Source: Methanococcoides methylutens MM1 (GTDB lineage Archaea > Halobacteriota > Methanosarcinia > Methanosarcinales > Methanosarcinaceae). From it: a stretch of 64,000 bases of DNA. Every line of letters starts with the position of its first letter. Within the stretch, counting starts at the first letter, position 1. The DNA is taken from assembly GCF_000970325.1 (NCBI RefSeq), contig NZ_CP009518.1, positions 930,001 to 994,000 of the forward strand. The letters are read 5' to 3'. Below are positions 1 to 64,000 of this stretch, piece by piece. Below the pieces are notes generated by a model. That model searched no databases and was not told where the DNA came from. It saw nothing but the letters and a program-made list of their open reading frames with translations. The translations under genes were made by a program, and so were the position numbers.

Positions 1-24
1 TGTTACTTCTGCACGATATTGCAT
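1..24 (-). CDS. 5' end of an unidentified gene, cut by the window start
   Basis: On the minus strand an ATG at 24-22 opens a frame (MQYRAEVT) that runs off the window. A good ribosome binding site, GAGG about 7 bases upstream (complement of 33-36), supports it as a real start. Only eight codons are visible, so no function can be given. Confidence 0.45.
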
Positions 25-112
25 TTTGATCCTCTGTTCTTGCTAATAATGTGATTAGGGGTATAATGGATATCAAGCAATTAAAAATATCGCTTTAAAA
101 TCCTGTATTGTG

Positions 113-658
113 TCATAATGTTTGTTTTGCATTTAATATTCTTTGTATAAGGGTGACATGTGCGAGAACAGCTATCACGGCTACTGCTATTAGTATGTAT
201 CCAGTTAATGCTCCCAGTACAAGTATAATAAGTCTTTCAGACCTCTCAGCGACCCCTACGTTCATCGAGGTCGACCCTGCGGCCTCTGCCCTGGCGCGAG
301 TATAGCTGACCATGTATGAACCGATCAGTGCGAGAACACACCAAAGCCACAGCGGTGCCTGTAGAAGTGCAGGCTGGTAGATACTCCCGTTGATGGATCC
401 ATAGATGATCCCTGCAAAGATGACAGCATCTGCATACCTGTCACAGACAGAGTCCAATACGCCTCCAAAAGGTGTTATGTTTCCTGAGGCCCTTGCAACC
501 GCACCGTCAAGGACATCGAAAATACCGCTTAGCATTATGAATATTGCTCCCATGATAAGATCGCCGATGGCAAACTCAAAGGCTGCGATAACACTGATAA
601 GCAGTCCGATGATCGTCAGTATATTTGGTGAAATCGGAATGTTCTTTGCAAGCGGCAA
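113..658 (-). CDS. CDP-alcohol phosphatidyltransferase (archaetidylinositol-phosphate synthase-like)
   Basis: Integral membrane enzyme that transfers a phospho-alcohol headgroup from a CDP-lipid. The family signature is complete: D48, D51-G52, A55-R56, G65, D69 and D73 (numbering from 658), which bind metal and CDP. About five hydrophobic segments and a length of 181 aa fit the family; archaeal relatives commonly make archaetidylinositol phosphate, but the substrate cannot be read from sequence. The start is uncertain. Codon 658 is TTG with no clear ribosome binding site, and the frame stays open back to a TGA at 716-718. A GAGGGATCA ribosome-binding-like stretch lies just before two ATT codons at 695-700, and family members normally have about 15 more N-terminal residues, so translation may begin upstream at a rare codon. 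Confidence 0.85.
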   Translation of the reverse strand: MPLAKNIPISPNILTIIGLLISVIAAFEFAIGDLIMGAIFIMLSGIFDVLDGAVARASGNITPFGGVLDSVCDRYADAVIFAGIIYGSINGSIYQPALLQAPLWLWCVLALIGSYMVSYTRARAEAAGSTSMNVGVAERSERLIILVLGALTGYILIAVAVIAVLAHVTLIQRILNAKQTL

Positions 659-773
659 AACGGAGATTCTGATCGTATCTTTTAGTTCGTTGAAAATAAT
701 TGATCCCTCTTGCTCTCAAATTATATTATGGGGCTTCTTTATTATGGAATTTATGGGGATATATTCATTAAAC

Positions 774-1433
774 TTATTTATCGCTTATTGCTCCCTGCTC
801 CCCGATATCCTTTAGTTTGGCCATTGCATTTGAAAGGTTGTTCTTTGCATCTTCATATTCCGGATCTGCGTTAAGGACCTTTGCAAAACACGTAATAGCT
901 TCATCATACTTTCCAAGGTGGTAGTATGCAACTCCTTTCTTGTTCCATGCCATAGTATACTTTGGATCAATATCCATTGCCACATGTATATTCTCGTAAC
1001 ATCTGATGGCTTCCTCATACTCTCCCAGTATGTCATGTATCATCCCTTTATTGATCCATGCATTATCGTATCTTTCATCGATAGCCAGGGTCTTTGTATA
1101 TGATTCGATAGCCTCTCTGTAGTTACCAAGATATGAATGTGCAATACCTTTGTTGTACCATATATCGGAATTACGGGGATCAAGATCCAACGCCTGTTCA
1201 AAACAGTATACGGCTTTTTTGTATTCACTCAGGTCACAGTAAGCTATCCCGGTATTCGTCCACACAAGTGCTACAGCTTCTTCATTCCATAAACGGGGAT
1301 CTCTGAGATCAGATTCAAGCACTGCACTATAGTATTCTATTTTTTCTTCCGGATATTCTGCGTGGAAACCAAGATGGAACAGTTCTTCTATTGTTTTCCC
1401 TTTCTCTTCCATCAAAAGCGACTCCATTCTCAT
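774..1433 (-). CDS. Tetratricopeptide repeat protein
   Basis: 219-aa soluble protein made almost wholly of TPR units. At least five 34-residue repeats are visible, with the usual pattern: W/Y near position 4, G-IAY or KG-AYY in helix A, and A-x-x-x-Y/F-x-x-A-L/I in helix B, for example NKGIAHSYLGNYREAIESY. No signal peptide, membrane segment or enzymatic domain is seen. TPR arrays of this sort are abundant in Methanosarcinales and act as protein-protein scaffolds; the partner is unknown. It sits alone between the phosphatidyltransferase and the exporter gene, all on the minus strand, with a 131-base gap to the exporter stop. Confidence 0.85.
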   Translation of the reverse strand: MRMESLLMEEKGKTIEELFHLGFHAEYPEEKIEYYSAVLESDLRDPRLWNEEAVALVWTNTGIAYCDLSEYKKAVYCFEQALDLDPRNSDIWYNKGIAHSYLGNYREAIESYTKTLAIDERYDNAWINKGMIHDILGEYEEAIRCYENIHVAMDIDPKYTMAWNKKGVAYYHLGKYDEAITCFAKVLNADPEYEDAKNNLSNAMAKLKDIGEQGAISDK

Positions 1434-1565
1434 TTATGAGTAGAAAATTAAATTGCTACCTTTTTTAGGAATGCCAAACATCAATAGGCATGTTTTGAGT
1501 ATCAGGTATCTTTCACAATTATAGAGTATTCTTTGAATATATATTCAATGGTCAATATACTTCAA

Positions 1566-3899
1566 TTAAGGAACTTCAATTCCCATTCTGCGGTCCCTCC
1601 AGCTATCAAGATAGACAAGCACCGGCGGGAATACAATGAAAGTTGCAAGTAGTGCCAGTGCAACATCGATCACTGTGACCATACCGAAGTTGCTGTTCAT
1701 TGAGAACGGTGATGCTATCAATGCTGAGAAACCAAAGAGTGTTGTAAGTCCTGACGTTATGATCGCCTTTCCTATCTTCTTGCTTGCCTCACGCATGGCT
1801 TCCACAGGGCTACGCCCTTTCTCCTTCTCTTCGAAATAACGTTCCATCATCAGGACGGCATATTCGGAACCCACACCAAGTATCAACGCCCCGAGCGTTG
1901 CTGTCATAGGTGTATACTCGATGCCCATGATATACATAACACCGCCTGCCCATCCGATGACCATTAGCATTGTGATAACCGGTGTGAAGGCTTTGAGCCA
2001 GTCACGGTATATTATAACAAGTCCTCCGAAGACCATAATAAGTCCGAGCATTGTCATTGCTACTCGTCCTGTAGTCAATGCCGAGATAACCTCTGTGAAG
2101 GTTACAGTATCTCCGGTGATGGTGACACTGACATCAGGTGGCGGAGGCATCCACATCACATCTGTCCTGACGATCTTCACAAGTTCTTCCATTCCCTTAA
2201 TACCAAGCCCTTCCCATGCGTTACCGATATCGAGGTTCAACAGGAGCATACTGTTACTGTAGATGTACCGGTTGCGTACCTCTTCGGGCAACTGGTCATA
2301 GATTGCCTGTACTTCATTCCTGTTGTCAGGGATAGTACCCCCGTTCATCTGCTTGACGATCGGGACAATGCTGTCAGCTCCATAGATGTCACTCCTGGCC
2401 TCGACCTCATGTTCGCTGAACTCATCCATCCATTGCAGTACTTTGGGGTCCGCCGCATCATCTACTTTGATGATCAGGTTCAGGAATACCCCGCCTCCAA
2501 GGACATCTGCCATGTGATTCCAGTCCACAAGTGCAGGCATGTCTGTAGGAACAAATGTCTTCATATCGGTCTGTATCGGAACCTGGGAATCTGCGTAAAA
2601 ACCGGCCATGCACAGGGAAATAGCCAGGAAGAGCACTATTCCGGGGTGCTTTATTGTTGCCATGGTGGTCTTTTCAATGAGACGTTCAAGGGAATCTCCG
2701 TTAGCTTTGTTTTTAATTTTAGTCCCGGTTCCATTCTCATTATCTTTTACTTTTCGAATACTGATAGAAGGTTTAAGTGATGCGAGTTTCCTGAATATGT
2801 GGTTATTCTTCCCGAGCGTGTCCAGTCCGTAAATGACAGTAACGCCTACAAAAAGGGATGCAAGGAAACACATAAAAATTCCTATGAGGAGGAGCTTGCC
2901 AAAGTCCTGTATCATGGGGACCGAGGACGTGAAAAGGGAAACGAAACCAAGGGACGTAATGATAAGTGCAATGAAAACTGCCGGTCCTGTGTGTTTGACT
3001 GTTTCTATAACAGCTTCTGATTCAGATTCGCCTTTATCCAGCTCTTCTTCGATACGATTGTGGAACTGGATCGCATAATCTATCCCCAGTCCCACAAGTA
3101 TTGGGAAAGCGGACATCGAGACCATGCTCATGGGTATCCTGACGTATCCCATGACGCCGAAGGTATAGATAATTCCAAGAAAAACTATCGCGAGGGGAAG
3201 GAGTCGCCACCTGACATGCCGGAATACCAGGTAAAGCACAATTATCATGAGAATACCTGACAACATCAGGAGAGGTCCCATGCTGGCATTCATCTCGTCC
3301 TCCATTGCGACATTGAATGCAGGGTCACCTGTTACTATTACTTTGTATTCAGGAGGGAAATCCGCAAATTCCGCAGCGAACTCTACCTCCCTGAGGATCT
3401 CTCTCAGGGCATTTTCATTTGTATCTCCTGCCGCTTTCACAAAGATGATCGTGTGTGTTTCATCCGGCATTAGTTGCTGGGGGCCTGCGATCTCGAGGAG
3501 GTGGTCGATCTGAGCCGGATCATCCGGTATCCTGTATCTTCCCGATGTCTGGAAGTTGGTTTCCTTGATCACGGAAGCCATGCTGGAGGTTTCTACCACT
3601 CCTTCGATGGAGCTAGAAAGGTGTTCGAGCCTGTCCACCGCTTTCAGCAGTTCGGGATCGGTAACGTCACCGTTCTCCACCAGCACCACCATGGACTGTG
3701 TGTAGAATATGTTCAGGAAAAGGTGGTCATAGTCCTGGTAAAGTTGTGATGTCTTTTCAACAAAAGTATCAGTACCTGATTCCATGGTGATCTGGCTGGC
3801 ACCACTGAAGGATAAGATTATGAAAAGAAATGCTATTGCAATAACCGGCAGGGCGTTGTTCTCAATGAAGAAGCCCAGTTTTTCGAATAGTTTTTTCAG
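1566..3899 (-). CDS. MMPL/RND-family exporter
   Basis: Large membrane protein of the RND superfamily (MMPL or hydrophobe/amphiphile-efflux-3 branch), with two homologous halves. Each half has a large extracytoplasmic loop followed by a cluster of about five membrane helices containing the G-x-x-x-D/E-Y motif, seen as GLGIDYAIQ in the first half and GVGSEYAVL in the second. Such proteins use ion gradients to move lipids or hydrophobic compounds; the cargo is unknown. An ATG exists at 3783-3785, but starting there would delete the first membrane helix. The frame continues in frame to a CTG at 3897-3899 that has an AAGGAG ribosome binding site just upstream, preceded by a TAA. I therefore choose the CTG start, giving about 777 aa with an N-terminal helix rich in I, A, L and F. 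Confidence 0.88.
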   Translation of the reverse strand: MKKLFEKLGFFIENNALPVIAIAFLFIILSFSGASQITMESGTDTFVEKTSQLYQDYDHLFLNIFYTQSMVVLVENGDVTDPELLKAVDRLEHLSSSIEGVVETSSMASVIKETNFQTSGRYRIPDDPAQIDHLLEIAGPQQLMPDETHTIIFVKAAGDTNENALREILREVEFAAEFADFPPEYKVIVTGDPAFNVAMEDEMNASMGPLLMLSGILMIIVLYLVFRHVRWRLLPLAIVFLGIIYTFGVMGYVRIPMSMVSMSAFPILVGLGIDYAIQFHNRIEEELDKGESESEAVIETVKHTGPAVFIALIITSLGFVSLFTSSVPMIQDFGKLLLIGIFMCFLASLFVGVTVIYGLDTLGKNNHIFRKLASLKPSISIRKVKDNENGTGTKIKNKANGDSLERLIEKTTMATIKHPGIVLFLAISLCMAGFYADSQVPIQTDMKTFVPTDMPALVDWNHMADVLGGGVFLNLIIKVDDAADPKVLQWMDEFSEHEVEARSDIYGADSIVPIVKQMNGGTIPDNRNEVQAIYDQLPEEVRNRYIYSNSMLLLNLDIGNAWEGLGIKGMEELVKIVRTDVMWMPPPPDVSVTITGDTVTFTEVISALTTGRVAMTMLGLIMVFGGLVIIYRDWLKAFTPVITMLMVIGWAGGVMYIMGIEYTPMTATLGALILGVGSEYAVLMMERYFEEKEKGRSPVEAMREASKKIGKAIITSGLTTLFGFSALIASPFSMNSNFGMVTVIDVALALLATFIVFPPVLVYLDSWRDRRMGIEVP

Positions 3900-4094
3900 G
3901 AAGATCTCTCCTTAGTCCTCATCAGGTTTTTTTGATGGCAGCAAGACCGGAACAGGTATGTTAGTTTAAACAACTGATTTAAATGGAGGTCCATGGGCTA
4001 TATATTTTATTGTATATACGTCCACGAATTCTATCCTTTCCTTCATTTATCTTCTCATATCTTCATTCTGTATTTCTCAGTATCTCCGATACAT

Positions 4095-4102
4095 AGATAT
4101 AT
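4095..4102 (+). promoter_or_regulatory. TATA box for the AsnB-like gene
   Basis: AGATATAT lies centred about 27 bases before the ATG at 4126. This puts the expected transcription start at or next to the start codon, so the mRNA is probably leaderless, which would also explain the absence of a ribosome binding site. Confidence 0.45.
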
Positions 4103-4125
4103 GGTTGACAGGTACTTTCAAGTAC

Positions 4126-5628
4126 ATGGGCAGGATCGCAGGCTATTTTGGCACAGGCAACATGGGTGTGGACACCGCTCCAATTTTCCGGGAAATGGAA
4201 AAGCGCGGAAAACATGATGCACTTATCTATACGAGGGATGAAATCATTAGTTTTTCATCTGGATCACAGTTGCCTGAATTAACAGACGATGATTCCATGA
4301 TAAGTTTCTTTGATCCTTCTATGGCCCCTTCAACAACTCATCTTTCTGTATCCGGGGCTGACATTACTGTAGCTTGTGATGTTGATCTGTACAAATGGGA
4401 TGAATTGTGCGACACACAAGATTCTATCTTTTCTGGGACCATCGACAATGGCACAGATTTCATGCAATTGTTCCTCAGTGACATCTTTAAAAGAACGAAT
4501 TCCGAAGGATCAGGTATAAGCCAAACTCTTGCTTTTCTCGATTCATCCCTGCGTAAACTTTGGGGTGTCTATGCTTTCGCATGTAAGGCAAATGAAAGGA
4601 TATATCTTGCCAGGGATCTCATCGGTGTCAAACCTCTCTGGTATGATGTTTCCAAAGGGCTTGCTTTTGCTTCTGAGAAGAAGTTCCTTGAAAAAGCAGG
4701 TTACACTGAAGTTAAGGAGCTTTCTCCCAGGCAAATACTATGCTATGACCTTAAAGACGACACAGTTACGATGCATGAACGGGAATTCCTGACCACACTT
4801 CCCGATGTTCAGGGCTCAGAGGATGAGGTGAGAGATGAATTACTTGCACTACTCCGGGATGCCGTTTCAGTACGTGTTCCGGATGAGAATTTCGGTGTCA
4901 TGTTTTCTGCAGGCATTGATTCCACTATTCTGGCATCCATGTGTAAGGAGATCGCCAAAGAGAAGGGTGTTTCAGTTACCTGTTATACGGTCGGGCTTTC
5001 CGGTGAAGTTTCCTCTCCGGATATTGTATGTGCTAAAAGGATATCTGAAGAGCTTGGATTTGATCTGAAGATCCATGAGATCGATCTTGAGGCAGTTGAA
5101 GAGTACCTGAAGGTTGTTGTGCCTCTGATAGAGGATGCCAGTGTCCCGAAGACCGGTGTAGCAATGACCATGTATGCTGCAAGTGTAGCAGCGAAAAAAG
5201 AAGGCATCAATGTCCTCTTTGCAGGTGCCGGAGCAGACGAGCTGTTTGCAGGATACAATCGTTACAAGAGATCCGATAGCATAAACAGCGACTGCCTGAT
5301 GGATATTCTTGAGATGCACGAGGTGAATACATACCGGGATGACACTGTTGCAGCTTTCACAGGAGTTTCCTTGCGCCTTCCTTATCTTGATGAGAAGTTT
5401 GTTGAGTACTCGCTGGCAATACCTGAAAAGTTCAAGATGTCCGATGATATGAATAAGGTGGTACTGCGCAGGGTGGGCGAGAAAATAGGGTTGCCAAAGA
5501 TTATTACAAAGCGCAGTAAAAAGGCTGCCCAGTACGGAAGCCGCTTTGATAAAGCATTGACAAAACTGGCAAAGCGTGCCGGTTTTGATAACAAGACAGA
5601 ATATATCAATAGTTTTTCAGGAGAATGA
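4126..5628 (+). CDS. Asparagine synthetase-like protein lacking the glutaminase cysteine
   Basis: Two-domain protein resembling AsnB. The N-terminal part (about residues 1-200) has the class II glutamine amidotransferase fold with a recognisable RDLIGVKPLWY stretch, but the mature N-terminus reads MGRIAGYFG, with no Cys at position 2 to hydrolyse glutamine. The C-terminal part is the ATP-pyrophosphatase synthetase domain, with PP-loop SAGIDS (about 261-266), GAGADELFAGY and a basic C-terminal region. It should adenylate a carboxylate and aminate it, probably with free ammonia, or act on another substrate. I chose ATG 4126 over TTG 4105 because of the TATA spacing. It sits 4 bases before a second PP-loop gene, which suggests a shared transcript. 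Whether the product is asparagine or another amide is open. Confidence 0.8.
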   Translation: MGRIAGYFGTGNMGVDTAPIFREMEKRGKHDALIYTRDEIISFSSGSQLPELTDDDSMISFFDPSMAPSTTHLSVSGADITVACDVDLYKWDELCDTQDSIFSGTIDNGTDFMQLFLSDIFKRTNSEGSGISQTLAFLDSSLRKLWGVYAFACKANERIYLARDLIGVKPLWYDVSKGLAFASEKKFLEKAGYTEVKELSPRQILCYDLKDDTVTMHEREFLTTLPDVQGSEDEVRDELLALLRDAVSVRVPDENFGVMFSAGIDSTILASMCKEIAKEKGVSVTCYTVGLSGEVSSPDIVCAKRISEELGFDLKIHEIDLEAVEEYLKVVVPLIEDASVPKTGVAMTMYAASVAAKKEGINVLFAGAGADELFAGYNRYKRSDSINSDCLMDILEMHEVNTYRDDTVAAFTGVSLRLPYLDEKFVEYSLAIPEKFKMSDDMNKVVLRRVGEKIGLPKIITKRSKKAAQYGSRFDKALTKLAKRAGFDNKTEYINSFSGE

Positions 5629-5632
5629 TAAA

Positions 5633-6322
5633 GTGAAACTGGGTGTTCTTTTCAGTTCAGGTAAGGATTCCAATTATGCATTACATATCATGCAGCAAGA
5701 AGGTAATTCCATTGAATGCCTGATAACGATCAAAAGCCGAAATCCTGATTCCTATATGTTCCACACTCCGAATATAGACCTTGCAAGATTGCAGGCAGAT
5801 GCCATGGAACTTCCTTTACTGGAGACCTTTACCGAGGGTGAGAAAGAACTTGAACTTGATGATCTCAAAAAAGCCATCATACAGGCGCAGGAAGAGTTCG
5901 GCATCGAGGGAATTGTGACCGGTGCATTGTATTCCAATTACCAGAAGGACCGGATCGAGAAGATCTGCAATGAACTGGGACTTGAGTCATTCTCCCCACT
6001 CTGGCATATCGACCAGGAACAGGAGATGTGGGAACTTCTGGATAAGGGATTTGAGTTCATCTTCAGCAGTATCGCAGCTTATGGCCTGAACAGCAGTTGG
6101 GTTGGCAAGACAATTCTCAGCAGTGACGTCGATAAGCTTGTGAAGCTTAATGAGAAGATCGGGTTGAACATTGCAGGTGAAGGCGGCGAGTTCGAGAGCT
6201 TTGTCACCGATGCTCCGATGTTCAAAAAGAAGATAAAGATCAACGATTTCAGGCTTGTGGAACGCGATGAGTATACTGCAAGCGTTGTGATCGAGGATGC
6301 GGAACTGGTGGATAAGGAATAA
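5633..6322 (+). CDS. Dph6-type diphthine-ammonia ligase family protein
   Basis: 229-aa ATP-pyrophosphatase of the MJ0570/Dph6 family. The PP-loop SSGKDS is at residues 8-13, and the family's GAL-x-S-N-Y-Q-K-x-R-x-E and GEGGEF-E-S/T motifs are present (GALYSNYQKDRIE; GEGGEFESFVTDAP). Eukaryotic Dph6 amidates diphthine on translation factor 2 in the last step of diphthamide synthesis; the archaeal homolog is generally assigned the same role on aEF2. Start GTG 5633 is preceded by AGGAGAATGATAA, a good ribosome binding site that overlaps the end of the AsnB-like gene. The coupling of two ammonia-dependent amidating enzymes is notable. Confident in the family, moderately confident in the role. Confidence 0.88.
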   Translation: MKLGVLFSSGKDSNYALHIMQQEGNSIECLITIKSRNPDSYMFHTPNIDLARLQADAMELPLLETFTEGEKELELDDLKKAIIQAQEEFGIEGIVTGALYSNYQKDRIEKICNELGLESFSPLWHIDQEQEMWELLDKGFEFIFSSIAAYGLNSSWVGKTILSSDVDKLVKLNEKIGLNIAGEGGEFESFVTDAPMFKKKIKINDFRLVERDEYTASVVIEDAELVDKE

Positions 6323-6402
6323 CCTTTATCCGTTAAGTTGTTCATTAAAGATACATCATATCTCTACCATCTATTATCATGATCTCTTAAGAGGTGCTAT
6401 TT

Positions 6403-6660
6403 GTGGAAAATGATCCATTCAAGGAAATTCAGAGACAGATCGAGGGACTTAAGCGTCAGTTACAGGAAAAAGATGATCATATCCTGGAACTTGATGCTCA
6501 GATAACTGAATTGACAGCTTACATCAATATGCTTCAGGAAAGGTTCACAGGTCTTTCACTGGAGATGAACGACATGTTTGCTTCCAATCCTTCCAAAAAA
6601 CGTGGAACCTATGCAAGGGACTCAATTGTATATCAGGCTGAGTCCAATGAAGTGAAATAA
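6403..6660 (+). CDS. Small coiled-coil protein
   Basis: 85-aa hydrophilic protein. Residues about 5-65 form a long heptad-patterned helix (repeated I/L at a and d positions with many E, K and Q), followed by a short polar tail. No Cys, signal peptide or membrane segment. Start GTG 6403 is chosen over GTG 6394 because GAGGTG lies at the right distance upstream and partly overlaps the earlier codon. Function unknown; comparable short coiled-coil proteins often act as oligomerisation or adaptor subunits. Confidence 0.65.
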   Translation: MENDPFKEIQRQIEGLKRQLQEKDDHILELDAQITELTAYINMLQERFTGLSLEMNDMFASNPSKKRGTYARDSIVYQAESNEVK

Positions 6661-6748
6661 TATCCTTTTTCTTTTTTCTCTCTTCTTCTTTATTTTCAAA
6701 ACAATTCATACAGTTAATGCTTTAAGGCAGCCAGCGCATAGTTTAATC

Positions 6749-8182
6749 ATGACTTCCATGAATCTGCCTGATCACAAGACCAAGATAGTATGTACCATTG
6801 GCCCTGCCTCTTCTTCTGAAGAGGTTTTGCGTGAACTTATACTGGCAGGTATGAACGTTGCAAGGATCAATTTTTCCCATGGAAGTTTTGAAAGCCATGG
6901 TAAGGTCATCCGTACGATCAAAAAGCTATGTGAGGAAATGGATGTCGTTGTCTCTATTATGGCCGATCTTCCTGGCCCTAAGATCCGTGTGGGAGAGCTT
7001 CAGGATGAGCCAATTACCCTGCAGAAAGGAGATAAGGTCAAACTGACCACGGATAAGGTAGTGGGCACAGGAAATCTGATTCCTGTAGATTTTGATAAAC
7101 TTCCTTATTGTATTGCAAAGCCTTCTGATGTTTATTTCAATGACGGTTTTATCCAGATGAGATGCAATGGTGTTTGCAACAATGAGGCTGAATGTGAGGT
7201 TGTAGTAGGTGGCCAGCTATCCTCTCACAAAGGTGTCAATCTTCCCGGAACCAATCTCTTACTTGATCCTGTCACAGACAGGGACCTTGAGATAGTAGAC
7301 TTTGCTTTGAGCGAAGGTGTTAATTGTTTCAGTGTATCGTTCATTGAGCTTGGATCCGATATCGAGAAAGTGCGATATCATGCTGAAAAACGGGGACATT
7401 CTGTTTTCCTTGTGGCAAAGATAGAGAGAGGACAGGCACTGAAGAAAATTGATGGCATATTGGATATGACCGATGGTCTGATGGTTGCACGTGGTGACCT
7501 TGGTGTGGAGATCCCAATTGAAGAGGTCCCAATAGCACAGAAGCAGTTGATCCATAAGGCCAATCTTCGTGGAATACCGGTAATAACTGCAACTCATATG
7601 CTTGAGTCAATGACCGAAAATATAAGACCAACAAGAGCTGAAGCGACCGATGTGGCAAATGCTATCCTTGATGGTACTGATGCTGTAATGTTGTCCGGTG
7701 AGACAGCGGTTGGAAAATATCCGGTAGAGACCGTAAGGACAATGGTCAACATTGCAAAGAGGACCGAAGAATGGCGTGCAAGAACCGGTTTTGGTCTCGA
7801 TCTTGTTAGAAAAGGAATCGATGAGACTTTCATGAACATCAGTGATGTCATTTCACTTCAGGTACAGGAAGCTATCAACAGGCTTCCCATAGAGTACGTT
7901 GTAACACCTACGTATTCCGGTGGCACTCCAAGACGTATTTCCAGGTTCAAGCCGGATGAATGGGTTATTGCCATGAGTCACCTCGACATGACATGCGAAC
8001 AGCTGGCCTATTCCTATGGGGTATATCCAATTAAAGTGATGAATGATTCTGAAGATCTTGAAGAAAAGGTAAACAAAACCATGAGGTCAAAGGGCATCGG
8101 CAAAGCCAAGGATATGATCGTCCTGACTCAGGGCCATGAAGGTGGAACTAATTTGTTGAAGATCATACAGTTAACTGAATGA
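6749..8182 (+). CDS. pyk: Pyruvate kinase
   Basis: Transfers phosphate from PEP to ADP in lower glycolysis, cytoplasmic. The 477-aa protein has the normal family layout: N-terminal TIM-barrel start (TKIVCTIGPASSS, NVARINFSHG), the inserted B domain (about residues 75-165), the active-site signature VAKIERGQA with the catalytic Lys, the metal-binding GDLGVEIP, and the conserved TATHMLESM and GTDAVMLSGETAVGKYP blocks, then the C-terminal regulatory domain. The ATG at 6749 is followed by another at 6758, either of which could be used; no strong ribosome binding site precedes them. In a methylotrophic methanogen this enzyme makes sense together with stored glycogen, and opposes the PEP synthase encoded at 46793-49198. 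Confidence 0.96.
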   Translation: MTSMNLPDHKTKIVCTIGPASSSEEVLRELILAGMNVARINFSHGSFESHGKVIRTIKKLCEEMDVVVSIMADLPGPKIRVGELQDEPITLQKGDKVKLTTDKVVGTGNLIPVDFDKLPYCIAKPSDVYFNDGFIQMRCNGVCNNEAECEVVVGGQLSSHKGVNLPGTNLLLDPVTDRDLEIVDFALSEGVNCFSVSFIELGSDIEKVRYHAEKRGHSVFLVAKIERGQALKKIDGILDMTDGLMVARGDLGVEIPIEEVPIAQKQLIHKANLRGIPVITATHMLESMTENIRPTRAEATDVANAILDGTDAVMLSGETAVGKYPVETVRTMVNIAKRTEEWRARTGFGLDLVRKGIDETFMNISDVISLQVQEAINRLPIEYVVTPTYSGGTPRRISRFKPDEWVIAMSHLDMTCEQLAYSYGVYPIKVMNDSEDLEEKVNKTMRSKGIGKAKDMIVLTQGHEGGTNLLKIIQLTE

Positions 8183-8253
8183 TCAGGTGACCGACAGGCA
8201 AACTGAATTACCGAGAGGCCAACCAGATGGTCAACCTGATGCCTAACTGCATG

Positions 8254-8278
8254 AAAGGCCAATTTTTACTTGGCCTTT
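8254..8278. terminator. Hairpin terminator between convergent genes
   Basis: Perfect 9-bp stem AAAGGCCAA (8254-8262) / TTGGCCTTT (8270-8278) around a seven-base T-rich loop, followed by an A/T run. It lies between the convergent pyruvate kinase and HdrD-like genes and could serve both strands. Confidence 0.65.
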
Positions 8279-8304
8279 TATTATATGGTATCAGTTGTTC
8301 AAAT

Positions 8305-9390
8305 TCAAAGTATGCTTTCCAGAAGAAGTATTGAAATATCCTGCATATCCAGTTCTTCACCTTTTTCCTTGCAGACACCTTCCAGATGATGATAGCAGAA
8401 TGGACAGTAGGATACAGTTCCATCCGGTGTGTCCTTGAATTTTTCAATGGTAAGCATTGCAGTCTTTGATGAGATCTCCGGGAAGTTTGGTTTAACTCCG
8501 GCAGGACCGCCACAGCAGCCGTTCTTCCTGTCGAAAATCTCTTTTACCTCCACACCCATCGATGAGAGTATCTTCCTCGGTATGTCGGACATCTCCATTA
8601 TCGCACAGGCGTCCCTTACGGATACCGTCCTGTTCAGCTTCTTCGGGGTGAGCTTTCCTTCATCAATGAGCTGTTCGAAAAGTGAAAGTGAATATATTAC
8701 CTCAAATTCCGGCTTACGGAAAAGTTTTGTATATTCCTTCCCGAGAACTTCATAGCATCCCGGACATGAAGCAATGACCTTCTTTATGCCAAGGGATTCA
8801 AGGTATTCGACATACTCTTTTGCGTGCTCTCTAGCTTCTTCCACATGGCCATTGTCTATCAGGAAGAGTCCACAGCACTTCTCTTCAGGAATTGTTCTCG
8901 GCACTATTCCTCCGGCATTGAGTATTTTTATGGTGGACTGTGCAATGTCCTGATGTGCGAATGCTATCCAGCAGCCGGCCATGTATGCAACTTTCGAGCT
9001 ATCTGAAATTTCAAGTTCATCGGTGGCCCAGGAGTTTCTGATCGAAGCATCCATCCTTCCTGGACTACCAGCCTCGATGATGTTCTTTGATATCTGTGTG
9101 GTGCGGGCAGGTTCCTTTCCCTGTTTAGCCAGTATCTCCCTCTCCCTCTGGATGATATCCGTGATGGGTATGTTCATGGGGCAGACATCATCACAGGCAC
9201 CGCAGCGTGTTGAGAGGTAAACATCATTTATCTCTTCCTGTTCAAGCTCATCGCCATCAAGCAGCTTCTGGAGCAGCATTATCTTCGATTTAGGTGTGTA
9301 TTTGTTGCCTGTCACCTTTGCGATATGGCAGACATCATAGCATTTTCCGCAATCGATACAGTAATCTATAGCAAGCAGGTCTTCATCCAT
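8305..9390 (-). CDS. HdrD/GlpC-like (Fe-S)-binding protein with two CCG domains
   Basis: 361-aa soluble electron-transfer or redox protein related to heterodisulfide reductase subunit D. The N-terminal ferredoxin domain has one full set of [4Fe-4S] ligands, C11-x2-C14-x2-C17-x3-C21. The second set shows C63, C66 and C70-P, but the expected first ligand is Ser60. The C-terminal two-thirds holds two CCG domains (GC...KCCGL...SCPGC and DAC...GCCGGPAG...YCPFC), which in HdrB/HdrD bind the noncubane [4Fe-4S] clusters that act on heterodisulfide. No HdrE-like cytochrome b gene is adjacent, so this is probably a paralog rather than the respiratory HdrDE. A divergent permease gene starts 60 bases away. 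Confidence 0.85.
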   Translation of the reverse strand: MDEDLLAIDYCIDCGKCYDVCHIAKVTGNKYTPKSKIMLLQKLLDGDELEQEEINDVYLSTRCGACDDVCPMNIPITDIIQREREILAKQGKEPARTTQISKNIIEAGSPGRMDASIRNSWATDELEISDSSKVAYMAGCWIAFAHQDIAQSTIKILNAGGIVPRTIPEEKCCGLFLIDNGHVEEAREHAKEYVEYLESLGIKKVIASCPGCYEVLGKEYTKLFRKPEFEVIYSLSLFEQLIDEGKLTPKKLNRTVSVRDACAIMEMSDIPRKILSSMGVEVKEIFDRKNGCCGGPAGVKPNFPEISSKTAMLTIEKFKDTPDGTVSYCPFCYHHLEGVCKEKGEELDMQDISILLLESIL

Positions 9391-9449
9391 TTAATTGCTC
9401 CTTCTATCTTCCGATGGCATCTTATATCTCCTGATACATCAGACATTCT

Positions 9450-10709
9450 ATGGAATCACTGCTCATCTTTATATTTGTTATTATTTTCATCAGTGTCCTT
9501 ACCATCAGGTATCACGTCACTCCCTTCCTGACACTTATCGCAGCTGCTTTCATATTTGGCATACTAAGTGGAATGACCGAATGGCTGGTCCAGTATGTTA
9601 CCGGTGGTGCCGGCCGTATATTCTCCCTTCTGGGAATTCCGATCTATTGCGGAGCAGTGATAGCCCAGATACTGAGGCATGGCCACTTCATTGAGAAGAT
9701 CGTGGATGATGTGAAACGAACCATCAAAGCCCCTGATCTTGCTGCAGGAGTGGTGGCTTATGTTCTTTCTATCCCACTCATGTGTTGTCTAACCGCATAC
9801 GTTGTGATGCTTCCACTTATTGAGCAGATGGAGAAGGAGCAGTCTACAAATGGAAGGCTCTTCTACATGGCAGCCTTCGGAAGTGTGCTTTCTTTCGTAC
9901 TGATCCTGCCACTTCCGGTTGTTTACAGCATGACCACAACTTTCGGGGTTCCGGATTCAGAGACCTTCAGCATCAATCTAATTACTGTCCCCCTTTCCCT
10001 GTTCCTGCTGGGCATCGGCTACATTGTCGCAAAAAGGCTAAGCAGGGATCAGCAGCATCCCCTTCCGGAACTTGAAGGACTGGTAGAGCCGGTTATGCTC
10101 TCCCTGCCCCGCTGGAAGGTCTGGCTTCCAATTGCACTGCCTGTTGTCCTGATCACAATAGGCTATCTGTTCTCCCCGCTATCAATGATCAGTGACGTGA
10201 ACATTGCCCTTGTGATCTCAGTGTTCGTTTCCCTTCTGCTGGTAAGTGAAGGGCCCCGCAGGCTCGCACTTGAGAAAGGTACAAAGAACGCCGGTATCAT
10301 ACTCTTCGACCTCTGCGGAGCAGGGGCCCTTGGTTTTGTTATATCCGCAAGCAGCTTCCCTGATGAGATATTTGCCCTGATATCAGGTGTACTCCCTGTT
10401 GTGGTAGTTCCATTTGTACTTGCAGTTCTCATACAGACTGCACAGGGTTCCCGTGTGGTAACCGCAGTTATCACTGCAACAATTCTCGCGGGTACGGATA
10501 TTGTTGCCTCGATCCCTACAATTCCTCTCATACTGATGATCTCTGCCGGTACACTGGTCGTGTCATACGTCAGCGACCCCTATTTCTGGCTGGTTCAGCG
10601 CTCTACAGGGGATTCCATTCCAACGGTCTTACGCAGGTTCACCATGCCTCTTGCAGGTGCCGGGATCCTGATATTCTGCTGTGCTATGGTACTCTTCATG
10701 CTTGGGTAA
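9450..10709 (+). CDS. GntP/DUF401-type permease
   Basis: 419-aa very hydrophobic protein with about ten to twelve membrane helices spread over its length and charged cytoplasmic loops near residues 85-95 and 190-215. The layout resembles the DUF401 (TIGR00529) group, which belongs to the ion-transporter superfamily that includes gluconate permeases. Substrate unknown. The ATG at 9450 has no clear ribosome binding site. The gene is divergent from the HdrD-like gene with a 59-base shared spacer, so both promoters must overlap. Confidence 0.7.
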   Translation: MESLLIFIFVIIFISVLTIRYHVTPFLTLIAAAFIFGILSGMTEWLVQYVTGGAGRIFSLLGIPIYCGAVIAQILRHGHFIEKIVDDVKRTIKAPDLAAGVVAYVLSIPLMCCLTAYVVMLPLIEQMEKEQSTNGRLFYMAAFGSVLSFVLILPLPVVYSMTTTFGVPDSETFSINLITVPLSLFLLGIGYIVAKRLSRDQQHPLPELEGLVEPVMLSLPRWKVWLPIALPVVLITIGYLFSPLSMISDVNIALVISVFVSLLLVSEGPRRLALEKGTKNAGIILFDLCGAGALGFVISASSFPDEIFALISGVLPVVVVPFVLAVLIQTAQGSRVVTAVITATILAGTDIVASIPTIPLILMISAGTLVVSYVSDPYFWLVQRSTGDSIPTVLRRFTMPLAGAGILIFCCAMVLFMLG

Positions 10710-10769
10710 AACCTGATAATGTGTGGAGGCAGGACAAATCTAAAATTCGATCAAGTTAGAGTATAATGT

Positions 10770-11306
10770 ATGCTGTCGGATAGGTTTGTTGTAATAAAAG
10801 GTGATATTGTCGAACTGGATGTTGATGCCATCGTGAATGCTGCCAATAATTCCCTTCTGGGAGGTGGCGGGGTGGATGGTGCCATACATACAGCAGCGGG
10901 GCCTGAGCTTCTGGAGGAATGCAGGAGCTTGAAAGGCTGTCCCACAGGTGAGGCAAAGATCACCTCCGGTTATCGTCTTCCTGCAAAGTATGTGATTCAT
11001 ACTGTGGGTCCGATCTGGAGAGGGGGAACCTCAGGGGAAGATGAGATGCTGGCTCGATGTTATCGTAACAGCCTGAAGGTTGCAGTAAGGAATGGTGTGA
11101 GATCTATTGCTTTCCCTTCAATAAGTACAGGGGCATACGGATTTCCTGTGGACAGGGCTGCAAAGATAGCAGTAAGTGAGATCGCTGATTTCCTGTGTAA
11201 GGATGGTTCTATCGAGAAGGTTCTGTTAGTGAGCTTTAATGAAAGGGCATTTGAGATCTATTCACGTGCTCTTGAGGAATGGACAACAGAAGGTAAATGC
11301 CACTAA
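10770..11306 (+). CDS. Macrodomain protein (ADP-ribose or O-acetyl-ADP-ribose hydrolase type)
   Basis: 178-aa single macrodomain. The ADP-ribose binding signature is intact: [22 protein letters not shown] with the catalytic-type Asn and Asp, and the diphosphate loop STGAYGFP. This matches the MacroD/YmdB class that removes mono-ADP-ribose from proteins or deacetylates O-acetyl-ADP-ribose. Length is typical. It stands alone; the start ATG 10770 follows an AT-rich tract without an obvious ribosome binding site, so it may be leaderless. Confidence 0.93.
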
Positions 11307-11418
11307 CAACCACGAGGATTGTAATGTGGCAAAATAAGTGCAGTATATCCTGCAATTTTGGATTTCATTATGAAATAAAATATTAATTAACTTCGTAAAC
11401 ATTAATATTGAAAAAAGT

Positions 11419-11446
11419 AACGGGTGCAAATATTGCACTCCCCGTT
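11419..11446 (-). terminator. Terminator of the 63-aa gene
   Basis: A two-part stem, AACGG with CCGTT enclosing GTGCAA / TTGCAC, ends on the minus strand in a TTACTTTTTT run. It begins five bases after the stop codon of the small gene. Confidence 0.55.
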
Positions 11447-11450
11447 TAAA

Positions 11451-11642
11451 TCATGCTTTAACCGCTACCAGTGAAAGACCCAGTTTCTTTTCCAGATCCT
11501 TTACTTCTTTAGTATCGTCTTCGTTTAAGTCTGCATACTCGATCCCATCATCTGAGAAGGCAATTAAGGTTATGCCTAATTTGCTTTCCAGATCAGCGAT
11601 CGCTTTTAGATTTTCAGCATCTATTTTTGAGAAACTCCACAT
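11451..11642 (-). CDS. Small protein with an internally repeated motif
   Basis: 63-aa acidic protein with no recognised family. Two halves resemble each other: DLESKLGITLIAFS (about 17-30) and DLEKKLGLSLVAVKA (about 49-63), each a short helix followed by a beta strand, joined by a D/E-rich linker. A GGGG ribosome-binding-like tract precedes the ATG, a TATA-like TGTATATATTG lies about 20 bases further upstream, and a terminator follows the stop. These signals support a real gene with its own transcript. Function unknown. Confidence 0.7.
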   Translation of the reverse strand: MWSFSKIDAENLKAIADLESKLGITLIAFSDDGIEYADLNEDDTKEVKDLEKKLGLSLVAVKA

Positions 11643-11964
11643 TTTAAAACCCCAACAATATATACATTTGATTAAGTTATAGCTATTTTGCTACAACCAC
11701 TAAAATACATACGTTTATTAGATATATTAGTTAGAGAGATTATCTGGAAATAGTTCATTATAGTCGTGTTTTCTGAAGTCTGGGCAATAGGCTGTATTCT
11801 TTGAATTAATTTCCAGTTTTGTATACTTTCATTTTCTTTTAGATCTGCTTACAATACAGCACCGTATCTTCTAAAACATCCCTGTACTTTTAGCTCCATT
11901 GATGTCTATTTACATTCAACCAATTGTATTATTTTTCGTGAATAACTTCGAAACATTAAAGTAT
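11643..11964. other. Intergenic stretch, AT-rich, without a recognised gene
   Basis: The left end carries the promoter of the minus-strand 63-aa gene. The rest of the stretch contains no open frame with a ribosome binding site that I can support and no clear hairpin. The symporter regulatory palindromes begin at its right edge. Confidence 0.5.
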
Positions 11965-11984
11965 GGTACTTGTTAACAAATACC
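11965..11984. promoter_or_regulatory. Candidate operator upstream of the symporter genes
   Basis: GGTACTTGTTAACAAATACC is a 20-bp palindrome in which 18 of 20 positions are symmetric, ending 58 bases before the small symporter gene. GGTA...TACC ends resemble Methanosarcina NrpR sites, but the 12-base spacing here is longer than the usual one, so identity of the binding protein is only a guess. Confidence 0.45.
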
Positions 11985-11994
11985 AGTATGAAAT

Positions 11995-12013
11995 CTTGCT
12001 ACATGTTAGCAAG
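11995..12013. promoter_or_regulatory. Second inverted repeat in the symporter leader
   Basis: CTTGCTA-catgt-TAGCAAG, a perfect 7-bp inverted repeat between the first operator and the small gene. It could be a second protein site or a 5' leader hairpin. Confidence 0.4.
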
Positions 12014-12042
12014 CGTCAAACAAAAAATGGCAAGTGGTATTT

Positions 12043-12162
12043 ATGTTAGGTATTGATGACCCTCAGATATGGTTGGCCTATGTTCTGTGCATCATAAGTG
12101 CACTGGGGTGTATGGTCTATGGAATTTTAAAGTGGAACGAAGAAGAGGACGAGGAGTGCTAA
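12043..12162 (+). CDS. Symporter small accessory protein (39 aa)
   Basis: A short ORF reading MLGIDDPQIWLAYVLCIISA... with one membrane helix (about residues 9-30) and an acidic tail ending EEEDEEC. It ends with TAA one base before the ATG of the sodium:solute symporter, so the two are surely co-translated. This size, topology and position match the small accessory proteins found directly upstream of SSS-family transporters in archaea and bacteria. It probably sits in the membrane with the transporter and aids assembly or activity. The acidic C-terminus would lie in the cytoplasm if the N-terminus faces out. Confidence 0.85.
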   Translation: MLGIDDPQIWLAYVLCIISALGCMVYGILKWNEEEDEEC

Positions 12163-12163
12163 T

Positions 12164-13756
12164 ATGGCGGTCAGTACTTCAACCCTGGGAATATTTGTCC
12201 TGATCTATATGCTCGCCGTGTTCTATTGCGGCTGGCTTGCATACAGGAGGACAAAAGAGGTCGACGACTATATGCTCGCCGGAAGGAAGGTCAATCCTTA
12301 CATCCTTGCACTTTCCTATGGTGCAGCTTTCATCAGTACGGCTGCTATCATTGGGTTTGGCGGTGTCACCGGTACGCTTGGTCTGGGAACCCTCTGGCTT
12401 GTGTTCATGAACATCTTTGTAGGTATATTCATAGCGTTCATCTTCTTCGGTTCAAGAACAAGGAAGATCGGTGTGAACCTTAATGCTGTCACTTTCCCTG
12501 AACTCCTTGGAAGACGCTTCCAGTCACGTTTCATTCAGGGCTACTCTGGTGCTCTTATCGCTCTGTTCATGCCTCTGTATGCGGGAATTGTCCTTATTGG
12601 TGGTGCGAGGTTCATGGAAACAGCACTATCGATCGATTATGATATTGCAGTCCTTATCCTCACGGTTATTGTTGCTGCCTATGTTATCACAGGCGGTCTG
12701 CTTGCGGTCATGTACACCGATGCGCTTCAAGGAACCCTTATGCTCGGTGGTATGGCAGTGCTTCTCGCACTTACTTACGCAAAGCTTGGCGGTATTGTTG
12801 AAGCTCACCAGGCACTTACGAACCTCGCACCTATGGTTCCTGAATCTCTTGCAGCAGGCGGGCATCAGGGATGGACCGCAATGCCGGCATTTGGCTCACC
12901 CATCTGGTGGACAATGGTGTCAACCATCATTCTTGGTGTTGGTATCGGTGTGCTTGCACAGCCACAGCTTGCGGTCAGGTTCATGACCGTTGACAGTAAG
13001 AAGTCCCTGAACAGGGCAGTCTTCGCTGGCGGTCCTTTCATTCTCATGATGGCAGGAGTTGCATACATTGTAGGCGGACTTTCCAACGTTTACTTCTTCA
13101 ACACCAGGGGAATGCTTTCCATTGAGGTTGCAAAAGGAAACATGGACGTTATCATGCCTGAATACATCAACAGCGCAATGCCTGAGATGTTCGTCATCGT
13201 CTTCATGATTACATTGCTCGCAGCTGCAATGTCGACCCTTAGCTCACAGTTCCACACCATGGGAACTGCCATCGGTCACGACTTTTACCGTGAGTTCCTG
13301 ATGAAGGGTAATGCAGGAAAGACCGTAGATATAACAAAGATCGGAATATCGGTTGCGATTCTCTTCAGTGTTATCCTTGCATACATCCTGCCGATCAGCA
13401 TCATCGCAAGGGCAACAGCAATATTCTTCGGACTTTGTGCAGCAGCTTTCCTCCCAATGTACATGGGTGCATTGTTCTGGAAGAGAATGACAAAAGAAGG
13501 AGCAATTGCAAGCCTTATTGTCGGTACTTTCAGCAGCCTTTTCTGGCTCACATTCGTCCATGCAAAGGAAGCAGTTCCACTGGGAATCTCAAAGGCACTT
13601 TTTGGTGTGGACACGATCCTGACAGGCACATGGACAGTCGTTGATCCTATACTTGTAGCAACCCCGCTGGCAATGATAGTTGCAGTTGGTGTAAGTCTTG
13701 TAACAGCTCCACCACCGGTTGAGCACCTTGAAAAGTGCTATGGGAACAACCGCTGA
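12164..13756 (+). CDS. Sodium:solute symporter (SSS family)
   Basis: 530-aa Na+-coupled transporter with about 13 membrane helices. Family features include the N-terminal YCGWLAYRRTKEVDDYMLAGRK segment, an AFISTAAIIGFGG unwound first core helix, and a central MSTLSSQFHTMGTAIGHD segment typical of sodium-site-2 residues. Substrate not predictable; relatives move proline, acetate, pantothenate or other small organics, and an osmolyte or methylated compound would suit a marine methylotroph. A GAGGACGAGGAG ribosome binding site lies within the end of the 39-aa gene. It is followed by a hairpin terminator. Confidence 0.92.
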   Translation: MAVSTSTLGIFVLIYMLAVFYCGWLAYRRTKEVDDYMLAGRKVNPYILALSYGAAFISTAAIIGFGGVTGTLGLGTLWLVFMNIFVGIFIAFIFFGSRTRKIGVNLNAVTFPELLGRRFQSRFIQGYSGALIALFMPLYAGIVLIGGARFMETALSIDYDIAVLILTVIVAAYVITGGLLAVMYTDALQGTLMLGGMAVLLALTYAKLGGIVEAHQALTNLAPMVPESLAAGGHQGWTAMPAFGSPIWWTMVSTIILGVGIGVLAQPQLAVRFMTVDSKKSLNRAVFAGGPFILMMAGVAYIVGGLSNVYFFNTRGMLSIEVAKGNMDVIMPEYINSAMPEMFVIVFMITLLAAAMSTLSSQFHTMGTAIGHDFYREFLMKGNAGKTVDITKIGISVAILFSVILAYILPISIIARATAIFFGLCAAAFLPMYMGALFWKRMTKEGAIASLIVGTFSSLFWLTFVHAKEAVPLGISKALFGVDTILTGTWTVVDPILVATPLAMIVAVGVSLVTAPPPVEHLEKCYGNNR

Positions 13757-13781
13757 GATCGGTTATTGAAAATGTATGAGT

Positions 13782-13835
13782 TGCAGGCACTCTCAAGTCC
13801 TGCATCTGGCTATTTTTGTTTAGCTTTTCTTTTTA
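13782..13835 (+). terminator. Terminator after the symporter
   Basis: TGCAGG (13782-13787) pairs with CCTGCA (13799-13804) around an 11-base loop, followed by T-rich tracts (TATTTTTGTTT and CTTTTCTTTTTATTTT). Confidence 0.55.
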
Positions 13836-14020
13836 TTTTATTGAATTAGGTTTGAATTTTATCCCTTGCACAATCTTTAGGGGTAATAGGTAACGTTGAT
13901 TTTTTTGTTTTATAAATAATTTTCAAAAAATAAAGCAAATTTTATTAATCATAAAAGAAATTAATAGTTCAACAATAGAATACGAATCTTCAAGTTCAAT
14001 TTATTGCATCTGGTGAATAT

Positions 14021-14944
14021 ATGTATTGCCATAATTGTGGTTCAGAAATAGATGATGATGATGCATTTTGCTCAAAATGTGGAACCCGAATCAAAAAAAT
14101 AGAAAAAGAAATATTGTCCTCTACACTTGATGTAAAAAATGAAGAAAGTAGGAAGGGTGAATCATATATTAAGTTAGATACACCCACCCAAAATAACTCA
14201 TCTATTAAAAAAGAAGATCCAGAGTCGTGGGTTTTTATAAAAATCTGTGCATATCTCATTTGTGCCGTGATTATTTCTTCCTTATTTATAGGCCTGTATG
14301 ATATTGGTAGTGATTTTTATGGAGGTGAGGTGGCTTTTGTACAAGGTGAAGGAGAGAGTTTTGTTACTTCAAATTCTGAAATTACACAGGACTTAACACA
14401 AGCCCAGAAAAACACTCAAATTTGTGAAGACATTGTGCAAGATTACTATAAGACCCATACTTACGTAACAGATAATGTTTTTGATTGTGACAATATGGCT
14501 ATGGATGTATGGAATTTAGTTGAGAGTAGAGGAATAAATGCGGAAATTGGTGTAGGTAACGTAGATATCAAAGGTGAAAGTTTAGAAGATATTAATCATG
14601 CGTGGGTAATCGCTGAAGTTGAACCTCAAAATTGGATTGCTTTAGAGTGCACAGGTGGTTATGTAACATACGAAAATGAATATTATTCAGGTTGGTTTTT
14701 CGACAATCCAAAAAACTACCAACGATTTTTAGATCTGTACACTAATTGGGAATACCAATACCAAGATTATGAAAATTATAGACTATATTACAATGAAATT
14801 GTAGATATGTATAATGGCGCTGATTACTACGAACAGTTGGCTTTAGAAAGCGGTCTAACAGTTGCTAGAAATACTCTCGAAGAAAAAGAAAGAGATTTTC
14901 TGAAAACGGATGCAGAATTGAATGCATTACTGAAATATGGATAA
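14021..14944 (+). CDS. Zinc-ribbon membrane protein with a transglutaminase-like domain
   Basis: 307-aa protein in three parts. A zinc ribbon (C3, C6, C17, C20) is followed by a charged linker, one membrane helix at about 72-93, and an extracytoplasmic domain. That domain carries a transglutaminase-type triad in the right order and context: C156 (FDCDNMAMDVW), H193 (NHAWVIAEV) and E209 (IALECTGG), the acidic residue being Glu rather than the usual Asp. A transglutaminase-like fold could hydrolyse or crosslink peptides, or only bind. Base composition and codon use (AAT, GAA, ATA, TTT) are clearly more AT-rich than in flanking genes, and the next gene shares the zinc-ribbon start, suggesting a recently acquired pair. 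Confidence 0.8.
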   Translation: MYCHNCGSEIDDDDAFCSKCGTRIKKIEKEILSSTLDVKNEESRKGESYIKLDTPTQNNSSIKKEDPESWVFIKICAYLICAVIISSLFIGLYDIGSDFYGGEVAFVQGEGESFVTSNSEITQDLTQAQKNTQICEDIVQDYYKTHTYVTDNVFDCDNMAMDVWNLVESRGINAEIGVGNVDIKGESLEDINHAWVIAEVEPQNWIALECTGGYVTYENEYYSGWFFDNPKNYQRFLDLYTNWEYQYQDYENYRLYYNEIVDMYNGADYYEQLALESGLTVARNTLEEKERDFLKTDAELNALLKYG

Positions 14945-15100
14945 ATATAATCAAATATTCCGTTCAACCACCCCAACTTTCTAGCTCCTCCCTCGCATTG
15001 GATATGGAATAACTCGATGAGATAATTTCATCATCATAAATATATTTATATTTTGAAACATATATATGACATTGTAGATCAATTTAGGAGACAACACACT

Positions 15101-15820
15101 ATGTTTTGTTCAAACTGTGGTCATGATGTGGGTGAAGACAAAAACTTTTGTCAAAATTGTGGTCACCAATTAAATCGTTCAACTGAAACAAACAATGAAT
15201 CTCATAAAGCTGCTTCAAATAGTCCATCTACGACAGAAAAAAAAGATGTCTGGTACTATATTGGGAAGGGGTTTGGGGAAAATAGGGAAAATGTAATACG
15301 CAAGACTAAAAGAGATGGGTTGATTGTTATTGCTTTTGTAGCTATCTTGGTTCTGTTTCCAAACAATGCTCTTTTTTCAGCATTTGATGAGTCTTATAAA
15401 ATAAATGAACCTCTTAGCAATATAATTGATGGGTATAATGATATTAATGATAACTTGAATGAAGCAATAATACTCTATAATACAGACCAATATGATAGTT
15501 GCATTATAAAATCAAGCGAAGCATCCAATGATTTAGACATTATTGAAGCTCAAATAGACGATTTAAGTGATACGCTAAGTTCTACTAGAATGAGTAAAGA
15601 TAAAAAACTGTTGTACAATGATTTGCTTTATAACTATAAAGAAGCTTTAAAATCAAAGAAACAACTGTCAATTTATTTGCAATATGCTGCTGAGTCTGCA
15701 CAAAAAAGGGATTATAATGATGCAGATGAATATATCAACCTAGTCGATAGTCGAATGGTAGCTAGCAACGAGTATGTAAATAATGCAAATGAAATAATGA
15801 ATGACCTATCACAGCTATAA
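15101..15820 (+). CDS. Zinc-ribbon membrane protein with coiled-coil exterior
   Basis: 239-aa protein starting directly with a zinc ribbon (C3, C6, C17, C20), then a polar linker, a membrane helix at about 73-88 and a C-terminal region (100-239) of long helices rich in N, D, S and K, likely a coiled-coil outside the cell. I chose ATG 15101, since the frame upstream (TTG 15053) only adds residues before the zinc ribbon that its neighbour lacks. AT-rich like the preceding zinc-ribbon gene, 156 bases away. No catalytic motif seen; function unknown. Confidence 0.78.
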   Translation: MFCSNCGHDVGEDKNFCQNCGHQLNRSTETNNESHKAASNSPSTTEKKDVWYYIGKGFGENRENVIRKTKRDGLIVIAFVAILVLFPNNALFSAFDESYKINEPLSNIIDGYNDINDNLNEAIILYNTDQYDSCIIKSSEASNDLDIIEAQIDDLSDTLSSTRMSKDKKLLYNDLLYNYKEALKSKKQLSIYLQYAAESAQKRDYNDADEYINLVDSRMVASNEYVNNANEIMNDLSQL

Positions 15821-15996
15821 AGGGAGAGAATGTGCTTTGCATATCCAATCTTTCTGTTTTTAGCCGTGATAAAAATCCCATTTTCTTCCATTGATTGAAA
15901 TCCTGCATAAAGTAAATTTCAAAAATGGTTTTATGCCTACAAGTCAGTTTATTAAATGAGAATATTGAATCTCATGCCAAAATCAGGAGTAATATC

Positions 15997-16626
15997 ATGA
16001 CTAAAATAGCTTATCTCTACGTCCTTAACACGATGGCCGACTGGGAGCCAAGTTACCTGATCGCTGAGTTGAATTCCGGTCGTTATTTCAGGAAAAATGC
16101 AACCGGATATACGGTCAAGACAGTAGGTATTACAAAAGAGCCTGTTGTTACCATGGGTGGATTGCGTATTGATCCAGACGTTAGTCTTGATGAGTTAACG
16201 ACTGACGATGTCGGAGTTCTGATCCTGCCAGGTGGCGAGACCTGGCTTGAAGATATTCACACACCAATACTGGAGAAAGCAAAGGAGTTCCTGGATGCAG
16301 GCATCACCGTTGCTGCCATATGTGGTGCAACTCTGGGTCTTGCTAAAGCCGGCCTTCTGGATAACAGACTCCATACAAGTAACGATCTGGGTTACCTGAA
16401 AACGGTCTGTCCCGATTACACTGGAGAATCATTATATCGTCAGGAGTCTGCTGTGACTGATGGTAACCTCATAACTGCTTCAGGGATTGCTCCTCTTGAA
16501 TTTGCAAAGGAGGTTATCAGGAACCTGGATGTTTTCTCGGATCAGACCCTTGAAGCATGGTATCAGTTGTATGTTACTCATGAGATGCAGTATTTCTATG
16601 CAATTATGGAATCGCTGGAAGAGTGA
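15997..16626 (+). CDS. DJ-1/PfpI family (class I glutamine amidotransferase-like) protein
   Basis: 209-aa single-domain alpha/beta protein. The nucleophile elbow AAICGATLGLAKAGLL carries the conserved Cys, and the preceding LILPGGETW supplies the family's glycine-rich loop. Members act as peptidases, glyoxalases, chaperones or protein deglycases; this one resembles bacterial type 1 glutamine amidotransferase-like PfpI proteins and its substrate is unknown. ATG 15997 is chosen because AGGAGT stands seven bases upstream; the longer frame from 15925 adds non-conserved residues. Confidence 0.85.
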   Translation: MTKIAYLYVLNTMADWEPSYLIAELNSGRYFRKNATGYTVKTVGITKEPVVTMGGLRIDPDVSLDELTTDDVGVLILPGGETWLEDIHTPILEKAKEFLDAGITVAAICGATLGLAKAGLLDNRLHTSNDLGYLKTVCPDYTGESLYRQESAVTDGNLITASGIAPLEFAKEVIRNLDVFSDQTLEAWYQLYVTHEMQYFYAIMESLEE

Positions 16627-16783
16627 GGTAAGAGTTTATAGCGCATTTTAGGTTTGGTATTCTGCTTCATGTGATGCAAAGTACCCTTAGAGAATCCCAT
16701 CTCTATCTATTCATCACATTCATCTCCCGGAACTGTTGCCTGATTCCCACAGAAATGTGATAAAATCGACTATAATAGGCATC

Positions 16784-16792
16784 CTTATATAG
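16784..16792 (+). promoter_or_regulatory. TATA box for the DUF1638 gene
   Basis: CTTATATAG stands about 48 bases before the start codon, predicting a transcription start near 16815 and a short leader that holds the strong AGAGGAGGAG ribosome binding site. Confidence 0.45.
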
Positions 16793-16835
16793 TTCCGGCC
16801 TGCAACATTATCTACTATAAAAGAGGAGGAGAGCT

Positions 16836-17633
16836 ATGCCAATAATAAGCCTGATAGGATGCAGGATGTTCGAGGATGAGATCGTCCATCTTGTAGAGCA
16901 TGATCCTTTGATAGATGATCTGATTGTGGTCGAGAACAAGGACTGTGGTGGTATTGTAAAGAAGCTTGATGATGTTGGAGTTTCCTACAAGCTTATACCT
17001 GAGGCCAGCATGACATCTGAGTGTCATGATCGGTGTGGCGATTCTTATTGCTTTGTCATAAACATACTTGAGTTTGCATTACATGCGGTACCTGCCAACC
17101 TCAAATCCGAAGTATACCAGAAGGTTGAGGAGATGGCATCCTATTCGGAAGGTATTCTCTTATTCTATGGTCTTTGTGGCAATGTTCTCGGTGATGTTGA
17201 AAAGGATCTTGGTGACCTTGAGTGTAAGATCTGCATCCTCAAAGAGGAGAATGGTGAGATTGTGGATGACTGTATTGGTGCAGTACTTGGCGGAAGGGAT
17301 GCATACCTGCATCACCTCAAGAGCTTCAAGGGAATAGGTACCTTTTTCCTGACTCCCATGTGGGCAGCGAACTGGGGAGACATGCTGGTGGCTGGTGGCT
17401 TTGGCAAGGATCCTAATGATATTGAGACCTCGAAGTTCGTTTTCGATGCGGTGGGCTACAAGAAAGTGGCAAAATTGGATACTGGGCTGCGTTATGAAAA
17501 GAAGTTTGATGATATCGTTAAGGAGTTCGCTGAGATATTCGATTTTGATATCCTGAACATCGAGGGAGAGCTTGGTCTCATTGAAGGCTGCTACAGGAAA
17601 TTCCGTAATGAAGTGCTGAAGAAGGAACACTGA
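16836..17633 (+). CDS. DUF1638 domain protein
   Basis: 265-aa soluble protein of the DUF1638 family. Conserved features include CR-x-F-E-D-E at residues 9-14, GLCGNVLGD near 113-121, and GGRDAYLHH near 150-158, with several cysteines spread through the N-terminal half that could bind metal. No biochemical role is established. Family members often occur near corrinoid methyltransferase genes in methylotrophic archaea and bacteria, so a link to methyl-group metabolism is possible but not shown here. A very strong ribosome binding site implies high expression. Confidence 0.85.
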   Translation: MPIISLIGCRMFEDEIVHLVEHDPLIDDLIVVENKDCGGIVKKLDDVGVSYKLIPEASMTSECHDRCGDSYCFVINILEFALHAVPANLKSEVYQKVEEMASYSEGILLFYGLCGNVLGDVEKDLGDLECKICILKEENGEIVDDCIGAVLGGRDAYLHHLKSFKGIGTFFLTPMWAANWGDMLVAGGFGKDPNDIETSKFVFDAVGYKKVAKLDTGLRYEKKFDDIVKEFAEIFDFDILNIEGELGLIEGCYRKFRNEVLKKEH

Positions 17634-17761
17634 TTCACTGATCTACCGGGTGGATCGCGATTCATCCTTTTAGCATAATATTATTAAGGTTGCTGTTCAT
17701 TTCCTGAACTGAAAGACCCTTTGGTCTTTATTCCATAGCTTTACTTACAGGGTGATCTTTA

Positions 17762-18193
17762 TTGATACGAGTACTTGCCACAGGAACTTTTGATCTTTTA
17801 CATCCCGGACACATTTTTTTCTTAACCAGTGCCCGTGCAATGGGCGATGAGCTTTACGTGCTGGTCGCAAGGGATTCCATGATCAGGCATAAGGCAAAAC
17901 CTATCGTTCCTGAAATACAGCGACTTGAGATGATAAGTTCATTGAAGGCCGTGGACAAGGCAATGCTTGGAAGCGAAAAAGACATTTTCGAACCTCTTTA
18001 CGAGATCGATCCCGATATCATCGTTCTCGGTCATGACCAGTTCTTTGATGTGGAAGAACTTGAAAATAGTCTCAGGGAACGGGGTTTTAAGGCAATTGTA
18101 ACGAGGATAGACGAGTCCCTGAAGTGTCCTCTATACAGCAGTGGAAAAATAATCAACAAAATACTCGAGCGGTATTGTGAGAATAACGACTGA
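17762..18193 (+). CDS. ribL: FAD synthase (archaeal cytidylyltransferase-like RibL)
   Basis: 143-aa nucleotidyltransferase that adenylates FMN to FAD. The class motifs are intact: GTFDLLHPGH (HxGH adenylyl site), VARDSMI, and the C-terminal SSGKIINKI variant of ISST. A Cys near the C-terminal end (SLKCPLYSS) matches the redox-sensitive cysteines reported for archaeal RibL. Archaeal homologs were first assigned as glycerol-3-phosphate cytidylyltransferases before FAD synthase activity was shown. Start is TTG 17762, with GGTGATC as a possible ribosome binding site. Lumazine synthase is encoded nearby on the other strand. Confidence 0.88.
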   Translation: MIRVLATGTFDLLHPGHIFFLTSARAMGDELYVLVARDSMIRHKAKPIVPEIQRLEMISSLKAVDKAMLGSEKDIFEPLYEIDPDIIVLGHDQFFDVEELENSLRERGFKAIVTRIDESLKCPLYSSGKIINKILERYCENND

Positions 18194-18254
18194 TCTTAAA
18201 AGTCGAGATCGTTTGTTACGGATGTAGTGTTGAATTTAAGAAAAAAAGAAAGGT

Positions 18255-19397
18255 TTAGAGGAGTGTGTCCTCTATTCTCTGGAGTGCCTCCCTTATCCTT
18301 TCCTGTGATGTAGCATAGGAAATCCTTATGAAATCCTTACTGCTTGCTCCGAATCCTGAACCCGGAGTTACTGCTACGTGTGCTTCCTGCAACAGTTTGT
18401 CTGCAACTTCATCACCATTGCCGAATTCGCTTACATCGGCAAATGCATAGAAAGCACCGTCTGGTTTCTTGCACTTAAATCCGATCCTGTTCAGGCCGTC
18501 GATAAGGATATCACGTCTTGCCTTGAACTCTGTGATCATGTTATTGACAGGTTCCTGTGGTCCTTCCAGAGCTGCCACGCCACCAAACTGTGCAAACGTT
18601 GTAGCACTGCTTACAGAGTGGGAATGGATCTTCTTGAAGCCTTTCATCAGTTCCGGTATGGCTGCTACATAACCAAGTCTCCAGCCGGTCATTGCGTATG
18701 CCTTTGAGAAGCCGTTGACCGTTATAGTACGCTCATGCATGCCGTCCAGTGAACCCATGCTTATGTGCTTTTTGTCATAGATGATCTTCTCGTAGATCTC
18801 ATCGGAGATCACAAGCAGGTCGTGGTCAATAGCAAGGTCTGAAACTGTCTTGAGCATCTCCTTGTCGTACACCCCACCGGTAGGATTGCAAGGGGAATTT
18901 ACAATTATGAGCTTTGTCTTGTCAGTAATGAGCTCCTCAATTCCATATGGCATGAATCCGTTTTCCGGATCGGTAGGTGCCCATACAGGGTTTGCACCTG
19001 CGAATTTGATGCAGGGGCTGTAGGATACCCAGGAAGGGTCCGGAAGGATAGCCTCATCGTTGTCATCAAGGACGGACATGATGATCTCAAAGATAGCCTG
19101 CTTTGCACCAGGTGTGACAAGTACATCATCCGCTGTAAAGTCAAGCTTGTTCTCGTTTACCAGTTTGTCAGCAATTGCATTCCTGAGCTCAGGAATACCG
19201 TTGGATGGTGCGTAGTGTGTCTCACCACGGTACATTGCGTCGGCTGCTGCCTTACAGATGTGTTCAGGTGTGTCAAAGTCCGGTTCTCCAAGACTGAAAC
19301 TGATGATATCGATACCTTCACTTTTCAGCTTGTTAGCAGCGTTTGCGATCTTGATAGTTGCCGATTCTTCTACACGCTCAAGTCTTGATGATGGCAT
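18255..19397 (-). CDS. Class I pyridoxal-phosphate aminotransferase (aspartate/aromatic type)
   Basis: 380-aa fold-type I aminotransferase. Visible signatures: substrate segment SFSLGEPDFDTPEH, PLP-phosphate-binding VTPGAKQAIFE, NSPCNPTGGVY, the lysine loop NGFSKAYAMTGWRLGY with the Schiff-base Lys, and the C-terminal FIRISYATS with the carboxylate-binding Arg. Closest to the archaeal aspartate aminotransferase group, which also handles aromatic or other amino donors; the exact donor is not decidable. Convergent with ribL; 84 bases downstream of it on this strand lies lumazine synthase in the upstream direction. Confidence 0.92.
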   Translation of the reverse strand: MPSSRLERVEESATIKIANAANKLKSEGIDIISFSLGEPDFDTPEHICKAAADAMYRGETHYAPSNGIPELRNAIADKLVNENKLDFTADDVLVTPGAKQAIFEIIMSVLDDNDEAILPDPSWVSYSPCIKFAGANPVWAPTDPENGFMPYGIEELITDKTKLIIVNSPCNPTGGVYDKEMLKTVSDLAIDHDLLVISDEIYEKIIYDKKHISMGSLDGMHERTITVNGFSKAYAMTGWRLGYVAAIPELMKGFKKIHSHSVSSATTFAQFGGVAALEGPQEPVNNMITEFKARRDILIDGLNRIGFKCKKPDGAFYAFADVSEFGNGDEVADKLLQEAHVAVTPGSGFGASSKDFIRISYATSQERIREALQRIEDTLL

Positions 19398-19480
19398 AGG
19401 AATTACCCCTTTTATATCGTTTTTTTTAGTTGATCATTTGTACAGTTTATCTACAGTTGGGCTGTAGTCGAACTGCAGGC

Positions 19481-19900
19481 TTATTTGAGTCTTCTGACAA
19501 GCTTTACTGCAGCTTCGACCGCACGCTTTGCATAATCCACACGCTGGTGTGCTTCCATGCGTGTCATGCCAGGTCCTGCAATACCGAGTGTCACAGGTTT
19601 GTCGTATTCCAGTGAAAGGTCGGTGATCTTTCTTGCAGCATGCTGGACAACGATCTCGTCGTGCTTTGTAGCACCCTCGATCACGATGCCAATTGTGATC
19701 ACAGCATCGATGTCGTTTCTCTTGCAGAGTTTCTTGATAGCAAGAGGCATGTCATAAACGCCAGGTACCAGAATTGTGTCAATGACCTCAGCGCCGAGGA
19801 ACTTTGCATGCTCTGTTCCCAAAAGCTCCATCTGGTATGTAAGGTCCCTGTTAAACTCAGCTACGACAAATCCCAATCTAATAGGTTCAGTATCACTCAA
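19481..19900 (-). CDS. ribH: 6,7-dimethyl-8-ribityllumazine synthase
   Basis: 139-aa enzyme condensing 5-amino-6-ribitylamino-uracil with 3,4-dihydroxy-2-butanone-4-phosphate, the penultimate step of riboflavin synthesis; family members form icosahedral or pentameric shells. Motifs: [37 protein letters not shown] with the catalytic His, and [15 protein letters not shown] in place of the GVLT segment. Start TTG 19900 follows AAGGAG nine bases upstream. Only 83 bases separate its start-side neighbour aminotransferase stop from it, so both may share one transcript (ribH would be promoter-proximal). Confidence 0.93.
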
Positions 19901-20077
19901 AGCATCAAACTCCTTTATAATGTATGTAATGTCTAACTTCTCTTATTCATAAACATCAATCTGGCATATAAATATACGTATATGCACCACATTGTCAAAA
20001 ACATATCATTAAGGCAACATTAACACATCGATATACCATAAACAGAGATAAATATAAACGGCGTCAATTTACGCTTG

Positions 20078-21157
20078 ATGCTATCAAACATTGCTATCCT
20101 GCTTACTGGTCTGATACTTCTGGTCAAAGGCTCTGACCTTTTTGTCAGTTCGGCATCTTCCATTGCAAAGAAACTTGGTGTCTCCGATTTTATCATCGGA
20201 CTGACCCTGGTAGCTATTGGCACTTCGATACCCGAACTTGCATCTTCCCTGGCAGCATCACTTTCACAGTCTAGCGGAATTGTTATCGGAAACGTTGTTG
20301 GCTCGAACATTGCGAACATAGCCCTGATCGTAGGATGTGCTGCCATCATATCAGTAGTGAAGACAGAATCCGATATGTTGAGAAGGGATGGCTATATTAT
20401 GCTCTTTGCTTCGACCCTGTTCCTGCTTTTTGCATTCGATCTTCGGCTTTCAAGATTTGAAGCATTGATCTTTATGCTTCTCTATGTAGCTTATGTTTTC
20501 TTTTTGTTCGAGGACAAATCAAAGTACGATGGGAAGTTCTATTTCGCCGAATTTATCAGCTATTTTGTCAAGTTCAAATATGTTGAGTCTATGAACCAGC
20601 GAATAAAGGATGGCATCAACGGATATAATTCGGTAAAGGGAATGAACGAAAATAATGCCGGTGAAAATTCAGAACATAAGAGCAAGAAAGAGCTTACGGT
20701 CATCTACAAAGATCTTCTTATTCTCGCTGTTAGCGGTGTGGCAGTAGTGTTCGGTGCCAAATACTTTGTCGCACAGGCAATATTCTTTGCAGAGCTGTTT
20801 CAGGTGCCCGACACCTTGATCGGAGTAACAATGGTTGCAGTAGGTACCTCACTTCCTGAGCTGATGGTAACAATAGCCGCTGCACGAAAAGGTTATGGCA
20901 ATATTGCGATAGGTAATGTCATCGGTTCCAACATCACCAACATCTTCCTGGTTCTGGGAGTCTCTGCACTTGTGTTTCCTCTGGAAGTAACAGGACTGAG
21001 CATAATGTTCACTGTCCCTTTCATGATAATGATCAGCGTTGTTCTGTTGTGGTTCATTAACACTCACTGGGAGATCAGGAGAATAGAAGGGATAGCATTG
21101 ATAGTGCTTTATGTGGTTTTCCTGATATTGCTGTTAACTTCCGGTATGGCACTGTGA
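20078..21157 (+). CDS. Calcium/sodium antiporter (CaCA family)
   Basis: 359-aa antiporter with the two alpha-repeats of the family: GLTLVAIGTSIPELASSL with IVIGNVVGSNIANI in the first half, and GVTMVAVGTSLPELMVT with IAIGNVIGSNITNI in the second, each carrying the ion-binding acidic residue. About ten membrane helices, with a charged cytoplasmic loop between the halves at about 160-215. Exports Ca2+ using Na+ or H+. ATG 20078 is chosen although TTG 20075 is in frame just before it. Divergent from ribH. Confidence 0.93.
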   Translation: MLSNIAILLTGLILLVKGSDLFVSSASSIAKKLGVSDFIIGLTLVAIGTSIPELASSLAASLSQSSGIVIGNVVGSNIANIALIVGCAAIISVVKTESDMLRRDGYIMLFASTLFLLFAFDLRLSRFEALIFMLLYVAYVFFLFEDKSKYDGKFYFAEFISYFVKFKYVESMNQRIKDGINGYNSVKGMNENNAGENSEHKSKKELTVIYKDLLILAVSGVAVVFGAKYFVAQAIFFAELFQVPDTLIGVTMVAVGTSLPELMVTIAAARKGYGNIAIGNVIGSNITNIFLVLGVSALVFPLEVTGLSIMFTVPFMIMISVVLLWFINTHWEIRRIEGIALIVLYVVFLILLLTSGMAL

Positions 21158-21280
21158 TCATTGGACAATCAATTCATCTATTACCATTTCCTACTATAGG
21201 ATGGGTCTTTTAAGGTAACTTTAATTTTTCAGTGGCTTCTACAACTTTCTATCAATTTTTTGATTACATGTGTTGTAATT

Positions 21281-21295
21281 ATCAATACAATTGAT
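21281..21295. promoter_or_regulatory. Inverted repeat upstream of the glycogen cluster
   Basis: ATCAAT-aca-ATTGAT, perfect 6-bp arms, about 70 bases before the first gene of the polysaccharide cluster and just before a TATA-like CTAATATACT near 21309. Position suits an operator; the sequence is simple and may be chance in AT-rich DNA. Confidence 0.3.
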
Positions 21296-21364
21296 ATTTT
21301 TAAAAAGCCTAATATACTACTCTTGACAATAATGTAGTCAATTGATAAGTCCGGGGGGTAACGG

Positions 21365-23179
21365 GTGTTCGAACGTAGATGTATTATTATTGCCGGTGAG
21401 GAAGCCGGTCCAAAGTCCAACAAGATGGGCGGTATATGGAATGTCATTGATGCGGAAGTAAAGAGTCTTGCTCAGATGCTTGAAGACGGGATCATTGAGG
21501 AGGAATCAATTCCAAGGATCTTTGTTGCATGTCCCTATTATGGATATAGTGGTTCGGACTGGAACAAGGGTCTCAATCGTATAACTGACATGAGTGAGTT
21601 CGATGAGTTCATTCCCGATGAGAACCTTTCACTTATCATCGAAAAGCTCCAGGAAAAAGGCATCGATTTGATCGTCGCATCCAAAAAGATGGAACAGGTC
21701 GAAATCATCTACCTTATGTTTAAGACCAATGATTTCTGCAGGACCATGGTTGAATACAACGGTAAACACACCTGTCTGGAAAATAAGGTAAAAGGAGAAG
21801 CCTACGATCTCATCGGATTAGACTCTCTTTCATATGAGGATATGGGTAACAGGACAGAATATACACATTACCTTAATCTTTCCTATGCCATTTCCGAATT
21901 TGTTCATAACCTTGTGGATCTCCGTAAAGAAAAAGCGATGGCCTATGAGGATGAACTTATATCTGAATTTGCCAGTTCCCTGATACCTTCATGGCATGTT
22001 TCATTGCATTGCCACGAGTTCGGTGTCTTCTATGCCATTGCAAGGCTAAAGAAGATCGGTGTTCCGATCAATTCAGTTGCAACTTATCATGCGACCATCC
22101 CCGGAAGGGTTGCAGGCCACCTTTCCATTCAGAAGATACGTGACAATGACAAAGAATGGGGTGCAGGTGTCCCGAAGAATATGGCTACTCTTGAATCATT
22201 ATCCGAATATGCAGATGTTGTAACTGCAGTTGGGGATTCTACGAAAAAAGAGATCAAGTTATTCTATGATATTGATTCTCTTATCGTGAGGAACGGTATT
22301 GATCTTGAGACCGGAGATATCAATGAACTTCTGGATAAAAAGAGTAAATGCCGGACCAAGATCCAGGAATTAACTACCGAAAAGCTTTACAAAACCCACA
22401 ATGGTTTGAAGCTTTTACCGGAGAAGATCATTCCCATATTCTCAATCTCAAGGATCGAAGTTGAAAATAAAGGCTATCCAGATCTGCTGGACTCGCTTGT
22501 TCTTCTCGACAGGATGGTGAAGATCGAAGTAGAGGCTGGTCGACTTGATGAGAATTACAGGGTAGTTTGTTTTATCGTAACAGCTCATGGCCCGAAAATC
22601 AATCCACCTGAAAATTTCCCGGTAATGCTCAATGAAGAGGTGCTTATCGGCGAGGAGAGGCGTATACAGAACATGATAGAGAGCAGAAAACTTGAATGTT
22701 CCAGGCTTTCCGGTGGTAGCAGGTATGTTTCCGCGATTCTTTATCCCCAGTGGTTATCTAAGAGCGATGGCGGTTTCAATATGAGCGTTGATGAGTTCAT
22801 GGCTGGTTGTGTTGCCGGCATATTCCCGTCCAGGTACGAACCTTTCCTGCTCACCGGGCTTGAGGCCGGGAAAGAAGCCACTCCCAGCATTGTGAGCAAG
22901 GTATGTGGTTTCAGTGATGCGCTGAAAACGGTCAAGCGTCTGGTGATGGGAATGGGTGGAGTACTGGTAGTTGATAATATCGACCAGGCCTATCTTGAAA
23001 CGATAGCAGATTATGCGCTTACCCTGGACTATTTCATTGACACTTACACTGATGATAAGACCAAATACAATTTCCTATGTCAGGAGGCTAATCTCCTTGC
23101 ACAGGACATGAACTGGCAGGAGCCTACCAGGCAGTACTATGAGATGCTTACAGGTACAAAGCTAAAAAATGAAAAATAA
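21365..23179 (+). CDS. GT3-like glycogen synthase
   Basis: 604-aa retaining glycosyltransferase with two Rossmann domains, resembling the eukaryotic-type (GT3) glycogen synthases more than bacterial GlgA. Family traits: an N-terminal NKMGGIWNVIDAE loop that binds the nucleotide-sugar, LHCHEFGVFYAIA, ATYHATIPGRVAG, then ERRIQNMIE and the donor-site E-x7-E region RYEPFLLTGLEAGKEATPS. It should add glucose from UDP- or ADP-glucose to an alpha-1,4-glucan. Start GTG 21365 follows GGGGGGT. First gene of a same-strand set of seven sugar enzymes. Confidence 0.85.
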   Translation: MFERRCIIIAGEEAGPKSNKMGGIWNVIDAEVKSLAQMLEDGIIEEESIPRIFVACPYYGYSGSDWNKGLNRITDMSEFDEFIPDENLSLIIEKLQEKGIDLIVASKKMEQVEIIYLMFKTNDFCRTMVEYNGKHTCLENKVKGEAYDLIGLDSLSYEDMGNRTEYTHYLNLSYAISEFVHNLVDLRKEKAMAYEDELISEFASSLIPSWHVSLHCHEFGVFYAIARLKKIGVPINSVATYHATIPGRVAGHLSIQKIRDNDKEWGAGVPKNMATLESLSEYADVVTAVGDSTKKEIKLFYDIDSLIVRNGIDLETGDINELLDKKSKCRTKIQELTTEKLYKTHNGLKLLPEKIIPIFSISRIEVENKGYPDLLDSLVLLDRMVKIEVEAGRLDENYRVVCFIVTAHGPKINPPENFPVMLNEEVLIGEERRIQNMIESRKLECSRLSGGSRYVSAILYPQWLSKSDGGFNMSVDEFMAGCVAGIFPSRYEPFLLTGLEAGKEATPSIVSKVCGFSDALKTVKRLVMGMGGVLVVDNIDQAYLETIADYALTLDYFIDTYTDDKTKYNFLCQEANLLAQDMNWQEPTRQYYEMLTGTKLKNEK

Positions 23180-23238
23180 AGTTATAAGTGAAGATTAATT
23201 GACGTATAATTGATTTACATTAGGGTTGATGGGGAAAC

Positions 23239-24219
23239 ATGTCAGAGATACGTAAGCACTACTTTCTGGAAGAATATTGTCTGATAGCACCGGGAAGAAG
23301 CAAAAGACCTTCGGTTTTCAAAGCAGAAAAGAATGAAGGTACATCTAAAAGATGCGTCTTTTGCGCAGGGGAAGAGGACAAAACACCTCTTGCAACTGCA
23401 GTTTATAAAGACGGAAACATACTGAAGGACGAAGAGGGTTCAAGAATAAGTGGATGGGATATGCGTTGCATACCAAATCTTTATCCTGCTCTTTCTCCGG
23501 ATGCCGGTGAGGTCAGTTCCGTATCTGATACACTTCCGGGATATGGGTATCACGAAGTGATAGTTGAAACACCGTCTCATGAGAAGGTCATACCTGACTT
23601 TTCCGATGATGAGATGTCACTGCTCATGAAGGTTTACCGGGACCAGGTAGTTCACTATGAGTCTCTTGACAGGATAGAATATGTTTCACTCTTCAAGAAC
23701 TGGGGAGAAAAAGCAGGTGCATCACTGGCACACACTCATTCCCAGCTGATAGCCCTGCCATTGAGACCTCCGGTATTGGTTGAAGAGATGAAGGCAATAG
23801 AATCCCTTTCAGAATGTCCTTATTGTGAGGTCATTGAAAAAGAAAGCAACAGTGAGAGATTGATCTATGAGAACAATCATTTCATTGTCATTGCTCCTTA
23901 TTGCTCGATGATCCCATATGAGATGTGGCTACTTCCCAAGATGCACATACATCATATCTCCGAATTTGATGATGAACAGTTAGTTTCTCTTGGTAATGCA
24001 ATACGTTCTGCCCTGTCAGGCCTGTTGGATAATATCGGTGAAATACCCTACAATTACATGTTCTATCAATTGAAGGATGAGCCGGGGTATCACTTCAACT
24101 TAAAGATCCAGCCGGTTACAACTAAGGCAGCTGGTTTTGAAAAGAATACAGGCATATACATTAACACAATGCCTCCGGAAACGGCTGCAAAATATCTTCA
24201 GGGGAAGTTTGAGGATTGA
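23239..24219 (+). CDS. galT: Galactose-1-phosphate uridylyltransferase-like enzyme
   Basis: 326-aa HIT-superfamily nucleotidyltransferase. The N-terminal zinc-type site CVFCAGEEDKTP and the active-site motif AHTHSQLIALP, with the nucleophilic His between two His/Gln positions, are intact; a second half carries CPYCEV and HHISEF. Classical GalT exchanges UMP between UDP-glucose and galactose-1-phosphate. Its position between two glycogen-type glycosyltransferase genes suggests that here it may instead interconvert sugar-1-phosphate and nucleotide sugar, supplying or recovering the donor. Good ribosome binding site (GGGGAAAC preceded by GGGTTGATGG). Confidence 0.88.
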   Translation: MSEIRKHYFLEEYCLIAPGRSKRPSVFKAEKNEGTSKRCVFCAGEEDKTPLATAVYKDGNILKDEEGSRISGWDMRCIPNLYPALSPDAGEVSSVSDTLPGYGYHEVIVETPSHEKVIPDFSDDEMSLLMKVYRDQVVHYESLDRIEYVSLFKNWGEKAGASLAHTHSQLIALPLRPPVLVEEMKAIESLSECPYCEVIEKESNSERLIYENNHFIVIAPYCSMIPYEMWLLPKMHIHHISEFDDEQLVSLGNAIRSALSGLLDNIGEIPYNYMFYQLKDEPGYHFNLKIQPVTTKAAGFEKNTGIYINTMPPETAAKYLQGKFED

Positions 24220-24348
24220 TCTGAATGTTTCTTCAAATATTTGCAGGATCATTCTACGATTCGAAGATTTATGGAAATTAATATATTAAATTTATTTAAT
24301 ATTTGTACTTCATATATTCAAAATAAAAAAATTAGGGTTTGAAAGAAA

Positions 24349-25518
24349 ATGGGGAATAATTTAAAAATCGGGATGTTTTCCTGGGAAAGTCTGCACTCTG
24401 TAAAAGTGGGTGGTATAGCTCCGCACGTTTCCGAACTCGGTGAAGCGCTTGCCGAAATGGGGCATTCGGTCCACATATTTACAAGAAATTCAGGACTTGA
24501 AACTCACGAGATGGTCAATGGTGTTCATTACCACAGGGTGGATCATTCTCTTGACGGAGGCATCGTCCATCAAATGGATAGCATGTGTGATGCAATGTAC
24601 TCGAGGTTCCTTGATGTTAGTAGGGAATATGGTGATTTTGATGTATTACACGTCCATGATTGGCACCCTTTCAATGTTGTCTCAAGGATCAAGTACGAGT
24701 TTGGCATTCCTTTTTTGATGACATACCACAGTACCGAATGGGGACGTAATGGTAACGTGCATGGTAACTGGTGGGAGGCCGAAGAGATATCCCACAGGGA
24801 ATGGAAGGCAGGCTATGAGTCCACCAGGGTCATATCCACTTCCCAGCAACTTACAGACGAGATCAAGTTCCTGTACCAGATACCTCATGATAAGATCTCT
24901 ATAATTCCAAACGGGATCTTCCATGGGAAAATGAAGAAGGATGTTGATCCCGGGGAAGTAAAAAAGAGATTAGGCATTCATCCTCTTGCACCTGTTGTCC
25001 TTTTCATCGGACGCATGAGTTACCAGAAGGGTCCTGATATGCTTGTTGAGGCTGTTCCTGAAGTAAAAGGTCATCGCTGGGACACTCAATTTGTTTTCAT
25101 AGGTGAAGGCGAGATGCGTCCTCACTGTGAATCAATTGCAAGTTCCGGTAAGTGTACCGAATGCTGCCATTTCCTTGGTTATGTGGATGATGAGACTGCT
25201 AAGGACTGGTTGAATGCATGTGATATCATGTGTATCCCCAGCAGGAATGAACCTTTCGGAATAGTTGTCCTTGAGGGTTGGGATGCTGAGAGGACCATCG
25301 TCGCAACAGATGCTGTACAGATCATCGATAATTTTGTCGATGGCATTCTTGTCTATAAGAACCCGGGATCGATCGCATGGGGTATAAAATATGCTCTTGA
25401 TGACCTTTCCAATGGCAGCATGAGGGAAGCAGGCAAAGAACTTATCGATACCAAATATAACTGGCACAAGATCGCAGAACAAACAAGTGAAGCGTACCTT
25501 GATGTTCTCGGAGAGTAA
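24349..25518 (+). CDS. GT4 glycosyltransferase (starch/glycogen synthase-like)
   Basis: 389-aa GT-B enzyme. The N-terminal SVKVGGIAPHVSELGEAL loop resembles the GGL/GGV donor loop; LHVHDWHPF and TYHSTEW follow; the C-terminal half has VLFIGRMSYQKGPD and the E-x7-E motif NEPFGIVVLEGWD. Retaining enzyme that extends a glucan or makes a glucosylated product from a nucleotide sugar. Lies within the polysaccharide set, 129 bases after the galT-like gene with its own AT-rich promoter-like spacer (ATATATTAAATTTATTTAATA). Acceptor unknown. Confidence 0.88.
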   Translation: MGNNLKIGMFSWESLHSVKVGGIAPHVSELGEALAEMGHSVHIFTRNSGLETHEMVNGVHYHRVDHSLDGGIVHQMDSMCDAMYSRFLDVSREYGDFDVLHVHDWHPFNVVSRIKYEFGIPFLMTYHSTEWGRNGNVHGNWWEAEEISHREWKAGYESTRVISTSQQLTDEIKFLYQIPHDKISIIPNGIFHGKMKKDVDPGEVKKRLGIHPLAPVVLFIGRMSYQKGPDMLVEAVPEVKGHRWDTQFVFIGEGEMRPHCESIASSGKCTECCHFLGYVDDETAKDWLNACDIMCIPSRNEPFGIVVLEGWDAERTIVATDAVQIIDNFVDGILVYKNPGSIAWGIKYALDDLSNGSMREAGKELIDTKYNWHKIAEQTSEAYLDVLGE

Positions 25519-25589
25519 ATTCGATAACAATAGTAACTAATGCTATTGGAAACATTACCTGTATTATAATTAAAACAAGAGGTTTGTAA

Positions 25590-26720
25590 ATGCAGTCAGT
25601 TTGCATTTGTTCGGAAGTTCACCTTCCCTGTGTACTGAAATGGTACTGGCCGTCCGAAGGTTATCGTTCTCCGCAGTTCGATACCTATTTTGACCAGCCC
25701 CAGATATTTTCTGCTCTGGAAAGAAGCCTGCCTCAGATGCTTAAAACGAACGAAGCTTTGCTGGATTCCATCGATAATGGTGCGAAATATACCTTTGACA
25801 TATCCGGTATATTCCTGGACCAGTGCAAATGGAATCCTGCTATTATAGAATCATTCCAGGAACTAAAGGACAGGGGGGCAGGTTTTGCATCTTCCCCTTA
25901 TTATCATTCCGTGTCATCTCTTTTCCCCGAACATAAGGAGTTCAGGGAACAGGTTTCCATGCATCGAAAGAAGATCAGGGAGATATTTGATATCAATCCT
26001 GGTACTTTCATCAATTCGGAGCTGATACTGACAAAGGAGCTCAGCACTCTCCTTAAAGAGATGAAGTTCAAATGCCTGATCTCAGAAGGCTCGGATAACC
26101 TGTTGTACGGAAATGATCCAAACCATGTCTATGATAATCATATTCCAACTCTGCTGCGTCATATATCCCTGAGCGAGGATATTGAATTACGTTTTTCAGA
26201 CCAGAAATGGATCAGCTATCCTCTGATAGCAGATAAGTTCGCCTCATGGATAGCTAACATGGAAGGGGATGTGACCACATTGCATTTCAAATATAGCTCT
26301 ATCCTTTCCCATCAGCAAAGCAGAAGCGATATACTTCAGTTCCTGATGGACCTTCCTGAAAGTTTAGAGAGATATGGGATCTCCATGGTAACGCCTGAAG
26401 AAGCATTGAAGAGCTTCAAGACAAAAGAACTTCCTTCCATCATGAACAAATCAACCTCTCGCTACGGGATGCACAATCTGGTGGGCAACCATCCCCAGCA
26501 TCTGTATATGCATGAGCTTGTAGGTATCGGAAAGATCCTTGAGTCAATAAAGGATTCTCCTGAATACGATATGATGAACTGCATCTACCGGTACCTGCAA
26601 CAAAGTGAGATATTGCTGGAAATGGGGTCTGACAACAACAATCATGGCTATGAAAAGGCAGTCAATACCTTCTCTGTTCTTTCGGACTTTAAGCGTGCAT
26701 TACTGGAGGTGAAGGCATGA
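25590..26720 (+). CDS. Degenerate GH57-family protein, probably lacking hydrolase activity
   Basis: 376-aa paralog of the next gene, aligning over its length. GH57 regions are recognisable but altered: region 1 HQP is HLP (11-13), YHS at 105-107 is kept, the nucleophile Glu is kept (E144 in NSELIL), but region 4, where the neighbour has MDYETFGEH with the acid/base Asp, reads FKYSSILSH, replacing D by K234 and both Glu by Ser. A glycosidase without its acid/base residue is unlikely to hydrolyse. It may bind glucan or regulate its neighbour. Its stop overlaps the start of the intact copy by four bases, implying coupled translation, perhaps a heteromer. Confidence 0.82.
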   Translation: MQSVCICSEVHLPCVLKWYWPSEGYRSPQFDTYFDQPQIFSALERSLPQMLKTNEALLDSIDNGAKYTFDISGIFLDQCKWNPAIIESFQELKDRGAGFASSPYYHSVSSLFPEHKEFREQVSMHRKKIREIFDINPGTFINSELILTKELSTLLKEMKFKCLISEGSDNLLYGNDPNHVYDNHIPTLLRHISLSEDIELRFSDQKWISYPLIADKFASWIANMEGDVTTLHFKYSSILSHQQSRSDILQFLMDLPESLERYGISMVTPEEALKSFKTKELPSIMNKSTSRYGMHNLVGNHPQHLYMHELVGIGKILESIKDSPEYDMMNCIYRYLQQSEILLEMGSDNNNHGYEKAVNTFSVLSDFKRALLEVKA

Positions 26721-27916
26721 GATCCGTTTGTATGTACTTCCAGCTACATCAGCCATATCGCCTGAAGTGGTTCTGGCCTGATGACTCGAAAGGATTTGAA
26801 AGGTATTTCGATGTTGCAATAAACAGGAACATCTTTGAGAAGGTAGCCAGCAAATGCTACGTTCCGGCAACAACCCTCCTGGCAGAGCTCGTTGAACAGT
26901 ATGGGGGCGACTTCAAGTTCAGTGTCTCAATAACCGGCACTCTCCTGAGTCAGTGTGAGAAATGGAACCCTGATGTACTGGACATCTTCCAGCGGCTTGC
27001 TGACTCAAAATGTGTGGAATTCCTCGATGAGACCAATTACCATTCCCTTGCAGGTCTTTTTGATAGCAAGGACGAGTTCAGGGAAGAGGTAAAGACTCAT
27101 CATGATATCACTTCAGAACTGCTTGGTGTAAAGCCACAGGTCTTCAGGAACACGGAACTCCTTTTCAATAATAGTGTAGCAGAGGCAGTTTCATCCATGG
27201 GTTATAAGGCTATACTTACAGAGGGTGTTGACCAGCTTCTGCAATCACGCTCACCAAATCATGTCTATAAGGCAAAGGATTGCGATATAGCTGTCCTTAT
27301 GAGGAACTACAAAATGAGTGATGACATTGGTTATCGTTTCTCGGCCAGATGGTGGGAAGAGTATCCCCTGACCGCTGATAAGTGGGCCTGCTGGGCATCC
27401 AGAGAGCAAGGTGATTGCCTGAACATCTTCATGGATTACGAGACCTTCGGTGAACACCAGTGGGCAGATACGGGTATCTTTGATTTCATGAGGGCCCTGC
27501 CGGATGAGGTTCTTAGCAAGGACATTGAGTTCAACACTCCATCCGAAGTAGTTGACAGATATGGACCGGTAGGCGAGATCGATGTTGGTGACTTTAACAC
27601 GATCTCCTGGGCAGATATGGAGCGAGATACAAGTGCATGGCTTGGCAACGATATGCAGCGCAGGTGCTTCGAAGAGGCAAAGAGGCTTGGACCTTATGTG
27701 AAGCGAACAAAAGACCCGGAGCTTATCAACATATGGAAACATCTCCTCACATCCGATCACTATTACTATATGAGTACAAAATGGCTGGGTGACGGTGATG
27801 TTCATTCATATTTCAGCATCCATAATTCACCCTACGATGCAGCAATCAATTTCATGGCAGTGTTCCTGGATTTCAAGTCATGTGTTTTCAGGAAGCTGGC
27901 TGAAATAGGTGAGTAA
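26717..27916 (+). CDS. GH57 alpha-amylase-type glycoside hydrolase
   Basis: 399-aa retaining alpha-glucan hydrolase or transferase with a (beta/alpha)7 barrel. All conserved regions are present: HQPYR at 11-15, TNYHSL near 107-111, the nucleophile E147 in RNTELLFNN, the acid/base D240 in MDYETFGEHQW, and the C-terminal helical part. Length fits the alpha-amylase or 4-alpha-glucanotransferase-like cytoplasmic members. No signal peptide, so it should act on intracellular glycogen. Overlaps the degenerate copy upstream by ATGA and ends before a strong hairpin. Confidence 0.9.
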   Translation: MRSVCMYFQLHQPYRLKWFWPDDSKGFERYFDVAINRNIFEKVASKCYVPATTLLAELVEQYGGDFKFSVSITGTLLSQCEKWNPDVLDIFQRLADSKCVEFLDETNYHSLAGLFDSKDEFREEVKTHHDITSELLGVKPQVFRNTELLFNNSVAEAVSSMGYKAILTEGVDQLLQSRSPNHVYKAKDCDIAVLMRNYKMSDDIGYRFSARWWEEYPLTADKWACWASREQGDCLNIFMDYETFGEHQWADTGIFDFMRALPDEVLSKDIEFNTPSEVVDRYGPVGEIDVGDFNTISWADMERDTSAWLGNDMQRRCFEEAKRLGPYVKRTKDPELINIWKHLLTSDHYYYMSTKWLGDGDVHSYFSIHNSPYDAAINFMAVFLDFKSCVFRKLAEIGE

Positions 27917-27927
27917 CCAGTCTACTG

Positions 27928-27960
27928 ATCGGCTACCATGCAGGTGGATAGGTAGCCGAT
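27928..27960 (+). terminator. Strong hairpin after the GH57 pair
   Basis: ATCGGCTACC (27928-27937) and GGTAGCCGAT (27951-27960) form a perfect 10-bp stem over a 13-base loop. No long U run follows, so it may end or stabilise the transcript 3' end; a new TATA box follows before the next gene. Confidence 0.5.
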
Positions 27961-27978
27961 GAGTAATGCTTAGTGGTA

Positions 27979-27998
27979 GATGGATGGATGGATGGATG
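27979..27998. repeat. GATG tetranucleotide repeat
   Basis: Five perfect copies of GATG in tandem, with two further copies (GATGGATG) at about 28004. Non-coding, between the GH57 hairpin and the TATA box of the glucoamylase gene. Confidence 0.9.
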
Positions 27999-28041
27999 TG
28001 TGCTGATGGATGGCAGACAAATAGCTGAATAATTGATTAAC

Positions 28042-28049
28042 TATATAAA
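28042..28049 (+). promoter_or_regulatory. TATA box for the glucoamylase gene
   Basis: TATATAAA, centred about 30 bases before the GTG at 28076, predicts a start site only a few bases before the coding region. Confidence 0.5.
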
Positions 28050-28075
28050 TAATCAAATATAGTTCATAATGTGGG

Positions 28076-30052
28076 GTGAGATTTCTGATCCGGCATCCAA
28101 ATGCTATACTCGGAAACGACAGATTGCTTGTATCAATGGGTGAGAAAGGGAACATCCTGGGTTTTTTCTATCCCCGAAGGGATGGAGAACAGCATGTCAG
28201 CGATTCGGTTGCGTGTCTTTACACCGATGGCAGGCTTATGTGGTTCGATTCTCCCGAATGGAATTCAGAACAAACGGTTGACGATGGAACTAACATCATC
28301 AATACTCATCTATCCCATTCTTCCGGTATAGATGTATCTATTCAGGATATTGTTCATAATGAAATGCCGGTCCTTATTCGAAAGTATGAGATCACTTCTA
28401 AGGAACATCTTAACGGTAAGTTCTATTACTATTCCAATTTCCAGGCCGGTGGAACTTCCCGGATGAACTCCGCTTATTTTGATGTGAATCAGGATATGCT
28501 TGTCCACTACATGCATGACTTTTACATTGGTGTAGCAACTGATCCTGCATTTGATGAATGGCAGGTTGGCAAGACCAACGATAAAGGCTGGGCTAAAAGT
28601 GCCAGGATAGATATGGAGGACGGAAAGCTTCAGAAAAATATGGAGGAGATCGGTGACATAGACGGCACCCTCGGTTTGGACCTTGCTCTTATGCCAGGGG
28701 AATCGCTAACTATCACAGTTCTTATCGGAATTGCTTCGGGAAGACAAGCTGTATGCGATATGACGCAAGGTGTTCTGTCACATCCCCTGTCTGAAATTAT
28801 CCGGGATTCCGAGAACACCACAGCAGAATGGCTCTCAAAAAAGAGACCTCTGGAACTATCTGTACTTGATCTTGATCCTGTTATCAGGAATGATGTCATA
28901 AGGCTTTATGATCGCTCTTTACTTTCCCTGAACTTAATGTCTGATCCCAATGAAGGTGCGATCCTTGCTGCCCCGGAGTTCGATCCTGCATTTGAGATGT
29001 GTGGGGGGTATGGTTTTTGCTGGAACAGGGATGCTGTGGAAGCTGTTCTTGCCCTTATGAAAGCCGGTTATCCAGAATATGCTGAGAAGTTCTTTACATG
29101 GTGTAAAAGAACACAGATGTCCGATGGGTCCTGGTTCCAGAGATACTGGCTTGATGGGACGGAAGCTCCCTCATGGGGTAATTTTGACGATTCCACTCAG
29201 CTTGATGAGACCGGTTCCACGCTTTTTACAATTGATCGTTACTACCGGGAACTGGAAGATCCCGACAGTGTCGAGTTCCTGGATTCCATTCGGGAAACTG
29301 TATGGAAGGGTGCAGAATACCTGATGGGCAGGACCGAACAGGGCCTTCACGATCCCTGCAGGTGCCTATGGGAATCAGAAAAAGGAATATTCCCCTATAC
29401 GAATGCTGCTATATATGCCGGTCTGAAGGGTGCTGCCCATATGGCCAGAGAGGGCGACGACAGTAATGGCAGTAACCGTGCTGAAATGTGGTCCGAGAGA
29501 GCTGATCGGATACGGGGGATGACCATTGATAAGCTATGGCTTAAGGAAGGCTATTTCTCCCGTGGTATTATTGACAATGATGTCCGGAGTTCCGTGGATT
29601 CGAGCATTATCGGCACGTTTGTTCCGTTTGGTCTTCTTTCAGTGGATGATCCCGATGAAAAGTCCATGATCCTCTCAATGATCGGGCATATTGAAAGAGC
29701 TCTCAGTGTTCCTGTCAATGGCTACTACGGGATCAAACGATATGAAAATGACAGCTACATTGGTGGCAACCCATGGATCGTGACAACACTATGGCTTTCC
29801 CGATCCCTCCTCGAACTTGCTGTTTCACTGGATGAAAAGAATGAGGAATATGACAGTCTTGTGAACAGGTCACTTGAATATATCAAATGGGTAATGAGGA
29901 GTGCAACCAGCTCCGGTATCCTATCCGAGCAGGCGGATAAGAATACCGGTAAAGCCGCATGGGCAAGACCTTTGAGCTGGAGTTGTGCCCTGTTCATCGA
30001 AAATATCCTGCTTCTGGACAGATTGAAAGACAGTAGTTCAAAAGATGACTGA
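28076..30052 (+). CDS. Glucoamylase (glycoside hydrolase family 15)
   Basis: 658-aa inverting exo-glucosidase that releases glucose from alpha-glucan ends. The N-terminal super-beta-sandwich (to about residue 260) is typical of archaeal and bacterial GH15, and the (alpha/alpha)6 barrel follows, with GYGFCWNRDAVEAVLAL, a TQLDETGSTLF segment near the catalytic acid, and a WARPLSWSCALF segment near the C-terminus. No signal peptide, so probably intracellular. Start GTG 28076 lies close to the TATA box. Its stop is 54 bases before the debranching enzyme gene, so the two are likely co-transcribed. Confidence 0.88.
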   Translation: MRFLIRHPNAILGNDRLLVSMGEKGNILGFFYPRRDGEQHVSDSVACLYTDGRLMWFDSPEWNSEQTVDDGTNIINTHLSHSSGIDVSIQDIVHNEMPVLIRKYEITSKEHLNGKFYYYSNFQAGGTSRMNSAYFDVNQDMLVHYMHDFYIGVATDPAFDEWQVGKTNDKGWAKSARIDMEDGKLQKNMEEIGDIDGTLGLDLALMPGESLTITVLIGIASGRQAVCDMTQGVLSHPLSEIIRDSENTTAEWLSKKRPLELSVLDLDPVIRNDVIRLYDRSLLSLNLMSDPNEGAILAAPEFDPAFEMCGGYGFCWNRDAVEAVLALMKAGYPEYAEKFFTWCKRTQMSDGSWFQRYWLDGTEAPSWGNFDDSTQLDETGSTLFTIDRYYRELEDPDSVEFLDSIRETVWKGAEYLMGRTEQGLHDPCRCLWESEKGIFPYTNAAIYAGLKGAAHMAREGDDSNGSNRAEMWSERADRIRGMTIDKLWLKEGYFSRGIIDNDVRSSVDSSIIGTFVPFGLLSVDDPDEKSMILSMIGHIERALSVPVNGYYGIKRYENDSYIGGNPWIVTTLWLSRSLLELAVSLDEKNEEYDSLVNRSLEYIKWVMRSATSSGILSEQADKNTGKAAWARPLSWSCALFIENILLLDRLKDSSSKDD

Positions 30053-30106
30053 AAGAAGCCTGATAGGCCTTGAGCTCCGGCTGAATAACAATAAGAAGGG
30101 ATCAGT

Positions 30107-32122
30107 ATGTCACCATCATCTCTACCATACAATAATGAATTTGACCATGCAGCCGCTATCTCGAGGGAATGGCTGGTCACAAATGGAATTGGAGGCTATG
30201 CATCATCCACAGTTATTGGTGAGAACTCACGAAAGTATCATGGTCTTCTAGTAGCTTCTGCAAATCCTCCGGTCGACCGAAGAGTGATGCTTTCATCCCT
30301 GGATGAAGAGATCGTCATTGAAGGTGAAGTATTTCGGCTTGCAGTGCACAGCTATCCCGATACTCTCTATCCTTCGGGCTTTCAATATCTCGAACGTTTT
30401 TCTGCCTCTCCTCTGCCAACCTTTGAGTATCGGGTCGGGAATGTAAAGCTGATCAAGACCGTTTTCATGGTCTATGGTAAGAACACTACGATTGTGAAGT
30501 ACAAGCTCTTCAATACCGGCAAACAGGACATCGTTCTTCGAATACTGCCTCTTGTTGCTAGCCGGGGTTTTCATGAGCTCAGGAAAGCTGGAGATGCCAG
30601 TTTCACCGAAGTTAGCATTGATACAGGCGCTGATATTGGATCTAATCTAGTAGAAGATGATGTTCTTCTGCAACTGCGTTCAAATATGAAATTCAAGTGT
30701 GACTCACATTGGTACTACAATTTCCAATATGAGATGGAACGCGAACGAGGGGAAGCCTATCAGGAAGACCTCTATAACCCGGGTTATTTTGAAGAGCAGA
30801 TAACGGAGAATGTTTGTGAATTCTATGTTGTGGTTTCGGATGATCTTCCTGATGAAATGAAATCAGAGGATATTTTTGATCCCGTTTCTGCTCTTGAATT
30901 GATTAATTTTGAGTATGAAAAGGCCCTTTTACGACAGAAAGATCTTCTGGATAACTGTAGTTTCAATGATAATCTCGCAAAGAAGCTTTTTGTTGCTGCC
31001 GATACTTTCATTGTGCAACGCAGTTCCACCAATTCGCATTCCATTATTGCAGGCTATCACTGGTTTGCTGACTGGGGAAGGGATGCCATGATTTCGCTAC
31101 CAGGATTGACCCTTGTTACCGGAAGGTTCGGTGATGCAAAAGAGATTATCAGGACCTTTTCGGAGAACTGTTCAGATGGACTTATACCCAATCGTTTCTC
31201 AGACGATGGCATCTCTGCTCCTGATCACAACACAGTTGATGCTTCATTGTGGTTCATTCATTCTGTTGGGAGATATTATTCCTATACGAAGGACCTCAGA
31301 ACTGTCCGGGAAATGTGGGGAACTGTCGTATCGATAATCCATAGCTACAAAAATGGTACCTCATATGGGATTCGGATGGATGCTGATGGATTGATTGAGC
31401 ACAAAGGTCAGCTTACATGGATGGATGCAAAGATCGGCGATCAGGAGATCACTCCACGGGCAGGGAAAGCATGTGAGATCAATGCGTTGTGGTACAATGC
31501 TCTTTGTAATGCCATCCGGCTTGGGGAGTTTATTGGCGAAGACACAGCAGAGCTCCATGGGATAGCCGAATTAGCAAAGAGTAATTTCACCGATGTTTTC
31601 TGGAATCAGGAAGACAAGTGTCTCTATGACTGTGTATCCGTAAACGATGATGGATCAGCCACAAAGGATGCAGCGGTCAGGCCGAACCAGATATTTGCAG
31701 TTTCACTTCCGTATACAATGCTTGATACTGATAAGGAAAGATTGGTCGTTGAAAAGGTGAAAGAGGATCTACTGACTCCTTATGGCTTGAGATCATTGTC
31801 TCCGAAAGACAGTCGCTATACCGGAAGATATTATGGTGATCGTGATACTCGGGACCGTGCTTATCATAACGGAACGGTCTGGGCATGGTTGTTGGGCCCA
31901 TTCGTTACCGCATACGTAAAGGTTAATGGGCATTCCTCATTAAGTCTTGAATATTGCAGACGGTTGTTAATTAATTTTGAAGAACATCTTGATGAGGCTG
32001 GAATTGATTCCATTTCCGAGATATTCGATGGCGATTCTCCGCACAGGCCGCGAGGTTGTATCGCACAGGCATGGAGTGTTGCTGAGATACTGCGAGCCTA
32101 TATCGAGGATATCAACTCTTAA
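30107..32122 (+). CDS. Glycogen debranching enzyme (amylo-alpha-1,6-glucosidase, GDE_C type)
   Basis: 671-aa enzyme removing alpha-1,6 branch glucose. The N-terminal domain begins EWLVTNGIGGYASST, the family hallmark, and the C-terminal (alpha/alpha)6 domain carries AGYHWFADWGRDAMISLPGL, DASLWFI, a LTWMDAKIG stretch and GKACEINALWYNAL, with the late RAYHNGTVWAWLLGPF. Completes a degradative set with the GH57 and GH15 enzymes. The start ATG 30107 follows AAGAAGGGATCAGT. Ends the same-strand polysaccharide cluster; the next genes run the other way. Confidence 0.93.
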   Translation: MSPSSLPYNNEFDHAAAISREWLVTNGIGGYASSTVIGENSRKYHGLLVASANPPVDRRVMLSSLDEEIVIEGEVFRLAVHSYPDTLYPSGFQYLERFSASPLPTFEYRVGNVKLIKTVFMVYGKNTTIVKYKLFNTGKQDIVLRILPLVASRGFHELRKAGDASFTEVSIDTGADIGSNLVEDDVLLQLRSNMKFKCDSHWYYNFQYEMERERGEAYQEDLYNPGYFEEQITENVCEFYVVVSDDLPDEMKSEDIFDPVSALELINFEYEKALLRQKDLLDNCSFNDNLAKKLFVAADTFIVQRSSTNSHSIIAGYHWFADWGRDAMISLPGLTLVTGRFGDAKEIIRTFSENCSDGLIPNRFSDDGISAPDHNTVDASLWFIHSVGRYYSYTKDLRTVREMWGTVVSIIHSYKNGTSYGIRMDADGLIEHKGQLTWMDAKIGDQEITPRAGKACEINALWYNALCNAIRLGEFIGEDTAELHGIAELAKSNFTDVFWNQEDKCLYDCVSVNDDGSATKDAAVRPNQIFAVSLPYTMLDTDKERLVVEKVKEDLLTPYGLRSLSPKDSRYTGRYYGDRDTRDRAYHNGTVWAWLLGPFVTAYVKVNGHSSLSLEYCRRLLINFEEHLDEAGIDSISEIFDGDSPHRPRGCIAQAWSVAEILRAYIEDINS

Positions 32123-32180
32123 GGCTAGAATGTCTTCAGAAAAGCTAAGATCCTGTTAAGGTCCTTTAAATGAAAAAGTG

Positions 32181-33793
<1,613 letters not shown>

Positions 33794-33915
33794 ATAATTC
33801 TCCTGGTATATTAATTAATAATTGAATGTCGTATCTAATGTGAATCTAGTATATAACTGTAGTCAGCGAAAAAAGGTAATACTATATATCCGGCATATGC
33901 ATGCCTTTCTCAAAT

Positions 33916-34473
33916 TTACCCATGCAGCAACTTAATCACATCATGCTTCGTAACAAATCCCGTAGTAACACCTTTCTCAAGGACCAGAACAGCAGGATTT
34001 CGCTCAAGCATGTGTGAGATAACATCAAGTTCAGTAGTTGGTGAAACGGTTGGGAAGGCATCTCCCATCATATCCTTGATCTTCATCTGAGAAATCGCAG
34101 AGGCTTTCCTGTCGGCCATATATTTGAGAATAGTATCTTCTGAGATGCTTCCCACAGGAACTCCATCATCGATAACCGGAACCTGTGAAAAACCATTCTT
34201 TTCCATAAGCTTGACCGCGTATTCCACTGAATCATCAGAAGATACAAAGATGACCAGGCTGTGCATTATGTCCTTTGCAAGGATCTTTTCCTTTTCAACT
34301 TCCTCAAAAGCGGTGAATATCTTCCTGAGCGTAGAAAGTCGGGGATCAACATCGCCTGATTCGATTCGGGCAATCAAAGGCTGGCTGACACCTGCACGTT
34401 TTGCAAGATCACTCTGTGTAAGGCTCAGTTCAATCCTTTTTTGCCTTAACCTCTCAGGAGTTGGAAGTTGCAT
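33916..34473 (-). CDS. HTH (XRE-type) transcription regulator with two CBS domains
   Basis: 185-aa regulator. Residues about 5-60 form an XRE-type helix-turn-helix (LTQSDLAKRAGVSQPLIARIESG), followed by two CBS motifs (DIMHSLVIFVSSD... and KDMMGDAFPTVS...) that usually bind adenosine nucleotides. This fusion is conserved across archaea, and likely senses energy charge or SAM-type ligands. ATG 34473 is chosen: the longer frame to 34557 passes through the promoter, and a TATA-like TTTAAATATC sits about 27 bases upstream of this ATG, which suggests a leaderless mRNA. Confidence 0.9.
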   Translation of the reverse strand: MQLPTPERLRQKRIELSLTQSDLAKRAGVSQPLIARIESGDVDPRLSTLRKIFTAFEEVEKEKILAKDIMHSLVIFVSSDDSVEYAVKLMEKNGFSQVPVIDDGVPVGSISEDTILKYMADRKASAISQMKIKDMMGDAFPTVSPTTELDVISHMLERNPAVLVLEKGVTTGFVTKHDVIKLLHG

Positions 34474-34476
34474 AAT

Positions 34477-34491
34477 ATTACTGATAGTAAT
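34477..34491. promoter_or_regulatory. Candidate autoregulatory operator of the HTH-CBS gene
   Basis: ATTACT-gat-AGTAAT, perfect 6-bp arms, between the TATA-like element and the start codon. A regulator bound here would block its own transcription start. Confidence 0.45.
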
Positions 34492-34717
34492 GATGATATT
34501 TAAAGAGTTTGATAATATGGCACAGAAACCATGTTGATATCTGCAACAGGCATACATTTATACATTCATAATCCAAATATTATTCTAGGGGACTGAGGAT
34601 AGTGCATCTGTTATATAACGGAACTCTGCTCTTTCCTTTTAGCTTCCTGCTTTCGATGGTCATATTCCGTCGATGGAATTGATCTAGTATCTTTGTGAGT
34701 TCAGCAGGGTGTCCGAC

Positions 34718-36604
34718 ATGAAAATGGATAATGTGCCTCTAAAAGTGAAACTGATCCTGTATATCGGATTTAGTGTCCTTATAGTAATGGCTGCTACCAC
34801 AGCTATCATTATCTCTACAACCACATCCCAGCATGAAGACCTTGCATATAAGAAATCTATCGAAAAGGCCAGCAATTATGCAAACCAGTTCAATTCAGAT
34901 ATGCAATCCAACATGGCCATTGCAAGGACAATTTCAAGCACTCTTACTGTTTATAATTCATCTGACAGGGAAGAGGTCAATGCTTTCCTGAGAGAGATAC
35001 TCATTGATAATCCCAACCTGATCGGTACTTATACAGCTTTTGAGCCTAACGAGTTCGACGGCAGGGACTCGGAATTTGTTAATGTCCCTCCGGATCATGA
35101 TTCTACTGGCAGGTTCGTACCCTACTGGAACAAGATCGGCGGGACCATGTTCGTGGAACCTCTTCTTGAATATGAGACCCTGGATTACTACCAGTTACCT
35201 AAGGAGCTTGAAGAGGAGGTACTTACAGAGCCTTACCTTTATCAGGGTGAACTTATTGCAAGCTATGTTGTACCAATAATGAGGGATGGCGAATTCGTTG
35301 GTATTGGTGGTGTGGATGTCTCGCTGAACTATATCGATGAGATCGTGTCCAATGTTACTGCATTCGAGACTGGTTATGCTTTCACTACAAGTAATACTGG
35401 AATACTGTTGTCTCATCCTGTTCACAAGGAGTGGATCGGTTCAAAGACACTTGACGATTTCGATGATCCTGAGATCGCGAGAATGGCCGATGATATTCTT
35501 GTTGGAAAGGGAGGTCATGTCGAGACCATCGACCCGACCACGGGGGAAGATGCGATCATATTCTATGAACCTGTACGTACAGGAAATTATTCCTTTATCC
35601 TTGTGATACCGAAAGAAGATATGCTTGCAGATGTTACAGCCCTGCGTAATGAGCTGATCCTCATTTCATCTCTTGCACTTATATTCATGGCAGGAGCAGC
35701 TTATCTGGTAGCCATGTCCATAACGCGTCCGATAAATGAGATCGTGTCCAATTTTGCTTATATCTCAAATTCCGCTTTGAAAGGTGATCTGAAAAGAAGA
35801 GCTGAGACGGATGTTGAGGTGGACTTCAGGAAGATTCCTTCGGGTCTTAATGACATCCTTGATTCGCTTCAGACCTATTCTGATGAACTTGAAGAAGCAA
35901 ATGAGGAACTCAAATCGCTGGATCAGATGAAAGATTCCTTCCTGTCAAATGTCAGCCATGAACTAAGAACACCGCTTACCAGCATCAAAGGCTATACACA
36001 GAATGTATATGATGGGACTCTGGGTGATATTAATGACCAGCAGAAGATCTCACTTGGAACGGTATTGCGCAATTCCGACAGGCTCAGGCGTCTTGTGGAT
36101 TCCCTTCTATATGTAAGCCAGGCACAGGCAGAGATCATTGAATACAACTTCAGGCAATGTCAGCTAATAGATATAATGAACAATACTGTGATGGATACCG
36201 TTATGCTTGTAGAAGCGAACGATCTTCATCTCGAAAAGAAGATTCCTTCGGAACTTCCTTTGATCGTTGCCGACGAAGCTCGTCTTAACGATATGCTGAA
36301 CAATCTAATAGATAATGCGATCAAGTTCACCCCGGCGAGTGGTGTTATCACTCTTGGGGCATACGAGGAAGAAAAATATTTGCATATAACTGTAAGGGAC
36401 ACTGGAATCGGTATTCCTGATGATCTAATTCCTAACCTTTTCAGCAAGTTCTACCAGATCGATTCATCCATCAGGAGAAAATACGGTGGTACAGGTCTTG
36501 GTCTCTACATCTGCAAGGAGATCGTTGATGCCCATTCCGGTGAGATCTGGATCGAAAGTGAACCTCATCAAGGGACCACGGTCCATGTAAGGCTTCCAAA
36601 ATAA
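34718..36604 (+). CDS. Membrane sensor histidine kinase with Cache domain
   Basis: About 628 aa. Two membrane helices (about 10-32 and 310-333) flank an extracytoplasmic double Cache-type domain (PYWNKIGG, EPYLYQGELIASYVVPI, FVGIGGVDVSL), typical of small-ligand sensing. A HAMP-like linker and coiled-coil (335-402) lead to HisKA with the phospho-acceptor His near 414 (SNVSHELRTPLTS), then HATPase with N box DNAIKFTP, G1 DTGIGIPDD and G2 GGTGLGLYICKEIV. No response regulator gene is adjacent, as is common in Methanosarcinales. GTG 34709 is an alternative start; the ATG has GGGTGT before it. Confidence 0.93.
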   Translation: MKMDNVPLKVKLILYIGFSVLIVMAATTAIIISTTTSQHEDLAYKKSIEKASNYANQFNSDMQSNMAIARTISSTLTVYNSSDREEVNAFLREILIDNPNLIGTYTAFEPNEFDGRDSEFVNVPPDHDSTGRFVPYWNKIGGTMFVEPLLEYETLDYYQLPKELEEEVLTEPYLYQGELIASYVVPIMRDGEFVGIGGVDVSLNYIDEIVSNVTAFETGYAFTTSNTGILLSHPVHKEWIGSKTLDDFDDPEIARMADDILVGKGGHVETIDPTTGEDAIIFYEPVRTGNYSFILVIPKEDMLADVTALRNELILISSLALIFMAGAAYLVAMSITRPINEIVSNFAYISNSALKGDLKRRAETDVEVDFRKIPSGLNDILDSLQTYSDELEEANEELKSLDQMKDSFLSNVSHELRTPLTSIKGYTQNVYDGTLGDINDQQKISLGTVLRNSDRLRRLVDSLLYVSQAQAEIIEYNFRQCQLIDIMNNTVMDTVMLVEANDLHLEKKIPSELPLIVADEARLNDMLNNLIDNAIKFTPASGVITLGAYEEEKYLHITVRDTGIGIPDDLIPNLFSKFYQIDSSIRRKYGGTGLGLYICKEIVDAHSGEIWIESEPHQGTTVHVRLPK

Positions 36605-36688
36605 TTCTTGATAATTTTCTTTATCGTAGTAATCCCACCAGATCTTAACATACTACTTTGAGTAAATCTATATTATTCATTCACAAAC

Positions 36689-36781
36689 ATATATATGCAA
36701 TAATGCTAAATTTCTAAGTAGATTAGAAATCCTTGCACGGATTTCATATGTCTAAATAAGCCGTAAGTGGGGGCTTCGGCT
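36689..36781 (+). promoter_or_regulatory. Promoter and structured leader of a small gene
   Basis: A TATA box (CATATATATG, about 36689-36698) is followed by TTCTAA-gtaga-TTAGAA (36712-36728), then a hairpin GAAATCC-ttgcac-GGATTTC (36726-36745) and AGCCG/CGGCT (36759-36763 with 36777-36781) enclosing AAGTGGGGGC. Distances fit transcription starting near 36720 so that the hairpins form the 5' leader of the 36-aa frame. Confidence 0.4.
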
Positions 36782-36892
36782 ATGATCGAGTCAAATGAAT
36801 TAAGGGGAGTGTTAAAAGAAATGGTTTTTACAGATAGATTCAAACGTTATCCGGAAAAGGATTTGAAATTCTCAGTGGAGCACATGAAGTGA
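36782..36892 (+). CDS. Possible 36-aa protein
   Basis: Frame ATG 36782 to TGA 36892, MIESNELRGVLKEMVFTDRF..., basic and soluble. An alternative start is ATG 36821, which has AAGGGGAGTG before it. A TATA box and leader hairpins precede it and a hairpin with T-run loop follows at 36939-36959, together describing a short transcription unit. No family recognised; coding status is uncertain. Confidence 0.4.
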   Translation: MIESNELRGVLKEMVFTDRFKRYPEKDLKFSVEHMK

Positions 36893-36938
36893 TCTTTCAA
36901 CAATGTGAATGATCCTAATGATCCAATAAACGATGTGG

Positions 36939-36959
36939 TTGGCCTATTTTTTTAGCCAA
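36939..36959 (+). terminator. Hairpin after the 36-aa frame
   Basis: TTGGCCTA pairs with TAGCCAA (one bulged base) around a T-run loop. Weak as an intrinsic terminator but placed correctly to end the small unit. Confidence 0.35.
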
Positions 36960-37054
36960 TGAATATTTCCTGCAGAAAGAAACATGATTTTGCAGATTGT
37001 GTGTTGTTTGGATCTTGTCAGTTGCATGAACAATAATCAAACCTGGGGGGTTAT

Positions 37055-37315
37055 ATGAGATATTATGTCTGGATGGAGGATGATAAGAGTTCCCCTGAAT
37101 ACGGGAAGCCTTATGCATTATTCAGGGTTGAAGTAGGTACCAAAAGGATCATTGCCGACTGGTGGAACCCGGAAGTAGATTGCTGGGAACATCATCCTGG
37201 TCTAATAACAATAGTTGATAATTATGGGGCTGTCAATTATCATGAAGTCGATGGGGAAAATTTAGGTTCGATCAAAAGAACTATTTCGAAAGGGTGGGAT
37301 TTTGAGTTGAACTGA
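37055..37315 (+). CDS. Hypothetical 86-aa protein
   Basis: Soluble, aromatic-rich protein (several W, Y, H) predicted as mostly beta strands: MRYYVWMEDD, ALFRVEVGTKRIIADWW, ITIVDNYGAVNYHEVD. No recognised family, no metal motif beyond a few His. A strong CTGGGGGGTTAT ribosome binding site precedes the ATG, supporting a real gene. Lies alone between the small unit and the molybdate operon. Confidence 0.65.
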   Translation: MRYYVWMEDDKSSPEYGKPYALFRVEVGTKRIIADWWNPEVDCWEHHPGLITIVDNYGAVNYHEVDGENLGSIKRTISKGWDFELN

Positions 37316-37440
37316 GATACTTACGTTTCTATATTTTTTCATTTAATATTTACATTGATGGCTTTTTCCATCATATTTTTTATTTCAAAGACGTGCTTAA
37401 AGCCGTTTTCAGCATGTAATTCCTGTGTTTCAATATGTTT

Positions 37441-37448
37441 TTATATAA
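37441..37448 (+). promoter_or_regulatory. TATA box of the modABC operon
   Basis: TTATATAA, predicting a transcription start near 37470, inside the palindrome that follows. Confidence 0.55.
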
Positions 37449-37460
37449 TCAACCTAATTC

Positions 37461-37494
37461 CATACCGTTATGTTCATTAAAACATAACGGTATG
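37461..37494. promoter_or_regulatory. Molybdate-responsive operator candidate (ModE-like)
   Basis: Perfect inverted repeat with 14-bp arms, CATACCGTTATGTT and its complement, separated by cattaa. The core CGTTATGTT...AACATAACG resembles the CGTTATAT-type half sites of bacterial ModE. It covers the predicted transcription start of modABC, where a molybdate-bound repressor would shut the operon off when molybdate is plentiful. Confidence 0.65.
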
Positions 37495-37516
37495 TCTTAT
37501 CGATATGAGGAATATT

Positions 37517-38320
37517 ATGGAGAAGAATCATCTGGTAATAGTTATTGCTGCAGTGGTCCTTGTGGGAGCTGCTGTTTTGGTGTTAATGCCGTCTTCGCAG
37601 GCGGATGAAAGTACGGAGATCACGGTGTCAGCTGCAGCAAGCCTGACCGAGAGCTTCACGGAGATCGAACAGGAATTTGAAGCACAGAACCCGGATGTTG
37701 ATGTTAATATCAATTTTGCAGGTTCCGGTTCACTTCGCATGCAGATCGAAGCCGGTGCTCCGATAGATGTGTTTGCATCTGCTTCCCAGAAACACATGAA
37801 TCTCCTTGAAGAAGAACAATTGATAGATACCGCTACAAGGCAGGACTTTGCTGAAAATTCACTGGTTATGATCGTTCCGGCATCCGGTGAAGATGACGAG
37901 AGTAGTATTACGACCCTTGATGATCTGACAGGCGAATCTGTAACGAAGATCGCTATTGGTGACCCTGAGGTCGCACCGGTTGGAAAGTATGCAAAGGGTT
38001 CACTTGAGGAAGCTGGCTTCTGGGACGATGTAAGTGGCAAACTGATCTATGCGGAAAGCGTAAAGCAGGTGCTTGTCTATGTCGAGAACGGAGAAGTTGA
38101 TGCGGGTTTTGTCTATATGACAGATGCAATGACCTCCGATATGGATGAGATTGCGATAGTAGCCGAAATTCCCACAACCACAAGTATTAGCTATCCTATT
38201 GCAGTTGTATCTTCTTCGACCGAAAAGGAAGCTTCACGGGAATTCGTCGATTTCGTAGTTTCTGATGAAGGAAAAGCTATATTCGAAAAGTATGGTTTTA
38301 CAGTAACGTATACGAACTAA
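37517..38320 (+). CDS. modA: Molybdate ABC transporter, substrate-binding protein
   Basis: 267-aa extracytoplasmic binding protein. One N-terminal membrane anchor (VIVIAAVVLVGAAVLVL) without a lipobox, then the ModA fold: SAAASLTESFTEIEQ, FAGSGSLRMQIEAGAP, DVFASASQKHM, and NSLVMIVPA; the Ser and Ala of SAAASLTE and the later Tyr/Asp residues make oxyanion contacts. ATG 37517 is chosen over 37505 because GATATGAGG serves as ribosome binding site. First gene of modABC. Confidence 0.92.
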   Translation: MEKNHLVIVIAAVVLVGAAVLVLMPSSQADESTEITVSAAASLTESFTEIEQEFEAQNPDVDVNINFAGSGSLRMQIEAGAPIDVFASASQKHMNLLEEEQLIDTATRQDFAENSLVMIVPASGEDDESSITTLDDLTGESVTKIAIGDPEVAPVGKYAKGSLEEAGFWDDVSGKLIYAESVKQVLVYVENGEVDAGFVYMTDAMTSDMDEIAIVAEIPTTTSISYPIAVVSSSTEKEASREFVDFVVSDEGKAIFEKYGFTVTYTN

Positions 38321-38360
38321 CCGATAAGGACTAACTTATAGAACTAATGGATGCTGACTG

Positions 38361-39029
38361 ATGCTTGAAGATGCCTGGATGCCCCTGTTGATCACTCTCA
38401 AAGTGGCAATTCTGTCCACAGCCTTTGTAGCTGTGCTTGGCATCTTCATATCCTACGCACTTGCAAGAAGGGAGTTTCGGGGGAAATGGCTGGCAGACAT
38501 CTTTGTAACCCTGCCGCTTGTGCTTCCGCCAACTGTCACAGGTTACCTGCTTGTTTTACTTCTTGGAAAGAACGGACCTATCGGTAATATCATCTTTGAA
38601 CTTACCGGGTGGTCGCTGCTTTTCACATGGCATGCTGCTGTGATAGCGGCCTTTGTGGTGTCACTTCCGTTGATGGTAAAAACGACGGCCTCAGCGATCA
38701 GTGCAGTTGATCGCGAGCTTGAGTATGCAGCCTATACATTAGGGCACAGTGAGCTGGAGACAATATTCTTTGTAACCCTGCCACTTGCAAAAAAAGGCAT
38801 ACTTGCAGGCATTGTCTTAAGCTTTGCAAGGGCCGTCGGGGAGTTCGGAGCTACCCTCATGGTGGCGGGCAACATTCCCGGAAAGACGAACACGATGTCG
38901 CTTTCCATCTATACGGCATTCCAGTCAGGCAATGATGCACTTGCTAACATTCTTGTAATTACTCTTGTTGTTGTTTCTCTGGTTTCCATGGCACTTACTG
39001 CAAGGTTCGTGGATCGCTGGAGTGTGTGA
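38361..39029 (+). CDS. modB: Molybdate ABC transporter, permease
   Basis: 222-aa inner membrane permease with five or six helices and the cytoplasmic EAA loop GEFGATLMVAGNIPGKTNTM that docks on the ATPase. Follows modA by 40 bases. Tungstate or sulfate specificity cannot be wholly excluded. Confidence 0.92.
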   Translation: MLEDAWMPLLITLKVAILSTAFVAVLGIFISYALARREFRGKWLADIFVTLPLVLPPTVTGYLLVLLLGKNGPIGNIIFELTGWSLLFTWHAAVIAAFVVSLPLMVKTTASAISAVDRELEYAAYTLGHSELETIFFVTLPLAKKGILAGIVLSFARAVGEFGATLMVAGNIPGKTNTMSLSIYTAFQSGNDALANILVITLVVVSLVSMALTARFVDRWSV

Positions 39030-39038
39030 GGTGGTCAG

Positions 39039-40178
39039 ATGGGCGTAAAGGTCAATGTGTCAAAGCAATACAGGTCTGATAGCAAAAAAGACAATATAAG
39101 GAAAGGCCAAAAAGGGAGGGTTAAAGGGGATAGAGGCAGGGATACCTTTTCACTTGATGCTTCTTTTGAAACGGGAGATGAGCTTATTGTCCTCTTTGGA
39201 CGCTCCGGTTCCGGGAAGACCACAACACTCCGGTGTATTGCAGGGCTGGAGACTCCGGATAGTGGTAGTATTATTGTAAATGACCAGATATATTTTGACA
39301 GCAGTTCGGGAATTAATTTGCAGCCACAGTACCGGAAGCCGGGCTATGTTTTCCAGAACTATGCCCTTTTTCCGCACATGAATGTGAAGAAGAACATCAC
39401 CTACGGTCTTAAGGGATGGGATAAAGAAAAGAAAGAGGAGCGCATGTTCGAGATGCTTCGTCTTCTGCATATAGGGGGCTTGGAGGACAGGTATCCATCG
39501 CAGTTGTCAGGCGGACAGAAGCAAAGGGTCGCCCTTGCCCGTGCACTTGCACCCAATCCTCAGATCCTGCTTCTGGACGAACCCTTCTCAGCTCTTGATA
39601 TGGTTGTCAGGATGCGCCTGAGGGAACGGATAAAGGCGATCCAGAAGGAGCTCGGTATTCCTGTACTGTTCATTACACACAGTCCTGAAGAGGCATTTTC
39701 CCTTGCAGACAGGGTCGTGGTCCTTCATGACGGAAAGGTTCACCAGGCAGGGACGCCCAGGGAAGTGTTCTATTCACCGGTTGACAGGAACGTGGCCGAG
39801 CTCGTGGGAGTAAGCAACATCTTTGACGATGCAAAGGTGATCGAAAGTCTGTCATCAGGGACCATTGTTGAAAGCAAGGGTCTCAACTTTATCACACATT
39901 GTCAAGTGTGTACTTCCGAAAAGATATCTCTTGGAGTACGACCCGAGAACGTGCATCTGAAAAGCTATGATGATGGCCTGTTCCTCGGTGAAGGAAACGT
40001 TTTTGCAGGCACCGTAATCGACATTACAGATAAAGGCAGCAGCAAACTGATGGCTGTGGAACTTGATGGAAGTGAGTTCATTTTGCTCTGTGAGGTACCT
40101 ACACGCCTATCGGGTGATATCGGGCTTTCACGGGTGGTCGTGGAGATCTCGCCGGATGATGTGCTTGTCTTTGAGTAA
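39039..40178 (+). CDS. modC: Molybdate ABC transporter, ATP-binding protein
   Basis: 379-aa ATPase. Walker A GRSGSGKTT, Q-loop YVFQNYALFPHM, signature LSGGQKQRVALARAL, Walker B ILLLDEPFSALD and switch His (FITHSPEEA) are intact, and the C-terminal part (about 280-379) contains a TOBE-type molybdate-binding domain (VRPENVHLKS, VFAGTVIDITDKGS). Oddity: between strand 1 and FSLDASFETGD there is an extra stretch of about 25 mostly Lys/Arg/Asp/Gly residues not expected in ModC. Starts 9 bases after modB. Confidence 0.92.
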   Translation: MGVKVNVSKQYRSDSKKDNIRKGQKGRVKGDRGRDTFSLDASFETGDELIVLFGRSGSGKTTTLRCIAGLETPDSGSIIVNDQIYFDSSSGINLQPQYRKPGYVFQNYALFPHMNVKKNITYGLKGWDKEKKEERMFEMLRLLHIGGLEDRYPSQLSGGQKQRVALARALAPNPQILLLDEPFSALDMVVRMRLRERIKAIQKELGIPVLFITHSPEEAFSLADRVVVLHDGKVHQAGTPREVFYSPVDRNVAELVGVSNIFDDAKVIESLSSGTIVESKGLNFITHCQVCTSEKISLGVRPENVHLKSYDDGLFLGEGNVFAGTVIDITDKGSSKLMAVELDGSEFILLCEVPTRLSGDIGLSRVVVEISPDDVLVFE

Positions 40179-40344
40179 ATTATTTGAAGAAAGAGTTTTT
40201 GTGATAATTCTTATTGGTTTAAAAGGAATTGTGTTCACAAAAAGCAGGCAAAAAAGTTTTTAGAATTATTTAAGTGATTATGGGCAAATGGAAAGGCCAT
40301 CAGCCCAATAATATCAATGATCAGATTTTAGAATAAACTCCCTC

Positions 40345-40479
40345 TTATTCATCGTGTATAGCACTGGTATACTTTGGAAATACAACATTAAACGTCTTTT
40401 CACATTTGTTTGTCTCTGGATCGAAGGTGACCTTTATTTCAACTGATGGTGTATTTTGTGTTTTATATTTTTTCAACAT
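40345..40479 (-). CDS. Small 44-aa protein
   Basis: Frame from ATG 40479 to TAA 40345: MLKKYKTQNTPSVEIKVTFD... ending IHDE, a likely beta hairpin with one Cys. AAGGAG stands about ten bases upstream (complement of 40490-40495) and a TATA-like GTTATAAATG further up. Codon choice looks ordinary for the genome. No family recognised; could be a short gene or a remnant. The bases around it (40179-40344 and 40480-40766) contain nothing else I can support. Confidence 0.45.
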   Translation of the reverse strand: MLKKYKTQNTPSVEIKVTFDPETNKCEKTFNVVFPKYTSAIHDE

Positions 40480-40766
40480 CTACATTCAACTCCTTTCTAA
40501 AATATCTCCTTATATTTTGTGAAATGAGATCAACATTTATAACCTGCTGCAAACAACTATATTCTTTATTTCCTGGTGATTTGATGGGCAGCAAATTATC
40601 TCATTCTCGGTTTAGAAAAGCGTTAAAGCATATATTCTTTTCTAATTAGGTATCATATGTTACGTTTTAAGATAACCAAATCTTTTTTTAAAATTGAGCA
40701 TTATAAAAAAGTACTGCATACTAAGAATCAAAAATAAAATCAAAAAAGAAGAGTAAGCACCTTGCA

Positions 40767-41882
40767 TCAATACTTCAATGCAAAGTACATGCTTCCCATG
40801 GCCACCAGTGTAACCAGAAGACCGATGAGTCCTCCCACATATGGCAGTTCTGTAAGTACAAGTATCAGGAAGAGTCCAAGGGCCAGTACTCTCCACTGGT
40901 TATATTCGAACCCGACCTTTCTGAACGTTACTTCTCCCAGCCACATTGCAGTGTATATCTTTGCGATCATCACAACGATGAACAGCAGGAGTAGCAGGAA
41001 AAGAGCTATGGGTATGCCGATGATGGTTATCATCAGGACAAGTGATCCTATGATGGTACCCACTAATATCAGGAGCCCGACGGCGACGTTCTTGAAAGGC
41101 TGTTCCTGAATATCTCTTACGATCTCTTCGGTCTTGGAAGGGAATACAAGGATGGATATTACTCCCAGTACGAAGAGGAACATGTAATATGCGATCTTGC
41201 CGATGAATGTTATTACATTGAGAACACCTTCGCCATTGAAACGGTCTTCGCGTGGGGCTGGCTTCTCCGGCTTTATCTCTTCACCTACAACTCCTGCCGG
41301 GATAGATATCTCTTTTTGGGTGCTGTATTCGAGATTTCCTTTTATGCTGGAGTTTGGCTGGATCGTCAGATCAGAGGCATCCAGTACTGCGTTTCCATCA
41401 ACATTGCCGGCTAATGTCAGATCACCTGCTGAGACATCCAGCAGTCCTCCGAAGTTACCTCCAATATCTGCATCACCACTTCTGATGGTGGTATCGCCGC
41501 CTACGTTTGCGATGTCGGTTGTTGAGACCGAACCGGCAGTTACCAGAAGATCGTCACCGATCTGACCACTAAGTTCGAAATTGCCGCATGCAACCCTTAC
41601 ATCATCCCCGATATCGCCGGTAATGATCACATCACCTGCAGCAATGATGAGGTCACCGGAGACGTTCCCGTGGATCTCGACAGTGCCGCCTGTGGCAACG
41701 ACATCACCAAGGACAGTACCGTTCACTATCAGTGTATTGCCTGCAAGGTAGACGTCATCCTCAACGAGGTCGTCGATGATCACTGTGTCCCCGGCGTCAA
41801 CCATCATAGCTGCATTTGCATTGCCTGCAAAAAACAGTATCAAGAGCATAGGTAATAACCATAACTTTCGTTCGATCTTCAT
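40767..41882 (-). CDS. Polymer-forming (bactofilin-like) repeat protein with membrane domain
   Basis: 371-aa protein with a signal peptide (residues 1-24, ending ANA), then a right-handed beta-helix of repeated short strands (about 25-195), with units such as GDVVATGGTVEIHGNVSGDL and GDLIIAAGDVIITGDIGDDV, and a C-terminal region with about four membrane helices (225-371). The helix is of the polymer-forming/bactofilin type and should lie outside the membrane. Function unknown, probably cell-surface structure. Promoter-like AATTATATTTATTG lies before the start. It runs opposite to the SepCysS operon. Confidence 0.85.
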   Translation of the reverse strand: MKIERKLWLLPMLLILFFAGNANAAMMVDAGDTVIIDDLVEDDVYLAGNTLIVNGTVLGDVVATGGTVEIHGNVSGDLIIAAGDVIITGDIGDDVRVACGNFELSGQIGDDLLVTAGSVSTTDIANVGGDTTIRSGDADIGGNFGGLLDVSAGDLTLAGNVDGNAVLDASDLTIQPNSSIKGNLEYSTQKEISIPAGVVGEEIKPEKPAPREDRFNGEGVLNVITFIGKIAYYMFLFVLGVISILVFPSKTEEIVRDIQEQPFKNVAVGLLILVGTIIGSLVLMITIIGIPIALFLLLLLFIVVMIAKIYTAMWLGEVTFRKVGFEYNQWRVLALGLFLILVLTELPYVGGLIGLLVTLVAMGSMYFALKY

Positions 41883-42052
41883 AGTAACCCCACCCGGATA
41901 GTCAATAAATATAATTGAATATGTAATATTGGTCTGTCCTTACTATTAAGATTTACTTAAGAAGCTTTAATTATCTAATTGATAGAGATCAGGCTATCTA
42001 TCTTATGTATAGTTCAAAAAAGAGTGTCCGATTATAGTAAATAATGTATTGG
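41883..42052. other. Promoter-side spacer of the polymer-forming protein gene
   Basis: AT-rich, holds the minus-strand promoter of the preceding gene (TATA-like AATTATATTT). No gene or clear hairpin seen before 42053. Confidence 0.4.
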
Positions 42053-42182
42053 CATATCACGGTCCAACGGGATAGAAGACCGTGATATGACAATTCACTT
42101 GCCCCCACTTTGAAGTTTTGAAAGCCTCTTAGGGCCTTTCAGATCATCTCTAAGGTCAAGAGAAACGGCAAACTCTTGACCT
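42053..42182. ncRNA. Candidate structured RNA with three hairpins
   Basis: Three stems in 130 bases: CATATCACGGTC/GACCGTGATATG (42053-42064 with 42078-42089, 12 bp perfect); GAAAG-CC / GG-CTTTC (42120-42126 with 42133-42140, one bulge); AGGTCAAGAG/CTCTTGACCT (42153-42162 with 42173-42182, 10 bp perfect). Open single-stranded stretches between them include GCCCCCACTT. No open frame with a start signal crosses the region. Strand is undecided: on plus, hairpin three is followed by CTCTTATTATG; on minus, a TATA-like TTTTATAG lies just upstream near 42211-42217, which would start the RNA right before hairpin three. Confidence 0.5.
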
Positions 42183-42370
42183 CTTATTATGTATATTATA
42201 AAATCCTTCTATAAAAGTATATGCCTAATATCAGTACTTCAATGGTACTTATTATTTATTAATGTACATAACTCGACATTGCCTTTATACTCTTATTTAT
42301 ATATCAGTAAATACCACAGTAGTATGGCGTGGGTTTACTTCTGCAATTAATAGTCCTGTATTCGGGTACT

Positions 42371-42379
42371 CTTATATAG
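42371..42379 (+). promoter_or_regulatory. TATA box of the SepCysS-metY-metX operon
   Basis: CTTATATAG, predicting transcription start near 42401, at the edge of the next palindrome. The leader would be about 130 bases. Confidence 0.5.
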
Positions 42380-42400
42380 CAGCTCTGTAAATCTGCACAA

Positions 42401-42417
42401 TGTTAACGCCGTTAACA
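42401..42417. promoter_or_regulatory. Palindrome at the predicted transcription start of the sulfur operon
   Basis: TGTTAACG-C-CGTTAACA, perfect 8-bp arms with a one-base centre. Position on the start site points to a repressor, perhaps responsive to sulfur or methionine status. Confidence 0.5.
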
Positions 42418-42427
42418 TAACAAAGAA

Positions 42428-42446
42428 GACCGTTTAAAGAACGGTC
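42428..42446 (+). promoter_or_regulatory. Leader hairpin of the sulfur operon
   Basis: GACCGTT-taaag-AACGGTC, perfect 7-bp stem in the 5' leader, about 83 bases before the SepCysS start. Confidence 0.4.
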
Positions 42447-42529
42447 CATGTATAGCAGACCGATCGCCTGGGGAGTCGAAATAGTAATTTACTTTTTCAT
42501 ATGTCCCTAAACGAGCAGGTGGTAACAGA

Positions 42530-43909
42530 ATGGATGAACAAATCAATAAAAGATATCTCGCCAACAAAATATTTGAAACCCAGTTTGCACTGGAGGATCT
42601 CAGGCAGATCGTAAGAGAGGCTCTACCTACGGGTATGACCGACGAGCAGTCTGCACGTTTTTCTGAGATCGTGTCGGGTCTTGGCGGCCTTGTCGAGGAG
42701 ATAGGCGCAAAAGACGGCCAAACACAACCTGTCAGTATTGTGGGCGACCTCATGTGCCGTACAAGGGAAGAGGAGTTCATAAACATACAGCCCATTCAGG
42801 CCGGTGGCCGACTGACCCCGGAAGCCCGCAAAGCTGTCATAGCTTATGGGGACGGTTACTCAACCTGTGACAGTTGCCGAAAGCCTTTCAGGCTCGATAA
42901 GATCGAAAAACCTTCGATCGCAGGATTCCACACAGATCTCGCCGAGTTCGTTGGAATGGACCAGGCAAGAGTTGTCCCTGGTGCCAGAAGAGGTTTCCAG
43001 GCCGTTGCTTCAACCCTTGTTGAAAAGGGTGACGATGTGGTCGTATCTGCATTTGCACATTATACTGAGTTCCTGGCCGTGGAAGGTGCTGGTGGATCGA
43101 TCAGAGAGGCTCCTGTTAACGAGGACAATATACTCACTGCCGAATCAGTGGCACACAAGATAGATGAAGTGAAGAAAGAAACCGGAAAATTGCCGTCACT
43201 GATCATGATCGATCACTTCGACTATCTGCTATGTAATGAACACGATATCTACGGTATCGGTAAGGTTGCACAGGAATACGGAATTCCGTTCCTCTATAAT
43301 GGAGCATATACAGTGGGTATCATGCCTGTTGATGGAAAGAAGCTCGGTGCGGACTTTATAGTAGGTTCCGGCCACAAGAGCATGGCTTCAGTGGCTCCTT
43401 CAGGAGTGCTGGCAACCACGGAAGAATGGGCCGACAAGATATTCAGGACAACCCAGATGGTGGGTGATGTCACCGGTAGGAAGTTCGGTATCAAAGAGGT
43501 AGAGTTCCTTGGGTGCACACTTATGGGAGCTCCATTGCTGTCAATGATGGCATCGTTCCCGTATGTGAAAGAAAGGACAAAGCACTGGGATGAGGAAGTC
43601 AAGAAATCCAACTATTTCCTCAACGAGTTCCTGAGGATAGAAGGAAACGAAGTGCTGAGCGAGTTCCCGAGAAAGCATGCCCTTACCAAGGTGGATACAA
43701 CCAATACCTTCGACAAGGTAGCAAAGACGCACAAGCGCAGGGGCTACTTCTTCAGTGACGAACTGAAGAAACGTGGCATCGTAGGCGAGTTCCCTGGTGC
43801 TACCAGAAGCTGGAAGCTGAGCACATACGGACTTTCATGGGACCAGATACACTATCTCTCGGATGCATTCCTTGAGATCGCTGAAAAATACGAACTTAAC
43901 ATCAACTGA
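42530..43909 (+). CDS. pscS: O-phospho-L-seryl-tRNA:Cys-tRNA synthase (SepCysS)
   Basis: 459-aa PLP enzyme converting Sep-tRNA(Cys) to Cys-tRNA(Cys), the tRNA-dependent cysteine route of methanogens. Conserved points: the N-terminal pair C113-x2-C116 (STCDSC), the PLP lysine in GSGHKSMAS, and a further conserved Cys in FLGCTLMGAP. An N-terminal region of about 75 helical residues precedes the usual core; some methanogens carry the scaffold protein SepCysE fused there, and this extension may be such a domain (inference). AGGTGGT ribosome binding site; first gene of a tight three-gene operon. Confidence 0.92.
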   Translation: MDEQINKRYLANKIFETQFALEDLRQIVREALPTGMTDEQSARFSEIVSGLGGLVEEIGAKDGQTQPVSIVGDLMCRTREEEFINIQPIQAGGRLTPEARKAVIAYGDGYSTCDSCRKPFRLDKIEKPSIAGFHTDLAEFVGMDQARVVPGARRGFQAVASTLVEKGDDVVVSAFAHYTEFLAVEGAGGSIREAPVNEDNILTAESVAHKIDEVKKETGKLPSLIMIDHFDYLLCNEHDIYGIGKVAQEYGIPFLYNGAYTVGIMPVDGKKLGADFIVGSGHKSMASVAPSGVLATTEEWADKIFRTTQMVGDVTGRKFGIKEVEFLGCTLMGAPLLSMMASFPYVKERTKHWDEEVKKSNYFLNEFLRIEGNEVLSEFPRKHALTKVDTTNTFDKVAKTHKRRGYFFSDELKKRGIVGEFPGATRSWKLSTYGLSWDQIHYLSDAFLEIAEKYELNIN

Positions 43910-43918
43910 GGTACAATT

Positions 43919-45217
43919 ATGACTGACAAGAATTACGGATTAGATACATTAGCATTGCATGCAGGACATGTGCCGGACCCCACCGGATCCCGCGCTGTTC
44001 CTATTTACCAGACCGCTGCCTATCTCTTTAAGGATGCAGATCACGCAGCGAATCTTTTCGAGCTGAAGGAATTCGGTAATATCTACACACGCCTGATGAA
44101 CCCTACCACCGGTGTGCTGGAAGAAAGGGTAGCTGCCATCGAAGGCGGCACAGGAGCACTTGGTGTTGCTTCTGGAATGGCTGCCATTTCCTTAACAGTG
44201 CTGGCTGTCACACAGCTTGGCGATGAGATAGTCTCTGCGAACAATCTCTATGGTGGTACATACCAGCTCTTCAACCACACCCTCCCTAAATTCGGCAGGA
44301 AGGTCCACTTCGTGGACTCCACGAAACCGGAAGAGTTCGAGAAAGCTATCAATGAGAAGACACGTGCCATCTATGTGGAGATCATCGGAAATCCAAAGCT
44401 TGACGTGCCTGATCTTGAAAAGATCGCAAAGATAGCACATGATGCAGGTGTTCCGTTGATCGTGGATAACACCGTAGGTGTGGGAATTGCCAAGCCGATC
44501 GCACATGGTGCGGACATTGTCGTGTTATCTGCTACCAAGTTCCTTGGAGGTCACGGTACTTCCATAGGCGGTATAATTGTTGATTCCGGTAATTTCAAAT
44601 GGGACAATGGAAAGTTCCCTGAGTTCACAGAACCCGATCCTAGCTACCACGGACTGAAGTTCTGGGAAGCCTTCGGAGATATTCCGGGAATGGGAAATCT
44701 TGCATTCATACTCAGGGTACGCACCCAACTTCTGCGTGACCTTGGACCGGCAATGAGCCCTTTCAATGCATTCCAGTTCATACAGGGCGTGGAGACACTT
44801 CCTCTCAGGGTAAAGAAGCACGGTGAGAACGCCTTAAAGGTGGCAAAGCACCTTGCATCCCATCCATTGGTTGAATGGGTGAACTACCCTGGCCTTGAGG
44901 ACCATCCATCCCATGAACTTGCAGGCAAATACCTGGAAGGAAGCTATGGCGCTATCCTTGGATTTGGTGTCAAGGGCGGACTGGAAGCAGGCAGGAAGTT
45001 CATCGAGAGTGTGGAATTGCTTTCACATCTTGCCAATATCGGTGATGCAAAGACACTTGTTGTCCATCCTGCATCCACAACACACCAGCAGCTCACAAAG
45101 GAAGAACGTGAGCAGACAGGTGTGACCGATGATTTCATAAGGATGTCCGTAGGTCTTGAAAATGCAGAAGATATAATTGCTGACATTGATCAGGCTTTAG
45201 AGAGGTCCCAGAAGTGA
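43919..45217 (+). CDS. metY: O-acetylhomoserine sulfhydrylase
   Basis: 432-aa PLP enzyme of the Cys/Met metabolism class. It replaces the acetyl group of O-acetylhomoserine with sulfide to form homocysteine. Hallmarks: [35 protein letters not shown], the lysine loop [14 protein letters not shown], and the C-terminal [11 protein letters not shown] with RMSVGLEN. Nine bases follow SepCysS and its stop overlaps the metX start by four bases, which implies translational coupling in one operon. Confidence 0.94.
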
Positions 45218-46680
45218 GTGAAAGGTCCGTAGGTATTGTTGGAACCAATTTTCATACGATAAAAGGTGATTTCCTTTTAGAAGGAGGGCAGACCCTGAAG
45301 GATATCAGGGTTGCCTACGAGACATATGGTAATCTGAACAAGGACAAAAGTAATGCTATCCTTGTCTGTCACGCACTGACAGGTGATGCACATGCTGCAG
45401 GCAGGCACAGTCCCGATGACCGCAAACCCGGATGGTGGGAAGATCTCATCGGACCGGGCAAGGCTCTGGATACTGACAGGTACTTCGTGATCTGTTCAAA
45501 TGTATTGGGTGGATGTATGGGGACCACAGGTCCTGCATCACTGAATCCGGATACAGGTAAACCATATGGAATCACTTTTCCAGTGATAACTATCGGTGAT
45601 ATGGTCAATGTACAGAAGAAGCTGATAGATCATCTCGGGATCAAGGTCCTTTTTGCCGTAGTAGGCGGTTCCATGGGCGGTATGCAGACCCTCCAGTGGA
45701 CGGTCGCTTATCCGGACATCGTCAGAAAAGCAGTTGTGATAGCTTCCACAGCGGTCTCATCACCTCAGCAGATAGCTTTCAATGAGGTTGGCAGGAATGC
45801 CATCGTTTCCGATCCCGACTGGAATGAAGGTGACTACTATTCCGATAAAGCTCCTATCCATGGGCTGGCCACAGCCAGAATGATAGCTCATATCACTTAT
45901 CTCAGTGATGATTCCATGCACGAGAAGTTCGGCAGGGAGTTGCAGCAGGGTGAGAACTTCAAATTCGATATGTCAAACGATTTCCAGGTCGAGAGCTACC
46001 TGAAATACCAGGGAGAAACATTTACCGAAAGGTTTGATGCCAATTCCTATCTCTATGTGACAAAAGCTGTGGATTATTTCGACCTTTCAAAGAATGGTTC
46101 CCTTGCAGAGGGTCTGAAGGATATTCAAGCGAAGATACTGTTGATATCCATAACATCGGACTGGCTTTACCCGCCATACCAGTCAAAGAAGGTAGTGGAA
46201 GCTCTGCTGTTCAATGATCATGATGTAAGCTACAGGGAGATCGAGTCCAGCTACGGGCATGATGCTTTCCTGCTTGAGAGTGGTCACATCAATTATGTGG
46301 TCCACAATTTCCTGACACACACATATGTTGGCGATGTCATGACCGAAGAAGTTGCCACCATCAGGGAAGGTGTGAGTATCGAAACCGCTGCACAGGTCAT
46401 GTTCGAGGAAGGACTGACACACCTGCCAGTTGTCAATGAAAAAGGATGTCTTGCAGGTATTGTTACATCCTGGGATATCTCAAAGGCTGTTGCGCTAAAA
46501 AGCTGCAATCTGGATGATATCATGACAAAGGAGGTTCTTGTTGCAATGCCTGATGAGCCGATTGTTGCAGGTGCAAAGCGCATGGAAAGACATAGCATTT
46601 CCGCTTTACCTGTGGTGGATGAGAAGAAGAGGCTCGTGGGAATTATCGATAGCGAGGATATTAACCGGCTGATCGGTTGA
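45214..46680 (+). CDS. metX: Homoserine O-acetyltransferase with C-terminal CBS domains
   Basis: 488-aa alpha/beta hydrolase fused to two CBS modules. It acetylates homoserine to feed MetY. The nucleophile elbow GGSMGGMQT gives the catalytic Ser; the Asp ([11 protein letters not shown]) and His ([10 protein letters not shown]) complete the triad. The CBS pair (about 370-488: [12 protein letters not shown]... and [12 protein letters not shown]...) usually binds adenosyl ligands, so feedback by SAM or energy charge is plausible. GTG start overlaps metY by GTGA. The convergent ppsA ends 112 bases away. Confidence 0.94.
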
Positions 46681-46792
46681 TCCTTTGTTTCCTATTTTTG
46701 CTTTCTATCAATAGCTCAATCTTTGTTACTCATTTTCGTTCTATTAGAAGAATTCATAAAAAAAGAATGAATTGGGACAAACGATTCCCATT

Positions 46793-49198
46793 TCATCCCA
46801 TATTTTTTTCAGTTTCCAGAACCTTCATCGATATCTTCATCACAGAATCCGGATTCAACGAGATCGAGTCAATACCTTCTTTCACGAGGAATTCAGCAAA
46901 TTCGGGGAAATCACTGGGAGCCTGCCCACATATTCCGCTGTGTTTCCCATTTCTCTTTGCTCCCTGTACTGCCATGGAAACGATCTTCTTCACAGCTTCA
47001 TCCCTTTCATCAAAGGAGGAAGCCAGTATCTCCGAATCCCTGTCCACACCAAGGGTCAGCTGGGTGAGGTCATTGGAGCCTATGGAAAAGCCATCGAAGT
47101 ATTTGCTGAATTCATCTATCAGCAGGACATTGCTTGGTATCTCGCACATGACATACACCTGCAGGCCGTTCTCTCCTCTTTTCAGACCGTTCTTTTCCAT
47201 CTCTGCGATCACTTTTTCCGCTTCTTCCACACGCCTGCAGAAAGGTATCATGAGGATGAGGTTCGTCAGTCCCATCTCGTCCCTGACCTTCTTCATGGCT
47301 TTGCATTCAAGTGCGAATCCTTCGCGGTAGCGTTCATCATAATAGCGCGATGCTCCCCTAAAACCTATCATCGGGTTGCTTTCCTCGAACTCGAAGTACT
47401 CACCGCCGATCAGGCTGGCATACTCGTTAGACTTAAAGTCGCTCATGCGTACCACCACGGGTTTCGGATAGAATGAAGCTACAATGGTTGCCACTCCCTG
47501 GGAAAGTTTCTCCACGAAGTAGTCTTCCTTATTCTCATATCCGGAGGTGAGCTTTTCGATCTCCTTGAGAACACTTTCGTCCTCCACCTTTTCAGGATGT
47601 ACCAGTGCCATGGGATGAACTTTGATGTAGCTTGTGATGATGAACTCAAGTCGTGCAAGTCCTATGCCGTCGTTAGGTATCATTGAAAGGCCAAAGGCCT
47701 CTTCCGGATTCCCAAGGTTCATCATCATCTCGGTCTTCGTATCTCCAAGGTCCTTCAGGTCAACAGTTTCCACATGGAAAGGCAGTATCCCTTCATAGAC
47801 CCTGCCGATATCACCTTCAGCACAGCTCAATGTTACGTCCATGCCGTTCTTCAGATTTTCAGTTGCATCCTCTGCACCCACAACGGCCGGAACTCCAAGC
47901 TCACGGCTTACGATAGCTGCATGGCATGTTCTTCCGCCTTTGTTCGTGATGATGGCAGCAGCACGTTTCATTACAGGTTCCCAGTCAGGTGTTGTGGTAT
48001 CAGCTACCAGTATCTCTCCCTGTTTGAAAGATGGCAGTTTGGAGACATCATCGATCACATGCACCTTTCCGGCTGCGATCTTGTCACCCACACTCCTACC
48101 TTTTACAAGAACGTTAGATCGCTCGTCAAGGAAGTAGGTCTCAAGGACATCCTTCCTCTTCCTTGACTGTACGGTCTCAGGTCTTGCCTGTACAATGAAA
48201 AGCTCGCCGGTATTACCGTCCTTCGCCCATTCGATATCCATGGGCACAGCCTTGCCTTTCTTTATGGAATAATGGTCCTCGATGGTAGCAGCGTACTTCG
48301 CAAGCTGGAGGATCTCGTCATCGTTGATACAGAACTTCCTCCGCTCTGCAAGTGAGACTTCCACGTTGCGAGTAAGCACGCGTGAATCCCCGCGTCCGTA
48401 GATCATCTTAATGGCTTTGCTCCCCATCTTTTTCTTGATTATTGGTTTATAACCTTCTTTCAGGGTAGGTTTGAAGACGTAGAACTCATCAGGATTGACA
48501 ACACCCTGCACGACATTCTCACCCAGACCATAGGCTCCTGTGATGAAAACAACATCCTCGAATCCGGATTCGGTGTCGATCGTGAAGATCACGCCGCTGG
48601 ATGCAAGGTCTGAACGTACCATCTTCATAACGCCGATTGATAGTCCGACTTTGAAGTGGTCGAACTTGTGGTGCACACGGTAGGAGATCGCCCTGTCCGT
48701 GAAAAGAGAGGCAAAGCATCGGTTACATGCATCCTTCAGGGAGTGGTAGCCGTGGATATTCAGGTATGTTTCCTGCTGACCTGCAAATGAGGCATCCGGA
48801 AGGTCCTCTGCTGTTGCGGAACTACGAACTGCCACATCGGTCTCTGAACCGTATTCCTCGCTCAGTTTGTCGTAGGCTTCCTTTATTTCTTCCCAGAGGT
48901 CGTCCGGTATTCCTGCATCAAGGACTATGCTCCTTGCCTTCTTTCCTCTTTCTGCAAGGTCAGCAACATCCTTTGTATCCAGTCCTTCCAGTGTATCTTT
49001 AAGATCCTGTAGAACGCCTGCAGATTCCAGGACATGCCAGTAAGCTTCTGCTGTGATCGCGAATCCGTTTGGTATGCTAATATCCTTCTCTGTCAGTTCC
49101 CGGTACATCTCGCCAAGGGAGGCATTCTTACCTCCGACCAAAGGAATGTCTTCTATACTTATCTCTTTGAACCATCGAATGTATTTGCTATCTCCCAT
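46793..49198 (-). CDS. ppsA: Phosphoenolpyruvate synthase
   Basis: 801-aa enzyme making PEP from pyruvate and ATP for gluconeogenesis. Order of parts: N-terminal ATP-grasp domain (VGGKNASLGEMYREL, SSATAEDLPDASFAGQQE), central phosphohistidine domain with GGRTCHAAIVSRELGVPAVVGA, and C-terminal PEP-binding barrel with MIGFRGASRYY, MIPFCRRVEEA and GICGQAPSD. Full family length. In methanogens it leads from acetyl-CoA-derived pyruvate toward sugars, and so supports the glycogen genes at 21-32 kb. Single gene, convergent with metX. Confidence 0.97.
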   Translation of the reverse strand: MGDSKYIRWFKEISIEDIPLVGGKNASLGEMYRELTEKDISIPNGFAITAEAYWHVLESAGVLQDLKDTLEGLDTKDVADLAERGKKARSIVLDAGIPDDLWEEIKEAYDKLSEEYGSETDVAVRSSATAEDLPDASFAGQQETYLNIHGYHSLKDACNRCFASLFTDRAISYRVHHKFDHFKVGLSIGVMKMVRSDLASSGVIFTIDTESGFEDVVFITGAYGLGENVVQGVVNPDEFYVFKPTLKEGYKPIIKKKMGSKAIKMIYGRGDSRVLTRNVEVSLAERRKFCINDDEILQLAKYAATIEDHYSIKKGKAVPMDIEWAKDGNTGELFIVQARPETVQSRKRKDVLETYFLDERSNVLVKGRSVGDKIAAGKVHVIDDVSKLPSFKQGEILVADTTTPDWEPVMKRAAAIITNKGGRTCHAAIVSRELGVPAVVGAEDATENLKNGMDVTLSCAEGDIGRVYEGILPFHVETVDLKDLGDTKTEMMMNLGNPEEAFGLSMIPNDGIGLARLEFIITSYIKVHPMALVHPEKVEDESVLKEIEKLTSGYENKEDYFVEKLSQGVATIVASFYPKPVVVRMSDFKSNEYASLIGGEYFEFEESNPMIGFRGASRYYDERYREGFALECKAMKKVRDEMGLTNLILMIPFCRRVEEAEKVIAEMEKNGLKRGENGLQVYVMCEIPSNVLLIDEFSKYFDGFSIGSNDLTQLTLGVDRDSEILASSFDERDEAVKKIVSMAVQGAKRNGKHSGICGQAPSDFPEFAEFLVKEGIDSISLNPDSVMKISMKVLETEKNMG

Positions 49199-49348
49199 GA
49201 TTAGCCCCCGTTATTAGAATGAATTATTCTTTTAACTGTAAATAACATTGAAATTTAAGGGTATTAGACTTTTTGGGGAGTTGAGTGTGAGTTAGTGGTG
49301 TAGATGATGTATGATCAGAAATTTAGAATATAAAAAAGAGGGGGTCAT

Positions 49349-49375
49349 GGTACAAAAGCTGATTACCTTTGTACC
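49349..49375 (-). terminator. Terminator of the duplicated-domain gene
   Basis: GGTACAAA / TTTGTACC, perfect 8-bp arms over an 11-base loop, followed on the minus strand by CCCCCTCTTTTTTATA. Lies about 24 bases after the gene's stop. Confidence 0.6.
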
Positions 49376-49398
49376 TATGCAATAGCTTTGTAGTTATT

Positions 49399-50160
49399 TC
49401 ATTCTTCCAGAACCACGATCTTCAAAGTCCCACTCTGAGGTGGCAGACTTGCTGTTACCATTGGTCCGTAATAAGCCTCTACCTTTGTTCCCTCTGTAAG
49501 GTCCTCAATGGTAAGCTCGTTCCCGTTGCCGTCTGTGATGACCGTCTCCTGACCTGTTACAAGGAAGATGTCACATGGATAGCCTTCTCCGATATCGCTC
49601 TCATCCTGGTCAAGAAGCAGGACTGTGTTCTCACTCCAGATTTCGGTTCCGAGGATAGTTCCGATGGTCTTGACAGGCTGTAGTCCTGCTGGAACATCCT
49701 CCTCGAGTACGACAATGCTCACAGCACTGCTCTGTGGTGGCAGGCTTCTTGTTGTCATTGGTCCGTAGTGAGCTTCGATTCTTGTTCCCTCAGTAAGGTC
49801 TTCAAAAGTAAGCTCATTGCCGTTGCTATCTGTGATGGTTGTTTCCTCTCCGATCATCAGATAGATATCACATGGGTACCCTTCACCGATGTTGCTCTCA
49901 TCCTGATCAAGAAGCAGGACCTTTGTTCCATCCCATGAGTCGATACCTACAATTGTAGCGATTGTCTCTATTGGCTGCAGCATGTTGCTATCATCAGCAT
50001 TGTCATTGTCTTCCGGTGCGTTATCTGCATCCAGGCCGCCGTTGTCTATCAATATCTCTTCATTGATGTTGTCGCCAGAACTCAGGATAATAGCACCTGA
50101 GGCTATAGTGGAAAGTATGACCAGTATTATTAATGGAAGTGAAACATTTTTTGTGTTCAT
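49399..50160 (-). CDS. Secreted protein with two tandem 99-residue domains
   Basis: 253-aa protein with an N-terminal membrane anchor (residues 7-27), an acidic linker rich in N and D (30-58), then two closely similar domains of about 99 residues each. Matching pieces are VLLLDQDES-IGEGYPCDI, DLTEG-EA-YGPM and SLPPQS in both, and the DNA repeats at an offset of 297 bases. Small beta-rich domains with a single Cys each; they recall DUF3221-type secreted modules, but the family assignment is weak. A strong hairpin before the start covers its ribosome binding site. Its own TATA box (TATATAAG near 50214-50221) and terminator make it monocistronic. Confidence 0.75.
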   Translation of the reverse strand: MNTKNVSLPLIILVILSTIASGAIILSSGDNINEEILIDNGGLDADNAPEDNDNADDSNMLQPIETIATIVGIDSWDGTKVLLLDQDESNIGEGYPCDIYLMIGEETTITDSNGNELTFEDLTEGTRIEAHYGPMTTRSLPPQSSAVSIVVLEEDVPAGLQPVKTIGTILGTEIWSENTVLLLDQDESDIGEGYPCDIFLVTGQETVITDGNGNELTIEDLTEGTKVEAYYGPMVTASLPPQSGTLKIVVLEE

Positions 50161-50166
50161 AATATC

Positions 50167-50196
50167 ACCTGATGACTTTATTGTTTGTCATCAGGT
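50167..50196 (-). promoter_or_regulatory. Leader hairpin hiding the ribosome binding site
   Basis: ACCTGATGAC and GTCATCAGGT, perfect 10-bp arms over a ten-base A/T loop. On the minus-strand mRNA the 3' arm contains the AGGTGAT ribosome binding site, six bases before ATG 50160, so folding would block translation of the duplicated-domain protein. Confidence 0.6.
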
Positions 50197-50233
50197 CACA
50201 GTACGAATGAATCTTATATATTCATTACTTTAA

Positions 50234-50251
50234 CTACGAACAAATTCGTAG
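50234..50251. promoter_or_regulatory. Inverted repeat upstream of the TATA box
   Basis: CTACGAA-caaa-TTCGTAG, perfect 7-bp arms. Lies between the stop of the VWA gene and the TATA box of the duplicated-domain gene; could be an activator site or the 3' hairpin of the VWA operon. Confidence 0.4.
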
Positions 50252-50288
50252 TCTTCTGCATGCGTTTTTGTAAAAAAAGATGGCAGAA

Positions 50289-52736
50289 TTATTGCTCTGC
50301 CCTTTCCCTGTTAGCTGCCCTGATCTCCCTTATTCTTCTTACTGCTATCTCTGTGAGGAAGAGCAGTAATGCTGCAATAAGGAAGTACAGTTTCTGGCTG
50401 ACCGGCTGCTGAACACTTTTAAGTGAATTCGCTTTGGCATCTGTAAGCAGCAGTGCGAGGGCTTCTTTCTCGGTGTAGGTCTTACCACCGTTTGCCTTGA
50501 TGAGCACAGGAAGATCCTCATTCATGCCAACATCACGGTACTCGATGGCATAGTTCACAGCGATCGGATAGCCTGAAACATCATGCAGTCCAATGTTCTT
50601 AGGTTCGATTGTGGTCTCATAGGTGTTCTTTCCTGTGACTGCAAGCTCAAGTGTTTCTCCCTTGTACTTCAGTTTGGGAACACCTTCATCGTAGCGGGTG
50701 ATGTAGAGTGTTGCAGTGCTTCCGAACCATGTGTCATCTCCTTCCACAACAGTTCCTTCCTCTACCTGCGGGTTACCTATTGCCCAGTTCATGGTTGAGG
50801 ATATCAGCTTTGAATTGTTGCCGGAGTACATCTGTGAGCTCCATGTTGCCTGTCCACCTTTACCGTTGTCGGTTGTAATGGCTGCAACCCTGCCAAGTCC
50901 ATATCTCCATGTGGTGATGATCGGCTTACCTGTGGCGGTCACAACGATCCTGTCGGCACCTGCTTTTGGTGTGACATCATTGTAGCCGGTGATGTTGCCA
51001 TCAACTTCCAGGTTACGTGTGATGAAGTGGTTCGGGTTGTATTCGATAAGCGGGAATGATGTCATGATCGGTTCATCGTCCTCGGGCTCATCAGGGATGT
51101 CAAGGTCTTCGAACTCAAGGTTTGCACGTTCACCTTTCTGTACCGGGAAGTAAATTCCCTCCACGCTTTCCATGAGGTCTTCTGCATAGATGTTGCCGAA
51201 CTGGTCTCTCTGAGATGGTGCTGATGACTTTACATGGACATAGTAGAACTGTATATCTCCATCGCTGATCTCATCTGCGACAACAAGAGCTTCTTCATAG
51301 GACTGCTCTATACCACCATCTGAGATGATTATTATATCGAGCTCTCCGACTTCGTTCTCAAGCCATTCCTGTGCTATGAGAAGACCCTGGTCAAGGGATG
51401 TTTCGCTGGTGGATCCCGGTGTAAGTGCAGATATATCTTCTTCCAGTTTCAGGATATTGGCCTGGCTACCCAGGTAAACAAGTCCTCCTGAGACATCGAT
51501 ACCTTCGCTACCAAAGGCGATGACGCCTGCGTAGGCATCTCTCAGGTTCTCGTCCTCAAGCACGAAGATCGCATTTCCGAGGATATCAGAAAGGGACTCG
51601 TGGTGGAAAGTACTCTGGGACACATCCAGTACAAGGACAATGCTCCTGCCACCTTTCCAGTCAGTTGGCTTTGAGAGCACCGGAAGAAGATCTTCGAAGG
51701 AAGAGTTCAGGTAATTGCCCTGGTCAAAGGAGGTCTCTCCTCCAACAACAACAAGCCCGTTACCATCAGCTACGAATTCCTTCAGGAGCTCTACATCAGT
51801 TTCCGAGAGTGTCCTGATGTTCTGGTTGTCGAGGACTATTGCCTTCTTATCATCAATGTTTGTGAATTCATCTGTGTTGGATACAGAGTACAGGTTGTAC
51901 AGCACATTGCCAAGAGGTGCTGAACTATCGCTGGTCAGCATTTTGATATTTGGCTTTGGTACAACATAGATCGCCTTGTAGAACTGGTTGTTAATGCTAT
52001 CCTTATCGGATGTAAGTGGTGTAAGTGTGACGCTCAGCTCCTTTTCACCGAGCTTTTTGAATGTATAAGGTACACGTATGGTCCTTGTGCGTGCGCTTTG
52101 TGTAAATGTACCACTCCTGACAAGAGTATCGCCAGCATAAACCTCGAAACTGTATCGTATTTCTTCCTCTCCTGCCTGTGAAACAAGCACATCGAACTGG
52201 TTCTCGTTTCCAATAACCACTGTCTTGTCGCCCAGTATCTGCACGCTGATGTCGTTTTCTTCGAGTTCAGGTTCGACTGAATAAACGGTGGTCCCGACCT
52301 CCTCAGAGAACTGGAGCGCTTCTTCAAGGTCTTTTCCAAAATTGCTGTTACCGTCTGTTACCAGCACGATCTGATTATCGCCGCTGGAATATTGCTCAAC
52401 GGCATCCCCCAGGGAAGTGCTTTCCCCTGTGAGCCTTATCATTGTTGTCGGGGTATTTGCTGTAAGTGACTCATAGACATTATCACCTACTCCTTCCTTG
52501 AACAGCTGCATACTGCTGGTCTCATCGGAGATGATCACTATCTGGGGTGTATCATCACTGGTGACCTCGCTGACAAGTGAGAATGGGGATGCCAGTGCTA
52601 CAACGAGTAATGAAAGGACCACGATGCGTGAAAGTATCAGTGGCTTTCTTGCACCTTTTTTGATCAAATAGAGTCCACCGACGATGATCGGTAGGATAAG
52701 TAGCAGTACCAGTGGTTCTTCAAAAGTATACATCAT
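50289..52736 (-). CDS. Membrane protein with von Willebrand factor A domain and glutamine-amidotransferase-like fold
   Basis: 815-aa protein anchored by two N-terminal helices (about 10-50) and one C-terminal helix (about 775-800). Two ligand-binding regions are visible: an early VWA-like IIISDETSSMQLF segment and a second VLVLDVSQSTFHHESL MIDAS-like motif at about 365-380, with a GLVVVGGETSFDQG stretch between them that belongs to the amidotransferase-like fold of this family. Related to bacterial BatB/YegP-type aerotolerance membrane proteins. Last gene of the MoxR-DUF58-VWA operon, overlapping the preceding gene by four bases. Confidence 0.85.
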   Translation of the reverse strand: MMYTFEEPLVLLLILPIIVGGLYLIKKGARKPLILSRIVVLSLLVVALASPFSLVSEVTSDDTPQIVIISDETSSMQLFKEGVGDNVYESLTANTPTTMIRLTGESTSLGDAVEQYSSGDNQIVLVTDGNSNFGKDLEEALQFSEEVGTTVYSVEPELEENDISVQILGDKTVVIGNENQFDVLVSQAGEEEIRYSFEVYAGDTLVRSGTFTQSARTRTIRVPYTFKKLGEKELSVTLTPLTSDKDSINNQFYKAIYVVPKPNIKMLTSDSSAPLGNVLYNLYSVSNTDEFTNIDDKKAIVLDNQNIRTLSETDVELLKEFVADGNGLVVVGGETSFDQGNYLNSSFEDLLPVLSKPTDWKGGRSIVLVLDVSQSTFHHESLSDILGNAIFVLEDENLRDAYAGVIAFGSEGIDVSGGLVYLGSQANILKLEEDISALTPGSTSETSLDQGLLIAQEWLENEVGELDIIIISDGGIEQSYEEALVVADEISDGDIQFYYVHVKSSAPSQRDQFGNIYAEDLMESVEGIYFPVQKGERANLEFEDLDIPDEPEDDEPIMTSFPLIEYNPNHFITRNLEVDGNITGYNDVTPKAGADRIVVTATGKPIITTWRYGLGRVAAITTDNGKGGQATWSSQMYSGNNSKLISSTMNWAIGNPQVEEGTVVEGDDTWFGSTATLYITRYDEGVPKLKYKGETLELAVTGKNTYETTIEPKNIGLHDVSGYPIAVNYAIEYRDVGMNEDLPVLIKANGGKTYTEKEALALLLTDAKANSLKSVQQPVSQKLYFLIAALLLFLTEIAVRRIREIRAANRERAEQ

Positions 52737-54604
52737 AGCTCACCCCTGCTTCTGATTATAAGTATCTCAACGATCACCAGCAGCATGGCAAGTATGATGA
52801 GATAGATATCAATGTAATTCTTGGCAGTATAGGTGCTTTCCCTGACTATCTGGGAGCCATCCTGTGCTGTGGCACGTTCAAGTACACCGGATGCATCGAT
52901 GGTGGTGTCGGATTCCATGTCATCATAGAGGTTTACTGCGATGTCCTTTCCTGAAACCTCGTATATGCCGACTTCATCATAGAGCAGTCTGCTGGTTGTC
53001 ACGGTTGTTGAAGGTGTGGAAACGTCCATCTCACTTGGAAGTGCTGAAATTGCACCTGTCTGGAGGTTGTAGTCACCTATATCCCCCGCTCCGCCAAGCC
53101 ATGCGATCAACTTTGCCCAGAGGACTGGATATTCAGGAAGGTTGTGGAAATTGTTCCATGCATCTTCGCCAAGCTCATCGCTCAGGCCAAGATACATCAC
53201 CGTTCCATCACCCACGCTCCAGTAAGCAAGCATCGGGATCTCTGAATCGGTATTTACAAGTGAGACCGCATCTGCCCGGAGGGTAGCATTGAGATAAGTG
53301 TAGACTGCGATATCCTCGAACCTGACATCTTCTGTCAGCCTTGTGTCCTGCACAACCTTCAGTGTTTCCCCGTTGTTGCTTTCCATAGTCGCAATTGGTT
53401 TCACAGGAAGGATCTTGAGCAGGTCAAAGTTCGCAGCTGCCGGGTCAAGTGCAGAAGATGCGAGGAATAAAGCTTCTCCGCCGTTGTTTATAAATGTGTC
53501 AAGTGTAGCAACTTCTTCTGTTGTCAGTGCCCTTTGCTGTGTATCGATCACTATAAGCTTGTAGTCACTGAGGTCTGCAGGCACATTATTGGACTGGGTT
53601 GCCCTTATGTTCGGAAGTAATGAAAGTGAAACTGCAGCCGGTGAGTTCTTCACATCGGTTACAAGTAGCAATTCGTTCTGAATGTTCGAAGGGATGGATA
53701 TGTAAGCCGTGTTGTCGGTCATGAGGCTGTCATCCCTGGTTATCCTGAGTTGAGTAACTCCTGGTCCGAGATTTTCTACCTTGAACTGACTGGTCGAAAA
53801 TGGTCCCACGTCAAGTGTGATGCGTTTCTTTGTATCGCTTCCGGCAGCATCTATTTCAATATTGACGTTCTGTGTTGTTTCCATGTAGTTCTTGACAACA
53901 CAGTTGTAAGTGTAACTATTCTCCTCAGCCTCAAGCCAGCCCTGGATTATTCCCACATTATCAGTGGTTGTTCCTACCCTGACGAAACTAACCTTCATTC
54001 CATAGGATTCAGCAAGCCTCTTTGCAGCTACAGGGTCTTCTCCTTCCCAGTTGGTGAAATCCGAGATCACAATGATCCTGCCACCTTCGTTGGAGAGCAT
54101 CCGCATGGCGTTCGTTATGGAAGTTGAAAGGTCTGCTACGGTACCCTTTCCTGACATTCCGTCAAGTGCATCTTTCGTTGCTGAGGATCCGGCAGCTTCA
54201 AGGACGGTTACCGGAATGTTCTGTGCAAGAATTATGCTGTTCTTCTTGCTGACATAGGTCTTTGCGATATCCGTAGCACTATCAAACCTTCCGTCGGTGT
54301 TCATGCTCGCAGAAGCATCGATCACAAAGACAGTATGCTCACCGCTCAGGCTTTCCTCGGATGTGTAGAACGGACCCGCCACTGCAACGGATATCAGTAT
54401 AAGCACCAGTAACTGTGCAAGGAAGATGGGGTCCCGGATTAGCCTTCTAAGTGTGGCGAATCGTTTTTTCTTCTGTTCTGCCCGCATCAGGAACATCAGT
54501 GAAGGAATTTTGATCTGAAGGGGCTTTGGTCTTAACAGGTACAGTATGATGAGTGGGATAACACTTGCAAGAGCTGCAAGTCCAAGTGGATTGTCATAAG
54601 GCAT
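52733..54604 (-). CDS. BatA-type membrane protein with VWA domain
   Basis: 623-aa protein. The N-terminus (GLAALASVIPLIILYLLRPK) is the standard BatA membrane anchor with the LLRPKP ending, followed by a second helix (about 65-83), a VWA domain with MIDAS DASASMNTDGRF, and a C-terminal extracytoplasmic beta domain before a last helix (about 600-620). The stop overlaps the next gene start (ATGA) and its start overlaps the DUF58 stop by one base. Proposed role: part of a MoxR-dependent assembly or envelope-chaperone complex; no direct proof in archaea. Confidence 0.87.
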   Translation of the reverse strand: MPYDNPLGLAALASVIPLIILYLLRPKPLQIKIPSLMFLMRAEQKKKRFATLRRLIRDPIFLAQLLVLILISVAVAGPFYTSEESLSGEHTVFVIDASASMNTDGRFDSATDIAKTYVSKKNSIILAQNIPVTVLEAAGSSATKDALDGMSGKGTVADLSTSITNAMRMLSNEGGRIIVISDFTNWEGEDPVAAKRLAESYGMKVSFVRVGTTTDNVGIIQGWLEAEENSYTYNCVVKNYMETTQNVNIEIDAAGSDTKKRITLDVGPFSTSQFKVENLGPGVTQLRITRDDSLMTDNTAYISIPSNIQNELLLVTDVKNSPAAVSLSLLPNIRATQSNNVPADLSDYKLIVIDTQQRALTTEEVATLDTFINNGGEALFLASSALDPAAANFDLLKILPVKPIATMESNNGETLKVVQDTRLTEDVRFEDIAVYTYLNATLRADAVSLVNTDSEIPMLAYWSVGDGTVMYLGLSDELGEDAWNNFHNLPEYPVLWAKLIAWLGGAGDIGDYNLQTGAISALPSEMDVSTPSTTVTTSRLLYDEVGIYEVSGKDIAVNLYDDMESDTTIDASGVLERATAQDGSQIVRESTYTAKNYIDIYLIILAMLLVIVEILIIRSRGEL

Positions 54605-55485
54605 CAGACCTTCCTCCCGTTAATCGTGTGGAAGAACGCATCGAATACCGGAGTATCGGTTGTGAATGTAAAGAAATCGGCGCCAACGTGATCGCAGATG
54701 TTCCTTATTCCATCGATGTGTGCCTGAAGCTCTTCCTGGTATTTGTCCTTGAAATTATTGCTCAGGTAGGTCTTCAGTTCATCATCCGTCTCAAGGTCAA
54801 AGAGCTTCACATGACCGTGCATGGAAAGATCGCTCTCGGACGGGTCCAGTACCTGTATGAGCATTAGGTCGTGATGTGATAATCGGTAGATTGCTGATTC
54901 AATAGAGCTGATGTCTTCCATGAAATCTGAAATAATGACAACTAGGGATCGTGAATGAATGACCTTCTCGTACTGCTCCACACATTTGTTCAGTTCGGTC
55001 TTACCTTCAAGCTCGACATCTGCCATCCTGTCGATATCCCTGAGAAGGTATCGCCTGCCCCTGTGTGTTTGTGAGATGGTTATATCCTCGGCGTATGTGG
55101 ATATCCCGAACTTGTCGTTATCTTTTGTGACAAGGTATGCAAAACCGGAGGCAAGCATTGCTCCATATTCGTATTTTGTGAACTCGCCGCTAGTATAGTC
55201 CATGCTATTACTGGCGTCTAGCAGTATGTGGGTAGTAACGGATTTATCCTCTTCGAACTCCCTTACATAGAGCTTCTCGGACCTTGCATATACGTTCCAG
55301 TCGATGGATTTGATATCGTCTCCCGGATGATATTCAACATATCCGAGGGTATCAAGACCGCGGCCGCTATGGGTTGAACGCCTGCTTCCGGCATAGGCAC
55401 TGGATACTCGCTTTCTTACCATGAAGGTAAAGCGGTCCAGCTGGCGGAAGAAATCCACATCGATCCTGTGTTTCCTGTCACTCAT
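54604..55485 (-). CDS. DUF58 domain protein (VWA-like)
   Basis: 293-aa soluble protein. The family signature YHPGDDIKSIDWNVYARSEK is complete, followed by REFEEDKSV and the VWA-like MIDAS DASNSMDYTS. DUF58 proteins sit between MoxR ATPases and VWA membrane proteins throughout bacteria and archaea, presumably as their client or adaptor. The order moxR-DUF58-BatA-VWA here is the canonical one. 74 bases separate it from the moxR stop. Confidence 0.92.
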   Translation of the reverse strand: MSDRKHRIDVDFFRQLDRFTFMVRKRVSSAYAGSRRSTHSGRGLDTLGYVEYHPGDDIKSIDWNVYARSEKLYVREFEEDKSVTTHILLDASNSMDYTSGEFTKYEYGAMLASGFAYLVTKDNDKFGISTYAEDITISQTHRGRRYLLRDIDRMADVELEGKTELNKCVEQYEKVIHSRSLVVIISDFMEDISSIESAIYRLSHHDLMLIQVLDPSESDLSMHGHVKLFDLETDDELKTYLSNNFKDKYQEELQAHIDGIRNICDHVGADFFTFTTDTPVFDAFFHTINGRKV

Positions 55486-55559
55486 GGTTTAATATCTGTT
55501 ATCGTTATTTTCGGCTTAAGCTGGCTGAATTTATCACATTGATTACACTTGTCAGGAGA

Positions 55560-56534
55560 TCACTTGACCTTTCCAAGGATTTCCTTGATGACCTGGTCCT
55601 GCGTGATACCACGCCTTTCTGACTCGAAGGTTAGCATGATCCTGTGTCTCAGGATCGGATATGCCATGGCCTCGATATCCTCATTGCTCACAAAGTTCCT
55701 GCTGTTGACCAGTGCTCGTGCCTTTGCTGCAAGTATAAGTCCGATTGATGCCCTTGGGGATGCACCATATTCGATGAAGTCGGTCCACTTACGTGTTGCC
55801 ATTACGATCCTGATGGCCCTGTCCTTAATGTCATCAGCAATTGGCATGTCCCTTGTAAGGCGCTGCAGCTGTAGTACCATTCTCTTGTCAAGTACTTTCC
55901 TGACCTGTGGTTCCTCATACTGTGTGTAGCGTCTTACGATCTCTTTCTCTTCTTCGAGAGATGGATAGTCCAGCAGGATCTTCAAAAGGAACCTGTCAAG
56001 CTGTGCTTCCGGAAGCGGGAAGGTACCTTCCATCTCGATAGGGTTCTGGGTTGCAAGTAAGAAGAACGGTTTGTCAAGCAGGAAAGTATCATTACCGACA
56101 GTGACCTGCTTTTCCTGCATGGCCTCGAGCAATGCGGATTGTGTCTTTGGTGACGCACGGTTGATCTCATCTGCAAGTACGATATTGGAGAATACCGGTC
56201 CCGGCTCGAACTTGAATTCCTTGCTACCGCCTCTCTCCTCGATAATGTGTGTACCTGTGATATCTGCAGGCATCAGGTCCGGAGTACACTGGATCCTGCT
56301 GAAATCGAGGTCCATTGTCCTGGCGATGGTGGATACAGTCAGCGTCTTTCCAAGTCCGGGATTACTTTCCATCAGTGCATGGCCGTTACACAGGATCGCA
56401 ATGACGATCTGCTCTACCGTGTCCTTCTGTCCGACTATGACCTTTGATATCTCATTGAAAAGTGCTGCAAAGGCATCTCCAGCACCCCTGTAGACCCGTT
56501 CAAGTTCACCGGATCCGGCGTCATTGGAATTCAT
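55560..56534 (-). CDS. MoxR-type AAA+ ATPase
   Basis: 324-aa chaperone-like ATPase. Walker A ESNPGLGKT (about 56-64), Walker B VLADEINRA with sensor ATQNPIEMEGTFPLPEAQLDRF and arginine-bearing DRFLLK, and the C-terminal lid GASPRASIGLILAAKA are all visible. MoxR ATPases help insert metals or cofactors, or assemble complexes, with their VWA partners. First of the four core genes in the operon, preceded by the membrane protein gene at 56618. Confidence 0.94.
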   Translation of the reverse strand: MNSNDAGSGELERVYRGAGDAFAALFNEISKVIVGQKDTVEQIVIAILCNGHALMESNPGLGKTLTVSTIARTMDLDFSRIQCTPDLMPADITGTHIIEERGGSKEFKFEPGPVFSNIVLADEINRASPKTQSALLEAMQEKQVTVGNDTFLLDKPFFLLATQNPIEMEGTFPLPEAQLDRFLLKILLDYPSLEEEKEIVRRYTQYEEPQVRKVLDKRMVLQLQRLTRDMPIADDIKDRAIRIVMATRKWTDFIEYGASPRASIGLILAAKARALVNSRNFVSNEDIEAMAYPILRHRIMLTFESERRGITQDQVIKEILGKVK

Positions 56535-56617
56535 TTAATGTTCTCCTTGTATTGCGATAGATCGAATTTGTTAATTTGATATTGATTTGATAGTTGTATG
56601 ATAGTGATTTGATGATC

Positions 56618-57511
56618 TCAGTTCTTAGTCATCTCCTCGAAGTATTCCTTTATGAGATTCTCATAACCTTCAGGGAGTTGCTCATAATAGGCAGGTGATG
56701 AGATCAGTCCTACCTCGTAGGCTGAAGAGCTTTCAAATTCAGGTGGCTGTTCCTCACCTTCTTCACCTGCGGTAAATCCGGTTCCTGCTCCTGGTGGGAG
56801 CGACAGGTCTACTTCCTCTCCTTCGACAACGATTATGGCTGGCTCACCCATGAGATCTTCTTCTCCACCGCTTCCGCCGTCGCTGTCAAGTGTAAATGAC
56901 TCATCAGGGGATGTAGCGTTCTCATTACCAGGCATTCCTGGTAGGTCTCCTATGATCTCTGCGAGATCCTCAGGGTCAACAACTCCTGACCGATAATCGG
57001 TAACGTTCACGAAAGCGAAGATCATCAGTGATGCAACAAGAAGTGCCATACTGGCTTTGAATCTCTTTTTCTCAAGAAGCTCTGATGTATTGACCTTCGA
57101 GGCAATGTCAAGGACGTTGCCCATGAGCTCATCAACGATAATGTTGTGGATGTTCTTGTTGTCGTTCGCTGTGCGGAGTCTCTCCTTCAGCGAAGGGAAT
57201 TTTTCCTCGATAAGCGGTACTATCTGTACCTTTTTGTCCCTGAAATGTATGGCAATGGTCAGAATAAGGGCAGTGAAGATCGCTATTCCTGCAAGTAAAA
57301 GGCTTCCTGCAGGGATGGCATCGCTGGGACCGTATGTGGAATCTGCATAGAGCTCGAAGGTCCTGAAATTGAAAAGTACCAGATCGATCTTTAGTATTTT
57401 CAGCAGGCTGAAAGATATCAATGCGATAATAGAAAAGTCCAGTATCTTGTAGATACGGTGATATTTATTGACCGCAGATTCCTGTTTTTTAATAAATCCA
57501 TCAATATCCAT
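56618..57511 (-). CDS. Membrane protein at the head of the MoxR operon
   Basis: About 297 aa. Helices lie at about 25-45, 70-95 and 155-175; the middle (100-150) is a charged helical stretch, and the C-terminal third is an acidic low-complexity tail rich in G, E, D and P, ending in an ordered SSPAYYEQLPEGYENLI piece. No enzymatic motif. Comparable proteins sit beside archaeal MoxR-DUF58 genes, so it is likely a partner of the complex. ATG 57511 follows AGGGATC; GTG 57517 is an alternative. 83 bases upstream of moxR. Confidence 0.75.
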   Translation of the reverse strand: MDIDGFIKKQESAVNKYHRIYKILDFSIIALISFSLLKILKIDLVLFNFRTFELYADSTYGPSDAIPAGSLLLAGIAIFTALILTIAIHFRDKKVQIVPLIEEKFPSLKERLRTANDNKNIHNIIVDELMGNVLDIASKVNTSELLEKKRFKASMALLVASLMIFAFVNVTDYRSGVVDPEDLAEIIGDLPGMPGNENATSPDESFTLDSDGGSGGEEDLMGEPAIIVVEGEEVDLSLPPGAGTGFTAGEEGEEQPPEFESSSAYEVGLISSPAYYEQLPEGYENLIKEYFEEMTKN

Positions 57512-57585
57512 GACCACAGATCCCTATCTTATAAATTACCAAGATTGCTAGAACACTATTCATCCCTTATTATAAAAATGTGTTT

Positions 57586-58440
57586 TTAGCTATCCAGCTG
57601 GTAGCCATTATACGAACCAAGGACCTTCAGCATGGATACTCTGGATTCAATATGATATAGAGCATCTTTTATAATTGCATCGGATGTGCTGCCTTCCAGG
57701 TCGATGTAGAAAAGATAGTCACCTAGCGACCTCTTGGACGGCCTGGATTCGATCCTTGTAAGATTAATGCCCCTTTTTGCAAATTCCCCGAGAAGCTCAT
57801 ACAGGGAACCGGCTTTGTCATTCCCAATGTATGCTATAACGGATGTCTTGTGGGTACAGGCATCTTCAGTGTTTGTCTCGCCGGTCTCATTATCGGTCTT
57901 TCGGATCGCGATAAAACGGGTGTGGTTCTGTTTCCGGTCCTGGATGTTCGGCATCAGTATATTAAGACCGTATGCTTTTGCTGATTCCTTCGATGCAATG
58001 GCTGCCATTTCCTCGAACTCGTTGGCAAGCTTGGCAGCATGCGACGTACTTCCTGTTGTGCGTATCTCCACATTCCTGAAATGGGTCCTTATGAACTGCC
58101 TGCACTGTGCAAGTGCCTGCGGATGTGAAAGAATGACCCGGATGTCATCCATCTTTCCTCTGGATAGCAGGCAGTGTTCGATAGGTACCACGACTTCCCC
58201 TATAATAGTAACATCACTATCGAGCAAAAGGTCAAGCGTTATACCCACTGAGCCTTCAATGGAGTTTTCGATGGGGACGATCCCTATCTCCGTTTTTCCT
58301 TCGATGACCGCGGAAAATGTGTCGCTGATATCATCATAGTACAAAAGGGATGAACTATCTGATATCCCCTGTTTTTCAATCCAGCCTTTTGCAGCTTTAT
58401 CCGAGTAGGATCCTGCCGGTCCGAGTACGCCAACGATCAT
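57586..58440 (-). CDS. pheA: Prephenate dehydratase
   Basis: 284-aa monofunctional enzyme of phenylalanine synthesis. The N-terminal GVLGPAGSYSDKAAKGW and IVPIENSIEGSVG, the catalytic TRFIAIRKT region (with T-R-F) and the C-terminal ACT domain GSLYELLGEFAKRGINLTRIESRPSK with the ESRP phenylalanine-binding motif are all present. Allosteric inhibition by phenylalanine is expected. Single gene; the upstream flank is short. Confidence 0.95.
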   Translation of the reverse strand: MIVGVLGPAGSYSDKAAKGWIEKQGISDSSSLLYYDDISDTFSAVIEGKTEIGIVPIENSIEGSVGITLDLLLDSDVTIIGEVVVPIEHCLLSRGKMDDIRVILSHPQALAQCRQFIRTHFRNVEIRTTGSTSHAAKLANEFEEMAAIASKESAKAYGLNILMPNIQDRKQNHTRFIAIRKTDNETGETNTEDACTHKTSVIAYIGNDKAGSLYELLGEFAKRGINLTRIESRPSKRSLGDYLFYIDLEGSTSDAIIKDALYHIESRVSMLKVLGSYNGYQLDS

Positions 58441-58488
58441 CGGTAAGAATGGGGTTGCTTTATAAAAATAGTTTGTGTTAGCGGGATC

Positions 58489-59952
58489 TCATTTCTTTAT
58501 GATCCTGAAGATGATACCAAGTCCTGCCAGGTTTATCATTACTATGAGAACAGATCCGAAAATACGTAGTGTGTCTTTTTTCTCAGGGCTCTCGCTGGGT
58601 TTTGAAATATCCGGTGACGGGCTGAACCTGATGATCTGATCTGTGTCGGAGAACACATTCCTTTCCATAATGGTTCCTGTCTCACCTGCTGTTTCAACTA
58701 CGATATTATAGTGCTCATTCCGGTTAAGTCCGTAGAAAATATATGAATCATCTCCGCTTGCTCTGGAGATCGTTTCGTTTGCTCTATATATTGTGACAGT
58801 ACCGGCTTCAGGCAATATCACCTTAAAATTAACGTAGTCTTTTGAAGCGAGCGACCTGCCGTTGCTAAAGCGCATCTCATCAGGAATGTCAAGCACGCTG
58901 AGTATGGTGGGTGCAATGTCCTGCTGGCTGAATTCTCCTTCGAGAATTTCACTCTTCAGGTTCTTTGACGTTACAACAAAGGGTATCCTGAAAACTTCCG
59001 GCTGGCTTGCATATTTGTACGATTTGCTTCCTCCTCTCCCGTCTGCGGACTGGAATGCCATGCCATGGTCCGATGTTATTATCAGTGCCAGATCATTCTT
59101 TTCTACTACTTCGTAAAGTTCACCGATCATTATGTCGAGGTCTTCGATGGTATCTGCATATCCTTCATTCCTGCGATAGAGTCCTGCCGTATCTACTGCA
59201 CCGACGTTGACGGTCAGGATAAAATTTTGTTCAGGGTAACTTTCGTGCATAAGATCAAGGACTTCGATTGCAGTATCCATAGCCCAGCGGTTGTATGCAT
59301 AATAGCGTTCAATGCTTCCTTCCTTGTATTGAGCTACATAGCTTGGTGCCAGTTCTGCATTTGTTTCCATCATTTCTGTCAGGGATGTTTGCAGGTTCTC
59401 GTATTCGCTCAGATATGGGAAATATGTTAGTACTTCCATCTGAGGATCATTGATGGATGTTGTGATATCATGCACTACTATGTCCTGTTCTGCAAGTAAT
59501 TCCGGAATGTCACCTTTCTGAAGTATTCCAATTGTAAGATAATTATTCCGGTTTGCTATATCGTATATGGTAGCATCTGGTTGAGAGATCATTGCAGGGG
59601 TTGCACCTGAATTTCCTGATGCAATTACCAAATGGCCTGTCTCACCTTCTGAAGAGGGTGTTAGCATATTTAATGCTCTGAGACCATTGTCAGATGCAAT
59701 GTTTATGTTGTTAACAAGTGGTTTTTCAGTAATTGTCCCGTCTATAGCATAAGGCGTCATTTCAGGATATACGTAGGATGAACCAAGTCCGTCAATTATG
59801 AGAATGACTGCACCATCTGGTGTATTTGTAGGATTTACATCTATGTGGGTGAGTGCGCTGGCCGGGGGCGCAGTAAGGAAAATAATGTTACAAATAAATA
59901 GAAATATCAGGGTTCTTACTAAAATATTGATTGATGTAGGTCCGTTTTTCAT
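58489..59952 (-). CDS. Secreted alkaline-phosphatase-superfamily protein
   Basis: 487-aa protein with a signal peptide (about 11-34) and a C-terminal membrane helix (about 462-483). The phosphatase or phosphopentomutase-like core shows metal sites in AVILIIDGLGSSYVYPE, SEGETGHLVIASGNSG, NVGAVDTAGLYRR, ALIITSDHGMAF and FSQQDIAPTILSVL, consistent with a type I phosphodiesterase, sulfatase or related hydrolase. A beta-sandwich domain (about 380-445) follows. Substrate unknown. Tail-anchored outside the cell. Upstream is the long AT-rich region before mtbA. Confidence 0.82.
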   Translation of the reverse strand: MKNGPTSINILVRTLIFLFICNIIFLTAPPASALTHIDVNPTNTPDGAVILIIDGLGSSYVYPEMTPYAIDGTITEKPLVNNINIASDNGLRALNMLTPSSEGETGHLVIASGNSGATPAMISQPDATIYDIANRNNYLTIGILQKGDIPELLAEQDIVVHDITTSINDPQMEVLTYFPYLSEYENLQTSLTEMMETNAELAPSYVAQYKEGSIERYYAYNRWAMDTAIEVLDLMHESYPEQNFILTVNVGAVDTAGLYRRNEGYADTIEDLDIMIGELYEVVEKNDLALIITSDHGMAFQSADGRGGSKSYKYASQPEVFRIPFVVTSKNLKSEILEGEFSQQDIAPTILSVLDIPDEMRFSNGRSLASKDYVNFKVILPEAGTVTIYRANETISRASGDDSYIFYGLNRNEHYNIVVETAGETGTIMERNVFSDTDQIIRFSPSPDISKPSESPEKKDTLRIFGSVLIVMINLAGLGIIFRIIKK

Positions 59953-60529
59953 CCTTTGGGAAATTATTGTTCTAAATAAAATAGGTAATGTTTTTTAATT
60001 TCTTTTTTTCTTTTTTTAATTAGTATAGGTTATTTCTCCTTTTTACAGCAAAAACAAATTGTTTTTGTAACACATAATATTTATAGTAATTTGTTATTAA
60101 TTATATACTTTTAATAGATGATTTAACTCTCAAATAATAACACGTTTATTGATGCTTATTTTTGTATTATTCTTCTCTTTTGTTATTAATATACTCATTA
60201 AAATGAAGATTTCTTTTTATATTATAATATCTACTAACTCTTTTGTTTATAATATATAAGTATATTTGTTCAATAAAACTTATTTTTTTTAACAATGACA
60301 ATAATTCTAAAAAAAACAGTATCAATATACCTTTTTTATTCTTGTCATTACATATTTAATTTTCTTTAATAAAACGCTTTGTTTATATATGTGTTTTTAG
60401 CAAAACAAATGTTTAAATATTATAATTCTAGACTTGATTTTGGGTAAAACAACCCATATTGTGAGCTTGAAAACTAATATGTGCTGTATCAGGCACGATC
60501 CGATCTTAAAATAAATGGAGTGAGAAAAA
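59953..60529. other. 577-base very AT-rich intergenic region upstream of mtbA
   Basis: T-rich on the plus strand, with poly-T tracts (TTCTTTTTTTCTTTTTTT) and no supportable gene. It holds the mtbA promoter near its right end and a leader with the hairpin TGGGT-aaaaca-ACCCA at 60441-60456. Long AT-rich leaders are typical of methyltransferase genes in Methanosarcinales. Confidence 0.6.
60382..60389 (+). promoter_or_regulatory. TATA box of mtbA
   Basis: TTTATATA, predicting a start near 60410 and a leader of about 120 bases before the ATG. Confidence 0.5.
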
Positions 60530-61549
60530 ATGACCGATCTAACACCAAAAGAAAGATTGATGAAAGCGTTAAATCAAGAGGAAGTTGACAAAACCCCTGT
60601 AGTGTCCGTAACCCAGACCGCAACTGTAGATCTTATGGAACAGACTGGTGCTGCATGGCCGGAAGCACACAGTGATCCTGAGAAAATGGCAGCACTTTCC
60701 ATCGCATCACATGAGATTGCTGGTCTGGAAGCTGTTAGGTATCCATATTGTCTTACCGTCCTTGCAGAAGCAATGGGCTGTGAGGTTAACATGGGAACAC
60801 AGGACAGGCAACCATCCGTAACAGATCACCCATATCCAAAAGGTGTTGACAACCTTGAGATGCCTGCAGATCTCCTTAACCAGGGAAGGATCCCGGCTGT
60901 ACTTGAAGCCTCAAAGATTATAAGGGAAAAGGTCGGAGACGACATCCCTCTGATAGCCGGAATGGAAGGCCCTGTAACTCTTGCATCCGATCTTGCAAGT
61001 GTCAAGAAGTTCATGAAATGGTCAATCAAGAAACCAGATGACTTTGAGACAATCCTCGACTTTGCAACAGAAGCATGTATCGAATACGCAAATGCACTGG
61101 CAGATGCAGGCGCAGATGTGATCTGTGTACCTGACCCTGTAGCATCCCCCGACCTAATGAACCCATCCACATTCGATACTATGCTTAAACCAAGACTAAT
61201 AAGGTTTGCAGAGGGTGTCAAATGTCCAATGGTACTCCACGTATGTGGTAATGTAACCCCTATCCTTGACATGATGGCAGACTGCAAGTTCGAGGGACTT
61301 AGCATTGAAGAGAAGGTCGAAGACCTTAAAGGTGCTATCTCAAAAGCAGGTGACCGAGCGGTTATCGTGGGTAATGTCTCCAGTCCTTTCACATTGCTTG
61401 CAGGCGATGTTGCAAAGGTCAAGGAAGACTCAAAGAAAGCTCTCGATAATGGCGTTGCTGTACTGGCTCCAGGCTGTGGTATTGCACCAAAGACACCTGT
61501 GGAGAACATTAAGGCAATGGTCGAGACAAGAGACGAATACTTTGCCTGA
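60530..61549 (+). CDS. mtbA: Methylcobamide:CoM methyltransferase (MtbA type)
   Basis: 339-aa zinc enzyme that transfers the methyl group from methylated corrinoid protein to coenzyme M, feeding methanogenesis. Uroporphyrinogen-decarboxylase-like barrel. Zinc ligands are visible as HVCGN (near residue 240) and LAPGCGIAP (near 316). The sequence opens TPKERLMKALNQEEVDK and has SVTQTATVDLMEQTGAAWPEAH. MtbA (methylamines) and MtaA (methanol) are close paralogs; I prefer MtbA because the RamA activase of methylamine systems follows, but MtaA or MtsA-like use cannot be excluded. GGAGTGA ribosome binding site. Confidence 0.88.
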   Translation: MTDLTPKERLMKALNQEEVDKTPVVSVTQTATVDLMEQTGAAWPEAHSDPEKMAALSIASHEIAGLEAVRYPYCLTVLAEAMGCEVNMGTQDRQPSVTDHPYPKGVDNLEMPADLLNQGRIPAVLEASKIIREKVGDDIPLIAGMEGPVTLASDLASVKKFMKWSIKKPDDFETILDFATEACIEYANALADAGADVICVPDPVASPDLMNPSTFDTMLKPRLIRFAEGVKCPMVLHVCGNVTPILDMMADCKFEGLSIEEKVEDLKGAISKAGDRAVIVGNVSSPFTLLAGDVAKVKEDSKKALDNGVAVLAPGCGIAPKTPVENIKAMVETRDEYFA

Positions 61550-61565
61550 GCAAATTGCATAAGCT

Positions 61566-61610
61566 AAGGGTCCTGTAGATCAGGACCTTAATTTATTTTA
61601 TTTTTATAGA
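61566..61610 (+). terminator. Terminator between mtbA and ramA
   Basis: GGTCCTG-tagat-CAGGACC, perfect 7-bp stem, followed by TTAATTTATTTTATTTTTATA. Suggests mtbA ends here, so ramA may have its own promoter or be reached by readthrough. Confidence 0.65.
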
Positions 61611-61664
61611 TTTTTATTTCAAACCACATTATCTGGTTTGGCCAGCGAGTAAGGAGTCAGGATC

Positions 61665-63275
61665 ATGCGAACAGGAATTGCAATAGACCTTGGAACAAGC
61701 GGTTTCAGGGCGCAAAAAGTGGATTTGGATAGTGGTGAGATCAAGAGGACCGTCATTACAATGAGGAATCCTCTTCCGGGTGCTAATGTAATGGACCATT
61801 TGGATTTTGCGATGACATATGGACAGGATAAGGCACATGGGCTTGTAATCAATGCGTTCAGGCACATTGTTGATGAACTTGAACCTGAGGGTGGCAAAGT
61901 TGAAAGGATAGCCATTTGCGGGAACCCGATACAACTGTCACTTTTCCAGGGAATTCCTATCGATGATCTTGCATATGCAGGTGAAAGAAAGAAGCAACTG
62001 ATGAATATTCAGGAGCAGGAGCGTGATGCTGCAATTGTTGACAGCACTGATATAAAAGGTCTTGAGGACTTTGCCTGCAAGGTTGTTATCCCGCCTGCTA
62101 TCAAACACGAGGTTGGTGCTGATGCTCTTGCACTGATCGTAAAATCTGGTATGCTGGACTCCGACGATATCGCCATCGCAACTGATTATGGGACCAATGC
62201 GGAAATGGCCCTTAAGGTTGGTAATGTGATCTATACAGGCTCAGCAGCTGCTGGTCCTGCACTTGAAGGTCAGGAAATTGGGGATGGCAGTATTGCACGT
62301 CCTTTTGTTATATCAGATATAGAGTTCAATGATGGTGACCTTCGAAACTTTGTCCTTGATGAGGAGATGAACACTGTGCCTGGATCTCTTGTGAACTACA
62401 AGAATGGCAATGTGGTCGAAGAAGGTTCCATTACCGCATCCGGAATCACAGGTACCGGTGTCATCGCTCTTATAGACGAAGCCATGAATAACGGAATCAT
62501 CCAGTTGCCCAGTGTTAACACAAGAGACAAGATGCTCTATCTGCAGGATGGTGTCAAATTCACGGAAAAAGATCTTGCAGAAGCCGGAAGGGCCATTGGT
62601 GCCATACGTGCAGGGCATGTTACTCTCTGTAATGCTGCAGATATATCAATGGAAGATGTCCAGATAGCGTACATGTCCGGTGCAGCAGGAACATACATGG
62701 ATGCATTGAAAGCACATCGTATCGGTATGATCCCCTACAACGTTGCAAATGTGTGCCAGATCGGAAATACTTCCCTGACAGTTGCAAAAGAGATCCTGCT
62801 ATCGGAAGACAGGTTATGGGAACTCCAGAACATAGCAAGGGAGATCGTTGGTACTCATGTGATGTTCGCAACAGATGAGGCATTTAAAGAAGCTTACATC
62901 CTTGAACTTTCTTACTGGAACGAAGGAATGCCTTTCAAGGCCCTGAAAAAGTTCCTGAAGAAAAAAGGCCTTCCGACACTTGATGTTGTAAAGTCTACTC
63001 CTGAGGTAGAAAAGCGTGTTGTAAAAGATATTCCTGACCTTGGTGATGAGGGTCTGCATGTTCTTGAACAGGTTGGCACCTATCTCAGGATGGAAGTAGA
63101 GGGATGTATCGATTGTCACAAGTGTATGGAAGTCTGTCCAAACGATGCCCTTGAAGAAGAGGATTGCAATGTCAGCATACGAACTGATCTTTGTGACGGA
63201 GCACATTGCCAGAAATGTATCCATGCATGTCCTGAGGATGTTCTTGACTGGAATAAGCTCAATGTGATAGGCTAA
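61665..63275 (+). CDS. ramA: Corrinoid-activating ATPase RamA
   Basis: 536-aa protein that reduces the inactive Co(II) form of methylamine corrinoid proteins (MtmC, MtbC, MttC) to Co(I) using ATP. An N-terminal actin-like (ASKHA) domain opens AIDLGTSGFRAQKVDL; DYGTNAEMAL and YTGSAAAGPALEGQE follow. The C-terminal ferredoxin segment holds two [4Fe-4S] sites: CIDCHKCMEVCPNDAL and the CDGAHCQKCIHACPEDVL variant. Full length for RamA. 115 bases after mtbA with a terminator between them. A ribosome binding site AAGGAGTCAGGATC stands before the ATG. Confidence 0.95.
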   Translation: MRTGIAIDLGTSGFRAQKVDLDSGEIKRTVITMRNPLPGANVMDHLDFAMTYGQDKAHGLVINAFRHIVDELEPEGGKVERIAICGNPIQLSLFQGIPIDDLAYAGERKKQLMNIQEQERDAAIVDSTDIKGLEDFACKVVIPPAIKHEVGADALALIVKSGMLDSDDIAIATDYGTNAEMALKVGNVIYTGSAAAGPALEGQEIGDGSIARPFVISDIEFNDGDLRNFVLDEEMNTVPGSLVNYKNGNVVEEGSITASGITGTGVIALIDEAMNNGIIQLPSVNTRDKMLYLQDGVKFTEKDLAEAGRAIGAIRAGHVTLCNAADISMEDVQIAYMSGAAGTYMDALKAHRIGMIPYNVANVCQIGNTSLTVAKEILLSEDRLWELQNIAREIVGTHVMFATDEAFKEAYILELSYWNEGMPFKALKKFLKKKGLPTLDVVKSTPEVEKRVVKDIPDLGDEGLHVLEQVGTYLRMEVEGCIDCHKCMEVCPNDALEEEDCNVSIRTDLCDGAHCQKCIHACPEDVLDWNKLNVIG

Positions 63276-63306
63276 ACCTAAGTAAAACTAATAGATTTGA
63301 TTATAA
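63276..63306. other. Short spacer after ramA
   Basis: No gene. Leads directly into the structured element beginning at 63307; the whole 63276-63581 gap holds that element, two direct repeats and a TATA box and nothing coding that I can support. Confidence 0.5.
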
Positions 63307-63397
63307 GCTCACATCTATAAGGTACTCTGTACTGGATATTGATCTAAAAGTAAAGGATTGGATCGAAGGAAGCTACTATAGATCATTAGATGTGAGC
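63307..63397. ncRNA. Candidate junction-forming RNA or inverted-repeat element
   Basis: Outer stem GCTCACATCTA (63307-63317) / TAGATGTGAGC (63387-63397), 11 bp perfect. Inside it are GTAC-tct-GTAC (63322-63332) and GATCTA (63341-63346) / TAGATC (63379-63384), so a three-way junction can form. Could be a 3' structure of ramA mRNA, an independent RNA, or a small mobile-type inverted repeat. An AT-rich ATTTAATTTATTCGTTAATTT tract follows on the plus strand. Confidence 0.45.
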
Positions 63398-63420
63398 AAT
63401 TTAATTTATTCGTTAATTTA

Positions 63421-63453
63421 AGATAACCCTTTCGTTTAGATAACTCTTTCGTT
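63421..63453. repeat. Two direct 16-bp repeats upstream of the PAS gene promoter
   Basis: AGATAACCCTTTCGTT (63421-63436) and AGATAACTCTTTCGTT (63438-63453), one mismatch, 17-base period. An inverted AACGAA follows at 63475-63480 on the other side of the TATA box. Placement upstream of the TATA box suits an activator binding site. Confidence 0.6.
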
Positions 63454-63461
63454 CATTTGTC

Positions 63462-63471
63462 AAATATATAT
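63462..63471 (+). promoter_or_regulatory. TATA box of the PAS-domain gene
   Basis: AAATATATAT, predicting transcription from about 63492, some 90 bases before the first start codon. Confidence 0.5.
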
Positions 63472-63581
63472 GAAAACGAAGGTACATCAGATTGGAGTTA
63501 TTTTTAAAATTGCTATTCAGGATATATTGAAAAATCCAAAGCAATAAATACGTTAGTCTTCACATTAACAACTAAAAGTCC

Positions 63582-64000
63582 GTGAAGCAGGAAACATCAC
63601 AAAAACGTGCAAAACGGGAGATGTATACTATATACAATTCCAGAGTTAATGCGGGCTTTAAGCCTGCTGAAAAGGAGTCAATCTTAGCAGCGCTGGGCAG
63701 TATGCCCGAATTCAATAGCGAAGGCTCTGTCTTTTTCTTATGGGATCTTGAGAATGGCTGGAAGATCCTGGATGTTTCTGAAAATGTATCACTTTTCGGA
63801 TATAGTGCTGAAGAATGTGTGGCGGAGGATATTTCGTATTCAGATCTTGTTCACCCTCATGACCTGAAGCGTATAGTTTCCGAAATAGATGGTTATCGGG
63901 AAACTAAAGGAATCTCGTCGTTTGTCCAGAGTTACAGGATACTGGCAAAGGATGGCTCTATAGTGCAGGTAAGGGTTCTTACCAGTCTTGTAGTTGATGC
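63582..64000 (+). CDS. PAS-domain protein, 5' part only
   Basis: An uninterrupted frame of 139 codons from GTG 63582 to the window end, with no stop. After about 45 variable residues (an ATG alternative lies at 63621) it reads SEGSVFFLWDLENGWKIL, VSLFGYSAEEC, LVHPHDLKRI and YRILAKDGSIVQVRV, the order of a PAS domain with the GY-S-x-E-E, HP-D and D-G patterns. Probably the front of a sensor histidine kinase or a PAS-containing regulator; the remaining domains lie beyond the window. Promoter and repeats above suggest specific control. Confidence 0.8.
   Translation, partial: MKQETSQKRAKREMYTIYNSRVNAGFKPAEKESILAALGSMPEFNSEGSVFFLWDLENGWKILDVSENVSLFGYSAEECVAEDISYSDLVHPHDLKRIVSEIDGYRETKGISSFVQSYRILAKDGSIVQVRVLTSLVVD

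Follow-up and report, generated by a model that had tools for sequence, protein, structure and literature searches.

Family GH57 includes alpha-amylase-like (AAMY-like) proteins, a group named by Janecek and Blesak in 2011 (via PMC6037648) and counted in 2018 at 126 sequences, 60 of them archaeal (PMC6037648). The accessible part of that survey defines the group by sequence alone and does not mention a constant pairing with an active paralog. GH57 proteins devoid of catalytic residues have been catalogued, but no role is assigned to them in the open-licence papers searched. In family GH13, the plant isoamylase couple ISA1/ISA2 associates an active enzyme of storage polysaccharide metabolism with an old non-catalytic paralog kept by selection, and ISA2 affects the polymer beyond catalysis (accessible part of PMC12510319). 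Among GH57 alpha-amylases, loss of the Sulfolobus acidocaldarius enzyme lowers glycogen (accessible part of PMC11046441). A coupled inactive twin is not reported for this amylase or for that of Methanocaldococcus jannaschii in the accessible parts of the literature. According to the accessible part of the same 2024 review, an alpha-amylase or an alpha-amylase-like GH57 is retained in every archaeon that lacks a classical branching enzyme, and the question is raised whether such a GH57 is the missing branching enzyme (PMC11046441).

We analyzed a stretch of 64,000 nucleotides (the window) of Methanococcoides methylutens MM1, whose genome is a single contig of 2,394,636 bases. Two GH57 genes follow each other on the plus strand. 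Gene A (25590-26720, stop codon included) encodes a putative alpha-amylase-like pseudoenzyme of 376 residues. Gene B (26717-27916) encodes a 399-residue protein of the alpha-amylase group, as judged below, with intact catalytic motifs. The start of B lies inside the stop of A, in an ATGA overlap (26717-26720, plus strand). Both proteins match the GH57 profile PF03065, with 179 bits for A and 276 bits for B against a curated cut-off of 21.2, and GH57 occurs nowhere else in the 2.39 Mb genome. No NCBIfam model is matched by either. A and B are 31% identical over a nearly full-length BLASTP alignment (E 1e-57), and their paralogy is far above chance level.

The pair is located in a glycogen cluster transcribed from the plus strand. 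A GT3-type glycogen synthase (21365-23179, PF05693) is followed by a galactose-1-phosphate uridylyltransferase-like (GalT-like) gene that scores below NCBIfam cut-offs (23239-24219), a GT4-type glycosyltransferase (24349-25518), A and B. Then come a GH15 glucoamylase-like gene (28076-30052) and an archaeal glycogen debranching enzyme (30107-32122; GDE_N, GDE_C, TIGR01561). The same stretch also carries, on the minus strand, a pyruvate phosphate dikinase/phosphoenolpyruvate synthase-type gene (46793-49198). A membrane-associated cluster, also on the minus strand (50289-55485), consists of overlapping genes whose domains are VWA, BatA, glutamine-amidotransferase-like and DUF7408.

B contains H11-Q12-P13, the nucleophile Glu147 (codon 27155-27157), the proton donor Asp240 (codon 27434-27436), Glu242 and Glu246. 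Glu147 and Asp240 correspond to positions 15 and 20 of the published GH57 sequence logo (accessible part of PMC6037648). At the aligned places, A has H11-L12-P13, Glu144 (codon 26019-26021), Lys234 (codon 26289-26291), Ser236 and Ser240. The first-pass annotation had described two GH57 paralogs overlapping by ATGA and had named these residues; the overlap and the paralogy are borne out by the reading frames, the profile matches and the identity, and the residues are confirmed in both proteins. Further losses are visible in A. A serine faces Glu105 of B, region 4 has mostly disappeared, with Tyr235 and His241 remaining, and region 5 is devoid of the two tyrosines at its end. Region 2 stands in our residue comparison where we take it to be.

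The glutamate nucleophile and the aspartate donor of B are present in all orthologs readable at these columns (91/91 for Glu147, 89/89 for Asp240). The accessible part of PMC6037648 gives, for the alpha-amylase group, Glu or Gln at logo position 1, Arg or Glu at 12, Thr at 23 and Tyr-Tyr at 35-36. B has Gln9, Arg144, Thr243 and Tyr350-Tyr351 at these positions, region 5 having been placed by its Tyr-Tyr end. In contrast, the same source shows Leu at position 23 and Phe followed by a non-aromatic residue at 35-36 in GH57 branching enzymes. The logo residues of B are shared with GH57 alpha-amylases such as those of M. jannaschii and S. acidocaldarius. By this logo, B is most likely an enzyme that belongs with the alpha-amylases rather than with the classical branching enzymes.

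AlphaFold2 models were obtained from alignments of 51 of 57 A rows and 44 of 52 B rows, window included. Their mean pLDDT is 87.1 for A and 80.8 for B. Both models match GH57 structures over their full length, with the seven-stranded barrel and the helical bundle; the match of A reaches a Z of 30 over 348 residues. The top structural matches of A and of B (the latter with Foldseek) include GH57 branching enzymes. The branching enzymes of Thermus (3p0b/1ufa), Pyrococcus (5wu7) and Thermococcus (3n8t) have the fold in common with A and B but their chains are longer (509-550 residues). Sequence searches against solved structures returned no match for A or B singly or for the B profile, and just three chance-level rows for the A profile.

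The couple is conserved across the family of the window. A is matched in 94 of the 111 family genomes, and in 91 of these 94 it adjoins B. The couple was not seen in the other three (G001, G002 and G100), each 60-76% complete. In 89 of the 91 loci, the A stop and the B start share the same 4-base overlap; the exceptions are spaced by +13, on a short contig, and by +2. In 90 of these pairs A is readable at both catalytic columns, and in the last one it is cut by the contig end. A larger set of 127 loci, in which many genomes are counted twice, contains A in 126, and B comes after A in all of them. In these 126 loci, the synthases and GalT are variably placed before the pair, inverted or outside the stretch, while A-B stays. 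In two loci, B has an unusual frame, either from draft error or from real damage: in L036 (a G036-type locus) its coding sequence falls into two frames, and in L082 (G098) it is a long odd frame.

Both A and B are missing in 17 of the 111 genomes. Sixteen of these have no debranching gene either and the seventeenth (G104) has it only as a 32-residue fragment. The genomes without A-B include five of the eight of genus g9, which we take from the literature to be Methanohalophilus. In that genus, glycogen genes occur in only some species (accessible part of PMC6491703). GT3 was not matched in seven genomes carrying A-B, some of them incomplete (G028, G029, G047, G064, G071, G072 and G097). Thus, the tightest set consists of A-B and the debranching enzyme. 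Loci L045 and L044 illustrate this arrangement (G028 and G029, the latter taken as Methanohalobium): A-B and the debranching gene occur in both, and the GT3 synthase was not found in either genome.

Profile searches, run on 185 genomes at the level of the order and 392 at that of the phylum, found the couple in three families: that of the window, f2 (six genomes) and f3 (two genomes, one taken as ANME-2). In f2 and f3, B is just after A, without the 4-base overlap. A fourth family, f4, has the B type only in its six matching genomes, and matches beyond these families are nearly all single-copy. A tree was built from 79 chosen rows, leaving out the catalytic columns and near-duplicate outgroups. 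All A copies form one clade (support 100/100) with a stem of 1.1 changes per site. A separate clade (100/97) gathers B from the three families. A stands beside B in this tree, which holds no other GH57 specificities. One row, L091_A, is long and of odd composition. One old duplication explains the couple and gave rise to A.

A evolves under purifying selection. In three genera, its median dN/dS is 0.083, 0.088 and 0.076, only slightly higher than that of B (0.066, 0.061 and 0.050). These values come from pairs with dS between 0.05 and 1.5, that is 47 of 55 in g1 (all 11 genomes), 63 of 120 in g13 (16 chosen genomes) and 14 of 66 in g10 (12 chosen genomes). Internal stops are absent from the 90 A rows. 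In 30 columns, A has a residue that reaches at least 95% conservation and is unlike the majority residue of B, and another 35 columns show the same conservation in the two proteins (87 A and 88 B rows; L031, L036, L084, L094 and short rows left out). A is therefore, like ISA2, an anciently conserved paralog, in one clade and with a dN/dS of about 0.08, and it is apparently non-catalytic.

Nine motif residues are invariant in B (Gln12, Glu105, Glu147, Asp240, Glu242, Gly245, Glu246, His247 and Trp249). Among the 90 family A orthologs, three keep one of them, 83 keep two and four keep three, so that six to eight are gone in every copy. In the sister families, A has retained three or four of the nine. 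In comparison, single-copy relatives have eight or nine in 17 of 18 cases, the eighteenth (L149) being a degenerate second copy. The loss extends beyond the motifs: 15 of 25 B-invariant columns in the conserved regions are lost in A against 64 of 135 other B-invariant columns, a difference that is not significant (p 0.28). Conserved regions are therefore not lost preferentially and the divergence of A is general.

The explanation that we prefer, with about an even chance of being right, is that A would be an old pseudoenzyme issued from tandem duplication of the ancestor of B and would serve B as a non-catalytic partner in intracellular glycogen metabolism. Translation of the two genes may be coupled through the ATGA overlap, so that A and B would be made together; conservation of this overlap argues for matched synthesis of the two proteins. 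A is predicted to keep the barrel-plus-helical-bundle fold around a dismantled active site and has probably lost catalysis. Persistence of the fold and the columns conserved specifically in A argue for a binding role, and A might bind glucan, B, or both, possibly in a physical complex with B. It could then place B on the polymer or tune its choice of chains, as is thought for ISA2 with ISA1. The joint absence of A-B and the debranching gene argues for a role in glycogen metabolism.

A partnership with B is favored by the one to three motif residues kept in all 90 A copies against eight or nine in nearly all single-copy relatives, by the adjacency in 91 of 94 genomes, the overlap in 89 of 91 loci and the order in 126 of 126. 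It is also favored by the single A clade, free of stops and with median dN/dS of 0.08-0.09, by the 30 A-specific columns together with the confident model of A (pLDDT 87, Z 30), by the joint absence in 17 of 111 genomes, and by the ISA2 precedent (accessible part of PMC12510319). The likeness with ISA1/ISA2 has its limits, since the latter belongs to GH13, is concerned with alpha-1,6 hydrolysis and is a demonstrated complex, whereas a complex of A and B is putative. AAMY-like GH57 proteins are already known, and A differs from the accessible published description of that group in being always beside B. We did not find in print, among open-licence papers, a conserved coupled GH57 enzyme-pseudoenzyme pair, nor a paper naming GH57 together with a pseudoenzyme. 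As the active twin is a fixed companion across a methanogen family, the role of A can be directly tested by co-expression.

It is possible, although clearly less probable, that A is non-catalytic without having B as its partner. It would bind glucan or regulate by itself, or with GH15 or the synthases, and its overlap with B would reflect only the site of duplication and shared expression. Branch rates point in this direction. Over 53 loci and 101 branches, the partial covariation given the third gene is 0.63 between A and GH15 and 0.39 between A and B, so that rate covariation does not designate B as the partner of A and even disfavors it. Moreover, GH15 comes next after B in 115 of 126 loci. 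The 4-base overlap may also be left over from the tandem duplication and from operon compactness, although f2 and f3 do without it; such an origin would weaken the case for B, as does the general divergence of A. On the other hand, A is never apart from B in the 126 loci that hold it, and the exact overlap is kept across genera despite the shifting gene order around the pair. These two observations speak against this alternative.

The nucleophile column leads to another, unlikely, explanation, in which A would still be an enzyme but of another reaction. A nucleophile without the aspartate could work on donors with a good leaving group, such as a sugar phosphate or a nucleotide sugar, or an alternative acid could be used. 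Glu is found in 86 of 90 A copies, which is beyond the need of a mere scaffold and weakens the partner explanation; the strong constraint and the A-specific columns also fit an enzyme. Glu and Asp are both present in six family copies, and A of f2 combines HQP with both residues. However, the other four of the 90 have Gln as nucleophile (three from genus g12, one from g13), and the two f3 copies have Asp at that column. The acid/base column varies freely, with 43 Asn, 35 Lys, seven Asp, four Arg and one Ser, and most motif residues are gone in every family copy, which speaks against this explanation.

Altogether, 84 of the 90 A copies are devoid of Glu, Asp or both, as in the AAMY-like group, the window copy through Lys234; one copy combines Gln with Asp. 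The seven family orthologs with Asp at the acid/base column come from six loci of genus g11 (G065-G070; G069 taken as Methanomethylovorans) and from G071 (taken as Methanosalsum natronophilum). Asp is also found in all eight A copies of the two sister families, and the tree requires four or more transitions between Asp and another residue. The acid/base substitution is therefore not the conserved signature of A. As most other motif residues are still missing, the Asp-bearing copies do not look like restored enzymes by sequence. Judged by the alignments, the constant mark of A is the dismantling of several regions rather than a single Asp-to-Lys change. The first-pass annotation had viewed A as a pseudoenzyme kept for glucan binding or for regulating its partner in a heteromer, and had suggested verifying in orthologs that both copies and the same substitutions persist. 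The conservation of the pair, the constraint on A, its pseudoenzyme type and its tie to B stand; the acid/base loss is not universal and the substitution varies. Of the contrary evidence considered there, orthologs with regained catalytic residues exist as far as the Asp is concerned, although by sequence they do not look like restored enzymes, and free decay of A is not seen.

A slowly decaying relic is very improbable: the sister-family copies are separated from A by about 2.2 times the distance that separates them from B, and the dN/dS of A rises to 0.25 in one bog/fen Methanosarcina pair with a broken GT3, but the frame is open in 90 of 90 rows and the median dN/dS of 0.076-0.088 is far below 1.

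The genome of the window encodes a debranching enzyme as well as a glycogen synthase, and has no PF00343 phosphorylase, no GH77 and no GH13. GH13 is absent from the 11 genomes of its genus and occurs in 31 of the 111 family genomes. With no GH13 and no other GH57, the A-B locus is the sole candidate if a GH13 or GH57 enzyme branches the glycogen of this organism. The couple bears on the branching question raised in the accessible part of the 2024 review (PMC11046441). A and B might form a two-subunit GH57 branching enzyme, in which B would cut an alpha-1,4 chain and A would hold the acceptor for transfer to O6, a proposal that we consider rather improbable.

The relation of A to the GT3 synthase was also considered. 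Loci with GT3 (77) and loci where it is missing or broken (9) do not differ in rate (86 of 90 loci usable; p 0.63 for A, 0.91 for B and 0.32 for A/B), and a link of A to GT3 was rejected on this test. In loci L089 and L088 (G089 and G090, taken as Methanosarcina from a fen and a bog), GT3 is fragmented with several stops while A and B are open. For this pair, dN/dS is 0.252 for A versus 0.106 for B, the A value being the highest of 31 close Methanosarcina pairs. The second-highest (0.215) belongs to a pair that includes G097, a genome without GT3 match. A link between the raised dN/dS of A and a broken or missing GT3 is suggestive only.

Finally, L149 (G314:C9), the degenerate second GH57 copy of a distant relative in the phylum, has Gly at the nucleophile column and Asn at the acid/base column. 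It falls outside the A clade, and L150 sits on a different contig of that genome.

Follow-up and report, generated by a model that had tools for sequence, protein, structure and literature searches.

A predicted small RNA family specific to the genus Methanococcoides, with a secondary structure supported by compensatory base changes

Background

Three closely spaced hairpins are present in an intergenic region of the Methanococcoides methylutens MM1 genome. They raise the question of whether the region contains a small RNA gene, on which strand such a gene lies and how its product may act. Comparative support exists for few archaeal sRNA families, and no Methanococcoides sRNA family with such support was found reported in the literature searched.

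The hairpins are located in a gap of 647 bases that carries no gene (positions 41883–42529 of the window, i.e., of the whole 64,000 nt stretch analyzed here). To the left of the gap there is a bactofilin-like gene (minus strand), and to its right SepCysS (plus strand). A preliminary description of the locus had proposed a possible new small RNA, and the gap and the three hairpins are confirmed where it placed them. There is a 12-bp perfect stem formed by CATATCACGGTC (positions 42053–42064) with GACCGTGATATG (42078–42089), a 10-bp perfect stem formed by AGGTCAAGAG (42153–42162) with CTCTTGACCT (42173–42182), and a bulged stem, TGAAAG.../...CTTTCA, at positions 42119–42141. The stability is far above that of shuffled sequence: folding z-scores are -4.8 (plus strand) and -5.2 (minus strand), and none of 200 dinucleotide shuffles is equally stable on either strand. 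The single-stranded sequence described as C-rich, or G-rich on the other strand, is CCCCCAC at positions 42102–42108 (GTGGGGG on the minus strand), and it is unpaired in the comparative structure. The feature extends beyond the limits first given to it. The stem of stem loop 3 (see below) continues outward to position 42044; with the TATA-like box and the U-run included, the whole covers approximately 42016–42217.

Comparative structure and strand

The structure was assessed on a structure-fitted alignment (A5) of ten rows. Standard pairs are present in 94.8% of its pair cells versus 27–48% with slid partners, where the alignment was fitted to the structure from six of the ten rows and favors that structure. 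Both sides have changed in 10 of the 35 pairs, which gives 37 double-sided (compensatory) cells; most of these double changes divide two clades, so that independent events are fewer than cells. The covariation score is 0.359, versus 0.210 for shuffled sequences and at most 0.106 with slid partners. In a plain MAFFT alignment of all 11 sequences, too, five of the stem 3 pairs have changed on both sides. The comparison shows that the predicted product is a structured RNA conserved on the minus strand, and conservation of secondary structure on one strand is characteristic of archaeal intergenic sRNAs.

The preliminary description had left the strand open, with mention of a TATA-like element directly upstream on the minus strand. 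Substitution types and folding energies both assign the RNA to the minus strand. When stem substitutions are read on that strand there are 33 G-U-type cells versus 13 A-C-type cells. The consensus energy is -43.2 for the minus strand and -23.4 for the plus strand, and the minus strand folds better in all 10 genomes compared, in six of them by at least 9 kcal/mol. A TATA-like box (42217–42209) and a U-run (42021–42016) are in register across the genus. Because G-U pairs arise on the minus strand, every genome compared folds better there, and the TATA-like box and U-run flank the structure, the predicted strand can be considered settled in silico. An RNA of the plus strand displaying CCCCCAC as an anti-Shine-Dalgarno sequence was also considered and is rejected on the strand asymmetry.

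Parts of the predicted RNA

The predicted transcript is approximately 172 nt (about 165–175 nt; positions 42016–42187, minus strand), where the start is an estimate based on the TATA-like box and on where stem loop 1 lies, and the end is taken as the U-run. The TATA-like box, CTTTTATAG (positions 42209–42217, minus strand), is approximately 25 nt upstream of the predicted start. It is nearly identical in the six clade-1 genomes, and a sequence similar to CTTTAAGTA is found at the same place in clade 2.

Stem loop 1 (42153–42182, minus strand) consists of the 10-bp stem and the loop UUUGCCGUUU. The core of the loop together with the 3' arm (UGCCGUUUCUCUUGACC), 17 nt in all, is invariant in all 11 genomes. 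Stem loop 2 (UGAAAGGCCCUAAGAGGCUUUCA, 42119–42141, minus strand) has a U-A/C-G exchange between the clades, and a C-G/U-A exchange relative to a 94%-identical relative (L031). A single-stranded linker (42095–42118, minus strand) connects stem loops 2 and 3 and has a G-rich core, GUGGGGG (42108–42102), that is kept in 10 of the 11 genomes, with A for G once (L035), and is lost in M. burtonii. Stem loop 3 (42044–42094, minus strand) is a long stem with many compensatory changes between the clades. The U-run UUUUUU (42016–42021, minus strand) is a candidate intrinsic terminator; a run of T4–T7 is found approximately 20–30 nt past stem loop 3 in 10 of the 11 genomes, and in L035 it is displaced by an insertion. 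The element thus has the intergenic position and the predicted promoter and terminator of its own that are typical of archaeal intergenic sRNAs, while its neighbors vary.

Between the sRNA and SepCysS there is a further block, ATGGCGTGGGTTTACTTCTGCAA (42310–42345), which is approximately 93% identical across clade 1 and is unrecognizable in clade 2.

Distribution

Of the 186 genomes of the order that were searched at the DNA level, all 11 of Methanococcoides have the element. There is one copy per genome, and not the several copies that are characteristic of mobile or repeated elements such as MITE or REP sequences. A covariance model built from six sequences (R1) found ten, and a second model built from ten sequences (R2), with M. 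burtonii left out, found all 11. The match in the window is at positions 42044–42182 of the minus strand (E = 1.6e-29). M. burtonii (genome G091, 2,575,032 bases, which we take to be strain DSM 6242) is matched by R2 at E = 5e-12 although it is outside the model. The pattern GAGTTNTGCCGTTTCTC matches clade 2 only.

The preliminary description had named covariation analysis across the Methanosarcinales and a covariance-model scan of Rfam as checks. The stems do covary within Methanococcoides, but no homologue was found in the 26 other genera of the order: R2 finds nothing at E ≤ 0.5 in their 175 genomes, in a search with a filtered first pass that very remote relatives could escape. R1 had given matches in other genera, all at chance level and gone with R2; the best of these (L118) lies beside a TRAM-protein-like gene. 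The Rfam scan found no family above the gathering cut-off, the best E values of 6.6–8 being those of chance. Among 84,980 species the invariant 17-mer is found in Methanococcoides (M. vulcani, M. seepicolus, M. alaskense and MAGs) and in scattered other records, mostly bacterial, that look like chance occurrences. The proposal of a new small RNA is therefore well supported by presence in all 11 genomes, compensatory changes and the lack of an Rfam match, while homologues in other Methanosarcinales genera were not found. As judged from sequence, the element represents a previously undescribed, genus-specific archaeal small RNA family, and the kind itself is ordinary.

A palindrome at the sRNA and SepCysS promoters

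A rare palindrome, GTTAACGCCGTTAAC, is located at positions 42402–42416, where the divergent SepCysS-metY-metX operon is predicted to start. GTTAAC-N3-GTTAAC is present at the promoter of this operon in all 11 genomes; among the loci read, at least six have it near nadA. The nadA sites adjoin heavy-metal/copper-ATPase-like genes. The longer form TGTTAAC-N3-GTTAACA occurs at positions 1501–1515 of loci L157, L167, L172 and L174, and also at 1786–1800 of L174. The clade-2 sRNA promoter has GTTAAC-N3-GTTTAC, exact in G096, G097 and M. burtonii and degenerate in G095 and G090, within a clade that shares one history. Clade-1 sRNA promoters, that of the window included, are without the palindrome. 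M. burtonii has exactly two exact GTTAAC-N3-GTTWAC sites genome-wide, one at SepCysS and the other at this sRNA. The chance of a random palindrome site in a given 100-nt promoter is approximately 1e-4, for a motif that was noticed post hoc.

TGTTAAC-N3-GTTAACA is a putative operator of some regulator. Because it is common to the SepCysS-metY-metX, nadA and sRNA promoters, we infer that the sRNA is probably part of a sulfur amino acid/NAD regulon in clade 2. A more specific proposal, tentative and somewhat unlikely, is that one repressor with this operator controls SepCysS-metY-metX, nadA and the sRNA, and that the sRNA, responsive to sulfur/cysteine (or to NAD/Fe-S), then adjusts mRNAs. Such a post-transcriptional role would be similar to that of sRNA154 for nitrogen.

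Independence of the RNA gene and mode of action

The genes that flank the RNA differ between genomes, and this bears on whether it acts in cis. A role as a structured 5' leader, such as a riboswitch or attenuator, for the bactofilin-like gene (40767–41882) is very improbable. This gene does share the strand of the RNA, its start in the window is approximately 130 nt downstream of the U-run, and it lies to the left of the RNA in seven genomes. In G095, G096, G097 and M. burtonii, however, it is not the neighbor, and in two of these (G096 and M. burtonii) its place is taken by a metallophosphoesterase gene in the opposite orientation, pointing toward the RNA. The structure is followed by a U-run in both clades, and the bactofilin-like gene has a conserved upstream block of its own (41920–41980). 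The same downstream gene in all genomes, which a cis leader or riboswitch would have, is not found. On the other side, SepCysS adjoins the RNA in 10 of the 11 genomes and has the palindrome in common with it in clade 2, as would be expected of an RNA with a cis effect on the divergent SepCysS-metY-metX operon, through leader pairing or promoter interference. This is nevertheless improbable, in that the two transcripts are predicted to diverge without overlap, pairing of the linker with the SepCysS leader is no better than that of shuffled linkers and has no conserved site, and in M. burtonii the RNA persists with SepCysS approximately 330 kb away. Since the neighbors vary while the RNA persists, it would be an independent RNA gene and the leader of neither neighbor.

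The reading that we favor, with moderate confidence, is a single-copy, genus-specific, minus-strand sRNA of approximately 165–175 nt with its own promoter and three stem loops that acts in trans by base pairing. Transcription would proceed from this promoter, divergent from SepCysS, and end at the U-run, and the RNA would display the G-rich single strand that links stem loops 2 and 3. It would most likely act as a riboregulator that presents the linker and/or the loop of stem loop 1 to mRNAs, as do sRNA162 and sRNA154. The linker is the first candidate for target binding because in Methanosarcina mazei sRNA162 the equally placed SL2–SL3 linker is the part that pairs with the target (PMC3510493); the loop of stem loop 1 is the second. 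Since the linker is G-rich, the usual masking of Shine-Dalgarno sequences would be impossible. Binding of G-rich or C-rich leaders had been suggested in the preliminary description; GUGGGGG is the sequence displayed and is widely kept, but a conserved complementary target was not found. The complement of the 17-nt invariant motif shows no excess in the genus, and duplex predictions against 48 leaders in the window and against those of SepCysS reveal no conserved pairing. Sites complementary to the linker outnumber those of a reversed-pattern control, but the count takes in sites at any location and may reflect codon usage.

The main rival is an independent sRNA that binds a protein, in sequestration or as a scaffold, through the invariant stem loop 1 and the G-run and not by pairing with mRNA. 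The 17 nt of stem loop 1 and the G-run are conserved beyond the needs of pairing, and the lack of a conserved complementary target (motif complement and SepCysS leaders) is consistent with it. Each motif is present once, however, without the repeated array of protein sites in CsrB-type RNAs, and we know of no archaeal protein with such specificity, and a protein-binding role is considered unlikely. In most genomes short reading frames open at the G-run or past it, and GUGGGGG resembles a Shine-Dalgarno sequence from which a small protein could be read; but from one clade to the other these frames vary in start, length and sequence, with changes that obey the stem pairing, which makes a coding function extremely improbable.

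Comparison with known archaeal sRNAs

The trans-acting sRNA proposed here resembles M. mazei sRNA162/sRNA171 (PMC3510493) in architecture, being likewise intergenic and built of three stem loops, the second and third of which are joined by a single-stranded linker. Further properties in common with sRNA162, which is 191 nt and from a related genus, are a promoter and terminator of its own (predicted here) and restriction to one genus. There are also differences. The neighbor of sRNA162 is an ArsR regulator, and the linker is its most variable part, whereas in Methanococcoides the G-run of the linker is among the most conserved parts. Homology was not detected: in the one direction searched, from the Methanococcoides model, R2 has no match at E ≤ 0.5 in genus g13, presumably Methanosarcina, and R1 has one chance-level match there (E = 0.7).

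M. mazei sRNA154 (PMC5867862, PMC3177094) is likewise a conserved structured intergenic sRNA with the operator of a metabolic repressor, NrpR, to which the putative GTTAAC palindrome operator would correspond in clade 2 only. It differs in being described with two stem loops and in the NrpR operator GGTA-N6-TACC, which is not present in the aligned upstream sequences as inspected by eye. No homology to sRNA154 was detected. A search for sRNA154 itself by its published primer sequences gave no match, probably because the primers have altered bases. The cold-induced sRNAs of Methanolobus psychrophilus (PMC5378194), compared by description only, are intergenic, from the same methanogen family and in some cases conserved; the Methanococcoides RNA differs in that no homologue of it was found in other genera of the order.

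The Methanococcoides family offers an in silico strand, predicted ends and a structure supported by covariation, together with a putative clade-2 operator in common with genes of Cys-tRNA and methionine synthesis. The sRNA is perhaps tied to sulfur/NAD metabolism, and it is directly testable in cultured species (M. burtonii, M. alaskense and M. vulcani).

SepCysS-like genes

The SepCysS gene adjacent to the RNA in the window (42530–43909) is the first of a cluster that also contains metY and metX. Relative to the family model, its product has an N-terminal extension of approximately 65–75 residues. The same genome has a second SepCysS-like gene, which is shorter. A third (G000:C1:2076333-2077430), with its orthologues, has an in-frame TGA in several Methanococcoides genomes and an in-frame TAG too in some species, for which a pseudogene or recoding are the candidate readings.
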